Source: Bradyrhizobium sp. 186 (GTDB lineage Bacteria > Pseudomonadota > Alphaproteobacteria > Rhizobiales > Xanthobacteraceae). From it: DNA of 64,000 nucleotides. The notes under the pieces are model-generated. The model worked only from the letters and a program-made list of their open reading frames with translations, was not told where the DNA came from and ran no database searches. Location: contig NZ_CP082164.1 in assembly GCF_023101685.1 (NCBI RefSeq), positions 1,178,001 through 1,242,000 of the forward strand, written 5' to 3'. Both the position numbers and the translations under genes were made by a program. Numbering within the stretch: the first letter of the stretch is position 1; each line of letters opens with the position of its first letter. Shown here in pieces: positions 1 through 64,000 of this stretch.

Positions 1-15
1 GCATTAGGTGCGATC

Positions 16-453
16 ATGCGTGCTGTAGTGAAAGCCGTTGATCGCCCGGCGAGTGATGCTGCGATCGTCCGCGATGCCCCGATGCTGGCCTATGACCGTG
101 GCCGCCGCGAACTGATGCAGGCGGTTGCGGTCGATGAAGTCAAGACGATCCGCGATCAGGCCGAAGCGTTGCGCCGTTATTGGGCGCAGCGTCACGACAA
201 AGAGATGGAAGCCGCCTGCTCGGCGATCCGGCTGCGCGCCGATTATGAAATCGGCGTGCGCAGCAAGGCGCTGGAAGGTACATCAGGGCAATATCAGAGC
301 AAATCGCCACCTAGCGGCGATTTGGGCAAGGAATCCGTTCTCCGGGAAGCCGGGATCGCGCCGCAGCGGGCGCGCGAATTCGAGAAACTGACCGAGATCA
401 TCACCGAGAAGGATGTTGACCGGCTGTGCCGCGAAGCTCATCAACGCTTTTGA
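16..453 (+). CDS. phage/ICE-type small conserved protein
   Basis: A 145-residue soluble protein of unknown function. The middle part (VDEVKTIRDQAEALRRYW, then a run of charged helix) resembles small proteins often found in prophages and integrative elements of Rhizobiales, which start with a VDEVK-IRDKA-type helix and end in a helical segment like the one here (AGIAPQRAREFEKL). The ATG at 16 is preceded by AGGTG at a suitable distance. The frame is open back to base 1, so a longer N-terminus cannot be excluded. No membrane segment or catalytic motif is visible. Its position beside an integrase-bearing region supports a mobile-element origin. The family resemblance is from memory of the pattern, so confidence in function is low, but the reading frame is solid. 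Confidence 0.6.
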   Translation: MRAVVKAVDRPASDAAIVRDAPMLAYDRGRRELMQAVAVDEVKTIRDQAEALRRYWAQRHDKEMEAACSAIRLRADYEIGVRSKALEGTSGQYQSKSPPSGDLGKESVLREAGIAPQRAREFEKLTEIITEKDVDRLCREAHQRF

Positions 454-525
454 GACTTTGCAGCAAGCTGGCTGTATTCGTTGCAAACGCGACGAGTTCT
501 GATCTCTGCGATCAGGAGGTCCGTC

Positions 526-1662
526 ATGACGACACACGATCGATATCAGCATTACGGCTTTGGCGGCGACCGGCCGCCGATCAGGAACGAAGCGGCGAGC
601 TTTCCGGCAGGCGACGCCAGCAACAGCATTGTTTCCGGCCCGCTGCCCGGCATGATGGTGATCAATGCAGGCGACCCGCTCGACGTGCTGCCCCTGCCAG
701 CCCGCGAAAAGGTTGCGGTCCTGCAACGCCGCCGCGCAGAACTCGTCACGTTGTACCGCTCTCATTTCGAGGAAGAGCAGGCGCTGCGCATCGAAATCTT
801 CAAGCATGAAGCTCGCATCAAGGAATTGCAAAAGCCGCGCGGCGAAGGCGGCTACAATCTCGATAGTGACGCGCCACAAGTTGTTGCCGAGCAAAAGAAG
901 CTCGACCACAAACGGGCCGATCTTGACCGCGTGCTTGCCGTGAAGGAGGCGCGGTCCCTAGAAGGCAAGCGCGTCGGCGATCTGCTTCGCAACATCGAGG
1001 TGGCAATTGCCGCGCGTCCTGCCGGGACCGTCGGCAAGATGGTCGAGATCGAACCACCACCGTTCAAAGGAAACATCGTTGATACGATTGCAGGCAAACA
1101 GCGCCGTGGTCGCGAATTGCTTGCCGATCTCGATCGCTGCCGCCACGCGCCCCGTCCCGCCGCCGTTCGCAAGGCGGCCATGATCGCTCAAGTCGAAGCA
1201 TTGGCCGAGCAAGGCCGACCGGACGCGGCCAGTAGCATCGAGCATGGCGAGCCGATCGCTTGGCCGCTCGAACGCTTCCAGTGCGATATCTTCAATGGCG
1301 CGGCGCCTGGCGCTATCGCCTTCGGGCAACTCACCGATGTCGTCGCCTTCATTGCGTGGCTGTTCAAGGATCAACTGATCGAGCGGCTGCGCGCCGAACT
1401 TGACGCGGTCGCCGACGACGATGCGGCGCTCAGCGATCAGGAGCGGCGGGAGCGAGAGGCACAAATCTTGGCCGACTTGCTGGCCCTCGAACGTGAGGAG
1501 GTTCTGCTGATCGAAAGAGCGAGATCGCAAGGCCTTCCCGCTGACTTCCGGCCAGATTGCAGCGTGCTCGCCTTGCTGTCGATCACATGGGTGGCCGCGC
1601 CGCCGCCGGAGCCGCGCGAGGGCGCGGGCGAGGCTGGCATCGTTCGTCATGTTGGTTCGTGA
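526..1662 (+). CDS. hypothetical protein, charged and helical
   Basis: A 378-residue protein that I do not recognise. The ATG at 526 is chosen because AGGAGGT lies just upstream (514-520); a longer TTG form from 481 has no such signal. The sequence is rich in Glu, Arg and Ala, with probable coiled-coil stretches near residues 60-135 (PAREKVAVLQRRRAELV onward) and again near residues 285-335 (LRAELDAVADDDAALSDQER onward). There is no signal peptide or membrane helix. It lies 72 bases after the preceding gene in the same direction, so the two may be co-transcribed as part of the same mobile region. Confidence 0.6.
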   Translation: MTTHDRYQHYGFGGDRPPIRNEAASFPAGDASNSIVSGPLPGMMVINAGDPLDVLPLPAREKVAVLQRRRAELVTLYRSHFEEEQALRIEIFKHEARIKELQKPRGEGGYNLDSDAPQVVAEQKKLDHKRADLDRVLAVKEARSLEGKRVGDLLRNIEVAIAARPAGTVGKMVEIEPPPFKGNIVDTIAGKQRRGRELLADLDRCRHAPRPAAVRKAAMIAQVEALAEQGRPDAASSIEHGEPIAWPLERFQCDIFNGAAPGAIAFGQLTDVVAFIAWLFKDQLIERLRAELDAVADDDAALSDQERREREAQILADLLALEREEVLLIERARSQGLPADFRPDCSVLALLSITWVAAPPPEPREGAGEAGIVRHVGS

Positions 1663-2053
1663 GGGTCGCGAGATGCGTCGCCGGTTTCGGTCGAGCAGGC
1701 CAAGGCGGCGCAGCAGCGGCGGGTGGGTATATGCTGCACCATCCGCCGCTGTGCGGCTTATGGCCCCGGTAAATGGGTTGCGAGCTCTTTACCGCCGTTT
1801 ACGCAAGCCTGCGCGGTCCTCCATAGGCCCCGCCGACCGCGCACAGGCGGCCATCCTAGCGAACCAAAGCCGAGAAATGGAACCGCCAGATATTCTCAAG
1901 GCGGGCGGTCGCGCGTCCCTGCGGTCGATTTTTTTGCTCAGAAGGACCCAAGCAACATCGATGGGTCCTCGCGGCTTTCCCCTTTTGAGTAGAAGCCCGT
2001 TTAGGACCGATCCGTGATAGGCTTCTGACCGAAGACCATGCCGGAGAGCGGCC
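1663..2053. other. intergenic stretch without a supported gene
   Basis: About 390 bases with overlapping open frames on both strands, none with a convincing ribosome binding site, family resemblance or coding pattern. The frame of the upstream gene stays open after its stop codon up to about 1990. This could be the degraded 3' part of a longer ancestral gene, but nothing in the translated residues supports that. No clear terminator or repeat is seen. Confidence 0.4.
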
Positions 2054-2353
2054 ATGCCGAAGGCTTACTTGATCGCTGAGCACGTCATCACCGAGCCCGC
2101 CGTATTTGAGGAGTACCGGGTCAAGGTTGGGCCGATGATCGAAAAATACGGCGGGCGGTATCTGACCAAGGGCAGCGCGCATCAATTTCCCGAAGGGGGC
2201 CACTGGGAGCCGGAGCGCGTTGTCATCATCGAATTCCCCGATAAGCAATCGCTCGACGCGTGGTACAACTCGCCAGAGTATCAGCCGCTCATAAAATTAC
2301 GCAAAGAGAGCACGAGTGATCTCGATATGCTGATCACGCTTGAGGGCGTGTAG
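2054..2353 (+). CDS. DUF1330 domain protein
   Basis: A 99-residue protein covering one DUF1330 domain, a small ferredoxin-like dimeric alpha/beta barrel of unknown activity. The order fits the family: AYLIAEHVIT beta strand, helix with FEEYRVKVGPMIEKYGG, GHWEPERVVIIEFPDKQSLDAWYNSPEYQPL, then a final strand. GGAGAG lies five bases before the ATG. It is complete and of normal length. It faces the next gene tail to tail, one base away. The domain assignment is firm; substrate and role are unknown. Confidence 0.85.
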   Translation: MPKAYLIAEHVITEPAVFEEYRVKVGPMIEKYGGRYLTKGSAHQFPEGGHWEPERVVIIEFPDKQSLDAWYNSPEYQPLIKLRKESTSDLDMLITLEGV

Positions 2354-2354
2354 C

Positions 2355-2819
2355 CTACGAGGCTGCGGCAGTTCTTTTCGGCACCCGAAGATCGCTCGGG
2401 ACATCTACCGAGAGCTTCTTGAGCACCGTGTTGGGAAAACGAAGCAGCTTCTCACCGATGCCGACACGGCCAGCATAACGATCGAAGATGATTTGTCCCG
2501 GCCCGTTGAATATGACCTCGTGGGTGCCGTCCCGAAACAGCTTGAAGCCGAGATACAGGTCGGGCGTCGTCTTAAACGTTAGATGATCCTGAAATGTTGC
2601 TTTGATCTGCACCCCACGGCCACCACGCGTTTTGCCATCGTGAACCGCTCGGCTTACGTCATCCAACTCGATGTCGAACTCCGCCGCCGCAATGATCTCG
2701 CCTATGTCGCCGATCAATCGGCCATCGATCGTGAAGCGCCTGTGCGAGAATTCGGCTTGGAGCATTCCGATGCCCTGAAAGATGAGGCCAAGGGCCTCCT
2801 TGATCTGTTTCTGTGACAC
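2355..2819 (-). CDS. DUF6998-like protein, possible PD-(D/E)XK nuclease
   Basis: A 154-residue protein if read from the GTG at 2819; a longer form from 2912 would overlap the preceding gene by 77 bases. The core shows RRFTIDGRLIGDIGEIIAAA, then a stretch with HDGKTRGGRGVQIKATF, then FNGPGQII. This layout (Glu in a first helix, Asp/Gly turn, QxK strand) is like DUF6998-type proteins and resembles the Mrr-like variant of the PD-(D/E)XK nuclease fold, so a DNA-cutting role is possible but inferred. The gene starts 17 bases after the stop of its upstream neighbour, which suggests one operon and perhaps a working pair. Family match is moderate; nuclease activity is unproven. Confidence 0.65.
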   Translation of the reverse strand: MSQKQIKEALGLIFQGIGMLQAEFSHRRFTIDGRLIGDIGEIIAAAEFDIELDDVSRAVHDGKTRGGRGVQIKATFQDHLTFKTTPDLYLGFKLFRDGTHEVIFNGPGQIIFDRYAGRVGIGEKLLRFPNTVLKKLSVDVPSDLRVPKRTAAAS

Positions 2820-2835
2820 AGGCGCGACGCTCGCA

Positions 2836-3534
2836 TTAAGGCACTGACTTCGTTTCCGGGTCGCTGACAAACGCCAAAAACGATCGTCCCAAGTCGGTGG
2901 AGCGACGCTCAAGCAGACCGCTGCCCGTCATCATGACTTGTATGCCGCTCGACGTGGTAAGTCCCATCGCGTTCAGGTCGGCGACGACCCGGTTTAAAAG
3001 CTCGCCATTGCTTTGAATTTCCGGAAACGCTGCATCTATTAGATGCACTAACGCACCACCCAACGAGATGCTCTCAGCCTTCCGTATCGCGGCAGGATTA
3101 CCGCGCGGGTTATCCAGAAATGCCAGCAACACCGCGTGCATCGGCGTGATCCCGTCTAGCATTTGGATGAACAACATCCGGACAGTCTCATCAACGTGCC
3201 CGATAGCCGAATTGATGATCGCGTTTTGCAGCAGCTTCTTCTTCTCTGCGGACGCCGTTGTCGTTGCCAAACGCACAGCTTGAATGAACGTAGCCTGAAA
3301 TTGCTCGTTGTCTCGCAGGTTCTCGGGACGAAGTCGTTCGCTGGATGCCTCCAGTGCAATCAATCGCTCCAATGTCGCCTTCATGAAGTCATCTCGCCGT
3401 TCCTGCGCTGGATCACCTATTACGAAGGCCAGGAATTCATTCAGTGGGCCGCCGACCACCGGCAGGGTGCCGACGGCCGCCTTGAGACCGCGATTGAGGA
3501 AATCCTCCGGTCGGTTGCCGAAAACGTCGCTCAT
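2836..3534 (-). CDS. unknown protein with hydrophobic N-terminal segment
   Basis: A 232-residue protein that I cannot assign to a family. AGGA precedes the ATG at a good distance. Residues 18-40 (AAVGTLPVVGGPLNEFLAFV) form a Gly/Pro-containing hydrophobic or amphipathic helix that could associate with membranes; the rest is helical and soluble, with a C-terminal winged-helix-like region (LLNRVVADLNAMGLTTSSG, then ERRSTDLGRSFLAFV). It is followed closely by the DUF6998-like gene on the same strand. A hydrophobic-segment effector plus nuclease-like partner would fit a defence pair, but that is inference from position only. Confidence 0.55.
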   Translation of the reverse strand: MSDVFGNRPEDFLNRGLKAAVGTLPVVGGPLNEFLAFVIGDPAQERRDDFMKATLERLIALEASSERLRPENLRDNEQFQATFIQAVRLATTTASAEKKKLLQNAIINSAIGHVDETVRMLFIQMLDGITPMHAVLLAFLDNPRGNPAAIRKAESISLGGALVHLIDAAFPEIQSNGELLNRVVADLNAMGLTTSSGIQVMMTGSGLLERRSTDLGRSFLAFVSDPETKSVP

Positions 3535-3713
3535 GCCGATCCTCGTTTACGACAGCAGAGGTCACTCTGCATCGCGCAACTGTCATTGCTCGCCACGGTT
3601 TCTGTCCATCTCTACTGTGCATAAACCTACCACAAGTTGCCACAAGGGTGACAGCCCCGCGCGCCGCGCGTAACATCAACAGGAGCGATCTCGATGATCG
3701 GTGTGGGGGAGCA

Positions 3714-4682
3714 ATGGACGACGATGCGATAGTCCGGATTTTTCAGCCGCTGTGGGCTGATCTTCGGCCAGAGGACACGTTCGTGGCCAAAAAACCACTG
3801 CTGGCGCATTACACGACTGTCCAGACTTTGGAAAAGATACTCGCCAACAATGAGATTTGGCTGTCGAACCCGTTGTTTATGAACGACATCGAAGAAGTCC
3901 GCTTTGGCGTGATCCAAGGCAACGAAATGGTTCTCGCCAGGCAGGAACTGGTCGATGCGTGCAAGACCCCCGAGCGCGCCCAGCAATTTAAGAACGCGTA
4001 TGCCCACTTCTTCAACCAATTTGCCAACGAGCACATCTTCGATACCTACGTTTTCTGCCTTTCCGATCACCGGAGAGATGATGACGATGGGCGGTTGTCC
4101 ATGTGGCGAGGCTACGGTGCAAACGGCAACGGAGTGGCAATCGTTTTCGATACGGCTCAGCTAACGTCGCTTGGAAGTTCGCCACTGATCATCGCTAAGG
4201 TTTCATACGAAACGAATGATGCCCGGCTGGGATGGCTCCAAAACACCATGGCATCGTTTGAGGCCTTGCTTGCAAGCGCGAACATCCCGGATGAAAAGCT
4301 TTATTTGGCCGCTCACGCGCTATTTGAACGGATTAAAATATTCGCCCTCTTCTCCAAACACAGGGGATTTGTTGAGGAGCAAGAATGGCGGGTCGTTTAC
4401 TTGCCAGATCGCGACAAGGAGCAAAAGCTCCATTCAATGTTTCATTACTGGATTGGTCCTCGCGGCGTTGAACCAAAATTGAGGTTCAAGGTCCAACCCA
4501 TCCCGGGGTTCACGGCTGACGACTTATCGCTGGACAAGATCACTGATAGGATCATTCTTGGACCGAGCATCTCGTCACCGCTGGCCCGTGCGTCGATGGA
4601 CAGGATGCTAAATATCCTCAATCAACCCGAGCTGAAGTCGAAGCTGCGCATATCGACAATTCCATTTCGCGCAATTGGCTAG
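3714..4682 (+). CDS. DUF2971 domain protein
   Basis: A 322-residue protein with the DUF2971 pattern: LLAHYTTVQTLEKILANNEIWL, then NPLFMNDIEEVRFG, a central FCLSDHRRDDDDGRLSMWRG segment and a late FVEEQEWRVVYLPD motif. Members are of uncertain biochemistry and often occur in accessory or defence-associated loci. The ATG at 3714 is chosen for the GGGGGAG just upstream; the longer frame from 3648 lacks a signal. Base composition is lower in GC than the right part of the window (25 of 60 G/C at 4321-4380). It is flanked by oppositely oriented genes, so it is probably its own transcription unit. Confidence 0.8.
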   Translation: MDDDAIVRIFQPLWADLRPEDTFVAKKPLLAHYTTVQTLEKILANNEIWLSNPLFMNDIEEVRFGVIQGNEMVLARQELVDACKTPERAQQFKNAYAHFFNQFANEHIFDTYVFCLSDHRRDDDDGRLSMWRGYGANGNGVAIVFDTAQLTSLGSSPLIIAKVSYETNDARLGWLQNTMASFEALLASANIPDEKLYLAAHALFERIKIFALFSKHRGFVEEQEWRVVYLPDRDKEQKLHSMFHYWIGPRGVEPKLRFKVQPIPGFTADDLSLDKITDRIILGPSISSPLARASMDRMLNILNQPELKSKLRISTIPFRAIG

Positions 4683-4749
4683 ATCGCCGCACTTTGCTTA
4701 ATGCAGCGCAAGACGTAGTTAGCGACGCACCCAGCTCGACCGGGGTCCT

Positions 4750-5889
4750 CTACGCATAGAGGTCCCGAGAATTTGCCCAATCAATAGATTTTTCGGCTAG
4801 CTTCGGAAAGTCGCTGAGCACCTTGCCTGAAAATGCCTCAATGAGTGAAAGTGCGCGGTCATCTGCAGTTCGTCGCTCTAACGTCGAATGCGAAAGCGAG
4901 TGCTGCCAAACGTGTGGTCGGTACCGCACCAAAGAACTTAAAAGGAATGCTCCGCAAAACTGTAGTGCAAACTCCGACAATTGAACCCCGTTTAGGGGCT
5001 TGATCGCCGTTGGATGATCATTGGTGATGCCCCCGGCCAAAGGAGGCAATATCGACGAAAAAGGGATGCGCGCCCGGCTTCGATCTCGCGCAACGAAACC
5101 ATTTTCGTTTCTAACGAGGAACTGATCGGAAAATTCACCTTCGACGGGCTTATCAATGTTGTAGAAAAGCAGGACGGTGTTGTTCCACGCGTGACCAGCT
5201 TCGCAAAGGCACCACTGTCGAAGAAACGGAAATTTTTCACGCCATTTTTCTACGATCGAGCGCAGGTCATCCCTGTCGGCTATCAGATGAGGATCGTCGA
5301 TCCGCAACTCAACTTCATCATCCCGATGATAGAAGCTAACCGACAGGCAGGCAGCATCTTCGCGGAACGTTCTTTGATAGAGCCTTTGCAGGCTCGGAAT
5401 TCTAGCTAGAATTTCCTTCAAGGAACAGTTCGTGCCGCTCAGTGCAGCGGCGGGATCGAATGGCTTTGGCTCCGAACGGGGCATGGAATTCTGAAAATAA
5501 TTCAGCCGTCCCAAAGATGCCACAACGTCGTTGAACTGAGCAAACAGCCCCTTTCGGTGGAACTGCAGCGTTAGGTCCTCTATGTTGGCAGCCTGTTGCG
5601 ATACATCCGACACGCCATGAGATTGTGCGATGGTTGAAATTGATTGGACGTTGCGCGCGATAATGATCGCTTTGGCAAATCCAACGACGCCGTAATAGAT
5701 CTGCAATGGCTGCACTTGGAGTGGAGCAGAAGCGGCTATCTCAAAAAACAGTCTGCCTTGTTGCAAACAAGCAGCGATATCGTGGGCTATTTCCGTCGAT
5801 GGGGTTCTTCCCGTCGAGTGCTTGATTATTGCTTTGAGATTTGTTGTGCTTTCGAGAAATCTAATCTTGTTCCAATCTTGGGCTTGCAT
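4750..5889 (-). CDS. YaaC-like protein
   Basis: A 379-residue soluble protein resembling the YaaC-like family of unknown function. Supporting segments are GRLFFEIAASAPLQVQPLQI followed by YYGVVGFAKAIII near residues 45-76, and the C-terminal FLLSSLVRYRPHVWQHSLSH region, which matches the conserved Arg-Tyr-Arg-Pro..Trp block of that family. Its ATG directly abuts the stop codon of the SRAP gene upstream (TAA then ATG with no gap), so the two are almost certainly translated from one mRNA. The tight operon with an SRAP protein and a GIY-YIG protein is unusual. The family call rests on motif memory, moderately sure. Confidence 0.65.
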   Translation of the reverse strand: MQAQDWNKIRFLESTTNLKAIIKHSTGRTPSTEIAHDIAACLQQGRLFFEIAASAPLQVQPLQIYYGVVGFAKAIIIARNVQSISTIAQSHGVSDVSQQAANIEDLTLQFHRKGLFAQFNDVVASLGRLNYFQNSMPRSEPKPFDPAAALSGTNCSLKEILARIPSLQRLYQRTFREDAACLSVSFYHRDDEVELRIDDPHLIADRDDLRSIVEKWREKFPFLRQWCLCEAGHAWNNTVLLFYNIDKPVEGEFSDQFLVRNENGFVARDRSRARIPFSSILPPLAGGITNDHPTAIKPLNGVQLSEFALQFCGAFLLSSLVRYRPHVWQHSLSHSTLERRTADDRALSLIEAFSGKVLSDFPKLAEKSIDWANSRDLYA

Positions 5890-6549
5890 TTAGGTTGCCT
5901 TATCTTCCTTATCCGACCCTCGCGCAACGATCTGGAGCGCATCGTTGGGCAGCGGTCGCTGCAAAGCTTTAGCCTCATCCCAGGAAGCCCGCATCCAAAC
6001 ATCGCGCTCCTCGTCGGTGGTCAAGATCACCGGCATTGCCTTAGGGTGGATGGGCGCGACGACCCCGTTGGGAGCAGTTGTCAGAAATCCATAGATGAGA
6101 TGCGGCCCCGGTACCGGCTTCGACTTGGTGCCTCGATCCCCCTTGAACTCGGTCCAAATGCCCGCGAAGGCGAACAGCGGTCGGTCCTCATTGATCGCGA
6201 ACCATACGACGTCTTTCTTCTTGGTCTCGGGGTTCGGCTCGGGCGCATACTCAGCAAAGCTGTTCGCCGGGACCAAGCAGCGGTTCTCCGGCTTGAGCCA
6301 GCCGCGCCAATGGGGCGATGACGTGTTGCGGATATTGGTGACCGGCGGTCCCCCCGTGCGCGGTGGTGGGGGCATGCCCCACCGCATCAAGACCATCTCG
6401 CGCCCTGCGTCGTTGTTGCGGATCACCGGAGCCGGATAGTCCGGAAACACGCCGGGCATCGGGGCGAGATTGCCGACGTAGCGATTGACCACGCGAAACA
6501 GAGCGCGGATCGCCTCTTGGTTCGTGGTCACACTGTAGAGATTGCACAT
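5890..6549 (-). CDS. SRAP (YedK/HMCES-type) abasic-site protein
   Basis: A 219-residue SRAP-domain protein. In this family the N-terminal Cys, exposed after Met removal, forms a thiazolidine crosslink with abasic sites in single-stranded DNA and shields them. All key residues can be placed here: Cys2, Asn72 in the TNIRN segment, Glu100 in [11 protein letters not shown] and His168 in [12 protein letters not shown]. Length is normal. The gene lies six bases after a GIY-YIG gene and abuts a YaaC-like gene, so it belongs to a three-gene operon rather than standing alone as most chromosomal yedK genes do. Family assignment is secure; a role in this operon beyond DNA repair is open. Confidence 0.93.
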
Positions 6550-6555
6550 GCCGGT

Positions 6556-7428
6556 CTAGTTATCATTGAGGCCATAGGGCTGGCGAGTGTGCAGGCGCTC
6601 CTTCCAATTACTTTCGAGCCATTGAACTTCTTCGGGGGGCATAGTGGGAGAAACCAGTTCGAGGATGGTGAAACGAAAAGTTGTTGGGTCACGCTGCCGC
6701 AGCAATCTGTTCCCGCCGTGCCCCGATGCCCCGTAGTGTCGCCACCTACCCAAAAGATTTTCCGACCCATAAGCGGAGCCGATGTAGCCCTTCGCATCCG
6801 AGCTATCGAAAATGTAGTAGATGCCCCGCCACTCGGCGAGCTTCGCCTGCCAACGCTTTGGCAAAATACTGAGTTGGCCCCAAGTAAGGTCTAGCTCGTT
6901 CCATTTCTGCATCGCTGTATCAAGCGCGCTGTCTTCGAGAACAGCGTGAATGGACATCCTATTGCGGTGGGCGCGCCGCCACCAAGATCGCTCAGGCGGC
7001 GGCCAATCCACTACTAATTTGCCCCTCCATTCGGAATAGAAGTCCAACGGTTTCAGGTCGAACCACAGGCAACTGGATCGACGGCCCGTCACGAACGCGC
7101 GCATTCCTAGCTTCTTCAATTCGGTATTGGCCGGGATACGCCAAAATTTGGGCTGCGTAAGAGGTCTTGATTTCCCGATAGCATATGCGCCGATGAACAA
7201 TGCTCTGCCGGAGCCGTGTCGGATGAAGGAGGCCACATGGCTCGCGGACAGCAAAACCTTCTCGACTTTCTCACTGTGCGCTTGTTGGTAGGCGTTGAAT
7301 AGATCAGGCCGGTCAGCTGCTAACAGCGGAAGGATTTTATTGAGTTCTGGCTCCGTGGGACGGTGCCGAAACACGATAACGCCACGCGGATCGATACCTT
7401 TGCCCATCAAAAGCTCGTTCAATTCCAT
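6556..7428 (-). CDS. GIY-YIG nuclease family protein
   Basis: A 290-residue protein whose C-terminal third is a GIY-YIG domain: WRGIYYIFDSS, AKGYIGSAYGSENLLGRWRHY, then the late LVSPTMPPEEVQWLESNWKE segment that supplies the metal-binding Glu. The Tyr, Gly-Tyr-Ile-Gly, Arg and Glu positions of an active nuclease appear present. The first about 200 residues form a separate region that I do not recognise, likely for target recognition. It is the first gene of the operon leading into the SRAP and YaaC-like genes (six bases between its stop and the SRAP ATG). No strong ribosome binding site is visible. Confidence 0.85.
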   Translation of the reverse strand: MELNELLMGKGIDPRGVIVFRHRPTEPELNKILPLLAADRPDLFNAYQQAHSEKVEKVLLSASHVASFIRHGSGRALFIGAYAIGKSRPLTQPKFWRIPANTELKKLGMRAFVTGRRSSCLWFDLKPLDFYSEWRGKLVVDWPPPERSWWRRAHRNRMSIHAVLEDSALDTAMQKWNELDLTWGQLSILPKRWQAKLAEWRGIYYIFDSSDAKGYIGSAYGSENLLGRWRHYGASGHGGNRLLRQRDPTTFRFTILELVSPTMPPEEVQWLESNWKERLHTRQPYGLNDN

Positions 7429-7554
7429 GTGCCCGATCCGTGTCAGTCCGGTGCGAGTGCAGCTTCTGGCAATACGATAAAAGACGCACGACGCGATGTC
7501 GCGCCTGCACGAGTGAAGATGGCGCGGCCTCCATTTCGGCGACGAAATGGGCGG

Positions 7555-8514
7555 CTAGAAGCGTCCAGTGCGAGAAATAATATCATCCAGCAAAGCAAAA
7601 AGTGGAGCAGGCCATATGACACCCTGTTTAGCCGCTTCGCTTGCTCGATCCCGAACATATTGGGCGCTAATTGGTCCGTCGGATCTTTGTTCATTGTAGA
7701 GTGTCGACATTGCCGCAAGCAATTTCCGTACACGCCGCCGCGCCATGGCTTGGGCGTACCACCAGAATGGCAGCGCGAATGTGCTCATTGAAGCAAACGC
7801 CAAGAACAAGAACCCGCATACCCCCATGATCCATTCTGCGGCATTCACTCCGATCCATCCGCTGGAACTTGCCCAGAGTGCAAGCCCAGCAATTCCGCCG
7901 AAGAAGACGCTGTTGATGAATTGACCCTTCAAATATCGGAGCAACGGATGGCGTTGTTTCAATGGAGATCTCGCCGGAAATAGTCCGAACGTCTCTTCGT
8001 TGAGCATCTCATCGCCAAAGGCGTAAAGCTCCATTGCAATCAGAGCGCGGACGAGAAAACGTTCTAAAGCCTGACACCGATATGGGAGTGCCAAGTAGTT
8101 ACCGACTACGCCTTCAAGCTGTGAGCGATCGATATAAGGGACCTGCTTTGCTCTTATTTTGTCCAGCGGATTTGCATTGCTGTCCCAGAAATTTGGCGAC
8201 GGGCTGTCCGAGCCATAGCGGACGAAAGCAAACCGCAACGATCTGACGATCTCTAAAGCAGCATTCAAAACACTCTCTTCAAAATCACGCGGATCAGCCT
8301 TGTTCGGCAGTGCGTAATCTGACGCGGCTTTAGCCATCCTCTTCAGGAGAAAGCCATAAAGACCCGGTTTCTCCGCGCAATCGTCACCGAATTGTGCGCT
8401 CAGCTCGTAGTTTACGGCCTCGCCGCAAATGTTCTCGAAATGCCATCTTCGAGTTGCGTCGTCCAATATGCCGCCGAGCGCATCGGCGCTTTTCCTGTAA
8501 TCACCTGCTTCCAT
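7555..8514 (-). CDS. unknown protein with two membrane helices
   Basis: A 319-residue protein of unknown family. It has a soluble N-terminal region of about 200 residues, then two close transmembrane helices near residues 205-225 (SVFFGGIAGLALWA) and 230-255 (WIMGVCGFLFLAFASMSTF), and a short cytoplasmic tail. It sits between the integrase and the GIY-YIG operon on the same strand, 126 bases upstream of the latter. Soluble domain plus twin helices is a layout seen in membrane-acting defence effectors, but no diagnostic motif supports that here. Confidence 0.55.
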   Translation of the reverse strand: MEAGDYRKSADALGGILDDATRRWHFENICGEAVNYELSAQFGDDCAEKPGLYGFLLKRMAKAASDYALPNKADPRDFEESVLNAALEIVRSLRFAFVRYGSDSPSPNFWDSNANPLDKIRAKQVPYIDRSQLEGVVGNYLALPYRCQALERFLVRALIAMELYAFGDEMLNEETFGLFPARSPLKQRHPLLRYLKGQFINSVFFGGIAGLALWASSSGWIGVNAAEWIMGVCGFLFLAFASMSTFALPFWWYAQAMARRRVRKLLAAMSTLYNEQRSDGPISAQYVRDRASEAAKQGVIWPAPLFALLDDIISRTGRF

Positions 8515-8677
8515 CGAAATACGAGCCCCCCAGCGGGCACTCTACTTACAATTGGCCACCGCTACAACCAAGCCGTGCGCCGCTGCGCCGCTCTCGCAGG
8601 CCCCTATGTTCGAAGCCTCGGCCAGCTTCGCGCTGACCGGGCTACTCATATCGTGCAAATTGCGCGATCTGGGTTGA

Positions 8678-10081
8678 TCAGGCCGCGACTAGCCGCAGCT
8701 TCGGGTCTACGGGCTTCACAGGAAGCTCCCCGATGATCCGCCGCAGTTCCGCTGCGATGCCGTCGAGCACGGCGCGCTTCTCCTTCATCCTTTTGCTGTG
8801 ATTGTAGACCTTGCCGGTGACGGTCGGCACGATCTGCTCGGCTTTCTTGCTGGCGGCATGGTCGAGACACTTCGCGATCCACGCGTCGTCAAAGCCGAGA
8901 TCACCCGCCAAGGTAGCCGCCGTCCGGCGCAGGTCGTGCGGCGTGAAAGGCCGCAGGCCGAGTAGCTGGCAGATGCCGGGGATGGTCACCTTGCCCTTGC
9001 GCTTGATGCCGCGCAGCGCGTCGGCCATCGCCTTGCGGTACATCGGCTTGTTGTCGAGCAGGCTGGCGAATACGAAATCCTTGTTGTTGCCCTTCAAGGC
9101 GTCCCTGATGATCTCCACCGCGAGGCTCGACAGCGGCTGTTGGATCATTCGCCGCTTCTTGACCCGCTTCAATGGCACGTCGAGGCGCGGCTGCTCGCCG
9201 TCGAGGTCGATCAGTTCGTTGCGGTGCGCGCCGAGCAGTTCGGCCGAGCGCAGCATGGTGACCAACTCGAACTTGAGCGCGAGCCGGGTCCTCCGGTCCC
9301 ATGACGCCAGCAGTTCGTCATCAGCGAGGCCGTGCCAGAAAATCCTGATCTCGTCCTCGGTCAGGACGCGGGTGCGCGGATGCTCCGGGTCGAGCGGCTC
9401 CAGATCACTGCAAGGGTTGGCGGTGATGTACTCGCGCCGCAACGCCCACCGGAACATGCCCGACGCCGCCTTGCGCATGTGACGTGCATTGCTGACCGAC
9501 GGCTTGCCGCCGTGCCGACCCGCTACGATGTCGTCCGACAACGCCTGTATGTCGCCTCGGGTGACGTCGACCGCGATCTTCCTGCCCAGCTTCGGGCCGA
9601 TGAAGCGGCGCAGATGGCTCGCGGTGTTCTCCCAGCTTTCCAGCCGGGGCCGCATCTCGCCGTCCGCCTTGCGAACCGGCGTCTGCATCCACTCGATCCG
9701 CTCCTCGATGATCTCGTCAACGGTTTTGCCTCGCCGGGCCTTGAGCGTCTTCTGCTGTCGCAGGCTCTCGGCGATGTTCTCGCCGTTGCCGATCCGCATT
9801 CTCAGGGCATAGACCTCGGTGCGGGCATGCTCGACCGTGAAGGTTTCGCGATTGTAGATGCCGAGCCATTTGGACCGTTGCTTACCGGTGGCAGGGTCGG
9901 TGAACTTGAAATTGAAGGTGGCGACGCCTGTCGGGATGATGCTGACATACAGGCCGGGACATTTGCGGTCGTAGATTTTGACCCGCTCGGCGACCCGCTT
10001 CTCGCAGAGGCGGTCGGTCAGGTTGACGCTGCCCTGGCGGGCGCGCTTGCCAGCGGGGGTGGCGATAATGGTAGTGTCCAT
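8678..10081 (-). CDS. tyrosine-type integrase of the island
   Basis: A 467-residue site-specific recombinase of the tyrosine family with an N-terminal DUF4102-like arm-binding region (DRLCEKRVAERVKIYDRKCP), a central SAM-like domain and a C-terminal catalytic domain. Catalytic residues are visible: Arg in TMLRSAELLG, His-x-x-Arg in FTPHDLRRTAATLAG, His in KCLDHAA and Tyr in GKVYNHS. Start at ATG 10081, internal to a slightly longer frame. It is complete. It marks the right edge of the left-hand accessory region and reads into it. No tRNA is seen next to it, so the attachment site remains unidentified; nearby dyads upstream of the gene are listed separately. Confidence 0.93.
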   Translation of the reverse strand: MDTTIIATPAGKRARQGSVNLTDRLCEKRVAERVKIYDRKCPGLYVSIIPTGVATFNFKFTDPATGKQRSKWLGIYNRETFTVEHARTEVYALRMRIGNGENIAESLRQQKTLKARRGKTVDEIIEERIEWMQTPVRKADGEMRPRLESWENTASHLRRFIGPKLGRKIAVDVTRGDIQALSDDIVAGRHGGKPSVSNARHMRKAASGMFRWALRREYITANPCSDLEPLDPEHPRTRVLTEDEIRIFWHGLADDELLASWDRRTRLALKFELVTMLRSAELLGAHRNELIDLDGEQPRLDVPLKRVKKRRMIQQPLSSLAVEIIRDALKGNNKDFVFASLLDNKPMYRKAMADALRGIKRKGKVTIPGICQLLGLRPFTPHDLRRTAATLAGDLGFDDAWIAKCLDHAASKKAEQIVPTVTGKVYNHSKRMKEKRAVLDGIAAELRRIIGELPVKPVDPKLRLVAA

Positions 10082-10129
10082 GTGGTTTCGGCTCCTCAAG
10101 GCTTGGGACCAAAGGGCTCGGCTTTGGGG

Positions 10130-10176
10130 CTTTCAGTTTGTCGTGCGGACGCTGAAAGACTTAGGGCCGGGCCCTA
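10130..10176. promoter_or_regulatory. dyad cluster upstream of the integrase
   Basis: Two inverted repeats lie within 100 bases of the integrase start: CTTTCAG (10130-10136) with CTGAAAG (10152-10158), and a perfect 15-base palindrome TAGGGCCGGGCCCTA (10162-10176). They could be integrase arm or excisionase sites, an operator, or part of the attachment region. The bases are clear; the role is a guess. Confidence 0.4.
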
Positions 10177-10732
10177 GATTTGACGAAACCCGCCGAAGCG
10201 CCCCGCAACAGGCTAGACGAAAAGTGCTTGTTTCAAAGGGTTTTTGTAGTCTTAGCGGGTCTCACCGAATGCCAAAATATAGACGTGTGGTCCTGGCCGT
10301 CGTTGCTACGGTCAAGCCTTTGCGAAGGCGTCATCGCGTCAACCGGTGCGATGGTCGTGAATTTCGCGAAGGCGACGGAGGCAAGAAGGAATTCGTCTCC
10401 GGGGAGAGCGCGGCATAGGCCGTCAAACCACTGCGCAGGGAAGGCCTGGTCTCGGCTGCCCTGTGTCTCCCCTGTGCATTGCGTGCGCAATAGTTTCGCA
10501 TAGGGGCTTTATGGGTGCCAGCCGGCGCCCGGTCTTCCCTGCGCCCTTTCCTCGGAGAGGGGTGACGAGAGAAACATAGCTCGGGCAAAGCATGCCGCGA
10601 GAACGCCAGCGCGTATCCGTAATTTGCCTGCGAATTGACCTCCCGTGCGAGCATGATGCGTCGGCTTCAGTGGAGGTGGTCGTTGCTCCCAGAATCTGCC
10701 TCTATGCGAATTCAGCTTTCGGGAGTGACGAT
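10177..10732. other. intergenic junction between island and core genes
   Basis: About 550 bases without a supported gene. The part from about 10500 to 10620 contains a near-palindrome (GGGTGCC..GGCGCCC) followed by a segment that resembles remnants of intergenic repeats seen in Bradyrhizobium-type genomes. Open frames here are short, overlap each other and lack signals. No tRNA gene could be folded by eye. Confidence 0.4.
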
Positions 10733-12223
10733 ATGAGCGGTTTGGTGATCAGCGGCGGCCGGGTGGTGGATCCGGCGAGCGGGATGGACGCCATCGGCGA
10801 CGTGGCGGTGGTGGACGGCCGGATCGCCGCGGTCGGCTCCTCGCTCGGCGGAGCCGAGCGGGTGATCGACGCGACCGGGCTCGTGGTGGCGCCCGGCTTC
10901 ATCGACCTGCATGCGCACGGCCAGTCGATCCCGGCCGACCGCATGCAGGCGTTCGACGGGGTGACGACGACGCTCGATCTCGAGGCGGGCGTGTTGCCGG
11001 TCGCATCCTGGTATCAGCGCCAGGCCAGGAAGGGACGCGTGCTGAACTACGGCGCCGCCGCCAACTGGGCCTTTGCGCGCATCGGCGCGATGACGGGCTC
11101 GAATGCGGAAAGCTCGCTGGAGGCATTCGGCAACGCCATGCGCGATCGCCGCTGGATCGACAACGTGGCGAGCGACGCGGAGGTGGCGGGCATCCTCGCG
11201 CGTCTCGCGACTGGCTTGAACGAAGGCGGCATCGGCATCGGCATCCTCAATGCCTATGCGCCGGGCGCCGGCGTGCAGGAGCTGACCGCGGTGTGCCAGT
11301 TCGCGGCGGCGCAGGATGTGCCGACCTTCACCCACGTCGCCTACATGTCTCGTATCGATCCCGAAAGCGCGGCCGAAGCCTATATCCGCCTGATCGGCTA
11401 TGCCGGCGCCACCGGCGCGCACATGCACATCTGCCATTTCAACTCGTCGAGCAAGACCGACGTGGAGCGTTGCCGCGTGCTGATTGCGAAAGCGCAGGCG
11501 CAGGGCCTGCCGATCACGGTCGAGGCCTATCCCTATGGCACCGGCTCGACCGTGCTGGCCGCCGCCTTCTTCAGCGATCCCGAATTCGTCGAGCGCAACG
11601 GCACCGGCTACGATTCGGTGCAGCGGGTGACCGACGGCAGCCGCTTCCGTGGCCGCGAGGAGCTGCTGGCGGCCCAAGCCGAAGAGCCCTCCACGCTGGT
11701 GCTGTGGCATATCCTCGATACCGAAAACAACGCGCATCATCGCGACCTCCTGGACATGTCGGTGCTGTATCCCGGTGGCGCGATCGCATCCGACGCGATG
11801 CCGTGGACGCTGTCGGACGGCACCACTTACACCGGCGACGCCTGGCCGCTGCCGGAGGACGCTACCTCGCATCCGCGTTCGGCCGGTTGCTTCACCCGCT
11901 TCATCCGCGAATGGGTGCGCGAGCGCAAAACCGTGTCGCTGCTGGAAGGCGTGCGCAAATGCGCGCTGATCCCGGCGGAGATTCTCTCGCAAAGCACGCC
12001 CGCGATGCGCGCCAAGGGCAGGCTCGAGGTGGGCGCGGATGCCGACATCGTCGTGTTCGACTACGAACGCCTGAGCGACCGCGCGACATTCACGGCGATG
12101 AACCGTCCGTCGGAAGGCGTGCGGCATCTCGTGGTCAGTGGCGAGCCGCTGATCAGCGACGGCGTTCTGGACGTGGCGGCCCGGCCCGGCCGCCCCGTGC
12201 GCCGGCCCGTCGTCGAGGGCTGA
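10733..12223 (+). CDS. amidohydrolase, D-aminoacylase/dihydroorotase-like
   Basis: A 496-residue metal-dependent hydrolase of the amidohydrolase superfamily. The N-terminal beta domain (LVISGGRVVDPASGMDAIGD) leads to the metal motif FIDLHAHGQS, with further candidate ligands His in TFTHVAYM, His in HMHICHF and Asp in AIASDAMPW; the C-terminus closes the beta domain (GRLEVGADADIVVFDYERL). This arrangement is closest to N-acyl-D-amino-acid deacylases. GGGAG precedes the ATG. It is followed after three bases by a COG0523 GTPase, which suggests that the partner delivers its metal. Exact substrate unknown. Confidence 0.85.
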   Translation: MSGLVISGGRVVDPASGMDAIGDVAVVDGRIAAVGSSLGGAERVIDATGLVVAPGFIDLHAHGQSIPADRMQAFDGVTTTLDLEAGVLPVASWYQRQARKGRVLNYGAAANWAFARIGAMTGSNAESSLEAFGNAMRDRRWIDNVASDAEVAGILARLATGLNEGGIGIGILNAYAPGAGVQELTAVCQFAAAQDVPTFTHVAYMSRIDPESAAEAYIRLIGYAGATGAHMHICHFNSSSKTDVERCRVLIAKAQAQGLPITVEAYPYGTGSTVLAAAFFSDPEFVERNGTGYDSVQRVTDGSRFRGREELLAAQAEEPSTLVLWHILDTENNAHHRDLLDMSVLYPGGAIASDAMPWTLSDGTTYTGDAWPLPEDATSHPRSAGCFTRFIREWVRERKTVSLLEGVRKCALIPAEILSQSTPAMRAKGRLEVGADADIVVFDYERLSDRATFTAMNRPSEGVRHLVVSGEPLISDGVLDVAARPGRPVRRPVVEG

Positions 12224-12226
12224 CGC

Positions 12227-13150
12227 GTGCCGGTCCCGATTCTCCTGGTGACGGGCTTCCTGGGGGCGGGCAAGACCACGGTCGTGAACCATCTGCTGGC
12301 GCATGCCGAGGGGCGGCGGATCGCCGCCGTGGTCAATGATTTCGGCGCGATCAACATCGATGCGGAGCTGATCGCGGGCGCGAGCGACGGCGTGGTGAGT
12401 CTCAGCAACGGCTGCATCTGCTGCTCGCTCGAAGGCGACCTGCTGCGCACGCTCGCCACCCTGCTGCGGCGAGATCCACGACCCGACTACATCGTGATCG
12501 AAACCAGCGGGGTGGCCGATCCCTCCGACATCGTGCGCAATCTGATGGACCCGGTGATCCTGCGCGAGGCGCTGCTTGAAACGGTGCTCTGCGTGATGGA
12601 TGCGACGACACCGCTCGCCGCGCTGGACGATGGGTTGCAGCGCTCGCAACTGCGCGCGGCCGACGTGGTGGCGCTGAGCAAGATAGATTTGGCGGACGAG
12701 GGGGCCGGTGCCCGGATACGCGAGGCCATCCGCGCGCTGCGCGCTCCTGCTGTAGTGGTCGACGCGCTGCATGGCGAGATCCCCGCGGCGCTGCTGTTTC
12801 CCGTAGACGTCGATCGTGTACCGCGCGAGCCGGGGCCGCGACGGCCGGCGGAGGAGCGCTTCGAAACGCTGAGCTGGACCTCGGAACGTCCGGTCTCGCT
12901 GCCTCGCTTGCAGCAGGCCATCGGTCGGCTGGCGCCGAAGCTTGCGCGGGCCAAGGGCCTGTTCGAGACCGTCGAACAGCCCGGGTGGCTAATGGTGTTT
13001 CAGTTCGCCGGCGGCCGCGCGACGTTGGCGACAGGCGAGATGCCGGCGCCAGGCGTGCCGCGGGCGCGGATCGTCTTCATCGCCGAGATCGGGGTTCTCT
13101 CGCGCGCGGAGCTCGACGGGATCATGGAGGGGTGCGTTGCAGGTGAGTGA
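12227..13150 (+). CDS. COG0523 (CobW-type) metallochaperone GTPase
   Basis: A 307-residue P-loop GTPase. Motifs in order: Walker A GFLGAGKTT (residues 10-18), the metal-binding GCICCS (CxCC) motif, the IETSGVADP segment, and the guanine-specificity loop SKID. The C-terminal CobW_C domain ends the protein. Members load zinc, cobalt or other metals into client enzymes. It starts with GTG three bases after the stop of the amidohydrolase, so the two are translationally coupled, and the amidohydrolase is the obvious candidate client. That pairing is inferred from layout. The gene is complete. Confidence 0.9.
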   Translation: MPVPILLVTGFLGAGKTTVVNHLLAHAEGRRIAAVVNDFGAINIDAELIAGASDGVVSLSNGCICCSLEGDLLRTLATLLRRDPRPDYIVIETSGVADPSDIVRNLMDPVILREALLETVLCVMDATTPLAALDDGLQRSQLRAADVVALSKIDLADEGAGARIREAIRALRAPAVVVDALHGEIPAALLFPVDVDRVPREPGPRRPAEERFETLSWTSERPVSLPRLQQAIGRLAPKLARAKGLFETVEQPGWLMVFQFAGGRATLATGEMPAPGVPRARIVFIAEIGVLSRAELDGIMEGCVAGE

Positions 13151-13219
13151 GGCGAGGCGGTAGGATGAGTTGCAGTCGTAGGGATGAGTTTAGCAACAGC
13201 GTCGACCCGAGGCCAAGCC

Positions 13220-14089
13220 ATGTCTTCCAAAATCCCATCCGCACCCGCTGACGCCGCCTCGCGCCGCGCCGCCAAACCGACCATCGTCTATCCGGCCGGC
13301 ACAATGCCCAGGCCCGACCTGGCCGCGCTCGAATCGGCTCGCCGCACGATGGTCAAAACGCACGAGCTCATCGTGCCGCCCCGCGACGCCAGAACATTTC
13401 GCGTGGCGCGCGGCCAGTTCTTCCGCATCGTCAGCATCGAAGGCCCTCAGGTCGGCGACCTCAATCTCTGGAATGCGGAGGATCTCTCCGAGCGTTTTTT
13501 CAGCGGCAAGACGCGGGCGATCCATGGCACGCATGTCGGCTCCGGCGACCGGCTCTGGAGCAACATGCCCTATCTTCGGTCGATGGCGACCATCAGTCAC
13601 GACACGCTCGGCTGGTACGGTTTTGACGAGGACGGCGCCGGAATTCACGACGTCATCGGCACGCGCTGCGATCCCTATACGAATCTGATGCTGAATGGCG
13701 GCAGCTATGATTTCTGCTGCCACTCCAACCTGTCCCGCGCGCTTGCCGCCGAGCTGAAGATGGAGCCACGCGCGGTCGAGCATCACGTCCACGACGTGCT
13801 CAATGTCTTCATGTGTACCGGCTTCACCAAAGACACACAGCAATATTTCATGAAGGCAAGCCCCGTCCGTCCCGGCGACTTCATCGAGTTCTTCGCGGAG
13901 ATCGATCTGCTCGGAGCGTTGTCGGCCTGTCCCGGTGGAGATTGTAGCGCAACCCATTCCAGCGATGCTGCGGCATGCCACCCGCTCAAGATCGAAATCT
14001 TTGAGCCCGATCGAGCGACACTGAAGGGCTGGACCTGGTCGTCGCCAAGTGAGTATCACCGCCGCCATGGTGCGCATGCTGGAAGCTGA
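13220..14089 (+). CDS. DUF1989 (urea carboxylase-associated) protein
   Basis: A 289-residue protein of the DUF1989 family, which often accompanies urea carboxylase or amino-acid catabolic genes. Characteristic parts are RTFRVARGQFFRIVSIEGPQ, VGDLNLWNAEDLSERF, a Cys-rich block YDFCCHSNLSRAL and a VFMCTGFTKD segment. A metal site is likely from the conserved Cys/His set. The ATG at 13220 is preceded by GAGGCC; an alternative ATG at 13184 would add 12 residues. It ends four bases from the converging GFA gene. No urea carboxylase gene is in the window, so its partner is missing or elsewhere. Confidence 0.85.
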   Translation: MSSKIPSAPADAASRRAAKPTIVYPAGTMPRPDLAALESARRTMVKTHELIVPPRDARTFRVARGQFFRIVSIEGPQVGDLNLWNAEDLSERFFSGKTRAIHGTHVGSGDRLWSNMPYLRSMATISHDTLGWYGFDEDGAGIHDVIGTRCDPYTNLMLNGGSYDFCCHSNLSRALAAELKMEPRAVEHHVHDVLNVFMCTGFTKDTQQYFMKASPVRPGDFIEFFAEIDLLGALSACPGGDCSATHSSDAAACHPLKIEIFEPDRATLKGWTWSSPSEYHRRHGAHAGS

Positions 14090-14092
14090 ACC

Positions 14093-14488
14093 TCAGTCCT
14101 CCGCCGGCAATCCGTCCCCGTGTACATACCAATCCGCACGTGACGTCCAGTGCACATGCCGGTCCGGTGCCGCGGCCAGCGGCTCGTCGAACGCGCCGGC
14201 ATGGATGATCGCTTCGCGCCTGCTACGGGTCAAGTGCGGCATCGGGCTGCCGCAGAATTTGCAGAACGCGGTGGCAAAACTTCGCGCATTGGGCAGATCG
14301 AAACGCGCGACGGATGTTTCGCCGCGCAGCCATCGCAGCGCTTGCGCCTTCACGATCACCTCGCAGGAATGCGCGGTCCCGGTCGCCTTGCGGCAGCGCG
14401 AGCAATGGCGGTCGAGGAAGCGATCGAACGGACCCTCGACCTCGAATGCGACCTCGCCGCACAGGCAGCTTCCCCGGAATGCAGCCAT
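14093..14488 (-). CDS. GFA-family (CENP-V/Gfa) zinc protein
   Basis: A 131-residue protein of the glutathione-dependent formaldehyde-activating (GFA) fold. Zinc-binding cysteines appear in order: GSCLCGEVAFEVEG, HCSRCRKATGTAH and FCKFCGSPMPH. Family members are small zinc proteins; most are of unknown substrate despite the name. Its ATG is one base after the stop of the upstream 123-residue gene, so both come from one transcript. Length is normal for the family. Confidence 0.9.
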   Translation of the reverse strand: MAAFRGSCLCGEVAFEVEGPFDRFLDRHCSRCRKATGTAHSCEVIVKAQALRWLRGETSVARFDLPNARSFATAFCKFCGSPMPHLTRSRREAIIHAGAFDEPLAAAPDRHVHWTSRADWYVHGDGLPAED

Positions 14489-14489
14489 C

Positions 14490-14861
14490 TTACTCCACCT
14501 CCGGCTCGGCCGGCTTCTCGACCGCCTCCTCTGCGTGGACTGGCGGAGCGCCGTGCGTGCCGCGCAGACGGATCATCGTGTCGATCACGTCGACGTCGAT
14601 CTTCAGCATGTCGAGATCGCGCGTCATCTCGCGCACCTCCTGGCCTTTACGTGCCAGTTCCTCGGACACGTCGACCGCCATCTTGCGCTCTGTCACATTG
14701 CCAGGCGTGTTGACGAACAGCTTTGCGCGCATCCATTCGAGCCGCGCCCGCTGGGTGTCGCGCTCGAATTTTTTCTCCGCGTAGCGCCGCCGCGCCTCCG
14801 CATAGGCGCCGACCAGCGCGGTTTCCGGCAGGCTCCACAATTGCTCGACCGACATAGTCAT
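14490..14861 (-). CDS. hypothetical helical protein
   Basis: A 123-residue protein that I do not recognise. It is highly charged and helical, with a likely coiled coil over residues 20-100 (RRRYAEKKFERDTQRARLEW onward, then ELARKGQEVREMTRDLDMLK) and an acidic tail. An alternative start two codons in (MSVEQL) is equally possible. It directly precedes and is coupled to the GFA gene. There is no signal peptide or membrane segment. Confidence 0.6.
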   Translation of the reverse strand: MTMSVEQLWSLPETALVGAYAEARRRYAEKKFERDTQRARLEWMRAKLFVNTPGNVTERKMAVDVSEELARKGQEVREMTRDLDMLKIDVDVIDTMIRLRGTHGAPPVHAEEAVEKPAEPEVE

Positions 14862-14966
14862 ACCGCTTCAGGTCCTGGGGCTTCGGATCGGCGGAGGTCT
14901 CACTCCGCAGCCCATCAAAACCTTTCAGCGGCCAATTCTCAAGGGGTGCGCGGGCTCCGCGTCGCC

Positions 14967-15344
14967 TCAGGCAAATTGCGCGAGGCCGTGGCCGACGGAC
15001 CAGTTGTCCTTCGGGGCATCGAGAACGTTCACGAACACGTCCTCGGGGCGGATCCCCGGGTTCTCGCCGAGCAGTTCCGCGATCCGGCGGTACAGCGCCT
15101 TCTTTTGCTCGGCGGTGCGCGAGGCGAACACGGTGATCTGGATCAGCACGGCGTCGTCGCTGCGCTTGACGCCGTAGGCGTTGCCGCAGCGGAAGTTTGC
15201 GGCGTCAAGCTCGCTGATGGTCATGAACTCGTCGCCCTCGGGCACGTTGAGCGCCTCGCGCATGGCGCGGTAGAGGCCGTCGAGGATCGCCTGCCGGTAG
15301 GCTTCCGGTTTTCCTGCGCGCATCGAGATGTGAAGGAGAGGCAT
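14967..15344 (-). CDS. tautomerase-family protein
   Basis: A 125-residue protein of the tautomerase/MIF superfamily. The mature N-terminus begins with Pro (MPLLHISMRAGKPEAYRQAI), the residue that acts as catalytic base in this family, and the C-terminal half repeats the beta-alpha-beta unit (VLIQITVFASRTAEQKKALY, then EDVFVNVLDAPKDNWSVGHG). This is the long single-chain form, about twice a 4-oxalocrotonate tautomerase subunit. It diverges from a TetR gene with two dyads between them, so it is probably the repressor's target. Substrate unknown. Confidence 0.9.
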   Translation of the reverse strand: MPLLHISMRAGKPEAYRQAILDGLYRAMREALNVPEGDEFMTISELDAANFRCGNAYGVKRSDDAVLIQITVFASRTAEQKKALYRRIAELLGENPGIRPEDVFVNVLDAPKDNWSVGHGLAQFA

Positions 15345-15436
15345 CGGGTGTCCCTTGCATGCTGGCCTGGCCGGCCGAAGTGCATGGCCTGTGCCGGCGG
15401 CTCATTGACGAAGCGGGTCGTAGACCCCATTTTGTT

Positions 15437-15480
15437 TTTGACGCAGTGTCAAGAAATCATATTTTTGACGGTGTGCCAAA
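15437..15480. promoter_or_regulatory. two operator-like dyads between tautomerase and tetR
   Basis: TTTGACGCAGTGTCAAG (15437-15453) and TTTGACGGTGTGCCAAA (15464-15480) are two related palindromes 27 bases apart. The first has perfect TTGAC/GTCAA arms. The first also contains a TTGACG -35-like box with a TATTTT -10-like box (15460-15465) 16 bases on, reading toward tetR. This is the expected layout for autoregulation by the divergent TetR protein. Confidence 0.65.
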
Positions 15481-15501
15481 TACTCTCGAAAGGAGCAAAA
15501 C

Positions 15502-16107
15502 TTGAGACCGCGCGAGTTCGATCACGACGACGTCCTGCGCATCGCGTTCGATCAGTTCTGGCGCAAAGGCGTACGCGGCACCTCGCTGACCGACATCGCG
15601 CGCGATGCCGGTGACCAGCGCGGCAGCCTCTACAATGCCTTCGGCAGCAAGGAGGCGCTGTTCCTCCAGGCCTATGAGCGCTATGCGGACGACTATCTCC
15701 TCGCCCTGCAAAAGGCGCTCGGTGCGGGTAGCTTACGAAAACGCCTCACCGCGTTCTTCGACCTCACCATCACGAACTTCCGCGCGGGTTCGCCGCCCCG
15801 CGGATGTCCGACCACGCGCGGCTTGATGGAGCTTGGCGCGGTCGAAGGCGAGGGGCTGGACGAGGAGGCGCGCCGGGCGTTCGCAGAACTCGTGACACGC
15901 ATCACCAGTCTGGTTCGGGACACTTTGTCGGCAGGTGCCGAGCGCGGCGACTTCAGCGGTGATCCCGAGGCCGCAGCCCTGCACATCATCACCGTGACGC
16001 GCGGCCTGGCCGTGCTCGAGCGCGCCTTCGGCGACGAGGCCGAGCTTCGCAGGATTGCCGCCCACACGATCGATCTGATCCTCGGCAAAGGAAGCCGCTC
16101 GACATGA
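15502..16107 (+). CDS. TetR-family transcriptional regulator
   Basis: A 201-residue repressor. The N-terminal helix-turn-helix (HDDVLRIAFDQFWRKGVRGT, SLTDIARDAGDQRGSLYNAF, GSKEALFLQAYERYADD) is typical; the C-terminal domain has CPTTRGLMELG, as in AcuR/NemR-like proteins with a Cys near the middle (Cys at about residue 102) that could sense electrophiles. The start is a TTG preceded by AAGGAG; no ATG is available nearby. It diverges from the tautomerase gene and probably controls it and itself through the dyads in between. Insertion sequences begin 43 bases after its stop. Confidence 0.9.
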   Translation: MRPREFDHDDVLRIAFDQFWRKGVRGTSLTDIARDAGDQRGSLYNAFGSKEALFLQAYERYADDYLLALQKALGAGSLRKRLTAFFDLTITNFRAGSPPRGCPTTRGLMELGAVEGEGLDEEARRAFAELVTRITSLVRDTLSAGAERGDFSGDPEAAALHIITVTRGLAVLERAFGDEAELRRIAAHTIDLILGKGSRST

Positions 16108-16150
16108 AGTTGCAAGGACTGCGGAACCCGAATGCTTAAAGCTTTGCTAA

Positions 16151-17083
16151 GAGTCTGTCCGGGATCATGCTGTTTTTTGGCAGAGCTTTCGCAGCATGAG
16201 GCGGATTGAGGCGAGGCGCAAGAACGCCAATGCCTTTCGGTTGAGGCACTCCCAATCCTTGGCCAAACGGCGGCAGCGGTTGAGCCAGGCGATGGTGCGT
16301 TCGACGATCCATCGCTTGGGCAAGATCGCAAAACTCTTTGCTGTATCGGAGCGCTTGACGATCTCGACGTCGATTTGCCGGAGGATTTTGCGAACGGCGG
16401 ACTGAAAGATCGGCCCCTGATAGCCGCCGTCAGCATAGAGCTTCAGCAGGAATGGATGCAGGCCAAACAGCGTGGCCATCACCAGCACCCCACCGTCACG
16501 ATCCTGGATGTCCGCCGAATGCACGAGGGCGTGGAGCAGCAAGCCTTGAGTATCGACTAGGATGTGGCGCTTCTTGCCCTTGATCTTCTTGCCCGCATCG
16601 TAGCCATGCGGGTCGATCCACGCCCCCCTTTTTCCGCGCTCTTGACGCTTTGACTGTCGATGATGGCGGCGCTCGGGCTGGGTTCTCGGTTAGCCAATTC
16701 TCGACATTGTACATAGAGCGCGTGATGGATGCGATCGAGCGTGCCGTTCCAAGCCCACAAGTCAAAATAGTCGTGCACCGTGCTGCGTGGCGGCAGGTCC
16801 TTCGGGATCGCTCGCCATTGGCAACCGGTGCTCAGCACATACATCAGGCCATTGATCACCTCGCGCACATCGACCGTGCGCTTGTTGCCGCCTCGCTTGG
16901 CTGGCGCAATCAGCGGCTCCACCAACGCCCATTCCTCATCAGTCAAATCGCTTGGATAGCGTAGCCGGCTTCGGTCGTAACGACCGCGGTTCTCCTTCGT
17001 CCACATGGGCGCCCCTTCGAATCGGACCGCCACCCTTGAATCACAAATGATTCCGATGATTCAAGATGTTCCCGGACAGACAC
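16151..17083 (-). mobile_element. complete IS5-family element, 933 bp
   Basis: The ends match as imperfect inverted repeats: GAGTCTGTCCGGGATCATG at the left and GTGTCTGTCCGGGAACATC read inward from the right, 16 of 19 bases identical. TAA flanks both ends (16148-16150 and 17084-17086), a three-base TNA target duplication as expected for the IS1031/IS427-type groups of IS5. It holds one transposase in two frames. Everything needed for mobility appears present. Confidence 0.9.
16165..17033 (-). CDS. IS5-family transposase read through a -1 frameshift
   Basis: Two overlapping parts make one transposase. The first (17033 down to 16557) has the N-terminal IS5 domain (YPSDLTDEEWALVEPLIAPA) and the first catalytic Asp in AAIIDSQSVKS. 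The second, in the -1 frame (ends 16165), has the second Asp in LYADGGYQG and the Glu in ILPKRWIVERTIAWLN. The change of frame fits slippage on an A5G6 run (C6T5 on the plus strand, 16623-16633), after which the residues WIDPHGYDAGKKIKGKK continue the normal family sequence. This is the programmed frameshift layout common in IS427-type elements, so I treat it as functional rather than broken. Confidence 0.85.
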
Positions 17084-17086
17084 TAA

Positions 17087-18521
17087 CATTACAGTTGCCG
17101 TTTTGCTTTGAGATGCGCGCGCTGAGCGGCAGCCTGGTGAGCTCTGCGCCAGAATGACCATGCGATGACATGCGCGGGTTGGATCCGCTTTCGAGCAAGC
17201 CTGATGGCGATGCGGCGGATTTCCTGGATTGACCAACGGATCAGCGGCGGCGTGGGTGTGCTTTGGCTTTTGCCGGGGGGCGGCGTTTGGTTTTTTTGGG
17301 CGGTGGCGGATTGGCGCGATGGCGGATCGCCGCCATCATGGCGAAGGCGAGCATCACCAGGGACACGTGGCGATGCCAGCCATGCCAGGACCTGCTCTCG
17401 TTGTGATCGAGCCCGAACTCGTTTTTCGCGGTTTCAAAGCTGTCCTCGATCGCCCATCGATGGCCTTCGACCGCGACCAGCGTTTCAATTGATGTTCCCG
17501 CTGGGCACCAGGTGGTGAAGAAGGCGAGATCGCCATCGGCGATATGGCGACGGATCAGCAGACCGCGCGTCCATAAACCATCATTTGCGCTGTTGAACTG
17601 CTCGACCTCGAGATCGGCCAGTTCGAGATAACACCAGTCATGCAGCCTCGGTCCTTTGGTTCCGGCTCCCGCCGACAAGCGCTTCCAGTCGGACGGGCGC
17701 CGCGTCCGGGCGATGTCTTCGGCCTTGCCGGCGACCGGCTGTCGCTTGCCCCAGGATCGGAAGACATGAGAGCTGCTGACCCCGAGCACATAGCCTTTGC
17801 CTGCCCGCCGTAGCTGCTGTTCGATATCGCCAACACCGTAGACCGTGTCACCGGCAACCCACTTGAATGGTACAGACGCGGCTATCGCACGTGCGATCAT
17901 TCTCGTCGCAAGCTTTGGTTTGGTCGCAAAGCCGACATCGGCAGGCACGTATGCGGCTTCCAGACGATCTGGATCGTCAGTCCATTCCTTCGGAAGATAC
18001 AACGCGCGATCGATGAACGCATGACCATGACGCGAAACGTAGGTAGCGAAGACGCCGATCTGGCAGTTCGCAATCTTCCCTGCCGAACCAGTGTATTGCC
18101 GTGCCACTCCGCATGAGGCCTTACCCTGCTTGAGAAAGCCGGTCTCGTCGATCACCAGCACCGCATCGTCATCCGCCAAATGCTCGATGACATAGTCGCG
18201 GACGATATCGCGCAGGGCATCAGCGTCCCAATCTCCACGACCCAGAATTGCCTGCTGACGCCATGGGCCAGGATCGCCAGCCGCCTCCGCGCGCATCCAG
18301 CCGGTCTTGCGCTGCTCATCTCCGAGCAGACCTTCCAGGAACAAGCCTGCATTCGTCGCCACACGCTCTTGCGTGAACAACGGACGTATCCGTTGCTTGA
18401 TCTCTCGAAGCGACGCCGCCCACAACGCAAGCGTCTCCTCAACCGACGCGGCCCGCGTCCACGACATTCGAATCATGGTTGCCCATGGATTCAGAAGCCC
18501 GCAAACAAAGCAACTGTAATG
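17087..18521 (-). mobile_element. complete IS701-family element, 1435 bp
   Basis: Both ends begin CATTACAGTTGC read inward (17087 rightward; 18521 leftward), and CTAA flanks the element on each side (17083-17086 and 18522-18525). A four-base YTAR-type duplication is typical of IS701. It encloses a full-length transposase. Its left flank is shared with the right end and target duplication of the IS5 element, so the two insertions are immediately adjacent. Confidence 0.9.
17241..18476 (-). CDS. IS701-family transposase
   Basis: A 411-residue DDE transposase. Catalytic residues can be placed: Asp in AVLVIDETGFLKQGK, Asp in KWVAGDTVYGVG and Glu in WAIEDSFETAKNEFGLDHNE. The N-terminal region (RIRPLFTQERVATNAGLFLE) and the Arg/Lys/Pro-rich tail are typical. 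It is full length and uninterrupted, so the element may be active. Confidence 0.93.
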   Translation of the reverse strand: MIRMSWTRAASVEETLALWAASLREIKQRIRPLFTQERVATNAGLFLEGLLGDEQRKTGWMRAEAAGDPGPWRQQAILGRGDWDADALRDIVRDYVIEHLADDDAVLVIDETGFLKQGKASCGVARQYTGSAGKIANCQIGVFATYVSRHGHAFIDRALYLPKEWTDDPDRLEAAYVPADVGFATKPKLATRMIARAIAASVPFKWVAGDTVYGVGDIEQQLRRAGKGYVLGVSSSHVFRSWGKRQPVAGKAEDIARTRRPSDWKRLSAGAGTKGPRLHDWCYLELADLEVEQFNSANDGLWTRGLLIRRHIADGDLAFFTTWCPAGTSIETLVAVEGHRWAIEDSFETAKNEFGLDHNESRSWHGWHRHVSLVMLAFAMMAAIRHRANPPPPKKTKRRPPAKAKAHPRRR

Positions 18522-18576
18522 CTAAGGCGTTCGGAATAAACTGGCATATCTGTATTGCCAATTCACGTGAGCACCG

Positions 18577-20259
18577 ATGATTTTCTCCCGCATCAGTTTC
18601 AAGCTGGTCCTGATCGTTGGCATCAGTCTTCTCGGCATGATCGCGCTGGCGCCGATCGCGCTTTCCACCCTCCGCGCGCAGATGGTCTCGGACCGTCAGG
18701 CCAAGACGCAGCACATGGTCGATGTCGGCTACGGCATTCTAGCGCACTATCAGAAGCTCGAGAGCGAGGGGAAGCTGACCCACGAGCAGGCGCAGGCCGC
18801 CGCGATCGCGCAAATCAAGAGCCTGCGTTACGACAAGGTCGAGTATTTCTGGCTCAACGACATGGCCGCGAAGATGATCATGCATCCGATCAAGCCCGAG
18901 CTTGACGGCAAGGATCTCTCCGACATGAAGGACCCCACGGGCAACCGCCTGTTCTCGGGCTTCGTTGACGTCGTCAACAAGCAGGGTGCGGGCTTCTACA
19001 GCTACCTTTGGCCGAAGCCCGGCTTCGAGCAGCCGGTCGCCAAGATCTCCTACGTGAAGGGCTTTGCGCCCTGGGGCTGGCTCATCGGCACCGGCATCTA
19101 TCTGGACGACGTCGACGCCGTGTTCCGCCAGGACGCGATGACCTTCGCGATGGTGTGCCTCGCGGTATTGGTGCTCGTACTCGGCTGCTCCTTCGTGATC
19201 GGCCGCAGCGTTACCCGGCCGCTCGCCAAAATCACTGCGCTCACCGAGCGCCTCGCCGCCGGCGATAGCGCGTTCGATGTGCCGTACACCCATCGCCGCG
19301 ACGAGGTCGGCGGTCTTGCCAAGGCGCTCGCCGTGTTCAAGGACAATGCGTCGGCGGTGCGCCAGATGCATGCGGAACAGGACGAGCTGAAGCGCAAGGC
19401 CGACGACGAGAAGCGCAAGACGATGACCGATCTCGCCAGCAGGTTCGAGGCCAGCGTCCAGTCCGTCGTCCGAGACGTCTTCAACGAGGCGCGCGAGATG
19501 CAACAGGCCGCGCAAGGCATGTCGGAGACCGCGAACAGGGCCACCGAGCGTGCCTCCTTCGTCGCCACGGCCTGCCAGCAGGCATCGAGCAACGTGCAGA
19601 CGGTGGCGTCCGCGGCCGGTGAATTGTCGTCCTCGATCACCGAGATCAGCCAGCGCGTCGCGCAGGCGGCGCAGGTTGCCGACAAGGCGGCCGCCGAAGG
19701 CCAGCGCACCAACGATACCGTGCAGGGGCTTGCCGCGGCCGCGCACAAGATCGGCGAGGTCATCGACCTCATCAACCAGATCGCCTCGCAGACCAACCTG
19801 CTCGCGCTCAACGCCACCATCGAGGCGGCCCGCGCAGGCGAGGCGGGCAAGGGATTTGCCGTTGTCGCAAGTGAGGTGAAGTCGCTGGCGAGCCAGACCG
19901 CAAAGGCGACCGACGAGATCGGTGCGCAGATCGCGGCGATCCAGGCCGAGACCAACCAGGTCGTCGGTAACATCGAGAGCATCCGCACGACCATCATGGA
20001 AGTCAACGAGATCTCCTCCTCGATCGCCGCCGCGGTCGAAGAGCAGGGCGCGGCGACGCAGTCGATCGCCCGCAGCGTGCTGGAGGCGGCCTCCGGCACC
20101 AACCAGGTCTCGCAGAACATCTCCGGCGTCACCGATGCGACGACAGAGACCGGCCAAGTCGCGGGCCTCGTGCTGCAATCGAGCGGCCGGCTGACGCAGA
20201 AGCTGCAATCGCTCCAGGACGAAGTCAGCATCTTCGTTGCAGGGGTTCGGGCGGCCTAG
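18577..20259 (+). CDS. methyl-accepting chemotaxis protein with Cache sensor
   Basis: A 560-residue receptor: first membrane helix at about residues 8-30, periplasmic single-Cache domain at about 31-185 (contains [16 protein letters not shown] and the [12 protein letters not shown] end segment), second membrane helix at about 188-210, HAMP linker, then the cytoplasmic signalling domain with the conserved hairpin tip around [20 protein letters not shown]. It signals to CheA/CheW at the inner membrane; the ligand is probably a small organic acid, as is common for this Cache type, which is inference. The two IS elements end only 51 bases before its ATG and split the original upstream region. The ribosome binding site is weak. 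Confidence 0.95.
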
Positions 20260-20271
20260 TATAGCAGGAGG

Positions 20272-20958
20272 ATGGATTCCAGCTCCGATCGACACAACCG
20301 CCGCATCCTCCTGATCAATCCGAACAGTCTCGAGGCGACCACCGCGATGATGGTCGCCATTGCGAAGTCTGCCGCCGCGGGCGGCTTCGAGATCGTTGGC
20401 GCCACCGCGACGCGCGCGCCGCAGATGATCGTGACCCCGGATGCGCTGGAGGCGGCTGCGCCTGAAGTCACGCAGATTGCCCAAGCGCATCAGCATGCCT
20501 TCGACGGCCTGATCGTGGCAGCGTTCGGCGATCCCGGCCTGGCCGGGATCAGGGACGGTGTGAAGCTGCCTGCGGTCGGCATCGGCGAGTCGTCGATGCT
20601 TGAAGCCGGGGCGAATGGCCGCCGCTTCGGCGTGGCGACCACCACGCCGCTGCTCAAATCCAAGATCGACGCATTGCCGGAGGCTTTGGGACTGCGATCC
20701 CGATACACCGGCGTCCGCTTCGCCGAGGGTGATGCGCAGGCGCTGATGCGCGACCCGGCGCGGCTCCGTGCAGCCCTCGCCGATGCGGTCGAGGCTTGCA
20801 TCGCACAAGACGGAGCGGAGGCGGTCATCATCGGCGGCGGGCCGCTGGGCGAGGCCGCGCGCGAGCTTCAGCCGATGTTCTCCGCGCCAGTCATCGCGCC
20901 GATCCCGTCTGCCGTAAGGCGGATTATTCGCCTCATCACGGCGCTCGGCGCCAACTGA
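20272..20958 (+). CDS. Asp/Glu/hydantoin racemase-like protein lacking both cysteines
   Basis: A 228-residue protein with the racemase fold: LLINPNSLEATTAMM, AFGDPGLAGIRDG and the AVGIGESSMLEAG segment match hydantoin/aspartate racemases. In active members the two catalytic residues are Cys in the A-C-F-G-D-P motif and Cys in the L-G-C-A-G motif. Here they read Ala84 (VAAFGDPG) and Gly189 (IIGGGPLGE), so the usual two-base racemisation cannot work. It may be a lyase-like relative or a binding protein. It starts 12 bases after the chemotaxis receptor gene, in the same direction. The gene is complete. Confidence 0.8.
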   Translation: MDSSSDRHNRRILLINPNSLEATTAMMVAIAKSAAAGGFEIVGATATRAPQMIVTPDALEAAAPEVTQIAQAHQHAFDGLIVAAFGDPGLAGIRDGVKLPAVGIGESSMLEAGANGRRFGVATTTPLLKSKIDALPEALGLRSRYTGVRFAEGDAQALMRDPARLRAALADAVEACIAQDGAEAVIIGGGPLGEAARELQPMFSAPVIAPIPSAVRRIIRLITALGAN

Positions 20959-21084
20959 TATTCCGGCCCGCGGGACCGGTCAGCGTGACCGGCTTCCTCT
21001 CCCTTGACGACTGTAGCTAAAGCGAAGAAGCAGGATCATCGAACCTGCCGCCCCGCGTTTGGCTGCGGGCATGGAGATCGCTGC

Positions 21085-24000
21085 ATGTCGTTCAAGAAAA
21101 TCCTGATCGCCAATCGCGGCGAGATCGCCATCCGCATCGCGCGTGCCGCAGCCGATGCCGGCATTGCGACGGTCGCGATCCATCCTGCCGACGATGCACT
21201 GTCGCTGCATGTCCGCGTTGCCGACGAGGCGATCGAAATTCCGGGCCGCGGCGCGCGCGCCTATCTCGATATCGATGCGGTGGTGAAGGCGGCCAAGGCG
21301 GCCCGCTGCGACGCCGTCCACCCCGGCTATGGCTTCCTCAGCGAGAATGCCGCCTTTGCCAAAGCCTGCGCGGCCGATGGCATCGCCTTCGTCGGGCCGA
21401 AGCCGGCCGCGCTCGAGCTGTTCGGCGACAAGGTTGCGGCGCGCCAGCTCGCCAAGCGCTGCGGCGTGCCGATCATCGCCGGCACCAGCGGCCCGTCGAC
21501 GCTGGACGAGATCACGGCGTTCTTCGCCTCGCTCGGCAGCAGCGCGGCGATCGTGATCAAGGCGATGGCCGGCGGCGGCGGCCGCGGCATGCGCGTGGTG
21601 GAGAATGCTGTCGATCTCGCGGAAGCCTATGCGCGCTGCCAGTCCGAGGCCAAGGCGGCGTTCGGATTCGACGGCGTCTATGCCGAGCGGCTGATCCGGC
21701 AGGCGCGCCATATCGAGGTGCAGATCATCGGCGACCGCCACGGCGCGATCAGCCATCTCTGGGAGCGCGAATGCACCATCCAGCGCCGGCACCAGAAGCT
21801 GATCGAGGTAGCGCCGAGCCCCTCGCTCAGCGAACCCTTGCGCGGCCGCATCATCGAGGCGGCGAAGCAGCTCGCGGCGGCGGCGTCTTACGACAATCTC
21901 GGCACGTTCGAGTTCCTGGTCGACGGCAGCGCCGACGACAGCTTTGCCTTCATCGAGGCCAATCCGCGGCTTCAGGTTGAGCACACCGTGACGGAAGAAG
22001 TGCTTGGCATCGACCTCGTTCGCGCCCAGCTCGCGGTTGCCGCAGGTAGCTCACTGGCCTCGCTCGGCCTTGCGCAAGGCGCGATCCCGAAGCCGCGTGG
22101 CTATGCCATACAGCTGCGCATCAACATGGAGACATTGGACGAGCTAGGGGCGACGCATCCGACCGGCGGCGTGCTCGCCGTGTTCGAGCCACCGTCGGGG
22201 CCCGGCGTTCGCGTCGATAGCTTTGGTTACGCCGGTTACAAGACCAGCGCTGCCTTCGACTCGCTGCTGGCCAAGGTCATCGTGCATACGCCGAGCGAAG
22301 CCTGGCACGATGTCGTCGCCAAGGCCTCGCGCGCCTTGCGCGAATTCCGGATCGACGGCGTCGTCACCAATATCGCTTTCCTGCAGGCCGTGCTGGCGCA
22401 TCCCGATTTCAGGAGCAACCGCATCGCGACCGATTTCATCGATCGCAACATCGCGACGCTCGTGGAGGCGGCTGATGGTGCGGCCAAGCCGCTCTACTTT
22501 GCCGCGACCGAGCGGAGCGGCGGTCCGGGGACCGAAGCCCACCTCGTACAACAGGTGCCTGAAGGCGCGGTGATGGTCGCAGCACCTCTGCAAGGAACCA
22601 TTGTCACCATCCAGGTCAGGGAAGGCGAGATCGTGCGCCCCGGCCAGCAGCTCGCTGTGATCGAGTCCATGAAGATGGAGCACCTGGTCATGGCCGAGCA
22701 GGGCGGCCGCGTCATGAAGATGGTCGCCGACGACGGCGTCACGCTGATGCATGGCGAGGCGATCCTCTATCTCGAGCCGCTCGACGTTGCAGCCGATACG
22801 TCGGCGACGGAAGCCGATGTCGATCTCGATCACATCCGTCCTGATCTTGCCGAGCTCAGCGCCCGTCAGGCCAATACGCGCGACGAAAATCGCCCAGCCT
22901 CGGTCGAGCGCCGCCGCAACACCAATCAGCGCACCGCGCGGGAAAACGTCGCGCAGCTTGTCGATGACGGCTCGTTCATGGAGTACGGCAGCCTCGCGAT
23001 CGCGGCGCAGCGCCGCCGCCGCAACCTCGACGATCTCATCAAGAACACGCCGGCGGACGGCCTTGTCATGGGCGTTGCCACCGTCAACGCCGAGAAATTC
23101 GGTCCCGAGGGCGGGCGCTGCATCGTCGTGGCCTATGACTACACCGTGCTTGCGGGCACGCAGGGCCATATGAACCACAAGAAGATCGACCGCATGCTGC
23201 GGCTTGCGCAAGACTGGCGCGTGCCCTTGGTGTTTTACGCCGAGGGCGGCGGCGGCCGGCCCGGCGACACCGACAGGCTCGGCATGACCGGTCTCGACGG
23301 CCCGTCTTTTGTGCAGTTCGCAAAACTGTCCGGCCTCGTGCCGGTGGTTGGCGTCGTCTCAGGCTATTGCTTTGCCGGCAATGCCGCGATGCTCGGTTGC
23401 TGCGATGTCATCATCGCGACCAAGAACGCGTCGATCGGCATGGGCGGTCCCGCCATGATCGAGGGCGGCGGGCTCGGCGTCTATCATCCAGCCGAAGTCG
23501 GGCCGGTCTCGTTCCAATCTCCGAACGGCGTCATCGATATCCTCGTCGAGGACGAGGAGGAGGCGACGCGCGCCGCGCAAAAATACCTGTCTTATTTTCA
23601 GGGCGCGGTGATGGAGTGGCAGGCGGCCGACCAGCGCCTGCTTCGCCGCGCGATCCCCGAGAATCGCCTGCGCGTCTATGACATTCGCAGCGTGATCGAT
23701 CTCGTCGCGGACAGGGACTCCGTGCTGGAGCTGCGCCGCGACTACGGCGTCGGCATGATCACCGCGCTGATCCGTATCGAGGGCAAGCCGTTCGGCCTGA
23801 TCGCCAACAATCCGCGCCATCTCGGCGGCGCCATCGATGCTGACGCCGGCGACAAGGCCGCGCGCTTCCTCCAGCTCTGCGACGCGTTTGACCTGCCGAT
23901 CGTCTCTCTCTGCGACACGCCCGGCTTCATGGTCGGCCCGGAAGCGGAAAAGACCGCGATCGTCCGTCACGTCTCGCGCATGTTCGTCACCGGTGCGAGC

Positions 24001-24390
24001 CTCACCGTGCCGCTGTTCGGCATCGTGCTTCGCAAGGGCTATGGACTTGGCGCGCAGTCGATGATCGGCGGCGGCTTCCACGCCTCGTTCTTCACCGCGG
24101 CCTGGCCGACCGGAGAGTTCGGCGGGATGGGCCTCGAGGGCTATGTCCGCCTCGGCTTCCGCAAGGAGATGGAGGCGATCGCCGACCCCGTCGAGCGCGA
24201 GACCTACTATCGCAACAAGGTCGCCGAGCTCTACACCAACGGCAAGGCGGTCTCGATCGCGTCTGTGTTCGAAATCGACAACGTCATCGATCCCGCCGAA
24301 ACGCGGCGGTGGATCATGGCGGGGCTACGGTCGGTGCCGAAGCCTCCTCCGAGAACGGAGAAGAAGCGGCCCTGCATCGATACGTGGTGA
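21085..24390 (+). CDS. single-chain long-chain acyl-CoA carboxylase
   Basis: A 1101-residue biotin-dependent carboxylase with all functions in one chain. Order: biotin carboxylase (residues 1 to about 450; ATP-grasp loop VIKAMAGGGGRGMRV, then FIEANPRLQVEHTVTEE), biotin carrier domain (biotinyl Lys530 in IESMKMEHL), then the two-lobed carboxyltransferase (about 600-1090; GYCFAGNAAMLG and the late LCDTPGFMVGPEAEK motif). This domain order is known for single-chain long-chain acyl-CoA carboxylases, which make 2-carboxyacyl-CoA from acyl-CoA with ATP and bicarbonate. The ATG at 21085 has GGAGATC upstream; the longer frame from 21004 is not needed. Confidence 0.93.
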   Translation: MSFKKILIANRGEIAIRIARAAADAGIATVAIHPADDALSLHVRVADEAIEIPGRGARAYLDIDAVVKAAKAARCDAVHPGYGFLSENAAFAKACAADGIAFVGPKPAALELFGDKVAARQLAKRCGVPIIAGTSGPSTLDEITAFFASLGSSAAIVIKAMAGGGGRGMRVVENAVDLAEAYARCQSEAKAAFGFDGVYAERLIRQARHIEVQIIGDRHGAISHLWERECTIQRRHQKLIEVAPSPSLSEPLRGRIIEAAKQLAAAASYDNLGTFEFLVDGSADDSFAFIEANPRLQVEHTVTEEVLGIDLVRAQLAVAAGSSLASLGLAQGAIPKPRGYAIQLRINMETLDELGATHPTGGVLAVFEPPSGPGVRVDSFGYAGYKTSAAFDSLLAKVIVHTPSEAWHDVVAKASRALREFRIDGVVTNIAFLQAVLAHPDFRSNRIATDFIDRNIATLVEAADGAAKPLYFAATERSGGPGTEAHLVQQVPEGAVMVAAPLQGTIVTIQVREGEIVRPGQQLAVIESMKMEHLVMAEQGGRVMKMVADDGVTLMHGEAILYLEPLDVAADTSATEADVDLDHIRPDLAELSARQANTRDENRPASVERRRNTNQRTARENVAQLVDDGSFMEYGSLAIAAQRRRRNLDDLIKNTPADGLVMGVATVNAEKFGPEGGRCIVVAYDYTVLAGTQGHMNHKKIDRMLRLAQDWRVPLVFYAEGGGGRPGDTDRLGMTGLDGPSFVQFAKLSGLVPVVGVVSGYCFAGNAAMLGCCDVIIATKNASIGMGGPAMIEGGGLGVYHPAEVGPVSFQSPNGVIDILVEDEEEATRAAQKYLSYFQGAVMEWQAADQRLLRRAIPENRLRVYDIRSVIDLVADRDSVLELRRDYGVGMITALIRIEGKPFGLIANNPRHLGGAIDADAGDKAARFLQLCDAFDLPIVSLCDTPGFMVGPEAEKTAIVRHVSRMFVTGASLTVPLFGIVLRKGYGLGAQSMIGGGFHASFFTAAWPTGEFGGMGLEGYVRLGFRKEMEAIADPVERETYYRNKVAELYTNGKAVSIASVFEIDNVIDPAETRRWIMAGLRSVPKPPPRTEKKRPCIDTW

Positions 24391-24446
24391 GGGCGGTGCA
24401 GCAATTCAGGAACGCATCCTAAATATCTAAGGCAATCTGCTTCCCA

Positions 24447-24533
24447 CGTCATGCCCGGGCTCGTCCCGGGCATCCACGTGCTTTCGCGCCTGCGGCAAGG
24501 CGTGGATGGCCGGGACAAGCCCGGCCATGACGG
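24447..24533. repeat. palindromic intergenic repeat, family A
   Basis: Two hairpins (ATGCCCGGG..CCCGGGCAT at 24451-24473 and ATGGCCGGG..CCCGGCCAT at 24506-24528) are nested in longer arms with CATCCACG and CGTGGATG. A related copy lies at 47171-47256. Both are between genes. Confidence 0.8.
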
Positions 24534-24635
24534 CACACTGAGGAGGTGTGCCATGCGTCTGTTTCCGGTTCCCGATTGACATCCCCGCCTGCGGTGCCAG
24601 ACTTTGCAAAATAATGCAGGGTGGAGACGTCCGCG

Positions 24636-26504
24636 ATGGCCAGCCTTTCGGCCTCAAACCATGTCGCCCGTGTCTTGTCCGTCGCCAATCATGTGGCTGA
24701 CGTCGATGCCTCTTCGCGCATCGCCAATTCCTGGCGGCGCTGCCTGATCGGCCACAAGCTCGACCCCGCCCGCCAGGGTCCGCCGCAGACGCTCACCGAG
24801 GCCGAGGTTCGGCATGTCGCCGAGCCCATGGAGGACACGATCAGGCTGGTTACGCCTGAGCTCGATGATCTCGCGCGCGTGCTGCGCGATGCCGGCTATT
24901 GCGTCAACCTGGCGGATGTAAACGCGACCATGCTGTTCAGCCGTCTGCCGGGCGAGGCCGACGCAAAAATGTTCATGGACTGGAAGATCTACACCGGTTC
25001 GAATTTTGCCGAAGCCTTCGAGGGCACCAACGGGCTCGGCACCGCGCTGGCCGAGCAGAAGCCGATCCTGGTGCATCGCGACGAACATTTTCGCGCGCAG
25101 TGGCACATGTTCTCCTGCGCCGTGGCGCCGCTGTTCGACCAGGCCGGACGCCTCGTCGGCGCTGTGAACATTACTTCCTGCCGTGAGGATCTCGAACGCG
25201 CCGCGCATCAGCTTGCGCTGGCGGTGGCGATGGAGGCGACGCGGCGGATGGAGGGCGCGATCTTCCGCCGGCATTTCCGCAACGCCTGGATCGCGACCGT
25301 GCCGGGCGACGGCGGCAGCGGCCTGCTTGCCTATGATGACGACCGCCGCATTGTCGGCGCCTGCCGCTCCGCGCGTGCGCTGCTGAACCTCACCGACGGC
25401 ATGATCGCGTCCGGCATCGATCTGTCGCGCTACGTCAAATTCGACCATCGGGCTGCGCGCAGCGCGGACGAGTTCGTCGAGCTGCGCCGCGCTGACGGCA
25501 GCGCGATGGGGCAGGGTCATGTCGCGCCGCCACTGCGTGCACGATCATCCACGCGCCCGCTCACGCCGCGTCGAGACGCACCTGTCGACCGTTTCGATGC
25601 GCTGCACCGGCTCGCCGGACGCGATCCCGGCCTGATCAAAAGCGTGAAGCGGCTCAGAAGCATCGGCGATCATAATCTGCCGGTGCTGCTGCATGGCGAG
25701 ACCGGCGTCGGCAAGGATGTGTTTGCGCGCGCCATTCACGCCGCCAGCAATCGCGCGCGCAACAACTATGTTGCGCTGAACTGCGCGGCGATGCCGGAGA
25801 GCCTGATCGATGCCGAGCTGTTCGGCTACGAGGCCGGCGCGTTCACCGGCGCGCGGCGTGACGGCTCGAAGGGCCTGATCGTGCAGGCTGACGGCGGCAC
25901 GCTGTTTTTGGACGAGATCGGCGACATGCCGATCGCGCTCCAGACGCGGTTGCTTCGTGTGCTGGAGAACCGCGAGGTCTGGCCACTCGGCGCGCTCAAG
26001 CCCGTGCCCGTCGATATCCGCCTGATCAGCGCCACCCACCGCGATCTCGGCCGCATGGCAGAGCAGGGCGCCTTCCGCGCCGATCTCTATTTCCGCCTGC
26101 GCGGCATGGAGGTGCGGCTGCCGGCTTTGCGCGAACGCACCGACCGGGACGATGTCATCCGCCAGATCGCGAGCGAGGAGGCGCCGAATTGCCGCCTTTC
26201 GCACGAGGCCTGGTCGTTGTTGGCGGCCTATCCCTATCCCGGCAATATGCGCCAGCTCCGCCACATGCTGCGGCTCGCCGGCTGCACGGCAGAGGACGGC
26301 GTCATCACGGATGCTGATCTCGACTTGCCGCCGTTCGGTGGAAGGGCGACAGAGCCCGATCTCGCGGCGGCCGAGCGAGCGGCGATCATCGAGGTGCTGC
26401 GCAAGCACGGTGGCCGCGTCATCGAAGCCGCCCGCACGCTGAAACTCAGCCGCGCCACGCTGTATCGGAAGATCAAGCAGCTGAAGATCGAGACGGCGCG
26501 GTAG
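24636..26504 (+). CDS. sigma-54-dependent activator, AcoR type
   Basis: A 622-residue enhancer-binding protein: GAF sensor domain (about residues 60-190), AAA+ sigma-54 interaction domain with Walker A GETGVGKD (about 353), intact sigma-54 contact loop GAFTGA (about 400) and GGTLFLDEIGD, and a C-terminal Fis-type helix-turn-helix (VIEAARTLKLSRATLYRKIK). It activates sigma-54 RNA polymerase from upstream sites in response to a small ligand. The ATG at 24636 is preferred over GTG 24621 because GGAG stands nine bases before it. A sigma-54 promoter faces the flavin-dependent operon just downstream (28499-28515), the likely target. Confidence 0.93.
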   Translation: MASLSASNHVARVLSVANHVADVDASSRIANSWRRCLIGHKLDPARQGPPQTLTEAEVRHVAEPMEDTIRLVTPELDDLARVLRDAGYCVNLADVNATMLFSRLPGEADAKMFMDWKIYTGSNFAEAFEGTNGLGTALAEQKPILVHRDEHFRAQWHMFSCAVAPLFDQAGRLVGAVNITSCREDLERAAHQLALAVAMEATRRMEGAIFRRHFRNAWIATVPGDGGSGLLAYDDDRRIVGACRSARALLNLTDGMIASGIDLSRYVKFDHRAARSADEFVELRRADGSAMGQGHVAPPLRARSSTRPLTPRRDAPVDRFDALHRLAGRDPGLIKSVKRLRSIGDHNLPVLLHGETGVGKDVFARAIHAASNRARNNYVALNCAAMPESLIDAELFGYEAGAFTGARRDGSKGLIVQADGGTLFLDEIGDMPIALQTRLLRVLENREVWPLGALKPVPVDIRLISATHRDLGRMAEQGAFRADLYFRLRGMEVRLPALRERTDRDDVIRQIASEEAPNCRLSHEAWSLLAAYPYPGNMRQLRHMLRLAGCTAEDGVITDADLDLPPFGGRATEPDLAAAERAAIIEVLRKHGGRVIEAARTLKLSRATLYRKIKQLKIETAR

Positions 26505-26535
26505 CGTTCAACTGCTCTTGCCAGCGGCGCTCTTT

Positions 26536-26698
26536 CTTCCCCTCTCCCCTTGTGGCCCCTTGTGGAGAGGGTGGCTCGCCACGTAACGGCGAGACGGGTG
26601 AGGGGTCTGCTTCCGCGAATTCGCCGCCGCTTGTGTACGAGGAGCGAACCCCTCATCCGGCGCTTCGCGCCACCTTCTCCCAGAAGGGGAGAAGGGAA
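26536..26698. repeat. intergenic repeat, CCCTCTCC family
   Basis: Contains paired segments such as CCCCTCTCCCC with GGAGAGGG and, further on, CCTTCTCCC with GGGGAGAAGG, giving several stem-loops. Similar blocks occur at 41078-41290. It lies between two converging genes and may end transcription, which is unproven. Confidence 0.6.
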
Positions 26699-26723
26699 GG
26701 GCAGCGCGCTTGGAGCGCCGCTC

Positions 26724-27278
26724 TCAAGAAAAATCGCTCCAGCTCAGATGCCGCGAATCTAGATCGCCGACCGTCACGGTGTCGCGCATTTCGCGCGGGG
26801 TGTGGAAACTGCTGCGGAGATAGACGAGCGGGGTCGTCTCCGCCGCGTGCGAGACGCCGCGCACTTCGCCGACGAAAATCGAATGTGTCTTCGTCTCGAA
26901 TTCTTGCGCCAGCACACAGTCGAACGCGGCGACCGCATCCGTCAGCACCGGCGCGCCGGTTACCCCGCGCGTCCATTTTCCGAAGGCGAAACGGTCGTCG
27001 CCGTTGACGCCCTTCTGGCCGCTGAAGGTGAGCGCCAGTAGCGCGTGATCCTCATGCAGGAAGTTGATCGCAAAAGCGCCTTCTTCCCGGATGCGCGCGT
27101 GCGCGCTGGCGTTGCGGTTGACGCAGACGATCAGCGAGGGCGGATTGTCCGAGAGCGAGCAGGCCGACGTCACCGTCAGCCCGGTGCGCGTGCCGTGCTC
27201 GGCGCCGACCGTCACCAGCGCGACGGCGCCGGCGCATTGGCGCATTGCCTGCTTGAAATCCTTTGCAACGATGCTCAC
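26724..27278 (-). CDS. flavin reductase (HpaC-like)
   Basis: A 184-residue FMN/FAD reductase of the HpaC-like family that supplies reduced flavin to a partner monooxygenase. Motifs: ALVTVGAEHGTRTGLTVTSA near the N-terminus, PPSLIVCVNRNASAHARI and the conserved FAINFL strand. It lies 57 bases after the LLM monooxygenase gene on the same strand, so the two form a two-component monooxygenase operon. The gene is complete and cytosolic. Confidence 0.9.
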   Translation of the reverse strand: MSIVAKDFKQAMRQCAGAVALVTVGAEHGTRTGLTVTSACSLSDNPPSLIVCVNRNASAHARIREEGAFAINFLHEDHALLALTFSGQKGVNGDDRFAFGKWTRGVTGAPVLTDAVAAFDCVLAQEFETKTHSIFVGEVRGVSHAAETTPLVYLRSSFHTPREMRDTVTVGDLDSRHLSWSDFS

Positions 27279-27335
27279 GCCTGAGCCTCCGAAATTGACG
27301 CGGGTGCGCCACGATCGCGCCGCACCCGCGTCGGG

Positions 27336-28433
27336 TCAAGCCGCCTTCTTCGCGGAGCCGAGATGCTTCAGGCGCGGCATCACCTCGTTCTTGAGCAGCG
27401 AGAGCGAGTGGTGCCAGGCCTCCGGCTTGTGCTTGTAGTCGAAGCCGAACACCAGCAGCACGCCGAAGCCACCGACCTCGTCGTAGATCTTCTCGATTCT
27501 CTCGGCGACGGTCGCGGGCGAGCCGACGATCCAGTTCCGCTTGGCGCAATATTCGACGGTGACGTCGCCATCGGGCACGTCGGGCGCGTGCTTCAGGTAG
27601 TCCTTGAAGCCGAAATGGCCGAGCAGCGGCAGGAAGTACTCACCCATCATCCGGCCCATCATGTCGCCGGTCGAGAGCTTCCAGGCCTCCTCGTCGGTGT
27701 CGGCGACGAACACCTCGCGCACTAGCCGCCAGTCCTGGCGGTTCGGCTTGCGTCCGGTCTTCGCTGCGCCGATCTCGACCGAGTCCCAATGGCTGCCGAC
27801 ATAGGCGGGGTTGAGGTTGAGGCTCATCGGGATGAAGCCGCGCTCGCCGGCGAGCTTCAAAGTGTCCGAATTTTTTGACAGCCCGGCAACGCCGATCGGC
27901 GGATGCGGCGCCTGCAACGGCTTGATGTGGGGCTTCAAGAAGTCGAACATCGTGTCCGGCTTGGTCACCGTCCAGTATTTGCCCTTGTAGGTGAAGGGCG
28001 CAGGATCGGACCAAAGCTTCAGGATGATCTCCAGCGCCTCGCGCGTCATGTCGCGGTTCTGCCCGCTCATGCCGTCGACGTTGAACATCGCCCAGTCACT
28101 CGGCAGGCCGGATGCGGCAACACCGAAATTGAGCCGGCCCTCGGAGAGGTGGTCGAGCATCGCGACGCGGTTGGCGAGCTCGGCCGGATGGTGATAGGGT
28201 AGCAGGAATCCGCCCGGCCCGATGCGGAGCTTTTTGGTCTGCATCAGCGCCTGCGCGATCAGAAGGTCCGGCGTGGGATTGGGTTCCCAGGGCGCGGTGT
28301 GGTGCTCGCCGACCCAGGCTTCCTGATAGCCGAGCTCGTCGAGCCATCGCATGACCTGCAAGTCCCAGTCGTTCCCTTCCTTCAGGCCGCACTCCGGCGG
28401 ATGCGAAGGCATCGTGAAATAGCCGATCTCCAT
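27336..28433 (-). CDS. LLM-class flavin-dependent monooxygenase
   Basis: A 365-residue luciferase-like TIM-barrel monooxygenase that uses reduced FMN and oxygen. Family segments: MEIGYFTMPSHPPECG, AWVGEHHTAPWEPNP, GGFLLPYHHPAELANRVAML and GRLNFGVAASG. The ATG at 28433 is chosen over 28445 because GAGG precedes it at the right distance. It pairs with the flavin reductase downstream. The substrate is unknown; the nearest remembered relatives are limonene-type and alkanal-type oxygenases. A sigma-54 promoter about 65 bases upstream suggests control by the neighbouring AcoR-type activator. Confidence 0.9.
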   Translation of the reverse strand: MEIGYFTMPSHPPECGLKEGNDWDLQVMRWLDELGYQEAWVGEHHTAPWEPNPTPDLLIAQALMQTKKLRIGPGGFLLPYHHPAELANRVAMLDHLSEGRLNFGVAASGLPSDWAMFNVDGMSGQNRDMTREALEIILKLWSDPAPFTYKGKYWTVTKPDTMFDFLKPHIKPLQAPHPPIGVAGLSKNSDTLKLAGERGFIPMSLNLNPAYVGSHWDSVEIGAAKTGRKPNRQDWRLVREVFVADTDEEAWKLSTGDMMGRMMGEYFLPLLGHFGFKDYLKHAPDVPDGDVTVEYCAKRNWIVGSPATVAERIEKIYDEVGGFGVLLVFGFDYKHKPEAWHHSLSLLKNEVMPRLKHLGSAKKAA

Positions 28434-28498
28434 GGGTTTCCTCATCTGATGTTGACGCGTCTTGTTGCGCGGTTCACGGACGTGAGCGGGGATGCTTC

Positions 28499-28515
28499 AG
28501 CAAGCGGTGTGCCAG
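28499..28515 (-). promoter_or_regulatory. sigma-54 promoter for the monooxygenase operon
   Basis: On the minus strand CTGGCACACCGCTTGCT matches the consensus TGGCAC-N5-TTGC with exactly ten bases between the GG and GC pairs. It points at the LLM monooxygenase gene, whose start is about 65 bases downstream. A sigma-54 activator gene lies in the same neighbourhood. Confidence 0.75.
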
Positions 28516-28596
28516 CGCGGCGATGCCTCGAAGCTGCGAGAAAAGGCTGGTTTGCGCGGGCAATAGCCGATATCTCGATGCGGATGCGCAAGCGAT

Positions 28597-28616
28597 CGTC
28601 TCATTGTCGCGAGACG
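28597..28616. promoter_or_regulatory. inverted repeat, possible activator site
   Basis: CGTCTC (28597-28602) and GAGACG (28611-28616) are perfect arms around eight bases, about 83 bases upstream of the sigma-54 promoter, where an enhancer-type activator site would be expected. It is also just upstream of dgoK, so it could serve that gene instead. Confidence 0.4.
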
Positions 28617-28650
28617 GCGTCTTGCCGGTGAGACGAGGATATGATTCGAG

Positions 28651-29565
28651 ATGACCGAGCCTGCCTACGTCGCGGTGGACTGGGGCACCAGCAGCTTCCG
28701 GCTCTGGTTGATCGACCGCGCCGGTCACGTTCTGGCCGAGCGCCGCAGCGACGAGGGCATGCTGGCCGCGGCCAAGACCGGGTTTGCCGCGGTACTGCGA
28801 TCGCATCTCTCCGCGGTCGAGGCCCCCGATCATCTGCCCGTTCTTGTCTGCGGCATGGCTGGCGCCCGCACAGGCTGGGTCGAGGCCGGCTATGTCGACA
28901 CGCCGACGCCGCTCTCTGCCGTCTTGAAGCAGGCCGCGCGTGTGCCCGGCGAGGCGCGCGACATCCGCATCCTGCCGGGCATCGCGCAGCGCGACGCCAA
29001 GGCGCCGGACGTGATGCGCGGTGAGGAGACTCAGCTGCTCGGCGCGCTCGGCCTCGATGCCGCAGGCGAGGCGCTCGTCTGCATGCCCGGCACCCATTCC
29101 AAATGGGTGCGCGTGAAGGATGGCACGGTCGCGCACTTTTCCACCTTCATGACCGGCGAGCTCTTCAGCGTGGTCTCACGGGAGACGATCCTGTCGCTCG
29201 CTGTCGCCGGCGCCGATGACGCCGAGGATGTTGCGAGCTTCAAGACGGCGGTCGCCGCCGCATTCGAGGCGCCCGCCTTTGCCGCCAATCTCCTCTTCGG
29301 CGCACGATCGCGGCAGCTGCTCTTTGGCGGTACGCCGGCCGCGGCGCGCGAGACGCTTTCGGGCACGTTGATCGGCGTGGAGCTGGTAGCAGGGCTCTCC
29401 GGGACGTTGCCGAAAGCGGGTGTCACGCTGATTGCCTCGGGGCGGCTCGCGTTGCTGTACCGGCTCGCCTTTGACGCGCTGTCGGTGACTGTTTCGCCGA
29501 TCGATGCCGACGAGGCTGTCCGCCGCGGCCTGTCGATGGCGGCTGCCGCGATCTGGACAAAATAG
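28651..29565 (+). CDS. dgoK: 2-dehydro-3-deoxygalactonokinase
   Basis: A 304-residue sugar acid kinase that phosphorylates 2-dehydro-3-deoxy-D-galactonate in galactonate breakdown (De Ley-Doudoroff route). The N-terminal phosphate loop VAVDWGTSSFRLWLID, the MRGEETQLLGAL motif and the PGTHSKWVRV segment are typical of DgoK. It is followed after 13 bases by dgoA, the next enzyme, confirming the assignment. The dehydratase and regulator of the pathway are not in the window. Confidence 0.92.
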   Translation: MTEPAYVAVDWGTSSFRLWLIDRAGHVLAERRSDEGMLAAAKTGFAAVLRSHLSAVEAPDHLPVLVCGMAGARTGWVEAGYVDTPTPLSAVLKQAARVPGEARDIRILPGIAQRDAKAPDVMRGEETQLLGALGLDAAGEALVCMPGTHSKWVRVKDGTVAHFSTFMTGELFSVVSRETILSLAVAGADDAEDVASFKTAVAAAFEAPAFAANLLFGARSRQLLFGGTPAAARETLSGTLIGVELVAGLSGTLPKAGVTLIASGRLALLYRLAFDALSVTVSPIDADEAVRRGLSMAAAAIWTK

Positions 29566-29578
29566 AAGGATTTTTGCC

Positions 29579-30211
29579 ATGAGCATTCCCTTTCCGCCGA
29601 TGAAGCGGCCGCTGGTCGCGATCCTGCGCGGCGTGAAGCCCGAGGAGACCGAGGCCATCGTCGGCGTGCTGATCGAAGCCGGCATGACCGCGATCGAGAT
29701 CCCCTTGAACTCGCCGGATCCATTCCGCTCCATCGCCGCCGCGGTGAAGCAGGCGCCGGCCGGCGTCCTGATCGGCGCCGGTACGGTGTTGACCGCCGAG
29801 GATGTCGATCGGCTCAACGATGTCGGCGGCAGGCTGATGGTCTCGCCAAATGTCGACCCACAGGTGCTGGCGCGGGCGCATCAACTCGGCATGGTCACGA
29901 TGCCCGGCGTGTTCTCGCCGACCGAGGCGCTGCTCGCAGCGCGCGCGGGTGCATCGAGCCTGAAATTCTTTCCGGCGAGCGTGCTCGGTGCATCCGGCAT
30001 CGCAGCTATCCGCGCCGTACTGCCGGCCGGTGTCATGATTGCCGCCGTCGGCGGCGTCTCGGATCAGAATTTTGCGGAGTATATCAAAGGCGGCGTGACG
30101 GCGTTCGGGCTCGGCAGCAGCCTCTACAAGCCCGGCATGACGGCCGTCGACGTCGCGACGCGCGCGAAGGCGACGATCGCGGCCTACGATCGGGCGATTG
30201 CGAAAGACTGA
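29579..30211 (+). CDS. dgoA: 2-dehydro-3-deoxy-6-phosphogalactonate aldolase
   Basis: A 210-residue class I aldolase that splits KDPGal into pyruvate and glyceraldehyde 3-phosphate. The Schiff-base Lys lies in SSLKFFPAS; other family motifs are ILRGVKPEETEAI with the catalytic Glu in TAIEIPLNSP, GAGTVL and the phosphate-binding AVGGVSDQN. The ATG at 29579 follows AGAAGGA. Forms an operon with dgoK. The next gene, poxB, uses pyruvate, but a functional link is only a possibility. Confidence 0.92.
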   Translation: MSIPFPPMKRPLVAILRGVKPEETEAIVGVLIEAGMTAIEIPLNSPDPFRSIAAAVKQAPAGVLIGAGTVLTAEDVDRLNDVGGRLMVSPNVDPQVLARAHQLGMVTMPGVFSPTEALLAARAGASSLKFFPASVLGASGIAAIRAVLPAGVMIAAVGGVSDQNFAEYIKGGVTAFGLGSSLYKPGMTAVDVATRAKATIAAYDRAIAKD

Positions 30212-30320
30212 GCCGACGATAAACAAGCCGTGATCGTATCATAGCCTATTGTACCTCACCCGTGTCGCAATGTTGATGTTTGCAGTTGGTGCAAACATGC
30301 CGGCGCAGCAGGGGACCAAG

Positions 30321-32057
30321 ATGGCGATCAACAATGTGGCCGATCTGTTCGTGGCGACGCTCGAACAGGCCGGCGTCGAGCGGATCTACGGCATTGTCGG
30401 CGACAGCCTGAATGCCCTTACCGAAGCGCTGCGGCGCCGTGGCACGATTGAGTGGGTGCATGTTCGCCACGAGGAGGTCGCAGCCTTCGCCGCCGCCGGT
30501 GAAGCGGAGATGACGGGCAGCCTTGCGGTGTGCGCAGGCTCTTGCGGCCCGGGCAATCTGCATCTGATCAACGGCCTGTTCGACGCGCACCGCAGCCGCG
30601 TTCCCGTGCTGGCGATCGCAGCCCAGATTCCCACCGCTGAGATCGGCAGCGGCTATTTCCAGGAAACCCATCCGCAAAACCTGTTTCGGGAATGCAGCCA
30701 TTATTGCGAGCTGGTCTCGGACCCGAGCCAGCTTCCCTACGTGCTGGAAAATGCCATCCGCGCGGCGGTGGGCATGCGCGGCGTCGCCGTCATTGCCATG
30801 CCCGGCGACGTCGCTTTCCGCGCGCCGCCGAGGCGCGCGCTGTCGACCGCGCGCGGCCTCGCGCTGGCAGCGCCGAAGGTCGTGCCGGAAACCGATGAGC
30901 TGAAGGACCTCGCGGAGCTGTTGAACGGCGCCGAGCGAGTTACCTTGTTCTGCGGCCGCGGCTGCGCCGGTGCGCATGCGCCGTTGATGCAACTTGCGGA
31001 GGCCCTGAAGAGCCCGATCGTGCATGCGCTCGGTGGCAAGGAGCACGTCGAATACGAAAATCCCTATGATGTCGGCATGACCGGCTTTATCGGCTTCTCG
31101 TCGGGCTATGCCGCCATGCACGCCTGCGACGCCCTCGTGATGCTCGGCACAGACTTTCCCTACAAGCAGTTCTTCCCGACCGACTGCCAGGTCGCGCAGA
31201 TCGACATCAGGCCGGAAAATCTCGGCCGTCGCTGCAAGATCGATCTCGGTCTCGTCGGCGACGTCAGGCTGACCATCGAGGCACTGCTGCCGCTGCTGAA
31301 GACCAAGACGCAGCGCAAGCATCTCGACGATGCCATCGTGCATTACAAGAAAGCGCGTGAAGGTCTCGACTCGCTCGCCAAGGGCACGCCGGGCAGCAAG
31401 CCGATTCATCCGCAATATCTCGCAAAGGTCATCAGCGACCATGCGTCCGACGATGCCGTGTTCACCGCCGATGTCGGCACGCCGACGGTGTGGGCCGCGC
31501 GCTATCTCGACATGAACGGCCGTCGCCGGCTGATCGGCTCCTTCGTGCACGGCTCTATGGCCAACGCCATGCCGCAGGCAATCGGTGCGCAGGCTTCGCA
31601 GCCCGGCCGCCAGGTCATCTCGCTGTCGGGCGACGGCGGCTTCACCATGCTGATGGGCGATCTGATTACGCTGACGCAGATGAAGCTGCCGGTGAAGGTC
31701 GTCGTCTTCAACAACGGCGTGCTCGGCTTCGTCGCGCTGGAGATGAAGGCGGCGGGCTTCGTCGACACCAATGTCGACTTGGAAAATCCCGACTTCGCGG
31801 CGATGGCGCGCGCGATGGGCATCTTCGCCAGGCGTGTCGAGGATCCGGGTGAACTTCCGGGCGCGGTGCAGGAGATGCTCGCTTACGACGGACCGGCGCT
31901 GCTCGACGTCGTCACCGCCAAGCAGGAGCTGTCGATGCCGCCGACGATCACGCCCGAGCAGATCAAGGGTTTCAGCCTCTGGGTCCTGCGTGCGGTGATG
32001 AACGGCCGCGGCGACGAGGTCCTCGACCTCGCCAAGACGAACCTGCTGCCGCGCTAA
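30321..32057 (+). CDS. poxB: thiamine-dependent pyruvate dehydrogenase (quinone) or oxidase
   Basis: A 578-residue ThDP enzyme. The N-terminal domain has the activating Glu in [20 protein letters not shown], and the C-terminal domain has the ThDP/Mg motif [21 protein letters not shown] ending in the conserved NNG. The length and the FAD-domain layout fit PoxB, which turns pyruvate into acetate and CO2 with electrons to quinone; other members of the acetolactate synthase family cannot be fully excluded. The ATG at 30321 follows AGGGGA; a longer TTG start at 30249 has no signal. The C-terminus ends in KTNLLPR, close to the membrane-binding tail region of PoxB proteins. Confidence 0.88.
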
Positions 32058-32419
32058 CTGCGCTTGGCTGACGGCAGCGGCAGCCGCTCGTGGCGGCGTT
32101 GGAAGCGCTGCCAATGCAGCACGATGCCGATGAGCAGCGCCGGGACAAAGCCCAGCGCGAGCAGGAAATGCGGCAGCTCTTTCGGCGAGATGAAGGCGAT
32201 GGCGATGTCCGAGATCAGCCACAGTGCTGCGAAGATCACCGCAAAATCCGTGCGCGGGCAGCGCAGGTAGTAGAACACGGCGGTGATGACGATGGCGGGC
32301 CCGATCGCGATGCCGATCATGACCGCGGTCAGCTCCTTCGGCGTCAGCGCGTCGAGCACCATTGCCGCCAACAGCCAGATGGCGGCGAACATGGCGACGA
32401 TGTCGAGCGGATGCCGCAA
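32054..32419 (-). CDS. small four-helix membrane protein
   Basis: A 121-residue inner-membrane protein with a duplicated pattern of two helices: [20 protein letters not shown] then [20 protein letters not shown], and [18 protein letters not shown] then [20 protein letters not shown]. The repeated S/TPKEL element between the helices marks the internal duplication. The TTG at 32419 is chosen for AGAGG upstream; an ATG at 32521 would add 34 non-family residues. Its 3' end overlaps the end of poxB by four bases, tail to tail. The function is unknown. Confidence 0.6.
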
Positions 32420-32545
32420 CCCAATACCTCTCGTGGAAGCCGCTCTATCGTTGTGGGTGCATGCCTCAGTCGTCAAGTCCCAATGTGACGAAAACCGGCG
32501 CGTCGACATTCGCGCCGCCACAACCGCCCCAGGCCTGTTGGTGGC

Positions 32546-32905
32546 CTATACGCCTGTGACCGGTTCTGTGCGGCATTTCAGGGTGCGTAAATTCTTCACT
32601 GCGCCCTCTATCTGCCGGCATTCCGATAGCTGCCGGTCGAGCAAGTGGAGACGCTCCTCGACACGTCGGAACTCCGAGTCTGTCGGCTGAATCTTCGCCG
32701 TGGAACTCCATTTCGCGAGAGCTTCCGGTTCGTTCAGAAGCTGCTTCACCCGCCTGACCAAACCCGTTCGCTCGGCAATCAGTCCGCGAATGACTACATC
32801 GATGGACTCTTCCAGCGATGCGATCCTTGCGCCATCGACCGCAGCATCGCGTTTGGACGAGCGAGCCGAGAAGGTTGCGATCGCGCGCTCCAAATCGGTC
32901 GACAT
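32546..32905 (-). CDS. hypothetical helical protein next to PilZ gene
   Basis: A 119-residue soluble protein that I do not recognise, mostly helical with a likely coiled coil over residues 25-100 (SLEESIDVVIRGLIAERTGL, then RVEERLHLLDRQLSECRQ). It starts four bases after the stop of the PilZ gene, so they are co-transcribed and could act together. No membrane segment or motif is seen. Confidence 0.65.
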   Translation of the reverse strand: MSTDLERAIATFSARSSKRDAAVDGARIASLEESIDVVIRGLIAERTGLVRRVKQLLNEPEALAKWSSTAKIQPTDSEFRRVEERLHLLDRQLSECRQIEGAVKNLRTLKCRTEPVTGV

Positions 32906-32909
32906 GATC

Positions 32910-33209
32910 TCAGATCCTGCGCGCCGCGGAGCCGGCGGAGGTCACAAAATGAATACCGATGTAATTGCCGTCCTCCCAGGCCATCTTGGCCCTTCTGGAA
33001 ACCTTTCCGTCGGGCGTGATCATGAGAAAGAACTCCTCGTTGCGCACACGTTCCGCGACTTTGGCTAGGAGTTGCACCCTGGCGCCGCTGTCGGAAATAT
33101 CGTGCAATTGCGCAGTGAGCGACCACGTTCCGTCGATCGCAACGACGGTAGTGTCGTACCGACTGTCGAACACGACACGCCTTCTGCGGCGTTTTTCCTG
33201 CCTGCTCAT
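32910..33209 (-). CDS. PilZ domain protein
   Basis: A 99-residue single PilZ domain. The c-di-GMP binding elements are visible: the N-terminal Arg-rich RRRRRVVFDS (RxxxR motif) and HDISDSGARVQLL (D/NxSxxG motif). It likely binds c-di-GMP and relays it to a partner, perhaps the 119-residue protein encoded directly downstream. Complete. Confidence 0.88.
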   Translation of the reverse strand: MSRQEKRRRRRVVFDSRYDTTVVAIDGTWSLTAQLHDISDSGARVQLLAKVAERVRNEEFFLMITPDGKVSRRAKMAWEDGNYIGIHFVTSAGSAARRI

Positions 33210-33386
33210 CTACGGCTTGCCCATTTGGTCGAAGCGTAAGACGATAAACGAAGCGACTTAAGTTCTCGTGAATGGAGCTATCTGTTTTCGACACATCTAG
33301 AGGATGTGAAGTCGAAATGTCCTTGAGGCATGAGCCTTTGCCGGTGTGGCGCTCATGACACGGTGTTGCTTCACCGCGAATGACGT

Positions 33387-34307
33387 TTATTCCTCCTCTG
33401 CGCCAGGCGTCGGCCGCAGCATGAAATGACCGAAGGCGGAAGCGATCGGCTTGTCCGGATGGTCCTGCCAGGCCCGCGCCTCGAAGGCGACGATGCGCCG
33501 GCCCTGTTTCACGATCGAGACATTGGCAAAGCTGTCGAGCGCGCGGCCGGAGCGCAAATAGTTGACAGTGAGTCCGATCGGCTTGGGCAACGCGGCGATT
33601 CCGAGCTCGCGCGTCACGCCGACGATCGCGGTGGTTTCGAGAAAGGCGCCGGTCATCCCGCCATGGATCGCGGGCAGGATCGGATTGCCGATGATCTTTG
33701 GCGAGAACGGCATCGTCAGCGTGCCATCGTCGTTCACGCGAATGCCGAGGCAGCGCGCGAACGGACTGTTGGCGAACGGGCCGTCCGGATCCTCCGGCGC
33801 CTCGAGCGTCGGGATGCTGCGGGAATCCATCCTGCGGTCCGCGAGCATATTGGTGCGGTTGGCGCCGATCATGAAGCAGGCGGTGGCGGTCGCGACCGGA
33901 TCGTCCTCGGAGTCCTGATACGCGGTGGAGCGTACGAAGGCGATCGAGCGTGTGGTGCGGTAGCAGACCGAATGCGCCTTGATGTCGAGGCCGGGCGTCG
34001 CCGGCTTCTGGTAGTCGATGCGCAAGTCAAGTGTTGCGATCGCGCGCGTGCCGTCGAGCGCGAGCTGCACCGCCATGCCGCAGCTCTCGTCCAGCATCGC
34101 GGTGACGACGCCGCCATGCAGCACGCCGGTCTCGGTATCGCCGACGAAAACGGGACGGTAGGGCAGGCTCGACCAGGCCTCGCCCGGTGCAAACCGGTCG
34201 AGCCGGAGACCGCTGATATGGCCATAGTCGGAGCGGCGGCCCTGGATGGCCTCGGCGAGTTCCTCGAACGGGAGCGTGGTCGGTGGGCTGGACGGTGAGC
34301 TGGACAT
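33387..34307 (-). CDS. tandem hotdog acyl-CoA thioesterase
   Basis: A 306-residue protein made of two PaaI-like hotdog domains in one chain. The active-site helices are LHGGVVTAMLDESCGMAVQ in the first half and IHGGMTGAFLETTAIVGVT in the second, with an Asp or Glu in the position expected for catalysis in both. Each half ends with the usual curved strand set. Substrates are likely acyl-CoA thioesters. A perfect 19-base palindrome lies 55 bases upstream of its ATG. Confidence 0.88.
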   Translation of the reverse strand: MSSSPSSPPTTLPFEELAEAIQGRRSDYGHISGLRLDRFAPGEAWSSLPYRPVFVGDTETGVLHGGVVTAMLDESCGMAVQLALDGTRAIATLDLRIDYQKPATPGLDIKAHSVCYRTTRSIAFVRSTAYQDSEDDPVATATACFMIGANRTNMLADRRMDSRSIPTLEAPEDPDGPFANSPFARCLGIRVNDDGTLTMPFSPKIIGNPILPAIHGGMTGAFLETTAIVGVTRELGIAALPKPIGLTVNYLRSGRALDSFANVSIVKQGRRIVAFEARAWQDHPDKPIASAFGHFMLRPTPGAEEE

Positions 34308-34361
34308 GGTGACGTTCTAGACCAGTGCCGGGCGCCGCGCAAAACCCCGCACGGGCCGTGG

Positions 34362-34380
34362 CACGACAGGTCCTGTCGTG
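34362..34380. promoter_or_regulatory. perfect palindrome, probable operator
   Basis: CACGACAGG-T-CCTGTCGTG, nine-base arms around one base, in the gap between the thioesterase gene (reading left) and the 105-residue gene (reading right). It is short, symmetric and well placed for a dimeric regulator. No regulator gene is adjacent. Confidence 0.6.
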
Positions 34381-34457
34381 GCGGTTTGGCCTCGACAGAG
34401 CCGGGCGAAGCAACGATGGTGAGCGTTCTGTTTGTCCACTGCCCGCAAGGAGTGCCC

Positions 34458-34775
34458 ATGGCCGATCCCGAAACACCCGCCACCAGCCAGGGACCCGTGA
34501 TCATTTCGAGCTCCAGCGCGGAGCGGGCTCCGATCATCTATTTTGACGGCGCTTCCTGCTTCGGCCATCACAACGGCGCGATCCAGATCGAGCTCGCCGC
34601 GAATCTCCTCATGCCTGTCGGGGCCGCCGTCAGGGTCGATGTGGTCCAGACCGCGCATCTGCGCTGCAGCCTGGCCGCGGCGCTGGCGCTGCGCGAAGCG
34701 CTCGACAAGGCGCTCGCGATGTACCGGCAGGGGCAACAGCAGCCGACGGAGGAGATTCCGGCGGTGAAGAATTGA
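34458..34775 (+). CDS. small conserved hypothetical protein
   Basis: A 105-residue protein that I do not recognise. It opens with a flexible Ser/Thr/Pro-rich stretch, then IIYFDGASCFGHHNGAIQIE followed by a strand-rich core, and ends with a helix (LALREALDKALAMYRQGQ). The pattern is that of the small DUF-type proteins common in Bradyrhizobium. AAGGAG stands before the ATG. No signal peptide. It diverges from the thioesterase gene around a perfect palindrome. Confidence 0.65.
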   Translation: MADPETPATSQGPVIISSSSAERAPIIYFDGASCFGHHNGAIQIELAANLLMPVGAAVRVDVVQTAHLRCSLAAALALREALDKALAMYRQGQQQPTEEIPAVKN

Positions 34776-34787
34776 GGCGACAGCAAA

Positions 34788-35674
34788 TCAGCTTGCGAGA
34801 TTCGCGTTCAGGCAGCACTTCTTGAACTTCTTGCCACTGCCACATGGGCAGGGATCGTTGCGGCCGACTTTGCGAAACGGATTGCTTTCGGGATCATAGA
34901 ATGAGCGCGCGCGCGCGATGCTGGTTTCTTTGCGCGAGGCTCCGGATTGAAGGCGGCCCAATTCGACAGTTCTCGGATCGTATCGTCGAATGGCGATAGT
35001 TCGTCTTTGGAATGAACTGGCGGAGCATCGGGATGATCGAGTGTATACTGCAAATCGTTCTCGAACTCCTTGAACGAAATCCACATTTTGTCGGTAGATC
35101 CCCGAGCAAAGACGTGCTCCACCAACGGCTTCAAAGTGGAGAGTCCGAGCCAGGCGATCGATTGCTGCCAACCCGCCCAGACGTAACAACACTCCTGTGG
35201 TTGAAGCCGGTCGTAGCACTCGCGCATGAATTGTTCGGTCCAGGTGCGCGGCAGCTCGCCACGCAAGGTCAGTACCGCGATCGCGTCGACCATGCGTGAA
35301 CGAACGAATTCGTCGGCATCTTCGTCGTAGATGATTTCGAGCAACGGCTGCGGATCACCATCGAAGACGGCGGCCATCACGCGATGGGCCGTGGCCGTGA
35401 TTGCATCGCCGAGGATCAATCCGACCAGTTCTGGCGGCTTCCGCAAGAACCTTGCGAGCACCGGGTACGCGGATTTGGTCCGCCATTCGCCAAGCAGGTG
35501 GAATACGAAGAACAGCGCTGGGCCGTACTCAGTGTCACCGGAGGATTCGGTCTCCTCGAAGGTCCGTACGAACAAGGGAATGATCGAGTCCTTGTCCGCT
35601 CGGGCCGCCTGGATAGCTTCGGTCGGAAGGCCGGATTCCTTGTTGAGGCTTTCGAGGATCTGCAACGGATCCAT
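34788..35674 (-). pseudogene. DUF1186/SEC-C gene interrupted by a frameshift
   Basis: The first part (about 250 residues from ATG 35674; contains LARFLRKPPELVGLILGD and [18 protein letters not shown]) is a DUF1186 domain, a HEAT-like helical repeat. The C-terminal zinc motif [18 protein letters not shown] (SEC-C) appears only in another frame, ending at 34788. The frames switch within a pure alternating GC tract at 34905-34917. Deleting one GC unit, or adding one base, would restore a single chain with the SEC-C end. Without the change the reading frame ends at 34808 with an unrelated tail. It may be a real slippage mutation or a sequence error. Confidence 0.8.
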
Positions 35675-35709
35675 GTGGTGTCCTCCGATGGAGCAGCGTA
35701 TTCCCTATC

Positions 35710-37185
35710 TCACCCGTTCGTCACATGCACCTTCGGCTTCCTGCCGTCGTTCCACTTGCCGTCGATCGCCCGCTCGATCTGGGCGGCGAGTTGCAGCAGC
35801 AGGCCGTCGTTGGCCTGCTTGCCAAGCGCCTGGATGCCGAGCGGCAGGCCGTGCTCGTGGGTCGCCATCGGGATCGAGATCGCGGGCATGCCGCAGAGAT
35901 TGGCGAGCGGCGTAAACGCAAAGTTGCGCCAGAGATTGCCGAACCAGTCCAGCACGTCCGGATTGTCGGAGATGGTGAGATACTCCTTCGTGCCGACCTT
36001 CGGCGTCGGCAGCGCGGTGATCGGCGTCAGGATCACGTCCCACTGCTCGAAGAACGCGCCGAAGCCGCGCGACGTCGTGTTGAACACTCCTTGCATCTTC
36101 GCCCGCTCGGCAAAGCTCGTGTGGCGCCCCGCTTCCCAGATTCGGATGTTGACGGGCTCGACGAGATCCTCCGGCGGCCGATCCAGCCCGCGCGCGGCGA
36201 GCATGTTGGAGATCACCACGGCGAAATTGCTGATGTAGCAGGTGGTCTGCGCCTCGAACGCGGCGCGGAAGTCGATCTCGGGCAGCGCATAGTCGACGTG
36301 ATGGCCGAGACCTTCGAGGAAGCGGCCAGCCTTTTCGAGTTCGGCGGCGATGTGCGGCGTCGCGGTGTAGTCGCCCCATGTGTGCGACAGCGCGATCCTG
36401 AGCTTGCCCGGATCGCGTTTGATCATCTCGCTGTAGGGCTGCGCCGTAGTCCAGAATGGCATGAACTCGCCGGGTGCGGGCCCGCGGGCATGGTCGACGA
36501 AGGCGGCGGTGTCGCGCACCGAGCGCGACTGGCAGCCCTGGATGGAAACGAGGCCGGTGAGGTCCGACATGTGCGGGGCGAGCGAGAACACGCCGCGCGA
36601 GACCTTTAGCCCGATATTGCCGTTGACGCCGGCGGGTATGCGGATCGAGCCGCCGCCGTCGGTCGCATGCGCGATCGGCACCACGCCGGCCGCGACCATC
36701 GCAGCGCTGCCGGCCGACGAGCCGCAGGTGGTGTAGTCGGTGTCCCAGGGATTGCGCGTGACATAGACGGCCGGATTGTCCGCCGAGCTGCACACGCCGA
36801 ATTCCGGCGTGGTCGTCCGCCCGATCAGGTTCAGTCCGGCTTGGCGAAATTTTGCGGTCAGGAACGTGTCAGCGGCCGCGCGATTGCCGCGCATCAAGAG
36901 CGAGCCCATCTCCTGGAGCCGGCCCTTCATGGTCGGGCCGAGGTCCTTCATCAGGAAGGGCAGGCCGGCGAACGGGCCGGCAAGATTGGCGCCGTCCTTG
37001 GCCGGGTCGGCGATCACATCGTCGAACAGCTCGACCACGCCCGACAGCGCCGGATTGACCTTGGCAACGGCGGCGGCGGCCTGACGGGCCAATTCCTTCG
37101 CCGTCAGTTCGCCCTTGCGGACGCGTGCCGCCAGCCCTACGCCATCGTGCTGCGCCCATTCGTTCCAGCTCATCGGCAAAGTCAT
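35710..37185 (-). CDS. amidase signature-family hydrolase
   Basis: A 491-residue Ser-Ser-Lys amidase. Catalytic residues are visible: Lys in GLPFLMKDLG, the cis-Ser and nucleophile Ser in TTCGSSAGSAAMVAAG and HATDGGGSIRIPA. AGGGG precedes the ATG. The enzyme hydrolyses amide bonds in the cytosol; the actual substrate is unknown. The upstream gene encodes a cyanuric acid hydrolase-type enzyme, so a role in cleaving carboxybiuret, biuret or allophanate is a reasonable idea but is inferred from position alone. 128 bases separate the two genes. Confidence 0.92.
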   Translation of the reverse strand: MTLPMSWNEWAQHDGVGLAARVRKGELTAKELARQAAAAVAKVNPALSGVVELFDDVIADPAKDGANLAGPFAGLPFLMKDLGPTMKGRLQEMGSLLMRGNRAAADTFLTAKFRQAGLNLIGRTTTPEFGVCSSADNPAVYVTRNPWDTDYTTCGSSAGSAAMVAAGVVPIAHATDGGGSIRIPAGVNGNIGLKVSRGVFSLAPHMSDLTGLVSIQGCQSRSVRDTAAFVDHARGPAPGEFMPFWTTAQPYSEMIKRDPGKLRIALSHTWGDYTATPHIAAELEKAGRFLEGLGHHVDYALPEIDFRAAFEAQTTCYISNFAVVISNMLAARGLDRPPEDLVEPVNIRIWEAGRHTSFAERAKMQGVFNTTSRGFGAFFEQWDVILTPITALPTPKVGTKEYLTISDNPDVLDWFGNLWRNFAFTPLANLCGMPAISIPMATHEHGLPLGIQALGKQANDGLLLQLAAQIERAIDGKWNDGRKPKVHVTNG

Positions 37186-37313
37186 GAAAGTCCCCTTGAT
37201 GCGGCGCCACCTTCCTTTCGCAAGGGACCGCGCGAATCAACTGAGCCGGCGCGAGGGGCAGGGTTGCGCCGGGCGGAGAGGTCGGGTGCGAGCATGACTT
37301 GCATGCGGCCGCA

Positions 37314-38441
37314 TCAATTCGAGAGCCTTGAATTCGAGAGCCTTGCGATCACCGCGACCGGTCCACCGCCGGCGGGCCCCTGATGCTCGGCCCCGCCGGA
37401 CACATAGACCGCGCCGGTCCCGGACAGGCCTGCGATCAAGCCGCCGACCGCTGCGCGGGCGTGCCGTGTCGAGCTGATGTCGGTGTCTTCCAGCATGGTA
37501 TGGCGGAAGCCGCGCACGCTGCCGTTGGGCGAGGCCTCGGCCTTGGCGAAGATGTTGACGAGCCCGCGGCCCGCGGCTGCCGGCGGTGCGATGCCAAGTC
37601 CCACGCTGGTCAACGCTGCGGTCACGGCGGCGGAGTCGATGGCGTCGCTCATCACGGCATGCCCAATCTCGAATTCGCTCACTGACGACGCCGAATTGCC
37701 GAGCACGATGACCACATTGTGCATCAGCTCGATGCCCGCCGAGGTGGAGGCCACCGACGAGAACAAATCATAGCGGCGCAGCACGTCGTCGTCGTGGATA
37801 TCAGGCGCGATCTCGCCGAGCGCCACGGCAACGCCGAGCGCGGAGGCGCCGCGCGAATAGGCCATCGAGCTATAGGCGCTAATCGTCGCCGTCTTGTTGC
37901 CGCGGGCGCTTGCGGCCTCGATGCGATCGCTGGTGAGCAGCGGGCACTTGATCTGCACGAAATGGACGTCGGCGGGATCGGCGATACCGGCATCCTCCAT
38001 CGCGGCCTTCACGGCCTTGGCCGTCTCCGCGATCTGGGTAGAGCGGCCGAGCTCTTCGGGGAGGAAATCCCTTGTGTACGCCATGCCGATGCTCAGGCGC
38101 TTGCCGGAGATGCCTGCGGGCCGTTCACCGACCTCGCGCCGCGTGAACACGGTGATGTGCGGGCTGAGCACGCCCTCGGTGCCGCCCGACATCACGAACG
38201 CAATGCGCTGCTCGACCTCGTGTGCGGGAAGGCCGAGCTGCGGCGCCAGCGCTGTGCATAGCGCGGCAACGGCATATTCCCGGGTGAAATCGTTGACGCC
38301 GCCATTGCCCTCGGTCTTGCCGAGGATTGCCAGGATCGATGTCGGTTCGATCGCGCCGGAGCCGATCATGCTCATGAGGCCGGAGACGTCGCCGGGGCCT
38401 TTGGTGGCGATCCTGATGACGCCGACCGCTGTCGTCCGCAT
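37314..38441 (-). CDS. ring-opening amidohydrolase (cyanuric acid hydrolase/barbiturase family)
   Basis: A 375-residue member of the small AtzD/barbiturase family, which opens a cyclic imide or ureide ring. Three Ser-Lys sets characterise the fold: Lys42 in GKTEGNG with Ser85 in VMSGGTEG, then Lys in VQIKCPLLT with [11 protein letters not shown], and Lys in IFAKAEASP with [12 protein letters not shown]. Positions 42 and 85 coincide with AtzD numbering, which supports the ATG at 38441 (preceded by GAGG) over the longer frame from 38588. Cyanuric acid or barbiturate are the candidate substrates. Confidence 0.9.
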
Positions 38442-38524
38442 TGCAGTCCTCACATGGAGTTCAGGGGGCCCGGCGGACAAACCAGCCGTCGAACGGGGGC
38501 GGCTGTCAAGATGTTGAGACAATT

Positions 38525-38562
38525 CCCATCGTCGTCCTGGCGAAAGACAGGACGACGATGGG
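38525..38562. repeat. long perfect hairpin, GTCGTCCTGG family
   Basis: CCCATCGTCGTCCTG and CAGGACGACGATGGG form 15-base perfect arms around an eight-base loop. The arms belong to the same family as the repeats at 49688-49821 and 55404-55530. The remaining gap up to tex (38563-38738) holds nothing else that I can support. Confidence 0.75.
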
Positions 38563-38738
38563 TATGTGCGCCGTCTGGCCACCCGCACGATTGTGGCGAG
38601 ATCGCATCGCTATAACAAAAAAATCCTCTGTCGACGGTTGCGCGCCGCACCTTGATGAATCAACCTCGGTTGGTCCATAAGCGGCGTCCCGCGGCCGGTT
38701 TCGGTTCGTGGTGCGTGCTTGGATAGAGGGGTTCTCGC

Positions 38739-41072
38739 GTGGCGAATATCAACCAGAAAATTGCGCAGGAGCTTGGGGTTCGGGCGGAGCAGGTCGAGGC
38801 GACGGTGACGCTGCTCGATGGCGGCGCCACGGTTCCCTTCATCGCGCGCTACCGCAAGGAGGCGACCGGTGCGCTCGACGACACGCAATTGCGCACCCTG
38901 GAGGAGCGCCTGGTTTACCTCCGCGAGCTCGAAGACCGCCGCAAGGCCATCCTCGAGTCGGTCCAGGAGCAGGGCAAGCTCGATGCCGCACTCGAAGCCA
39001 GCATTCTCGCCGCCGACAGCAAGGCGCGCCTGGAAGACATCTATCTGCCGTTCAAGCCGAAGCGTCGCACCAAGGCCGAGATCGCCAGGGAAGCCGGCCT
39101 CGAGCCGCTCGCCAACCAGCTGATGGCGGAGCCTACCAACGATCCGAAGGTCGTGGCCGAAGCCTTCGTCAACGCCGAGAAGGGCGTGGCGGATGCCGCT
39201 GCCGCGCTCGACGGCGCCCGCGCCATCCTGGTCGAGCGCTTTGACGAAGACGCCGACCTGATCGGGAGCTTGCGTGAGGAGGTGTGGACTAATGCGCGCA
39301 TGGCTTCCACCGTGCGCCAGGGCAAGAAGACCGAGGGCGAGAAGTTCGCTGACTATTTTGAGTTTTCCGAGCCGCTGACGAAACTACCGTCGCATCGCAT
39401 CCTTGCGATGTTCCGCGGCGAGAAGGAAGAGATCCTCGATCTTCAGATCCAGGCCGAGGCCGAAGCGCCGCCCGCCGGCGTGCCGGGCGCCTATGAGCTG
39501 AAGATCATGAAGCGGTTCGGCATCGCCGACCTCAAGCGCGCCGGCGATCGCTGGATGATCGACACTGTGCGCTGGGCCTGGCGCACCAAAATCCAGGTGC
39601 ACCTCAATATCGATCTGCGCATGCGGCTGTGGAACGCCGCCGAGACCGAAGCCGTGCGCGTGTTCGCCTCCAACCTGCGCGACCTCTTGCTGGCAGCGCC
39701 CGCCGGCACCCGCGTCACCTTGGGGCTCGATCCCGGCTACCGCACCGGCGTCAAGGTCGCCGTCACCGACGCGACCGGCAAGGTTGTCGATACCGCTGTG
39801 ATCTATCCCCACGAGCCGCAGCGGCAGTGGAACGAGTCGCTTGCCATCCTCGGCAAGCTCGCGCTGAAGCATCGCGTCGAACTGATCGCGATCGGCAACG
39901 GCACCGCCTCGCGCGAGACCGACAAGCTCGCGGCCGATCTCGTCAAGGGCCTGGCCGAACTGAAGATGACCAAGATCGTGGTGTCGGAAGCCGGCGCGTC
40001 GGTCTATTCGGCCTCCGCCTTCGCCTCGCAGGAATTGCCGGGCCTGGACGTGACCCTGCGCGGCGCGGTCTCGATCGCCCGGCGCCTCCAGGATCCGCTC
40101 GCCGAGCTGGTCAAGATCGAGCCCAAGGCGATCGGCGTCGGCCAGTACCAGCACGATCTCGGCGAAGCCAAGCTCGCGCGCTCGCTCGATGCCGTGGTCG
40201 AAGATTGCGTGAACGCAGTCGGTGTCGACGTCAACACCGCCTCCGCGCCGCTGCTGGCACGCGTATCAGGTGTGGGCTCCGGCCTCGCGCAGAGCATCGT
40301 GCAGCATCGCGATGCCAACGGCCCGTTCAAGTCGCGCAAGGCTCTCAAGGATGTGCCCCGGCTCGGGCCGAAGGCGTTCGAGCAGTGCGCGGGCTTCTTA
40401 CGCATTCTCGGCGGCGAGGACCCGCTTGATGCCTCCGGCGTGCACCCGGAAGCCTACCCGGTGGTGCGGCGTATCCTCAGCGCCACCAAGAGTGACATCA
40501 AGGCGCTGATCGGCAGCGCCGACATCGTGCGCACGCTGAAGCCGAAAGACTATGTCGATGAGACCTTCGGTCTGCCGACCGTCACCGACATTCTGCGCGA
40601 ACTCGAAAAGCCCGGCCGCGACCCGCGCCCGGCGTTCAAGGCCGCGGTGTTCATGGAGGGCGTCGAGGAGATCAAGCATCTCAAGAAGGGCATGATCCTC
40701 GAGGGCACCGTGACCAACGTCGCCGCCTTCGGCGCCTTCGTCGACATCGGCGTGCACCAGGACGGCCTCGTGCACATCTCGGCGATGTCAAAAACCTTCA
40801 TCAAGGATCCGCGCGAGGTGGTGAAGCCCGGCGACATCGTCAAGGTGAAGGTGTTGGACTTCGAGGTCGCGCGCAAGCGCATCTCGCTGACGCTGCGGCT
40901 CGACGACGAGGTCGGCGACAAGAAGGATGCGCTCGGCATGCAGCGCGACAACTCCCGCAATACCGCCCGCATGACATCGTCGGCACCGCGCAAGCAGGAG
41001 TCCTCCGGCGGCGGCGCACTCGCCGAGGCGCTGCGCCGCGCGGCGGAGAAGAACGGCGGCAAGCTGGCTTGA
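38739..41072 (+). CDS. tex: Tex-family RNA-binding protein
   Basis: A 777-residue conserved nucleic-acid-binding factor. Domains in order: N-terminal helical Tex region, YqgF/RNase H-like domain (about residues 325-450; [18 protein letters not shown]), helix-hairpin-helix domain (around [17 protein letters not shown]) and a C-terminal S1 domain (about 655-725; [30 protein letters not shown]), followed by a disordered tail. The start is a GTG with AGAGGGG upstream. Tex acts in transcription and RNA-related processes. The gene is normal and complete. Confidence 0.95.
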
Positions 41073-41077
41073 GGACT

Positions 41078-41290
41078 TAACCTCTCCCCGCCCTTGAGTG
41101 GGGAGAGGTCGGAATTCGCGCGCAGCGCGGGTTCCGGGTGAGGGGCAGGGCACTATGTTGCCGAGATGGAAGTCCATCCGACTCGTCGGACGATCACGCG
41201 CCGGACATTCTGCCTCCAACTCAAATCGCATTTCGCGGCAGCAACCCCTCACCCCACCCTCTCCCGTAAGAACGGGGGAGAGGGAGTGCG
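41078..41290. repeat. two intergenic repeats, CCCTCTCC family
   Basis: The first (CCTCTCCCC..GGGGAGAGG, 41084-41107) directly follows tex and could end its transcript. The second (CACCCTCTCCCG..GGGGGAGAGGG, near 41255-41284) is the same type in similar context. Related to the block at 26536-26698. Confidence 0.6.
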
Positions 41291-41419
41291 AGAGCGCCTC
41301 GTCCCTAACTTCCGCGTCAGAATCTGGCGCATTTGTAAGTTGAAGGAGACGGCCCGTTCTCGTCATCTGATCCTCCTCGCGCGACGGGCGTGTCGCCGCG
41401 CTGCATGGAGGATGTTTCG

Positions 41420-41884
41420 ATGATCAACAGGCGTCTCACCGGCCTTGCTGCCGCGATTGTTGCTGCGGCATTGGCACTTTCATCGCCCGCTCTCGCCAGA
41501 GGTGGCGGCGGAGGGCATGGCGGCTTTGGCGGCGGCGGGCATTTCGGTGGTGGAATGCACGCGGGCGGCTTCGGTGGAGGAATGCGCGGAGGCGGCATGC
41601 ATGTCGGCGGCATGGGCGGCGCGCGTTTCGCCCATGTCGGCGGACCGGGCTTCGGCGGGGCACGCTTCGCGCATGCGGCCATCGGGCCGCGTTTCGCCGG
41701 CGCCGGCTGGCACGGCAGGCCTTTCATCGGCCGCCATGCCTTCTTCCATCACCGCCATTTCCGTCGTTTCGCCGTTTTCGGCGCACCCTTTGCCTACGCC
41801 GCCTACAACGACGGCTGCTGGCGCAGGAGCTGGACGCCCTATGGATGGCAATGGGTCAATGTGTGCGGAGACTCTTGGTACTAG
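41420..41884 (+). CDS. exported Gly/His-rich protein
   Basis: A 154-residue secreted or periplasmic protein. The signal peptide is clear (INRRLTGLAAAIVAAALALS, cleavage after ALA). The mature part is low-complexity Gly with His and Phe (GGGHGGFGGGGHFGGGMHAG onward), followed by a basic/aromatic stretch (HAFFHHRHFRRFAVFG) and a C-terminal part with two Cys that could form a disulfide. The many His residues suggest metal binding, which is not shown. GGAGG precedes the ATG. It is directly upstream of a two-component system, so it may be a target or sensed component. Confidence 0.75.
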   Translation: MINRRLTGLAAAIVAAALALSSPALARGGGGGHGGFGGGGHFGGGMHAGGFGGGMRGGGMHVGGMGGARFAHVGGPGFGGARFAHAAIGPRFAGAGWHGRPFIGRHAFFHHRHFRRFAVFGAPFAYAAYNDGCWRRSWTPYGWQWVNVCGDSWY

Positions 41885-41981
41885 CATCGCCGTACCGCAC
41901 CATTGTCGCGATCGTCATCGGGCAGTTCCGCTCAGCCCCAGAACGGGATAGTCTGGTGGCGATCGTCGCGTGGAGTTTGTC

Positions 41982-42674
41982 ATGACCGGAGGTCACCGCC
42001 GCATCCTGGTCGTCGAGGACGATCCGGAGACCGCAGGCCAACTCGTCGAGGAGCTGACCACCTCGGGCTATGACGTCGATCTCGCCGCAACCGGCCGCGA
42101 GGCCCTTAGCCACGGCGCCGCGCGCGATTATGCAGTGATCACCATCGACCGCATGCTGCCCGACATCGACGGCATCACTGTGATGCGGCAATTGCGCGAC
42201 GACGGCATCGCGGCTCCCTTCCTGATCATCTCGGCACTCGGCGAGGTCGATGACCGCGTGCGCGGCCTGCGCGCCGGCGGCGACGATTATCTCGTCAAGC
42301 CGTTCTCCTTCGTCGAGCTGCTCGCGCGGCTGGAAGCTCTCGGCCGTCGCAGCGAGACGATTGCCAAGGAAACACTTCTGCGGGTCGGCGATCTCGCCGT
42401 CGACCTGATCGCGCGCAGCGCCAGCCGGCGCGGCCGGAAGATTCCGCTGTTGCCGCGGGAATTTCAGTTGCTCGAATATCTCGTCCGCAACGAGGGCCGC
42501 GTCGTCTCCCGTGCGATGCTGCTTCAGCATGTCTGGGATCTGCACTTCGATCCGTCCACCAACATCATCGACGTCTATGTCGGGCGCGTCCGCCGCAAGG
42601 TCGACGACAGCCAGGCCTATCCGCTGATCCACACCATCCGCGGCATCGGATATTGCCTCCGTGCTCCTGGTTAA
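41982..42674 (+). CDS. OmpR-family response regulator
   Basis: A 230-residue regulator: receiver domain (residues 5-120; ILVVEDDPETAG, phosphoacceptor Asp in TIDRMLPD, Lys in DYLVKPFSF) and winged helix (about 135-228; LLPREFQLLEYLVRNEGRVV, then NIIDVYVGRVRRKVDD). ATG 41982 is chosen because TGGAG lies about seven bases upstream. It overlaps the following histidine kinase gene, so they form one two-component system. Confidence 0.95.
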   Translation: MTGGHRRILVVEDDPETAGQLVEELTTSGYDVDLAATGREALSHGAARDYAVITIDRMLPDIDGITVMRQLRDDGIAAPFLIISALGEVDDRVRGLRAGGDDYLVKPFSFVELLARLEALGRRSETIAKETLLRVGDLAVDLIARSASRRGRKIPLLPREFQLLEYLVRNEGRVVSRAMLLQHVWDLHFDPSTNIIDVYVGRVRRKVDDSQAYPLIHTIRGIGYCLRAPG

Positions 42675-43734
42675 GACGCTCCAGTCCTCGACCTTCAGGT
42701 TGGCGCTGATCGCGATCGCGGCGTTCGGGCTGATCGTCGCCGCGATCATGGCCTATGTTTACCTCGGCACGCTCGCCTATGTGCAGAGCCGGGTTGGCAA
42801 TGCTGGCGATCACGACGCCTTCAGGGACATGATCGGGCTTGCGATGGCCGCGGTCGCCGTGCTGCTCCTCGTGCTGGCGGGGCTCGCTGCCGTGCTGGTG
42901 ACGCGACGCACGGTCGGACGGATCGAGGAGATCAATGCCACCAGCCGCGCCATCATGCTCTCGGGCCTGGACCAGCGCATCCCCTTGCGCGGCAGCCACG
43001 ACGAATGGGATCGCGTGGCCGAAAATCTCAACCAGATGCTCGATCGCATCGAGACGCTGATGGGCGAGGTCAAGCAGGTCAGCGACAACGTCGCGCACGA
43101 TCTGCGCACGCCACTGACGCGCACGCGCGGCCGGCTGGAAAAGGCCTATCACGCCCCGCGAAATGGCGAGACGGATGCGGCGCTGATGGGCGACACCATC
43201 GCCGATCTCGACGCCGTGCTCGGCATGTTCACCTCCATCACCCGGATCTCGGAGATCGAGACCCGCGCCCGCAGGAGCGCCTTTCGCGCGCTCGACCTCG
43301 CCGAGATCGCCGGCGAGGTCGTCGAACTCTACGACGCCGCGGCCGAGCAGGTCGCGACCCGTCTCAGCCTCGGCGGCGACCGCGCGGTGTCCGTGACTGG
43401 CGACCGTGACCTGCTGTTCGACGCCATCGCCAATCTCGTCGACAACGCGATCAAGCACGGCCGCGCGGGCGGGCAGGTGACCGTGACCTGCCGCAGCACC
43501 AATGATGGGGCAGTGATCGCGATCGCCGACGATGGTCCGGGCATTCCGGCGGATCAGCGCGATCACGTGTTCAAGCGCTTCTACCGGCTCGAGCAGAGCC
43601 GCTACACCCCGGGTAATGGCCTTGGCTTAAGCCTGGTCGCCGCGGTCGCTCGCCTCCATTGCGCCGAGATTGCCCTGCACGACAACGCGTCGGGCCTGAC
43701 GGTCCAACTCAGCTTCCCGCCGCACATGCCCTAA
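42661..43734 (+). CDS. sensor histidine kinase with small periplasmic loop
   Basis: A 357-residue membrane kinase. Two membrane helices (about residues 12-35 and 58-82) enclose only about 25 periplasmic residues, so the signal is probably detected in the membrane or by a partner. HAMP, then the phospho-accepting His in VAHDLRTPLTRTR, and an ATPase domain with N (LVDNAIKH), G1 (DDGPGIPAD), F and G2 (GNGLGLSLV) boxes. Starts with GTG 14 bases before the end of the regulator gene. A strong stem-loop overlaps its stop codon. Confidence 0.95.
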   Translation: MLLVKTLQSSTFRLALIAIAAFGLIVAAIMAYVYLGTLAYVQSRVGNAGDHDAFRDMIGLAMAAVAVLLLVLAGLAAVLVTRRTVGRIEEINATSRAIMLSGLDQRIPLRGSHDEWDRVAENLNQMLDRIETLMGEVKQVSDNVAHDLRTPLTRTRGRLEKAYHAPRNGETDAALMGDTIADLDAVLGMFTSITRISEIETRARRSAFRALDLAEIAGEVVELYDAAAEQVATRLSLGGDRAVSVTGDRDLLFDAIANLVDNAIKHGRAGGQVTVTCRSTNDGAVIAIADDGPGIPADQRDHVFKRFYRLEQSRYTPGNGLGLSLVAAVARLHCAEIALHDNASGLTVQLSFPPHMP

Positions 43735-43773
43735 AGCGCGATGAGATGAGGATGAATCATCATCGCGCTTTAG
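43731..43773 (+). terminator. strong stem-loop at end of the kinase gene
   Basis: CTAAAGCGCGATGA and TCATCGCGCTTTAG form a 14-base perfect stem with a 15-base loop, overlapping the TAA stop. It is followed by a moderately T-rich stretch and by a second repeat (43785-43830) ending in TTCATGCC. It may stop transcription between the two convergent units. Confidence 0.55.
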
Positions 43774-43784
43774 GTTGTTGTTTG

Positions 43785-43830
43785 AGCATGATCTTTTCGG
43801 AAAACCGCTTCGCACTTTTCCGGTTCATGC
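43785..43830. repeat. GCATGATC..TTCATGC type intergenic repeat
   Basis: GAGCATGATC..TTTTCGGAAAACCG followed by CGCACTTTTCCGGTTCATGC, a short imperfect palindrome. A related copy lies at 59678-59743. Such units are scattered in Bradyrhizobium-type genomes. Confidence 0.6.
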
Positions 43831-43831
43831 C

Positions 43832-44203
43832 CTAGAGCTCGATCACGCCGCGGCGCGCTGCATGCGCGACCGCATCGGTGCGGCCGGTGGCATCGAGCTT
43901 GTCGAGCAGCGAGCCGACATGGAATTTCACGGTATGCACGGAGATGCCGAGCTGACGCGCGATCATCTTGTTGGAGGCGCCCTCGGCCATCAGCGCCAGC
44001 ACATCGAGCTCGCGCTGCGTCAGCGCGATGTCCTCGGGCATGATGCGCGGATCGCGGGCGACGATCGTCGCTGCGGCCTGCTCGCCGGGTACGGCGAGGC
44101 GGAGCCCCGCGATGTTGCTGAGCAACGCGGTCAGGCGTTCGGCGAGGGCGGGATCGTCGATCTCCAGGGACAGCACGATCTCCGCCGGATTGTCCTCGCT
44201 CAC
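43832..44203 (-). CDS. small LuxR-type regulator with short receiver-like part
   Basis: A 123-residue protein. The C-terminal half (residues 57-120) is a complete LuxR/FixJ helix-turn-helix (ALTQRELDVLALMAEGASNK, MIARQLGISVHTVKFHVGSL). The first 55 residues look like only the first beta-alpha-beta unit of a receiver domain (IVLSLEIDDPALAERLTALL, then GLRLAVP) without a phosphoacceptor Asp, so it is unlikely to be controlled by phosphorylation. Its ATG overlaps the stop of the HtrA-like gene (ATGA at 44200-44203), tying the two together. Confidence 0.85.
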   Translation of the reverse strand: MSEDNPAEIVLSLEIDDPALAERLTALLSNIAGLRLAVPGEQAAATIVARDPRIMPEDIALTQRELDVLALMAEGASNKMIARQLGISVHTVKFHVGSLLDKLDATGRTDAVAHAARRGVIEL

Positions 44204-45066
44204 GCCTCCGGCCTCTCGCCGATCGTGACCTTGAAGCTGACCGGCTCGCCGCCGCGGCGCACCGCGACATTGACCACCGCGCCGACGCTTGCAGGTCCCA
44301 ACGTTCGCGATAGCGCGCGCACCCCGGACAGCTTTTGGTCGTTGACCGCGATGATGACGTCGCCCTGCCGGATGCCGGCTGCGGCCGAGGGACCGGTCTT
44401 GTCGACGTTCATCACCATCGCGCCGACGCCGTCGTCGAGCCGCACCGGCTGGAGCCCGAGGCCGAGATATCCGCGGGCGATGCGGCCGCGGGTTTCGAGC
44501 TGTGCCGCCACGCGCTCGATCGTCGCCGCCGGGATCACCAGCACCCGCCGCGGGCCGAGCACGGCCATGCCGAAGGCCTCGCCTGACGCGTCCAGCGCGA
44601 GGCCGCCCTGCTGGCTGGAGCGCAGGCGAACGTCGAGCTCGATCCGCGCGTCGATGTCGCCGCCGCGCAGGCTGCGCCAGCTCTTGCCGGACAACGATAC
44701 CATTCCCAGCGCCGCGCTGGGCGCGTCGCGGTTGGTGGCGACCACGACCGACAGCGCGCCGAGAGCAGGGACCGAGGTCGCCAGCTTGATCGGGGCGATG
44801 CCGGTGTCGGCGCGCAACAGCGCGATATCGGTCGTATGGTCGCGGCCGGCGATGGCGGCGGGCACGGTGCTGCCGTCGGAGAGGGCGATCTGGACCTCGC
44901 CTTCATCGGCCAGCGCCTCGTCGGCGGTGATGATGAGGCCGGGCTTCCAGACGAAGCCGGTTGCGCGGGAGCGGTGCGAATGCACGGAAACCACGGACGG
45001 CGCGGTGCGCGCCACGACGTCCGCGAGCGCGGACGACAATGAAGACAGGGGGGAGGGGTCGGTCAT
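44200..45066 (-). CDS. HtrA-like pseudoprotease with PDZ domain
   Basis: A 288-residue cytosolic protein with a trypsin-like fold (residues 15-185) and a PDZ domain (about 198-285; RGYLGLGLQPVRLDDGVGAM, then AGIRQGDVIIAVNDQ). The active site is broken: the usual His lies at Glu50 (IITADEAL), Asp80 is kept (DHTTDIALL), and the catalytic Ser of the GNSGG loop reads Gln153 (SSQQGGLAL). There is no signal peptide, unlike DegP-type proteases. CAGGAGC stands before the ATG at 45066. It is translationally coupled to a LuxR-type regulator, so a sensing or scaffold role is likely. Confidence 0.85.
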   Translation of the reverse strand: MTDPSPLSSLSSALADVVARTAPSVVSVHSHRSRATGFVWKPGLIITADEALADEGEVQIALSDGSTVPAAIAGRDHTTDIALLRADTGIAPIKLATSVPALGALSVVVATNRDAPSAALGMVSLSGKSWRSLRGGDIDARIELDVRLRSSQQGGLALDASGEAFGMAVLGPRRVLVIPAATIERVAAQLETRGRIARGYLGLGLQPVRLDDGVGAMVMNVDKTGPSAAAGIRQGDVIIAVNDQKLSGVRALSRTLGPASVGAVVNVAVRRGGEPVSFKVTIGERPEA

Positions 45067-45252
45067 GGCAGGCTCCTGTAAGCTGCCCTCAATCTGGGAT
45101 GCCGCGGGCGATCTGGAAACTGGCCGGTTGGCCAGGACCGGCCCCGTAGGACCACGGCCGACGAACATGTGATTGGGAGTTGCTCACGGGAACGTGTAGC
45201 AATCGCGAAATTCCGCCGCACGGCCTCAACGATTTTCAGCGAGCCCTGACTG

Positions 45253-46218
45253 ATGACCATCGACCTCACCCGCCGCACCCTGCTTCAACTCGCCGGCGCC
45301 ACCTCGCTTGCGGCGGCTGCTGCGGCCGCGGCGCGCGCCGAGGGTACTCTGCAAGGCGGCGGGCCGGCCTATGCCAGCCGCACGCCGATGCGGATCGGCA
45401 TGGTGACGCTGCGGGTGAAGGATATCGACAAGGTTGCGGACTACTATCGCGACGTGATCGGACTCAGCGTGATGGAGCGCTCGGCCACAGCCGCGAAGCT
45501 CGGCACGGCCGGCATCACGCTGGTCGTGCTCGAGGCCCGTCCCGAAGCTGCGATCGAGCCGCGCGACGCCGCCGGCCTCTATCACACCGCCTTCCTGATG
45601 CCGACGCGCAAGGATCTTGCGCGCTGGCTGGTGCATGCGGCCTCGCATCGCGTGCCGATGTCGGGCTTTGCCGACCACCTCGTCAGCGAATCCGTCTATC
45701 TCGACGATCCCGAAGGCAATGGCATCGAGGTCTACGCCGACCGCGATCCCTCGCAATGGCAATGGAGCGAGGGAAGTGTGAAGATGGCGTCCGACGAGCT
45801 CAACATCCCCGACCTCTTGTCCCTGACCAATACGCGCGTTGTCGACTATGCCAGGGCGCCAGACGGCCTGCGCGTCGGCCACATGCATTTGCGCGTCGGC
45901 GATCTCGCCGAGGCTGAGCGATTTTATCACGGTACGGTCGGCCTCGACCCGACCCGTCGCCGCAACGGCGCCGCGTTCCTGTCGTCAGGCCGCTATCACC
46001 ACCACCTCGGCATGAACGTCTGGCAGAGCCAGGGTGCCGGCCAACGGGACGATGCCACGACGGGGCTGGCCTGGTTCTCGCTGGTGACCGAGAAGCAGGA
46101 CCTGCTCGCCGCGCAGGAAGAGCGCCTGCGCAAGGGCGGCGCGAAACTCACTGCGCTCGCGAATGGCGTGGAGGCCGTCGATCCCTGGGGCACGCGGGTG
46201 CGCCTGCTCAGGGTTTGA
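45253..46218 (+). CDS. exported VOC-family protein with two domains
   Basis: A 321-residue protein with an N-terminal Tat-like signal ([20 protein letters not shown]) followed by two vicinal-oxygen-chelate domains (about 45-160 and 195-320). The first starts [20 protein letters not shown], the second [20 protein letters not shown]. Candidate metal ligands are His in LYHTAFLMP, Glu in GIEVYAD and His in the second domain's HLRVGD region. The layout is like ring-cleavage dioxygenases, but export is unusual for them. The substrate is unknown. It diverges from the pseudoprotease operon. Confidence 0.82.
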
Positions 46219-46283
46219 TCGCCGGCGCGGGCATTGATAATACCGGTCAGGCGCAAACAAGTGTTCCGGGGCCCACATCCGAC

Positions 46284-47159
46284 ATGTCCGAATTCCACGG
46301 CGTCTTTCCCTATCTCGTCTCGCCCGTCGATGCCGACGGCTCGTTGCGGACTAATGTTCTAGGCAAGCTCTGCGACGATCTGATCGGCGCCGGCGTGCAC
46401 GGCCTGACGCCGCTCGGTTCGACCGGCGAGTTCGCCTATCTCAACGCCGCGCAGCGCAACTCGATCGTGCAGACCACGATCGAGGCCGCGAAGGGCCGCG
46501 TGCCCGTCGTGGCCGGTGTCGCGTCCACCTCGACGGTGGACGCGGTGGCGCAGGCAAGGGCGTATCAGAAGCTCGGCGCCGACGGCATTCTGGCGATCCT
46601 GGAGGCCTACTTCCCGCTCGCCGACGCGCAGGTCGAATCCTATTTCCGCAGCATCGCGGATGCCGTGGACATTCCCGTCGTCATCTATACCAATCCGCAA
46701 TTCCAGCGCTCCGATCTCACCCTCGATGTCATCGCGCGCCTCGCCGAGCATCCGCGCATCGGCTACATCAAGGACGCCTCGACCAACACCGGCCGCCTGC
46801 TTTCGATCATGAACCGCTGCGGCGATTCCTTGCGCGTGTTCTCGGCCTCCGCCCATATCCCGGCCGCGGTAATGCTGATCGGCGGGCTGGGTTGGATGGC
46901 GGGACCGGCCTGCATTATCCCGCGCCAGAGCGTCGCGCTCTACGACCTCTGCAAGGCCAGCCGCTGGGACGAGGCCATGGTGCTCCAGCGCACGCTGTGG
47001 CGCATCAACGAAGCCTTCGCCCGCTTCAATCTTGCCGCCTGCATCAAGGCGGGGCTGGCCATGCAGGGCTATGACGTCGGCGATCCAGTCCCGCCGCAGA
47101 CGCCGCTGACAGCCGAGCAGCGCAAGGCCGTGGAAGCGGCGTTGCGGGAGCTGGGCTGA
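46284..47159 (+). CDS. dihydrodipicolinate synthase-family lyase
   Basis: A 291-residue (beta/alpha)8-barrel of the DapA/N-acetylneuraminate lyase family. The catalytic Lys lies in GYIKDAS and the Tyr in [22 protein letters not shown] fits the pyruvate-binding loop. The cellular role is unlikely to be lysine synthesis as the neighbours are catabolic, so aldol cleavage of a keto acid is more likely, which is inference. The ATG at 46284 is within a longer frame. It lies 65 bases after the VOC gene, in the same direction. Confidence 0.88.
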
Positions 47160-47170
47160 TCGCCCCACCC

Positions 47171-47256
47171 CGTCGTGGCCGGGCTTGACCCGGCCATCCA
47201 CGCCTTACCCCACGGAAGCAAGAACGTGGATGCGCGGGACAAGCCCGGGCACGACG
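47171..47256. repeat. palindromic intergenic repeat, family A
   Basis: CGTCGTGGCCGGG, CCCGGCCATCCACG, then CGTGGATG and CGGGACAAGCCCGGGCACGACG: outer and inner inverted arms. Related to 24447-24533. The rest of the gap up to 47354 has no supported gene. Confidence 0.75.
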
Positions 47257-47354
47257 AATCCATGGTCCCACCCGCCCAAAACCACGGCTGGTCTCGCCTG
47301 CGTCGATCCGCTAAAAGGCTGCCGCATTTCAAGAGACTTCAAGGACCCAGCGGA

Positions 47355-49679
47355 ATGAACATTCTTCCCGGCAATTTGCGTTTCGGAGCGGGGCAGCCCG
47401 TCAAGCGTTTGGAAGATCAGCGACTGCTCACCGGGAAGGGCCAGTTCATCGACGACAAGCCGGAAGACGGCGCGCTGTGGTTGCATGTGCTGCGCTCGCC
47501 GCATGCCCACGCGAAGATCGTGTCGATCGACGTCAGCGCGGCGGCCGCGATGCCCGGCGTTGCCGCGATCTACACCGGTGCCGAGCTGATCAAGGACGAC
47601 ATCGGCACCATTCCGACGCTGAGCATCTTCAAGCGCCCCGACGGCAAGCCGATGACGGTGCCGCCGCGGCGACTGCTCGCGCACGAAACCGTGCGCTACG
47701 CCGGCGAGGCCGTGGCGGCAGTGGTCGCCTCGTCGCGTGCCGACGCGCAGAGCGTGGCGGAAGCAATCGTGATCGAATATGACGTGCAGCCGGCGGTGGT
47801 CGATCCCGTCGAGGCCGTAAAACCCGGCGCGCCCGTGGTGTGGCCCGAGGCGCCCGACAACATCGTCGGTGCGATGAGCTATGGCGACGCCGCCAAGGCG
47901 GATGAGGCCTTCGCCAGGGCCGCGCATACGGTCGAGCTCGACATTGTCAGCCAGCGCCTTGTTCCGTCAGCGATGGAGCCGCGCTCGACCATCGCGGAGA
48001 TCGATAAGAAGTCCGGCCGTCTCCTGCTGCATGTGCAGTCGCAGACGCCGGCCTCGACCCGCGACGTGCTCGCCGAAGCCGTGTTGAAGCGTCCCAAGGA
48101 CAGCGTGCGTGTCCTGGTCGGCGACATCGGCGGCGGGTTTGGCCAGAAGACCAATCTCTATCCGGAAGACGGCATCGTCGCCTATGCCGCGACCAAGCTG
48201 AACAAGAGGATCCGCTGGCGCGGCGATCGCACCGACGAGTTCGTCGGCGGTACCCACGGCCGCGATCTCACCTCGACCGCGTCGTTCGCGCTGAACGAGA
48301 AGGGCAAGGTACTGGCCTATCGCGTCAAGTCGATCGGCTGCACTGGCGCTTATTCGTCGGGTGCCGCCAACATCATTCCGCTGGTGCTCGGGCCCTTCGT
48401 GCAGACCGGCGTCTACGATCTGCCGCTGGTGCATTTCGAGGTGAAGTCGGTGATGACCCACACCGCGCCGGTCGGCGCCTATCGCGGCGCAGGCCGGCCC
48501 GAGGCGGTGTTCATCGTCGAGCGCCTGTTCGACGCCGCTGCGCGAAAAATCGGCATGGATCCGCGCGCGATCCGGAAAGCGAACTACATCAAGCCGGCGC
48601 AACTGCCCTATACCAATGCGGCCGGGCAGGTCTACGATTCCGGCGCGTTTGCGCATATGCTCGATCGCGCCGTGAAGCTCGCCGATTGGGACGGTTTTGC
48701 CGCGCGCAAGAAGGCCGCGAAGAAGAAGGGCCTGCTCTATGGCCGCGGGCTGACCTCCTACATCGAATGGACCGGCGGCCGCGCCCACACCGAGAAGGTC
48801 AGTCTGCATGCGACCTCGCAGGGCCGCGTCATCCTGCATTCCGGGACCATGGCGATGGGGCAGGGCTTGCAGACCACCTACACGCAAATGATCTCCGATA
48901 GCCTCGGCATTGCCCTGGACAAGATCGACGTCGTGCAGGGCGATACCGATCTTGCCACGGGCTTTGGCAGCGTCGGCTCGCGCTCGTTGTTCGTCGGCGG
49001 CACCGCGGTCGCGGTTTCCTCCAACGATCTGATCCAGAAGGCGCGGGAGAAGGCGGCGAACGTGCTGGAGACCTCGGTCGAGGACATCGAATACCAGGGC
49101 GGCATGCTCACCGTGGTCGGCACCGACCGCCGCATCAGCCTGTTCGAGCTCGCCGAGAAGGAGCGCGGCGCCAAGCTCAGCGTCGATTCCGAAGGCGAGG
49201 TCGATGGGCCGAGCTGGCCGAACGGCACCCATATCTGCGAGGTCGAGATCGATCCCGAGACCGGCGTCTCCCGCGTCGTACGCTACACCACCGTCGACGA
49301 CGTCGGCATCGCCGTGAACCCGATGCTGGTGACGGGCCAGATCCATGGCGGCGTCGCGCAGGGCATCGGGCAGGCGCTGTATGAGGGCGTGTCCTATGAC
49401 GCCGAAGGCCAGCTCCTCACCGCGAGCTACCAGGACTACTGCATCCCGCGTGCCGACGACGTTCCGCCGATCGTGGTGACGCTCGACGACTCCGCGCCTT
49501 GCCGCACCAATCCGCTCGGCGCCAAGGGATGCGGCGAATCCGGCGCCATCGGCGGCCCGCCCTGCGTCACCAACGGCGTGATGGACGCGCTCGCCGAACT
49601 CGGCATCACCCAGCTCAACACCCCGCTGACGCCGCAGAAGATCTGGAAGGCGATCCAGGAGGCGAGGGTGAGCGCTTAA
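47355..49679 (+). CDS. molybdenum hydroxylase large subunit (CoxL-like, form II motif)
   Basis: A 774-residue molybdopterin-cytosine-dinucleotide subunit of the xanthine oxidase/CO dehydrogenase family. The active-site loop reads AYRGAGRPE, the form II motif rather than the AYxCSFR of true CO dehydrogenases, so the substrate is probably an aldehyde or N-heterocycle. Other family elements are GDIGGGFGQKTNLYPED, GTMAMGQGLQTTYTQMISDS and GAKGCGESGAIGGPP with the catalytic Glu. The FAD and iron-sulfur subunits that normally accompany it are absent here. The ATG at 47355 is chosen because the longer frame begins inside a repeat. Confidence 0.92.
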   Translation: MNILPGNLRFGAGQPVKRLEDQRLLTGKGQFIDDKPEDGALWLHVLRSPHAHAKIVSIDVSAAAAMPGVAAIYTGAELIKDDIGTIPTLSIFKRPDGKPMTVPPRRLLAHETVRYAGEAVAAVVASSRADAQSVAEAIVIEYDVQPAVVDPVEAVKPGAPVVWPEAPDNIVGAMSYGDAAKADEAFARAAHTVELDIVSQRLVPSAMEPRSTIAEIDKKSGRLLLHVQSQTPASTRDVLAEAVLKRPKDSVRVLVGDIGGGFGQKTNLYPEDGIVAYAATKLNKRIRWRGDRTDEFVGGTHGRDLTSTASFALNEKGKVLAYRVKSIGCTGAYSSGAANIIPLVLGPFVQTGVYDLPLVHFEVKSVMTHTAPVGAYRGAGRPEAVFIVERLFDAAARKIGMDPRAIRKANYIKPAQLPYTNAAGQVYDSGAFAHMLDRAVKLADWDGFAARKKAAKKKGLLYGRGLTSYIEWTGGRAHTEKVSLHATSQGRVILHSGTMAMGQGLQTTYTQMISDSLGIALDKIDVVQGDTDLATGFGSVGSRSLFVGGTAVAVSSNDLIQKAREKAANVLETSVEDIEYQGGMLTVVGTDRRISLFELAEKERGAKLSVDSEGEVDGPSWPNGTHICEVEIDPETGVSRVVRYTTVDDVGIAVNPMLVTGQIHGGVAQGIGQALYEGVSYDAEGQLLTASYQDYCIPRADDVPPIVVTLDDSAPCRTNPLGAKGCGESGAIGGPPCVTNGVMDALAELGITQLNTPLTPQKIWKAIQEARVSA

Positions 49680-49687
49680 CACTCGCT

Positions 49688-49821
49688 GTCGTCCCGGGGC
49701 GTGCGAAGCGCGAGCCCGGGACCCATAGCCACAGGGAGTAGTTTGGCGAAGGCTCATGGTTACCCGCTTCGCGCCACAACTTCTCCCTGGGGGTATGGGT
49801 CCCGGCCTTCGCCGGGACGAC
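49688..49821. repeat. palindromic repeat, GTCGTCC..GGGACGAC family
   Basis: GTCGTCCCGGG at the left and CCGGGACGAC at the right, with GGGACCCATA and GTATGGGTCCC between. The same family is found at 55404-55530 and 59945-60056. It separates two converging genes. Confidence 0.75.
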
Positions 49822-49846
49822 AGGTGAGAGTGTTGCACCAGCTCTC

Positions 49847-51043
49847 TCAAATCCCCAGCATCATCTTCGCAATAATATCGCGCTGGATCTCCGAGGTGCC
49901 GCCGAAGATGGTGTAGGCCCGCCCGTTGAGATATTCCGGCACCACCGTCAGCATCTCCTCCGGGATCGCCGGCTCGTGGTTGAGCTTGTAGAGCGGGCGC
50001 ATCGGCTCGACCGCGAGGGCGTCGTGGCCGATGACGTCGGCCCCTAACCGCGTCACCGCCTGGCGAATTTCACTGTTGCGCAGCTTCAGGATTGACGACA
50101 CCGCGCCGGGATTTTGTCCGGTCTGGAGCGCCGAGAGCACGCGCAGCTCGGTCATCTCCAACGCGTCGATGTCGATCTCGACCTCGGAGATGCGTGTCGC
50201 GATATCGAGACCGTCGATCGCGCGTCCGGTCAAATCGGATTCAGCCAGCTCCGAGATCTCCTTCAGTCCTTCGCGCAGCTTCGCCGATGCGATGCCGGAG
50301 CCACGCTCGAACTCGAGCAGATATTTGCCGTAGGTCCAGCCCTTGCCTTCTTCGCCGACGCGGTTGGCCACCGGAACCCGCACGTCGTCGAAAAACACCT
50401 GATTGACCTCGTGGTCACCGCCGATGGTCAGGATCGGGCGCGTTGTAATGCCCGGTGTCTTCATGTCGATCAGGACAAAGCTGATGCCGTCCTGCTGCCG
50501 CGGCCCGTCGCTGGTGCGCACCAGTGCGAACATGCGGTTGGCGTGATGCGCGTGCGTGGTCCAGATTTTCGTGCCGTTGATGATGTAGTCGTCGCCGTCG
50601 CGCACCGCGCGGGTCTTCAGCGAAGAGAGGTCGGAGCCGGAGCCCGGCTCGGAATAGCCCTGGCACCAATAGTCCTCACCGGAGAGGATCCGCGGCAGGT
50701 AGAAATTCTTCTGCTCCGGTGAGCCGAAGCCAATGATGACGGGCCCGACCATCTTCACGCCCATCACGTTGACGTTCGGAACACCAGCCCGCGCGCTTTC
50801 GGTCTCGAAAATCCAGCGCTGCGCCGGCGTCCAGTCGGGGCCGCCATGCTCGACCGGCCAGCCCGGCGCGCCCCAGCCCTGGCGGTGCAGCGTGCGCTGC
50901 CAGGCCATGCCGATATCGGGATAGGAGAACACCGACGGCGTCAGCGCGGTCGCACGCTTCATCTCCTCGGTGAGATTCTTGGCAATGAAGCCGCGCACGG
51001 CGTCCTGGAAGGCGCGCTCCTCGGCATTGAACGACAGGTCCAT
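49847..51043 (-). CDS. acyl-CoA dehydrogenase
   Basis: A 398-residue FAD-dependent dehydrogenase of acyl-CoA beta-oxidation. Family motifs: WCQGYSEPGSGSDLSSLKTR, YIINGTKIWTTHAHHAN and the C-terminal YTIFGGTSEIQRDIIAKMML. GAGGAG precedes the ATG at 51043. It starts 18 bases after the second dehydrogenase gene; such pairs can form mixed (alpha2beta2) enzymes acting on bulky substrates, which is suggested by the layout only. Confidence 0.93.
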   Translation of the reverse strand: MDLSFNAEERAFQDAVRGFIAKNLTEEMKRATALTPSVFSYPDIGMAWQRTLHRQGWGAPGWPVEHGGPDWTPAQRWIFETESARAGVPNVNVMGVKMVGPVIIGFGSPEQKNFYLPRILSGEDYWCQGYSEPGSGSDLSSLKTRAVRDGDDYIINGTKIWTTHAHHANRMFALVRTSDGPRQQDGISFVLIDMKTPGITTRPILTIGGDHEVNQVFFDDVRVPVANRVGEEGKGWTYGKYLLEFERGSGIASAKLREGLKEISELAESDLTGRAIDGLDIATRISEVEIDIDALEMTELRVLSALQTGQNPGAVSSILKLRNSEIRQAVTRLGADVIGHDALAVEPMRPLYKLNHEPAIPEEMLTVVPEYLNGRAYTIFGGTSEIQRDIIAKMMLGI

Positions 51044-51060
51044 AGTGCGCTCCTCTGATT

Positions 51061-52209
51061 TCAGGCAGGCACGGCCGCGCGGCCAAGCTCGGCGTGGCGG
51101 CGATAATGATGCGCGCTGCCGCCGAACAGCGTGTCGAAGGCGATCAGCCGCTTGAAATAGGCGCCGACCTCGAGCTCCTCGGTGACGCCCATGCCGCCGT
51201 GAAGCTGGATCGACTGCTCGCCGACAAAGCGCGCGCATTTGCCGATCTTCGCCTTCGCGCCCGATGCGGCCCGCGCGCGCTCGACCGGTTCGGCATCGAC
51301 CTTCAGTGCGGCGCGCAGTGCCATCGAGCGCGCCTCATCGACCTGCATCGCCATGTCGGCGAGGCGATGACGGATCACCTGGTTGGCGGACAGCGGCCGG
51401 CCGAACTGTTTTCGGATCTTGGTGTACTCCAGCGTCGTATCGAGTAACGTCTGCATGATGCCGACGGCTTCCGCGCCAAGCGCAGCCATGGCGCGGTCGA
51501 CTGCCCATTCGATCGCCGGCAGCGCGTCGTGACCGTCGCCGAGCAGGACATCCTCCGGCAGGTGCACGTCGGACAGCTCGATGTTGCAGGCCCGTCCGCC
51601 GCCGAGGCGCGCATAGTCGCTGATCGCAAGGCTTGGCGTCTGCGCCGGCACCAGGAACAGGCCGATCCGGCCGGACAGACCTTGATGGTCATGGATATGC
51701 GCGGAGACGATGATGTTGTCGGCGGCATGGCCGTCGAGCACGGCAATCTTGCTGCCGGCGAGGCGCCAGCCCTGTGCCGTCTTGTTCGCGATGGTCGCGA
51801 CCTTGGCCAAATCGAACCGTGCCGCGCGCTCGGAATGGGCGAAGGCGAGCTTCAGCGTTCCGTCCGCGATCTTCGGCAGTAGTGCCTGCTTCTGCGCCGT
51901 GCTGCCGCATCTATCGATCAGCGCAGCCCCGAGCACGACCGTTGCGAGATAGGGCTCAGACACCAGCCCGCGGCCAAACGCCTCCATCAAAATGCCGATC
52001 TCGACCGCACCGCCGCCGAGCCCGCCAAGTTCCTCCGCGATCGGCAGCGCCAGCCAGCCGAGTTCGGCGAACTGCTTCCAGACCGCCGGGCTGAAGCCGA
52101 GCGGATCGTTCGCCGACTTGCGGCGGTGATCTGCATCGTAGCTTTCGGCCACGAAGCGCTCGGCGCTCTCGCGCAGCAGCCGTTGCTCGTCGGTGAGATT
52201 GAGATCCAT
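51061..52209 (-). CDS. acyl-CoA dehydrogenase, second paralog
   Basis: A 382-residue member of the same family but divergent: the middle domain is less typical and lacks the usual EPGSGSD loop (here AFAHSERAARFD), while the C-terminal helices are kept (LEYTKIRKQFGRPLSANQVI, then SIQLHGGMGVTEELEVGAYF). Weak FAD contacts on this subunit are common in mixed acyl-CoA dehydrogenases, where the partner completes the site. It lies five bases after the stop of the enoyl-CoA hydratase gene, with the same direction. Confidence 0.9.
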   Translation of the reverse strand: MDLNLTDEQRLLRESAERFVAESYDADHRRKSANDPLGFSPAVWKQFAELGWLALPIAEELGGLGGGAVEIGILMEAFGRGLVSEPYLATVVLGAALIDRCGSTAQKQALLPKIADGTLKLAFAHSERAARFDLAKVATIANKTAQGWRLAGSKIAVLDGHAADNIIVSAHIHDHQGLSGRIGLFLVPAQTPSLAISDYARLGGGRACNIELSDVHLPEDVLLGDGHDALPAIEWAVDRAMAALGAEAVGIMQTLLDTTLEYTKIRKQFGRPLSANQVIRHRLADMAMQVDEARSMALRAALKVDAEPVERARAASGAKAKIGKCARFVGEQSIQLHGGMGVTEELEVGAYFKRLIAFDTLFGGSAHHYRRHAELGRAAVPA

Positions 52210-52214
52210 TGAGT

Positions 52215-53069
52215 CTACTCCGCGGCCGCCGGGGGCTTGCGCACGGAGGGATGCAAGCCGGACGGATCGACCACCATGCCGAACTCCTGAAGGTTATGGG
52301 CGTGACAGAGCTGATGCAGCGCAAAGGCCTGGTCGATCGCGGCCGGCTGGCCCATCACGTCGACCGAGCGGTTGACCGCTTCCTTGGTCAGCTTCAACGC
52401 GAATGACGGTTTTGCCGCGATCCTGCGCGCCAGCGCCAGTACGGAGGATGACAGCTCCGCGCGCGGCACGACTTGGTTGACCATGCCGAGCTGATGCGCC
52501 TCCTGCGCGCTCCAGCTATCGGCGGTGAACAGAAATTCCTTGGCTTTGCGCGGGCCGAGCTCCCAGGGATGCACGAACCACTCGACGCCGCAGACACCCA
52601 TGGCGACGACAGGATCGCAGAACTGCGCATCGTCGCTGGCGACGATGAGGTCGCAGGCCCAGGCCAGCATCAGCCCGCCGGCGATGCACTTGCCGTGCAC
52701 CTCCGCGATCGTCGGCTTGGCGAGGTTGCGCCAGCGCCGCGTGATCTGGAGGTAGATTTCCTGCTCGCGCGCGAAGCGGCCATGGGCGTTGGGTTCGGCA
52801 AAACCGCCCCAATTTCCGATCGGCGGAAAATCGACCCCTGCGGCGTTCTTTCCGCCGGGCCGCAGATCGTGCCCAGAGGAGAAGTGCGGCCCGTTGCCGG
52901 CGAGGATGATGACCTTGACCGTATCGTCCTGCACTGCCTCGTCGAAGGCAGCGTTGAGATCGTAGGTCATTTGCAGGTTCTGCGCGTTGCGCGCATCGGG
53001 CCGGTTCATCACGATCCGGGTGATCGCCGGCTCCGGCCTCTCCACGAGGATGGTCTCGAACGAGGACAT
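52215..53069 (-). CDS. enoyl-CoA hydratase/isomerase-family protein
   Basis: A 284-residue crotonase-fold protein. The oxyanion-hole loops are GNGPHFSSGHDLR and KCIAGGLMLAWACDLIVAS. The segment FCDPVVAMGVCGVEWFVHP occupies the acid/base region. It probably hydrates or isomerises the enoyl-CoA made by the two acyl-CoA dehydrogenases encoded directly downstream, forming a three-gene catabolic operon. The ATG at 53069 is used; the longer frame to 53207 lacks a signal. Confidence 0.92.
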   Translation of the reverse strand: MSSFETILVERPEPAITRIVMNRPDARNAQNLQMTYDLNAAFDEAVQDDTVKVIILAGNGPHFSSGHDLRPGGKNAAGVDFPPIGNWGGFAEPNAHGRFAREQEIYLQITRRWRNLAKPTIAEVHGKCIAGGLMLAWACDLIVASDDAQFCDPVVAMGVCGVEWFVHPWELGPRKAKEFLFTADSWSAQEAHQLGMVNQVVPRAELSSSVLALARRIAAKPSFALKLTKEAVNRSVDVMGQPAAIDQAFALHQLCHAHNLQEFGMVVDPSGLHPSVRKPPAAAE

Positions 53070-53250
53070 GGCGTTCCCTTGGCGTTTCCGTCTTGGTGTT
53101 ATTGTTGCTCCGAGTTGACTATGTCGGCCAATGATAGGCAAGAGGCTTGCGTAAATCGGCTGCTTCGCGCCCAGGTAAGGACGCATGACGTCTGGCGCCT
53201 CGCGCACTCAATCTGATAGTTTGCACCAGATTCCACCGGGAGAAAGTTTG

Positions 53251-53860
53251 ATGCGCAAAGATCCTCACCGTGCTGGCGGCGCTGGCCTCGCTCAGCCTCA
53301 CCAATTGCGGCTACAACGCGATCCAGAGCGAGGACGAGCGGATCAAGGCCAACTGGTCGGAGGTGGTGAACCAGTATCAGCGCCGCGCCGATCTCGTGCC
53401 CAATCTCGTCAACTCGGTGAAGGGCTTTGCGCAGCAGGAGAAGGACGTGCTGCTCGGCGTCACCAATGCCCGGGCCAAGGTCGGCAGCATCCAGGCAACC
53501 CCGGAGGTGCTCAACGATCCCGCAGCGTTCCAGAAATTCCAGGCCGCCCAGGGCGAGCTCTCCAGCGCGCTGTCGCGGCTGCTGGTCGTCACCGAGAACT
53601 ACCCTCAGCTCAAATCGGACGCGCTGTTCAAGGATCTGATGTCCCAGCTCGAGGGCACCGAGAACCGGATCACGGTGGCGCGCAACCGCTACATCAAGGC
53701 GGTGCAGGACTATAATGTCACCATCCGCTCGTTCCCGAGCAACCTCACCGCGATGATGTTCAGCTACAAGGAGAAGCCGAATTTCTCGGTCGGGAACGAG
53801 AAGGAAATCTCGACCGCGCCGAAGGTCGACTTCAATCCGGCACCCGCGCCGTCGAAGTAG
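53251..53860 (+). CDS. LemA-family lipoprotein gene with frameshift at its start
   Basis: LemA proteins are inner-membrane-associated coiled-coil proteins of uncertain role; here the core is IQSEDERIKANWSEVVNQYQ, RRADLVPNLVNSVKGF and ENYPQLKSDALFKDLMSQLE. The expected start is ATG 53251, giving a lipoprotein signal (MRK then ILTVLAALASLSLTNC with lipobox), but an extra G at 53260 breaks that frame. The only in-frame start left is the weak GTG at 53270, which gives a short N-terminus of 12 residues before the Cys. Either a sequence error or a mutation that spoils export. The rest is complete. Confidence 0.85.
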
Positions 53861-53894
53861 GCGCGTAAGCTTCCCATGTGCGCCACACCCTCCG

Positions 53895-53998
53895 CCGTCA
53901 TCCCCCGCGAAAGCGGGGAATCCAGTACGCCGCGGCTTCTCCGTATCCCTCCGGCGCCTCTGGAATACTGGATCGCCCGGTCAAGCCGGGCGATGACG
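53895..53998. repeat. palindromic repeat, family B
   Basis: CGTCATCCCCCGC..GCGGGG at the left and CGCCCGG..CCGGGCGATGACG at the right, with ATCCAGTA and TACTGGAT inside. It ends a few bases before the TPM gene start, so part of its ribosome binding site derives from the repeat. Confidence 0.75.
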
Positions 53999-54004
53999 AG
54001 GAGT

Positions 54005-54895
54005 ATGTCGTGCGTTTTGTGGCGAACGATAATCGTATTTGCGCTGTTGCTTGGCTGGTCGCTCCCCGCCTCAGCGGACGTCGCGGTGCCGCAGCTCACC
54101 GGACGCGTGGTCGACCAGACCGGCACCCTGTCGAGCGGCGACATTGCAGCGCTGTCGCAAAAACTCCGTGATTTCGAGACGCGCAAGGGCAGCCAGATCG
54201 CCGTGCTGATCGTATCGACGACGGAGCCTGAGACGATCGAGCAGTTCTCGATCCGCGTCGCGGAGGCCTGGAAGATCGGACGCAAGAAGGTCGATGACGG
54301 CGCGATCCTCGTGGTGGCCAAGAACGACCGGCATTTGCGGATCGAGGTCGGCTACGGCCTCGAGGGTGCGCTGACCGACGTGACCTCGCGGCGGATCATC
54401 GACGAGGTCGTCACTCCAAAGTTCCGAACGGGCGACTTCGCCGGCGGAATCGCTGATGGCGTCGATCGCATGGTTCGCATCATCGACGGTGAGCCTTTGC
54501 CGGTTCCCTCGCGCAGCGTAAATTTCGGCAATTTGGAAAACATCGGGCCGATCATCCCGGTCACGCTGTTTGCCTCGTTCATCATCGGCGGAATTCTGCG
54601 CACCTTGCTGGGGCAACTGCTGGGCTCAGTCGCGACCGGCAGCCTGATCGGTGTTTTGGCGTTGTTCTTTGTCGGATCCGTCGGCGTTGCCGTGATCGTC
54701 GGGTTCATCGGTTTCTCCCTGGCGTTCATCGCCGATCTTTTTCCGAAGTCCACGGGCCCATCGCGCGGCGGCTCCCGGTCGAGCGGTTCCTCGTCGGGCG
54801 GCGGCTGGAGCAGCGGTTCGTCGTCCAGCGATAGCGGCAGCTTCAGCGGCGGTGGCGGCAGCTTTGGCGGCGGCGGTGCCTCGGGGAGCTGGTAG
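54005..54895 (+). CDS. TPM-domain membrane protein (YgcG type)
   Basis: A 296-residue protein: signal peptide (TIIVFALLLGWSLPASA), TPM phosphatase-like domain (about 25-155; VVDQTGTLSSGDIAALSQKL, GAILVVAKNDRHLRIEVGYG, GALTDVTSRRIIDEVVTPKF), two membrane helices (about 185-235) and a Gly/Ser-rich tail ending in GGGASGSW, typical of the YgcG family. The TPM domain faces the periplasm. The gene stands in a row with lemA and a second TPM gene, a common pairing. The ATG at 54005 has GAGGAG close by; TTG 54017 is a weaker alternative. Confidence 0.9.
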   Translation: MSCVLWRTIIVFALLLGWSLPASADVAVPQLTGRVVDQTGTLSSGDIAALSQKLRDFETRKGSQIAVLIVSTTEPETIEQFSIRVAEAWKIGRKKVDDGAILVVAKNDRHLRIEVGYGLEGALTDVTSRRIIDEVVTPKFRTGDFAGGIADGVDRMVRIIDGEPLPVPSRSVNFGNLENIGPIIPVTLFASFIIGGILRTLLGQLLGSVATGSLIGVLALFFVGSVGVAVIVGFIGFSLAFIADLFPKSTGPSRGGSRSSGSSSGGGWSSGSSSSDSGSFSGGGGSFGGGGASGSW

Positions 54896-54898
54896 GTC

Positions 54899-55396
54899 AT
54901 GAGCATCAGGCGCATCAGCAGGCATCTGCTCCAGCACCATTGGCGGGCAAAGCGGGTGTTTCCGCAAAACGTGCTCGACCGCATCGAGCAGGCGATCAGG
55001 CAGGGCGAGACCACACATTCCGGCCAGGTCCGTTTCGTCGTCGAAGGCGCGCTCGACGGCGCGCCTCTGTTCCGCAACCAGCCGGCGCGCGAGCGCGCGC
55101 TCGACGTGTTCTCGCATCTGCGCATCTGGGACACCGCGCACAACAGCGGCGTCGTGATCTATCTCCTCCTCGCCGACCGCGACGTCGAGATCGTCGCCGA
55201 CCGCGGCATCGACGCGAAGGTCGGCGCCGAGGGCTGGGAGAGCATCTGCCGCGCGATGGAGGCGGAGTTCAGGTCAGGCCAGTTCGAGCGCGGCGTGCTC
55301 GGCGGCATCGAGGCGGTGACGCGAGAGCTGGCAAAGCATTTCCCGCCGCAAGGCCCGCATCGCAACGAGCTGCCGGATGAGCCAGTGGTGATGTAG
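54899..55396 (+). CDS. TPM-domain protein, cytosolic form
   Basis: A 165-residue protein with a single TPM-like domain: VFSHLRIWDTAHNSGVVIYL, LLADRDVEIVADRGIDAKVG and FRSGQFERGVLGGIEAVTRE. No signal peptide or membrane helix, unlike its neighbour. The start is four bases after the previous stop, so the two TPM genes are coupled. The cluster lemA-TPM-TPM is recurrent in Proteobacteria and thought to act in envelope stress, which is only suggestive here. Confidence 0.88.
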   Translation: MSIRRISRHLLQHHWRAKRVFPQNVLDRIEQAIRQGETTHSGQVRFVVEGALDGAPLFRNQPARERALDVFSHLRIWDTAHNSGVVIYLLLADRDVEIVADRGIDAKVGAEGWESICRAMEAEFRSGQFERGVLGGIEAVTRELAKHFPPQGPHRNELPDEPVVM

Positions 55397-55403
55397 CTCC
55401 GAC

Positions 55404-55530
55404 GTCGTCCTGGCGAAGGCCAGGACCCATAACCCCAGGGAGAAGTTTGGCGAGGACTCATCGTTCGGAACTCACACCGCTCACCATCGATGGACCTCGC
55501 GGTATGGGTCCTGGCCTTCGCCAGGACGAC
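55404..55530. repeat. palindromic repeat, GTCGTCC..GGACGAC family
   Basis: GTCGTCCTGGCGAAGGCC at the left and GGCCTTCGCCAGGACGAC at the right are perfect 18-base arms, with GGACCCATAA and GTATGGGTCC inside. Same family as 49688-49821, 59945-60056 and the hairpin at 38525-38562. Confidence 0.85.
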
Positions 55531-55584
55531 ATTGTGGGTGCATCGTGCTTCGCCTCGCGAATGGACGGGCTCGGCGAGAGCCCC

Positions 55585-56397
55585 CTAATCATCCAGCTTG
55601 TTCAAATCCCTGACCGACTGCATAATCGGTTCGAAATTCGAACGCGCATCCAGCGCGTCGAACAATTGCGCGGTGTCTTCCAGCAGACCGTGCGACCTCG
55701 CAATCGCGATCCGTACATCTTCCTGCGGCGTATCGGACAGCCGTCCGTGCCCTGACAGCAAAATCTTCGTATCCAGCCCCTTGATGCGCTCAAGCGACTG
55801 GATGTAGTCGGAGATGCTGCCGGAGCCGAACACGCCGCCCATGACGCCGCCGGGCATCAGGGTGTCGGCGGCGAACAGCAGGCCCTTGTCCTGGTCGAAC
55901 AGCGTGATGCAGGCCGAGGTGTGGCCCGGCGTATACATCACGTTGAGACGGAAATTGCCGAGGTCGATCAGATTGCCTTCCTCGAGCCAGATGTCGATGT
56001 TGATCGGCACGTTCGGCTCGTTGAACATCTTTCGCAGCATCGAGAAATCATCGCGCAGCATGATCTTGTTGGCGGCAAGGCGATGAGCCGCGACAAAAGT
56101 GCGGCGTTCGTTGAAGTGCCAGGCGGCGCCGATATGGTCGAGGTGCTCGTGGCTCAGCACCACCATGTCGATCTTTTCCGGCGGGCAGTCGATGAAGTTC
56201 AGGCATTCCACCATCGCCGGATAATTCGAGGATAGCCCGACATCGATCAGGATCGTGCGCGCCGAGCCGCGTATGAGATAGGCGTTGGCGGCGCGGTTGG
56301 AGAAGCGGATCTGGTAGACGTCGTCCGCGGCCTGGATCAGCGAGCAAATGTCGTTCTTCATCAGGATCGGGAATGCGGTGGGCTTGCGGTCGCTCAT
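55585..56397 (-). CDS. MBL-fold metallohydrolase
   Basis: A 270-residue metallo-beta-lactamase-fold enzyme with a two-metal site: H-x-H-x-D-H in LSHEHLDHIGAAWHF, His in YTPGHTSACITLF, Asp in LFAADTLMPGG and His in LLSGHGRLSD. Substrate unknown. Its ATG overlaps the stop of the cyclic-nucleotide-binding gene (ATGA at 56394-56397), so the two genes are translated together and probably work together. Confidence 0.92.
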   Translation of the reverse strand: MSDRKPTAFPILMKNDICSLIQAADDVYQIRFSNRAANAYLIRGSARTILIDVGLSSNYPAMVECLNFIDCPPEKIDMVVLSHEHLDHIGAAWHFNERRTFVAAHRLAANKIMLRDDFSMLRKMFNEPNVPINIDIWLEEGNLIDLGNFRLNVMYTPGHTSACITLFDQDKGLLFAADTLMPGGVMGGVFGSGSISDYIQSLERIKGLDTKILLSGHGRLSDTPQEDVRIAIARSHGLLEDTAQLFDALDARSNFEPIMQSVRDLNKLDD

Positions 56398-56765
56398 GAT
56401 TGCGCTGCCCCGTAGGTGACGGCGTTGGAGGCGCGCAGGCGTTTGGAGAGCGCGTCCATCACCATCAGCGCAAACGCCGGCTGCTGGCTGACGAGATAGA
56501 CGAAGCGGGCGTGATTGATCCTCATCACCTTTGTATGCGGCACGGCCGCGATCGCCGTCGCCGAGCGCGCTGAGCCGTCGATCACGGCCATCTCGCCGAA
56601 GAACTCGCCCTTGCCCAGCTTGACGATGGTGGTCCTGGCCGCGCCGCTGATCTTGGCGATTTCGACCTCGCCGTCGAGGACGACGAACAGCTCGCGGCCC
56701 GTCGAGCCTTCCTCGAAGATGACGTCATCGACACCAAACTCGTGAACGCACTTCTCGATCGTCAT
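56394..56765 (-). CDS. cyclic nucleotide-binding domain protein
   Basis: A 123-residue single CNB domain: GRELFVVLDGEVEIAKISGA, the phosphate-binding cassette GEFFGEMAVIDGSARSATAI (with the conserved Glu and Arg), and a final helix. There is no DNA-binding domain, so it is not a classic Crp-type regulator and may work as a partner or targeting subunit. The ATG at 56765 is preferred to the longer frame from 56828. It overlaps the following MBL gene. Confidence 0.88.
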   Translation of the reverse strand: MTIEKCVHEFGVDDVIFEEGSTGRELFVVLDGEVEIAKISGAARTTIVKLGKGEFFGEMAVIDGSARSATAIAAVPHTKVMRINHARFVYLVSQQPAFALMVMDALSKRLRASNAVTYGAAQS

Positions 56766-57031
56766 GACATCCTCTGGCCTTCTGGCTGACGGGACTCGCC
56801 ATGTTAGCCGGGGACCAATGTCCGGCAAACAACCCCTTCGGCTAAGCCCGGCGGTCTGCCGCAGGGCAGCATCGGCTCACAATTTGTTTCACGCCGCCAC
56901 GCCGGTTCCACTTTCCGGGCCAAATTCGGCCTCGGACGAGTTCCTAAAATTTCGGTAAGCGGTCCGAAGGTAAGGATTTCGCAAGCAATGAAAGTTACCA
57001 AAAGGTCAATCTAGACTGGAGTATTTGAGCC

Positions 57032-58033
57032 GTGAGCGAACCAATGCCCGAGCAGGCCGCCCAAGACGCTGGCGAGCGCACTGGCGCCGTCGAAGCCGCC
57101 GCTACCGCGCCGCAGGCCGTCGAGGCCGCGGCCAGCGTGGAGGCCCCTTCGATCGCCCCCGACCACGAGGCGCCACCCAAACCGGACGCCCCCAAGGTTG
57201 AGCCACCAAAGATCGAGGCTTCAAGGATCGAGGTGCCGAAGTTCAGCGCCGAGCCGGAGCCCGAAGCCAAGGCCGAGCCGAAGCCGGGCAAGCTCATCGT
57301 GATGGCGCCCGCGGAGCGGTCCTGGGACCGCGAGGATTTCGCCCCGCATGTGAAGGCGGACGAGACGCGTGAGGCCGGCGGCAAGCGGCGCCTGTCCGCG
57401 ATGGCCGCGGTCGTGGTCCTCGCGGCCTGCGTCGGCGCCATCAGCGGCGCGCTCGCGACCGTGAGCGTGATGCATTTCGCTGCCAACCCGGCGCCGGCTC
57501 AGGTCGCCGACACCAGCGCGCTGGAATCTTCGGTTGCCCGAATCGACGCCGATGTTGTCGCGCTGAAGGCGAACGTCGAGCACACCTCCAAGACCGGCCT
57601 CGGCCAATCCAATCGGACCAATGACCGTCTCGACAAGCTCGAGAAGGCACAGGCCGAGCCGATGGCCAGGATCGCAAAGCTGTCCGAGACCGTCGACAAG
57701 CTCCGCGCCACGCCGCCGGCCGCGCCCGCGCAGGCCGCAGCCGCAGTGCCCGCAAAGGAGGTCACCGGCTCGATCGCGCCGACCCAGGTCGCCACGGCCG
57801 CTGCGGCGCCCGCGCTCGCCGCGCCCAAGACCGAGGTCGGCCGGCTTCCGACGGTCGAAGGCTGGGTATTGCGCGACGTCTCCAATGGCGGCGCGCTCAT
57901 CGAAGGCCGGGGAGGCCTCTACGAAGTCTATGCCGGCGATCCCATCCCCGGGATCGGCCGCGTCGATGCGATCCGCCGCCAGGATGGCCGCTGGGTGGTC
58001 GTCACCAGCAAGGGCTTGATCGTCGCGCGCTAA
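57032..58033 (+). CDS. single-helix envelope protein with Pro/Ala-rich arm
   Basis: A 333-residue protein of no named family. The first 95 residues are Pro/Ala/Glu-rich and disordered, then a single membrane helix (about 122-150; MAAVVVLAACVGAISGALAT), a periplasmic coiled coil (VARIDADVVALKANVEHTSK, then RLDKLEKAQAEPMARIAKLS), an Ala/Pro linker, and a conserved C-terminal domain with VEGWVLRDVSNGGALIEGRG and IRRQDGRWVVVTSKGLI. Start is GTG at 57032. Proteins of this type are widespread in Rhizobiales; a cell-envelope role is inferred. A strong terminator follows. Confidence 0.75.
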   Translation: MSEPMPEQAAQDAGERTGAVEAAATAPQAVEAAASVEAPSIAPDHEAPPKPDAPKVEPPKIEASRIEVPKFSAEPEPEAKAEPKPGKLIVMAPAERSWDREDFAPHVKADETREAGGKRRLSAMAAVVVLAACVGAISGALATVSVMHFAANPAPAQVADTSALESSVARIDADVVALKANVEHTSKTGLGQSNRTNDRLDKLEKAQAEPMARIAKLSETVDKLRATPPAAPAQAAAAVPAKEVTGSIAPTQVATAAAAPALAAPKTEVGRLPTVEGWVLRDVSNGGALIEGRGGLYEVYAGDPIPGIGRVDAIRRQDGRWVVVTSKGLIVAR

Positions 58034-58056
58034 GCCCCAATATCCGACTTTCAAAG

Positions 58057-58088
58057 AGGCGCTTCACCGCGATGTGAAGCGCCTTTTT
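58057..58088 (+). terminator. rho-independent terminator
   Basis: AGGCGCTTCAC and GTGAAGCGCCT form an 11-base perfect stem with a six-base loop, followed by TTTT. It ends the preceding transcription unit. Confidence 0.85.
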
Positions 58089-58125
58089 GCTTGAATAGGC
58101 GTCCCCACGCGGTGTTAGTGGAGAC

Positions 58126-59676
58126 ATGAGCCGCGCGTTGCGAATTTTCGTTGCTGTCGTCGTGTTGTTCGGCGGCGCCGTGTCGTCAATGGCAGCAGAG
58201 AACGCGCCGCTCGCGCGCGGCACCGCGATCACCGATGCCGATCTTCTGCGCAAGCTCGATCAGCACGACGTGCTCACGATCTCACGTCTGTTGTGGCCGG
58301 AGCGGAACGCGGATGTCCCGCTCACAACCGAACTGCTGTTCGCATGGCTGCCGCAGCTCGCACCCATTCCGCCTGCGATCGATGCGGAGTTCGATCGCTA
58401 CATCGGGCGATACAAGGCGGCCTCGCCGAACGAGACCATCGGCGTCGGCGAAGGCTTTGACGTCCAGTTGTTCGATCGGGCCGTCCTGAGATCCCGCGAC
58501 ACGCGCTTCGTGCTGGCCGGCATCGTCAACCGCATGGACCGGGCCTATGTGTCCGAAGACTCCTGCGGCGAGATCCGGCTGATCTACCGACTGACGCGTT
58601 TCGACGCCGCGCCGGCTGGCGCCAAGACCGCGGTGCGCCTGCCGATGACGCTCAATCTTGTGATGAAGGCGAGGGATGCGCGCCAGACCGATCGCAGCGG
58701 CAAGCCGATCACCTGCGCCGAGGTCGCGCGACGCTGGCTCGACAACGGCGATTGGCAAGGGCTGATCGGTAGTTCCCTCTATCCCTACGATGCCATGCTC
58801 GATCGCATCGAGACCAACATCCAGATCTCGATCGCGCCGAAATCGGCGCTGCACGATTTCCGCTCCGACTATCTCTTGAAGGTGTTCAAGTACAATGCCG
58901 CCACGAAGCAGTTCGAGGAATCGACGCTGGAGAACCAGATCGATCGCGACAGGATACTCGTCGACGACGATCTCCGGCGCGACTTCAAGGCCTGGCTGCT
59001 TGCGCCGGAAAATCTCCGTGAGTTCGATCGCGGCACGGTGTTGATCCCGGAGAAGTTTCTGGCCAAAGCCGCAATCGCGCCGACGCCGGCCGGCTTCGAT
59101 GCATCGGACTTGCAGCCGGAGTTCGGGATGATGCACGGCGAGAGCAAAGACAAGAACGAGGCCGATCCCGTCTTCACCGATAACGACGTGGTCGGTGCGC
59201 TAACGCAGGCGGCCGCGCGCGGCATCGACATGCAGAACCTTCGCTCAGTCGCAGGCTTCCAGCGCCGCCTCAATGACGTCACCTGCTCGGGCTGCCACCA
59301 GACCCGCGGCATCGGCGGCTTTCATTTCCCGGGCGTCGATTGGCTGGTGGACAAGCCGTCGAATTCCACCATCGTGCCGGCCTCGCCGCATTTCTTCGGC
59401 GACCAGACCCGACGTCGCGACATTCTGACTGCGTTTGCCGAGGACAAACCCCCTGATTTCTCACGTGGATTTGCCAGCCGGCCACAGACTCGCGGCAGCC
59501 GTGAGTTGGCCGGGACCGAATACGAGGACGGTTGGGGCGCGCATTGTTATTTGCCAAACGCGGGATCGGGAGCCGCCGACAGGAGTTTTACGTCATGGAG
59601 GTGTGCTAAAGGTCTCAGCTGTCAGGCTGCTTCGGCATCGAGCCGCATCGGCATGTGCTTCATCGAGACGCGTTAG
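58126..59676 (+). CDS. exported protein with one c-type heme motif
   Basis: A 516-residue protein with a signal peptide (RALRIFVAVVVLFGGAVSSM, then AAENAP). The only c-type heme motif is Cys387-Ser-Gly-Cys390-His391 (NDVTCSGCHQTRGIGGFHFP). The rest, including the PLTTELLFAWLPQLAPIPPA and YIGRYKAASPNETIG segments and a Cys-containing C-terminus, matches no family that I know. The length and single heme do not fit standard cytochromes c, so it may be an enzyme or an electron carrier domain fused to a large unknown part. The start has no strong ribosome binding site. Confidence 0.75.
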   Translation: MSRALRIFVAVVVLFGGAVSSMAAENAPLARGTAITDADLLRKLDQHDVLTISRLLWPERNADVPLTTELLFAWLPQLAPIPPAIDAEFDRYIGRYKAASPNETIGVGEGFDVQLFDRAVLRSRDTRFVLAGIVNRMDRAYVSEDSCGEIRLIYRLTRFDAAPAGAKTAVRLPMTLNLVMKARDARQTDRSGKPITCAEVARRWLDNGDWQGLIGSSLYPYDAMLDRIETNIQISIAPKSALHDFRSDYLLKVFKYNAATKQFEESTLENQIDRDRILVDDDLRRDFKAWLLAPENLREFDRGTVLIPEKFLAKAAIAPTPAGFDASDLQPEFGMMHGESKDKNEADPVFTDNDVVGALTQAAARGIDMQNLRSVAGFQRRLNDVTCSGCHQTRGIGGFHFPGVDWLVDKPSNSTIVPASPHFFGDQTRRRDILTAFAEDKPPDFSRGFASRPQTRGSRELAGTEYEDGWGAHCYLPNAGSGAADRSFTSWRCAKGLSCQAASASSRIGMCFIETR

Positions 59677-59677
59677 A

Positions 59678-59743
59678 GCATGATCTGGACCCGAAGGGCT
59701 GCGTTCGCGCAAAGTGCGTCGCGGTTTTCCGATAAGTTCATGC
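59678..59743. repeat. GCATGATC..TTCATGC type intergenic repeat
   Basis: GCATGATCTGGACCCGAAG, then GTGCGTCGCGGTTTTCCG and GTTCATGC: a degenerate palindrome like the one at 43785-43830. It lies directly behind the stop of the heme-motif gene. Confidence 0.55.
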
Positions 59744-59779
59744 GCAAGACAAAGCCCGCAAAAGCGATTTGGACGACCC

Positions 59780-59944
59780 ATGACGGACGCCAGCGAGGCC
59801 AACAAGGAGCGCAATCGCGAGATCGCGCGGAATGAGGAAGCAAAGCAGGTCACCGGCAGCATTCGCGTCAGCTCTTGGGCGGTCGCGGTGGTGGTCATCA
59901 TCGGCGGGATTCTGTTCACGCTCGGCTGGCTGGCGGTGCGATAG
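59780..59944 (+). CDS. small single-helix membrane protein
   Basis: A 54-residue protein: a charged N-terminus (TDASEANKERNREIARNEEA) followed by one membrane helix (SSWAVAVVVIIGGILFTLGW). Such tiny inner-membrane proteins are frequent in Rhizobiales and of unknown function. The ATG at 59780 is chosen within a longer frame; no strong ribosome binding site is seen, so the gene is moderately supported. Confidence 0.6.
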   Translation: MTDASEANKERNREIARNEEAKQVTGSIRVSSWAVAVVVIIGGILFTLGWLAVR

Positions 59945-60056
59945 GCCGGGACCCATACCGCGGAATCTATCGACGGCGGTTGGTGGGAGCACCAAACGAC
60001 AAGTCTTCGCCAAACATCTTCCTGGGGCTATCGGTCCTGGCCTTCGCCGGGACGAC
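59945..60056. repeat. palindromic repeat, GTCGTCC..GGGACGAC family
   Basis: GGGACCCATACCGCGG at the left and CCTTCGCCGGGACGAC at the right, a partly degraded copy of the family at 49688-49821 and 55404-55530. Confidence 0.6.
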
Positions 60057-60084
60057 AGCGGTGAATGTTGCGCCGGCGTGCTGC

Positions 60085-61290
60085 CTAACCGACCGCCCCC
60101 GACGACCGCAACTGCTTGATCGCGGCTTCGTCGTATCCCGCCTTGCGCAAAATCTCGTCACTGTGCTCGCCGACGCCGGGCGGCTTGCGCGGCTGCACCT
60201 TCTTGGCGCCGTCGACCCAGATCGGGCTGCTGATGGTGAGCATGGTGTCGTTCTCGAACGGCACCAGTACCTCGTTGTCGAGCATCTGCTTGTCGTTCGG
60301 GATGTCGTCCAGGATGCCGACGACGCCGAACACCAGCCCGTTGCCGTCGAGGATTTTCCGCCATTCGGAGAGATCCCTGGTGGCGAAGGTTTCGTCCAAA
60401 ACCTTGATCAGCTCGACCGAGCGGGCGTGGCGGTCGGCCTTGGTGGCGAAACGCGCATCGGCGATCAGGTCCTCCCGCCCGAGGCACCGGGCGAGCGTCG
60501 GCCATTGCCGCTCCTCGTTGAGAAGCGACAGGATCAGCCAGCGGCCGTCCTTGCATTGATAGTGGTTGGCCACCGCATTGAGCGCGCGCTCGCGCGGCCG
60601 CCGCTCGCCGAACTTGGCGCCGCAGAGCTTGGCCTGCGCCAGCACGCTCGCCGCCCACACGCCGTTCGCCATCAAATTGGAGGCGACATGGGAGCCCTTG
60701 CCGGTCCTCTCGCGCTGATAGAGCGCCGTGACGATCGCGCTGTACAACGCCATGGCGCAGGGATGGTCGCCCATGCCGGCGACCGAGCGGGCTGGCGTCG
60801 TGTCAGTGTCGGCGCGGACGAGGTCCATCAGGCCGGAGCGCGCCCAATAGGCGTTGCTGTCGAAGCCGGGCTTGTTAGCCTCCTCGCCCTTCTCGCCATA
60901 GCCGGTGAAGGAGGCGTAGATCAGCCGGTCGTTGAGATGGGCGAGGTGATCATAGGTGATGCCGAGCTTGGCGCGCACCGGCGGCGGCATGTTGGTGATG
61001 AAGACGTCGGACTCTTCCACAAGCTTGTAGAGCACCGCCTGCGCCTCCGGCTTGGAGAGGTCGAGCGCGAGACTCTTCTTGTTGCGGGCTTCGAGCAGCC
61101 AGGCGAAATTGTGCTCGCCGGTTGGATAGCCCGGCAGGTTCGGCAGATTGCGATAGGGGTCACCGGCGCCGGGCGGCTCGATCTTGATGACGTCAGCGCC
61201 GAAATCCGACAGCACGGTCGCGGCAGCGGGCGCAGCGATGAAGCTCGCACAGTCCAGAACCTTGAGCCCTGCAAAAATGTCTTTTTCCAT
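60085..61290 (-). CDS. class III CoA-transferase (CaiB/BaiF family)
   Basis: A 401-residue CoA transferase that moves CoA between carboxylic acids. N-terminal GLKVLDCASFIAAPAAATVL and DFGADVIKIEPPGAGDPYR are typical; the catalytic Asp is likely in KPGFDSNAYWARSGLM, and YQCKDGRWLILSLLNEERQW marks the small domain. Complete. It is separate from its neighbours by repeats, so its partner acids are unknown. Confidence 0.93.
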   Translation of the reverse strand: MEKDIFAGLKVLDCASFIAAPAAATVLSDFGADVIKIEPPGAGDPYRNLPNLPGYPTGEHNFAWLLEARNKKSLALDLSKPEAQAVLYKLVEESDVFITNMPPPVRAKLGITYDHLAHLNDRLIYASFTGYGEKGEEANKPGFDSNAYWARSGLMDLVRADTDTTPARSVAGMGDHPCAMALYSAIVTALYQRERTGKGSHVASNLMANGVWAASVLAQAKLCGAKFGERRPRERALNAVANHYQCKDGRWLILSLLNEERQWPTLARCLGREDLIADARFATKADRHARSVELIKVLDETFATRDLSEWRKILDGNGLVFGVVGILDDIPNDKQMLDNEVLVPFENDTMLTISSPIWVDGAKKVQPRKPPGVGEHSDEILRKAGYDEAAIKQLRSSGAVG

Positions 61291-61410
61291 CGTGGCGTTG
61301 CTCCCTCATGCTTGTTGTTTCCGCCGGCTGGAATTGGCGCGGCCACATCATGGGAGCATTAGACCGATGTTCTGGCGGGATGCAACGGCGTCGAGCGCAG
61401 TGCTCTGATC

Positions 61411-61551
61411 CGTCATCCTGAGGTGCGAAGCGTGGGGCGCATCGCGCCCCATGCGGAGCCTCGAAGGATGAACGGCCGGGATGCGGCCGGGCCGTCGCCC
61501 TTCGAGGCTCGTCCTACGCTTGCCGCGCAGGACGAGCACCTCAGGATGACG
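61411..61551. repeat. palindromic repeat, CGTCATCCTGAGG family
   Basis: CGTCATCCTGAGGTGC at the left and GCACCTCAGGATGACG at the right are perfect 16-base arms; inner parts with TCGAAGG and CCTTCGA also pair. It lies between putA and the CoA transferase gene. Confidence 0.8.
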
Positions 61552-61591
61552 GTCTTAGATTGGCTCTGTTGAGGCTTCACAATAATTGCAC

Positions 61592-64000
61592 CTACTCCTC
61601 GCCTGCGAGCAGCGCAGCGTTGCCACCGGCCGCCGCGGTATTGATCGTCACGGTCTGTTCAGTGGCAAAGCGTGCGAGATAGTGCGGGCCGCCGGCCTTC
61701 GGACCGGTTCCGGACAGGCCGTTGCCGCCGAACGGCTGCACGCCGACCACGGCGCCGATCATGTTGCGGTTGACGTAGATGTTGCCGACCTGGACCTGGT
61801 CGATGATTGCCTCGACCGTGTCGTCGATGCGGGAGTGGACGCCGAGCGTGAGCCCGTAGCCGGTGCGCTCGATCGCTTGCAGCACGCTTTCGAGGTTCTC
61901 GGCCGGATAGCGCACGACATGCAGGACCGGGCCGAACACTTCCTCGGTGAGCTGGCCGGCATCCCTAAGCTCGAAAATATGCGGCGCGACGAAGCAGCCC
62001 TCCGGCGCCGTGCCGGCAAAGTGCAGCCGCGCTTCTAGCTTCATTCGCGCGACATGTGCGTCCAGCCGCTGCTTGGCCTCCTGGTCGATCACCGGCCCGA
62101 CATGAGTTGCGACGTTGGTGGGATCGCCCATCCTCAATTCGCGCGCCGCGCCCGCGATCATCTCGATCATGCGGTCGGCGACGTCCTCCTGCACGAACAG
62201 CAGACGCAGCGCCGAGCAGCGCTGGCCGGCAGAGCGAAACGCCGATGTCACGACGTCGTCGGCGACCTGTTCGGGCAGTGCGGTTGCATCCGCGATCATG
62301 GCATTGATGCCGCCGGTCTCCGCGATCAGCGGCACGATCGGCCCGTCCTTGGCGGCAAGCGTCCGGTTGATCGCGCGGGCGACCTCGGTCGAGCCGGTGA
62401 AGACGACCCCGGCGACGTGGGGATGCGCCGTCAGCGCCGCGCCGATGCGTCCGTCGCCGATGACCAAATGCAACACGCTTGCGGGAATGCCGGCCTCGTG
62501 CAGCAGCCGCACGGCTTCGCGCGCGATGCCCGGGGTCTGTTCGGCTGGCTTTGCCACCACGCTATTGCCGGCCATCAGCGCCGCCGTGACCTGGCCGAGG
62601 AAGATCGCGAGCGGAAAATTCCAGGGCGAGATCGCCACGAACACACCGCGGCCGCGCATGGCGAGTGCGTTGCTTTCGCCGGTCGGACCTGGCATCGCCG
62701 CCTCGTTGCCGAATAGTTTTCGGCCCTGCGCGGCATAGTAGCGGCAGAAGTCGGCGGCCTCACGCAACTCCGACAGCGCATCGTCGAGCGTCTTGCCGCC
62801 CTCGTGCTGCAACAGCGCGATGAAATGGGCGCTGCGGCTCTCCAACAGATGCGCGGCCTGCTCCAGCGCCGCGGCGCGTGTGGCTGCCGGCGTCCGGCTC
62901 CAGGCTGCAAAGCCCGCGCGTGCTGCTGCGACCGCCGCGTTGGCCTGATCGGGCGTTGCGTTGGCAACCGGCTTGAGATCAGGCGTCTCGGCGTTGACGT
63001 GGGTCAGCAGACGGTCGAGCGCGGCACGCTCGCCGAACTCAATGCCACCTGAATTGCGCCGCTCCGGGGCAAAGAGATCGCATGGCAGCGGAATTTTCGC
63101 GTGATGCGCCTGATCAGGCCGCACGATCAGATCGGCCGGGCGCTTCAGCAGCGCCGAAACCGGCACGCGGTAATCTGCAGCCTGCGCCACGAAGGACGAA
63201 TTGGCGCCGTTCTCGAGCAGCCGCCGCACCAGATAGGCGAGCAGGTCGCGATGACTGCCGACCGGCGCATAGGTGCGGTAGGCGATCTCGGGGTGATCCT
63301 TCGCAAGCTGCTCGTAGAGCGCTTCGCCCATGCCATGCAGACGCTGAAACTCGAAACCGCCGCTCTCGCCGGCAAGCTCCAGCACGGTCGCCACCGTCAG
63401 CGCATTGTGGGTGGCGAATTGCGGGAAGATGCGCGGCCGCAAGGCAAGAAGCTTCGAGGCGCAGGCGACGTAGTTGAGATCCGTCATCGCCTTGCGCGTG
63501 AACACGGGATAGCCGTCCAGCCCGCGTTCCTGCGCGCGCTTGATCTCGGTGTCCCAATAGGCGCCCTTGACCAGCCGCACCATCAGCTTGCGATCGTGGG
63601 CACGGGCCAGCGCATCGACATGGTCGATCACCGCGCTGGCGCGCTTCTGATAGGCTTGGATCGCGAGCCCAAATCCGTCCCAGCCCGCAAGCGAAGGATC
63701 GGCGAGTGTTGCCGCGATGACGTCGAGCGACAGCTCCAGCCGGTCGGCCTCCTCGGCATCGACGGTGAAGTTCAGGTCATAGGCCTTGGCGCGCTGGGCA
63801 AGATCGAGCAGTTGCGGCACCAGTTCGCGCATCACACGCTCGTGGCTGATGGCCTCGAAGCGCGGATGCAACGCCGAGAGTTTGACGGAGATGCCGGGGC
63901 GGTCGGGCAGGGGATGGCTGCCAGCCGCCTTGCCAATGGTTTCGATTGCGCTGGCATAGGCGTCGAAATAGCGCCTCGCGTCCGCGGCCGTGCGCGCGCC
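61592..64000 (-). CDS. putA: PutA, proline dehydrogenase/P5C dehydrogenase (partial)
   Basis: The C-terminal 802 residues of the bifunctional enzyme; the gene runs off the window at 64000. The proline dehydrogenase part shows GISVKLSALHPRFE, VRLVKGAYWDTEIKRAQ and the ATHNALTVATV segment; the aldehyde dehydrogenase part has its Glu in AETGGINAMIADA and Cys in SAGQRCSALRLLFV, with GGNGLSGTGPKAGGPHYL at the end. It converts proline to glutamate. The N-terminal DNA-binding or dimer region, if present, lies outside the window. There is no start inside the window: the frame is open throughout. Confidence 0.97.
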   Translation of the reverse strand, partial: GARTAADARRYFDAYASAIETIGKAAGSHPLPDRPGISVKLSALHPRFEAISHERVMRELVPQLLDLAQRAKAYDLNFTVDAEEADRLELSLDVIAATLADPSLAGWDGFGLAIQAYQKRASAVIDHVDALARAHDRKLMVRLVKGAYWDTEIKRAQERGLDGYPVFTRKAMTDLNYVACASKLLALRPRIFPQFATHNALTVATVLELAGESGGFEFQRLHGMGEALYEQLAKDHPEIAYRTYAPVGSHRDLLAYLVRRLLENGANSSFVAQAADYRVPVSALLKRPADLIVRPDQAHHAKIPLPCDLFAPERRNSGGIEFGERAALDRLLTHVNAETPDLKPVANATPDQANAAVAAARAGFAAWSRTPAATRAAALEQAAHLLESRSAHFIALLQHEGGKTLDDALSELREAADFCRYYAAQGRKLFGNEAAMPGPTGESNALAMRGRGVFVAISPWNFPLAIFLGQVTAALMAGNSVVAKPAEQTPGIAREAVRLLHEAGIPASVLHLVIGDGRIGAALTAHPHVAGVVFTGSTEVARAINRTLAAKDGPIVPLIAETGGINAMIADATALPEQVADDVVTSAFRSAGQRCSALRLLFVQEDVADRMIEMIAGAARELRMGDPTNVATHVGPVIDQEAKQRLDAHVARMKLEARLHFAGTAPEGCFVAPHIFELRDAGQLTEEVFGPVLHVVRYPAENLESVLQAIERTGYGLTLGVHSRIDDTVEAIIDQVQVGNIYVNRNMIGAVVGVQPFGGNGLSGTGPKAGGPHYLARFATEQTVTINTAAAGGNAALLAGEE

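Follow-up and report, generated by a model that had tools for sequence, protein, structure and literature searches.

The window, a stretch of 64,000 nucleotides from the chromosome of Bradyrhizobium sp. 186, contains three ORFs for a nuclease of the Uzume family (UzuA), a SRAP-domain protein and a YaaC-like protein, all on the minus strand and where the original prediction had placed them. The locus comprises the following features (positions within the window):

1–10294, no strand: window part of a duplicated island, with its second copy at G000:C1 ~5.570–5.584 Mb, minus strand
2355–2912, minus strand: DUF6998 protein with weak nuclease-like hints (Tox-REase-2 E 0.1, mREase_II E 0.009)
2836–3534, minus strand: 232-aa island gene, no family matched
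3648–4682, plus strand: DUF2971 protein (Pfam E 2.4e-10), convergent with yaaC
4750–5889, minus strand: YaaC-like protein, 379 aa (Pfam PF14175 E 1.1e-29)
5890–6549, minus strand: SRAP-domain protein, 219 aa, with Cys2, Asn72, Glu100 and His168 (Pfam PF02586 E 6e-25)
6556–7428, minus strand: UzuA, a GIY-YIG nuclease of 290 aa (PADLOC PDLC03973 and GIY-YIG residues)
7555–8514, minus strand: protein of 319 aa, no family matched, hydrophobic in parts as judged by eye, located 126 bp upstream of uzuA
8678–10099, minus strand: island tyrosine integrase (Pfam PF00589 E 2.3e-16, and PF13356)
10284–10294, no strand: right 11-bp direct repeat, core CGTGTGGTCCT

As had been claimed, the three genes are closely packed on one strand, with a spacer of 6 bp between uzuA and the SRAP gene (6550–6555) and of 0 bp, stop to start, between the SRAP gene and yaaC, and they adjoin an integrase and other accessory genes. 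The integrase ORF as listed contains an in-frame ATG 18 bases after its beginning. Promoter and terminator scans gave signals at or below shuffle level. The Alphaproteobacterial SOS box, GTTC-N7-GTTC, did not stand out in the window, where 0 perfect matches and 50 matches with one mismatch were found, compared to 45.6 expected.

The nuclease was identified as UzuA because it matches the PADLOC model PDLC03973 with an E value of 8.2e-73 over residues 1–290 (profile positions 3–278 of 278) and carries the GIY-YIG motif, although the Pfam GIY-YIG match (E 0.0038) falls below the Pfam cut-off. Its motif residues, which had been described as looking intact, are invariant in all seven aligned relatives (G202, Y204, Y215, G217, R228, E272 and N288). 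The SRAP protein, whose match to PF02586 is above the cut-off, likewise keeps the full set of key residues as predicted: C2, N72, E100 and H168 are the counterparts of the active-site residues in E. coli YedK, given as Cys2, residue 75, Glu105 and His160 in the accessible text of PMC9436759. The closest solved sequence is 2aeg_A (E 5.2e-43), and dN/dS is ∼0.07 for the window/G329 pair of SRAP genes and ∼0.06 for window/G167 (G numbers denote genomes); for uzuA and yaaC, synonymous changes are saturated and no ratio was obtained. The YaaC-like protein matches PF14175 over residues 4–365 with 104.3 bits, above the cut-off of 27. We know of no function for this family. A stretch of the form R-x5-H, the HEPN motif, lies near its C-terminus; an assignment as HEPN nuclease was rejected, since the His is missing in two of five full-length relatives. 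Searches for PDB relatives of UzuA and YaaC returned nothing convincing. In the defence catalogue, the nuclease matches a PADLOC family and SRAP and YaaC match none at E 0.1. For the set itself, searches of the open-licence literature returned nothing that contradicts the claim that no described system has it; the nuclease, however, belongs to a catalogued family.

The three genes are cargo of a 13,560-bp integrase island that lies between 11-bp repeats and is present in two copies in the chromosome, with 0 differences between them. The left repeat is found at G000:C1:1174735, ∼3.27 kb before the start of the window. A tRNA attachment site was rejected: the window contains no tRNA, and the sole tRNA in the examined flanks lies ∼12 kb outside the left repeat. 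Among the other island genes, the DUF2971 protein shows a weak PADLOC match to the phage-defence candidate PDC-S31 (E 2.6e-8), and the 319-aa protein has, at the compared loci, a tblastn match in the second island copy only.

Conservation analysis in 265 Bradyrhizobium genomes, based on searches that score the best 5–11 candidates per genome so that misses are possible, detected SRAP in 262 genomes, UzuA in 10 and YaaC in 10. UzuA and YaaC occur together only in the genome of the window, and the same holds for a family sample of 296 genomes with UzuA in 8 and YaaC in 4. No trio was found at diverged loci, and we rejected a conserved three-gene system on these grounds. Among the 265 congeners, the trio was detected in this one genome only, in two identical copies, an outcome which the original prediction had itself named as refuting its proposal.

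Instead, the two halves of the trio recur separately. UzuA-SRAP pairs are present in three of the ten UzuA genomes: the window's genome, G329 (80% and 86% identity, spacer of 29 bp) and G371, where uzuA (89%) is frameshifted at its 3′ end and followed by a SRAP remnant of 38 residues (97%). The other seven lack an adjoining SRAP gene (G493, G265, G437, G412 and G446, and fragments in G501 and G478). SRAP/YaaC pairs are present in four of the ten YaaC genomes, again including that of the window. In G167 the two genes overlap (SRAP 83%, YaaC 53%) and an ATP-dependent ligase follows yaaC; in G330 the order is reversed, with yaaC (59%) first and a frameshifted SRAP gene 44 bp on; G533 carries remnants of both genes, with 83% for YaaC. 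No SRAP match was detected in the stretches examined around the longer, divergent YaaC proteins of G299 and G512, the 3′ half at a contig end in G382, the 3′ fragments in G509 and G306 or the short 5′ fragment in G454.

Among plasmids, 377 records match UzuA, of which five were inspected, and three records of a phage collection show weak partial matches. In the inspected stretches of plasmids, viral contigs and genomes of other genera, neither SRAP nor YaaC lies beside the distant UzuA relatives (22–38% identity), and no SRAP gene directly adjoins the YaaC relatives at the inspected loci of an acidobacterium, a deltaproteobacterium and Gilvimarinus. In G237, outside the genus, a SRAP gene lies ∼6 kb from yaaC on the opposite strand, and the YaaC relative differs from the window protein by fusion to an Mrr_cat restriction-nuclease domain.

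These distributions bear on the idea of a three-gene defence system, in which UzuA would cut invading DNA, SRAP would recognise or shield abasic or single-stranded DNA and YaaC would sense infection or gate the nuclease. The tight same-strand spacing, the island location, the two identical copies, the retained key residues and the recurrence of both halves are in its favour, but the restriction of the trio to 1/265 genomes, the distant relatives of UzuA and YaaC without SRAP and the open yaaC frame beside a broken SRAP gene in G330 make it improbable. We also met no specific pointer to the proposed making or recognition of abasic or modified phage DNA: a Pfam scan of ten nearby ORFs, three of which match no family, recognised neither a glycosylase nor a base-modifying gene.

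SRAP is the commonest member of the trio by far, and the genome of the window alone contains 38 SRAP matches, mostly fragments. Moreover, the DNA around SRAP has a lower GC content (0.587 vs 0.624 in 58 vs 20 loci, p 3e-6) and atypical codon usage. All this would fit plain accessory-gene traffic, in which SRAP is among the commonest accessory genes of Bradyrhizobium and any island gene can land beside it. We regard this explanation as possible, if on the unlikely side, and hold the same opinion of its corollary that the recurrent pairs descend from single ancestral insertions and have no function. Against both, the pairs persist at identities of 53–59% for YaaC and 80–89% for UzuA while the outer neighbours change, with gaps of 0–50 bp, shared orientation and a reversed order in G330. 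A SRAP tree unites neither the two copies linked to uzuA nor the two linked to yaaC, as expected if partners were exchanged, and vertical co-inheritance of SRAP with a partner was rejected, with two copies of each kind and poor tree resolution. Recombination inside SRAP, joining a uzuA-SRAP and a SRAP-yaaC locus, was rejected too, since stretches of the window SRAP gene are no closer to partner-linked SRAPs than to others.

A finding newer than the trio came from the surroundings of SRAP. A small gene for a zinc-ribbon-like protein (ZnR) is present at 32 of 60 sampled SRAP loci and at none of 20 control regions, the sample comprising, for 60 of the 262 genomes, a single copy of full length and high score, chosen among the matches listed and leaving out fragments and weaker copies. 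Together with three loci chosen for carrying uzuA or yaaC (L113, L033 and L093), ZnR lies upstream of SRAP in 35/35 cases, on the same strand in 27, which include these three, and on the opposite strand in 8. At the 27 co-oriented loci, the slot between the two genes is empty (2–5 bp) in four and filled in 23, so that in this sample of the genus it is either empty or carries one or two same-strand genes of varying family. With each slot represented by its longest ORF on the shared strand (minimum 55 aa), the 23 slots hold 20 families, with uzuA in one (G329) and yaaC in another (G330). Five of these ORFs are shorter than 100 codons and possibly spurious (L153, L156, L164, L187 and L201; three in gaps under the 250-base limit, two where no gene was called); the remaining 18 represent 16 families. 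At all 18 co-oriented loci with genes called in between, by a strand-blind caller, the slot genes are on the strand of the bracket.

Among 66 tight same-strand neighbours of SRAP, 64 were scanned after two short ones had been dropped, and UvrD helicases (5/64) and MmeI-type restriction enzymes (2/64) are among the 25 families listed; for these counts, ORFs were called with a home-made program that does not model start sites, two stricter callers having missed low-GC accessory genes. Of ten neighbours picked by eye, ASCH and AbiJ_NTD4 proteins are above the Pfam cut-off and the others are weak or without family; in a second set picked by eye, three of ten have a PADLOC match at E 0.01, and PDC-S67 and PDC-S47 are among the eye-picked matches. 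Several slot occupants resemble secreted proteins, an acyltransferase or a recombinase rather than defence proteins. Any excess of defence genes near SRAP or in the slot is hypothetical.

The bracket could mean that SRAP is a shared partner of interchangeable effectors, with ZnR-SRAP as a repair or sensing platform and UzuA and YaaC as two of its clients. The many slot families on one strand and the known or candidate defence families among occupants and neighbours agree with this; the non-defence-like occupants, the partial selection by eye, the eight ZnR genes on the opposite strand and the frequent occurrence of ZnR without SRAP (by tblastn, a co-oriented SRAP gene lies just downstream of ZnR at 8 of 30 loci retrieved from the family) do not, and we consider it rather unlikely. 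A bolder version, which we put forward as a speculation with low expectations, is that a mobile ZnR and SRAP bracket acts as a plug-in platform capturing genes between or behind the pair, many of them anti-phage (UzuA, YaaC, HEPN/Abi-like and restriction proteins), that SRAP/ZnR makes the use of damaging effectors safe by sensing or capping abasic single-stranded DNA, and that the trio is a doubly loaded form.

Taken together, the trio is probably composite mobile cargo, in which two cargo genes flank a SRAP anchor, rather than a dedicated three-part machine. We favor this reading because UzuA is a full-length family match on an island with two identical copies and the pairs recur separately; because integrase relatives of the same type (76% identity each) lie upstream of uzuA in G371 and adjoin the uzuA remnant in G501; because the ZnR bracket holds 20 slot families and SRAP has UvrD, MmeI-type, ASCH, AbiJ_NTD4, PDC-S67 and PDC-S47 neighbours; and because YaaC relatives in viral contigs have as neighbours, judged by eye, an integrase-like gene in one case (L230) and a repressor-like gene on one side with a P2-type tail gene on the other in a second (L231). 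As composite cargo, UzuA would act as the effector nuclease and attack phage or plasmid DNA that enters the cell, and SRAP would probably be expressed by coupling to the preceding gene. By analogy to YedK, SRAP may covalently cap abasic sites in single-stranded DNA, which would keep damage to the host in check when replication is stressed or a nuclease is active, and it may serve whichever cargo adjoins. YaaC might be a second, independent defence-like gene. However, a functional partnership might also explain the 0–6 bp packing and the repeated occurrence of both pairs, and the non-defence-like slot occupants, the window locus, where ZnR was not found, the ZnR genes without SRAP elsewhere, the lack of a conspicuous SOS-type box and the poor resolution of the SRAP tree speak against composite cargo. 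The anti-phage direction of the original prediction is partly right. The evidence bears out the mobility of the island, the anti-phage family of the nuclease and the recurrence of neighbours; it does not support a single system built from this set.

Uzume is a single-gene system. The window nuclease matches its model end to end, and here and in two congeners uzuA is closely followed by SRAP, unlike the inspected relatives outside the genus. The mechanism of Uzume is listed as unknown in the accessible text of PMC10482375 and PMC12926258. A link between abasic sites and phage defence is provided by the DNA glycosylase Brig1 (PMC11078745, accessible text); the window SRAP would bind abasic sites instead of making them. 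Core defence hot spots of Pseudomonas reportedly combine fixed flanking genes with changing content. The ZnR-SRAP slot is alike in this, with the difference that it mostly holds one gene and that its flank is a repair-type gene pair found at many places. If the bracket holds beyond our sample, it would provide a handle for finding defence and other accessory genes in a major genus of plant symbionts, with unknown genes readable as whatever sits between two easily recognised ones. It would then also suggest a testable second role for the poorly understood bacterial SRAP, in which enzymes that cause damage share it as a safety or sensing partner, and would offer Uzume a natural candidate partner.

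We met no account of a ZnR-SRAP slot in the open-licence literature, and Bradyrhizobium papers on the SOS response-associated peptidase, judging from titles and the beginnings of abstracts, apparently do not cover its gene context. In its accessible text, the study of Aravind et al. 2013 (PMC3765255) deals with SRAP of prophages and with partners in repair and describes no slot with changing genes, and its main text mentions GIY-YIG and YaaC 0 times each. It reports SRAP near genes for Ku, ATP-dependent ligase, SF1 helicase and Zn-ribbon proteins, the last only putatively identical to ZnR. Similar contexts appear here, with ZnR, the UvrD helicases, the ligase after yaaC in G167, and, close to ZnR in L232 and L239, a protein that looks Ku-like by eye, the SRAP of L232 being likewise recognised by eye only.

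The original prediction had described three closely packed genes on one strand of the window, and our analysis confirmed exactly this arrangement, on the minus strand, with 6 bases between uzuA and the SRAP gene and 0 bases between SRAP and yaaC:

6556–7428, minus strand, ORF: uzuA (GIY-YIG nuclease, Uzume family)
5890–6549, minus strand, ORF: SRAP (abasic-site protein)
4750–5889, minus strand, ORF: yaaC-like gene

SRAP and YaaC pass their Pfam cut-offs, and the GIY-YIG match of the nuclease lies below its cut-off (E 0.0038); we identify the nuclease as UzuA because the PADLOC UzuA model matches it across all 290 residues (E 8.2e-73). Passages of two papers count Uzume among the systems whose mechanism is unknown (PMC10482375; PMC12926258). 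Judging from family and motif, UzuA probably cleaves invading DNA, and SRAP, by its family and residues, probably caps abasic single-stranded DNA in a YedK-like manner; we hypothesize that such capping may protect the host while UzuA cleaves.

Among 265 Bradyrhizobium genomes, YaaC matches were detected in 10 and UzuA matches in 10, with both in the window's genome only. It was again the sole overlap among 296 genomes sampled from the family (UzuA in 8, YaaC in 4); a class sample of 337 genomes contained YaaC in 2. The suggestion that the trio recognizes or makes abasic or modified DNA, perhaps for phage resistance, is partly supported: the genes lie on a mobile island, the nuclease belongs to a defence family, and both the uzuA-SRAP and the SRAP/yaaC pair recur, but the complete trio is confined to the window's genome among the 265, and we found nothing here that singles out a system making or recognizing abasic phage DNA. 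In the reading that the evidence supports best, the island carries uzuA and yaaC as two cargo genes flanking an SRAP anchor.

The 10.77-Mb genome has two copies of the operon-bearing segment, each flanked by the 11-bp repeat CGTGTGGTCCT. Over the 13,560 bases that run from one repeat to the other, the copies show 0 differences, which points to very recent movement or duplication. The island encodes its own integrase:

8678–10099: tyrosine integrase

Relatives of this integrase (76%) are located on the uzuA side in two further genomes, G371 and G501. No tRNA was found near either island copy, the nearest seen lying ∼12 kb outside the left repeat. To the right of the repeat, the two sites run on into sequence that is similar but not identical (window 10295–10600 compared with the right flank of the second copy); a dispersed repeat rather than a tRNA may therefore be the target of the integrase. 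Adjoining the operon, positions 2355–4682 encode DUF6998, a 232-aa protein without family and DUF2971 (PDC-S31-like), which appear to be additional cargo of this island, of an accessory or defence type.

Besides the window, uzuA is followed by SRAP in G329 (intact, 29 bp apart) and in G371 (a 38-residue SRAP remnant). On a plasmid of strain CB82 (G493; UzuA 70% identity) SRAP does not follow uzuA, and SRAP pieces lie ∼4 kb upstream; the distant uzuA copies of G265, G437, G412 and G446 have no adjacent SRAP, and G501 and G478 carry uzuA fragments only. From 377 plasmid records with a UzuA match, contexts were examined in five: uzuA has other neighbours in the four annotated ones, and in none of the five did tblastn detect SRAP beside it. 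In G145 and viral contig L228, uzuA adjoins phage portal, protease and capsid-like genes (judged by eye).

Contact between SRAP and yaaC was observed in the window, in G167 (overlap), in G330, where yaaC comes first and a frameshifted SRAP follows after 44 bp, and in G533, as remnants of both genes. The other 6 of the 10 YaaC genomes of the genus harbor fragments or longer divergent proteins, with no SRAP match in the stretches examined around them; nor was SRAP found within the flanks examined of YaaC kin in three diverse genomes outside the genus. In G237 (Tardiphaga), where an SRAP gene lies ∼6 kb from yaaC on the opposite strand, a fusion joins the N-terminal part of YaaC to an Mrr_cat restriction-nuclease domain (L034:8817–10055, the same locus as L046; E 3.5e-5). 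This fusion and the prophage settings of two kin (by eye) hint at a role of YaaC in defence. In Bradyrhizobium sp. 199, a protein of defence-type architecture (SIR2-like + STAND NTPase; L033:3651–6107) is encoded ∼1.9 kb upstream of the paired SRAP and yaaC genes.

SRAP itself is matched in 262 of the 265 Bradyrhizobium genomes. Most of the 38 matches in the window's genome are gene fragments; apart from those in the two operon copies, just two cover the greater part of the gene with no stop codon (genome positions 7714962, 28% identity, and 9107832–9108533, two pieces in a 246-aa frame). Our sample comprised 60 loci with a full-length SRAP copy, each from a different genome, and 20 of the same genomes also supplied the 20 control regions. 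SRAP has a same-strand neighbour no more than 150 bp away on its upstream side in 36/60 loci and on its downstream side in 30/60. The family scan took in 64 of these 66 neighbours and yielded 5 UvrD helicases, 2 MmeI-type restriction enzymes and a very mixed remainder; as it covered SRAP neighbours only, defence-family matches are occurrences rather than a measure of enrichment. The five helicases, within 150 bp after SRAP (L155, L179, L181, L184, L200), match GajB and RTasHel profiles, which may be generic for such helicases. Proteins near SRAP picked by eye include matches to ASCH (L174), AbiJ_NTD4 (L113, outside the 60), PDC-S67 (L159) and PDC-S47 (L192), the remaining ones having a weak match or none; mundane neighbours were also seen by eye (a porin-like protein, a glycosyltransferase, secreted proteins). 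The GC content of SRAP regions is 0.587 versus 0.624 in controls (58 vs 20 loci; p 3e-6); islands are usually low in GC.

In the SRAP tree, which was built without the disrupted genes from G330, G371 and G533, grouping was observed neither for the SRAPs beside uzuA (window, G329) nor for those beside yaaC (window, G167) or the two beside MmeI. Five of six uvrD-labelled SRAPs fall into one clade together with L189 and L193; in L197 one gene intervenes between SRAP and the helicase. At the low resolution of this tree, the lack of grouping by partner would be accounted for if partners had been exchanged or if SRAP copies had undergone conversion with one another.

Met along the way, a locus in which a small zinc-ribbon-like protein (ZnR) and SRAP bracket a variable slot raises the interest above the modest level of the trio alone. 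ZnR has 138 residues, two CxxC motifs and no Pfam family above cut-off, and is present at 32/60 SRAP loci vs 0/20 controls. Adding three loci that were selected because they carry uzuA or yaaC brings the number of ZnR loci to 35 (from L147–L206 plus L113, L033 and L093). Every one of the 35 has ZnR upstream of SRAP, and 27 have both genes on one strand. Of these co-oriented pairs, 4 are 2–5 bp apart and 23 contain an insert. The longest co-oriented ORFs in the 23 filled slots represent 20 families, or 16 families among 18 ORFs without the five of <100 codons, which may be spurious; a strand-blind gene caller placed genes between ZnR and SRAP in 18/27, all on the strand of the bracket. The occupant is UzuA in G329 and YaaC in G330; the locus in the window itself yielded no ZnR match. 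The bracket is a possible gene-capture slot in Bradyrhizobium.

Within the family, ZnR is matched in 70/266 genomes and 15/47 genera. For 8 of the 30 ZnR loci listed, tblastn places a co-oriented SRAP immediately after ZnR (e.g., L238, L239, L241 and L245), and in a ninth, L232, SRAP was recognized by eye; in the others SRAP is absent from that position, fragmentary or divergent. ZnR thus also lives without SRAP. The occurrence of the pair in several genera indicates that it is probably old. Passages of Aravind et al. 2013 describe Zn-ribbon genes near SRAP and Ku (PMC3765255), which may or may not correspond to ZnR.
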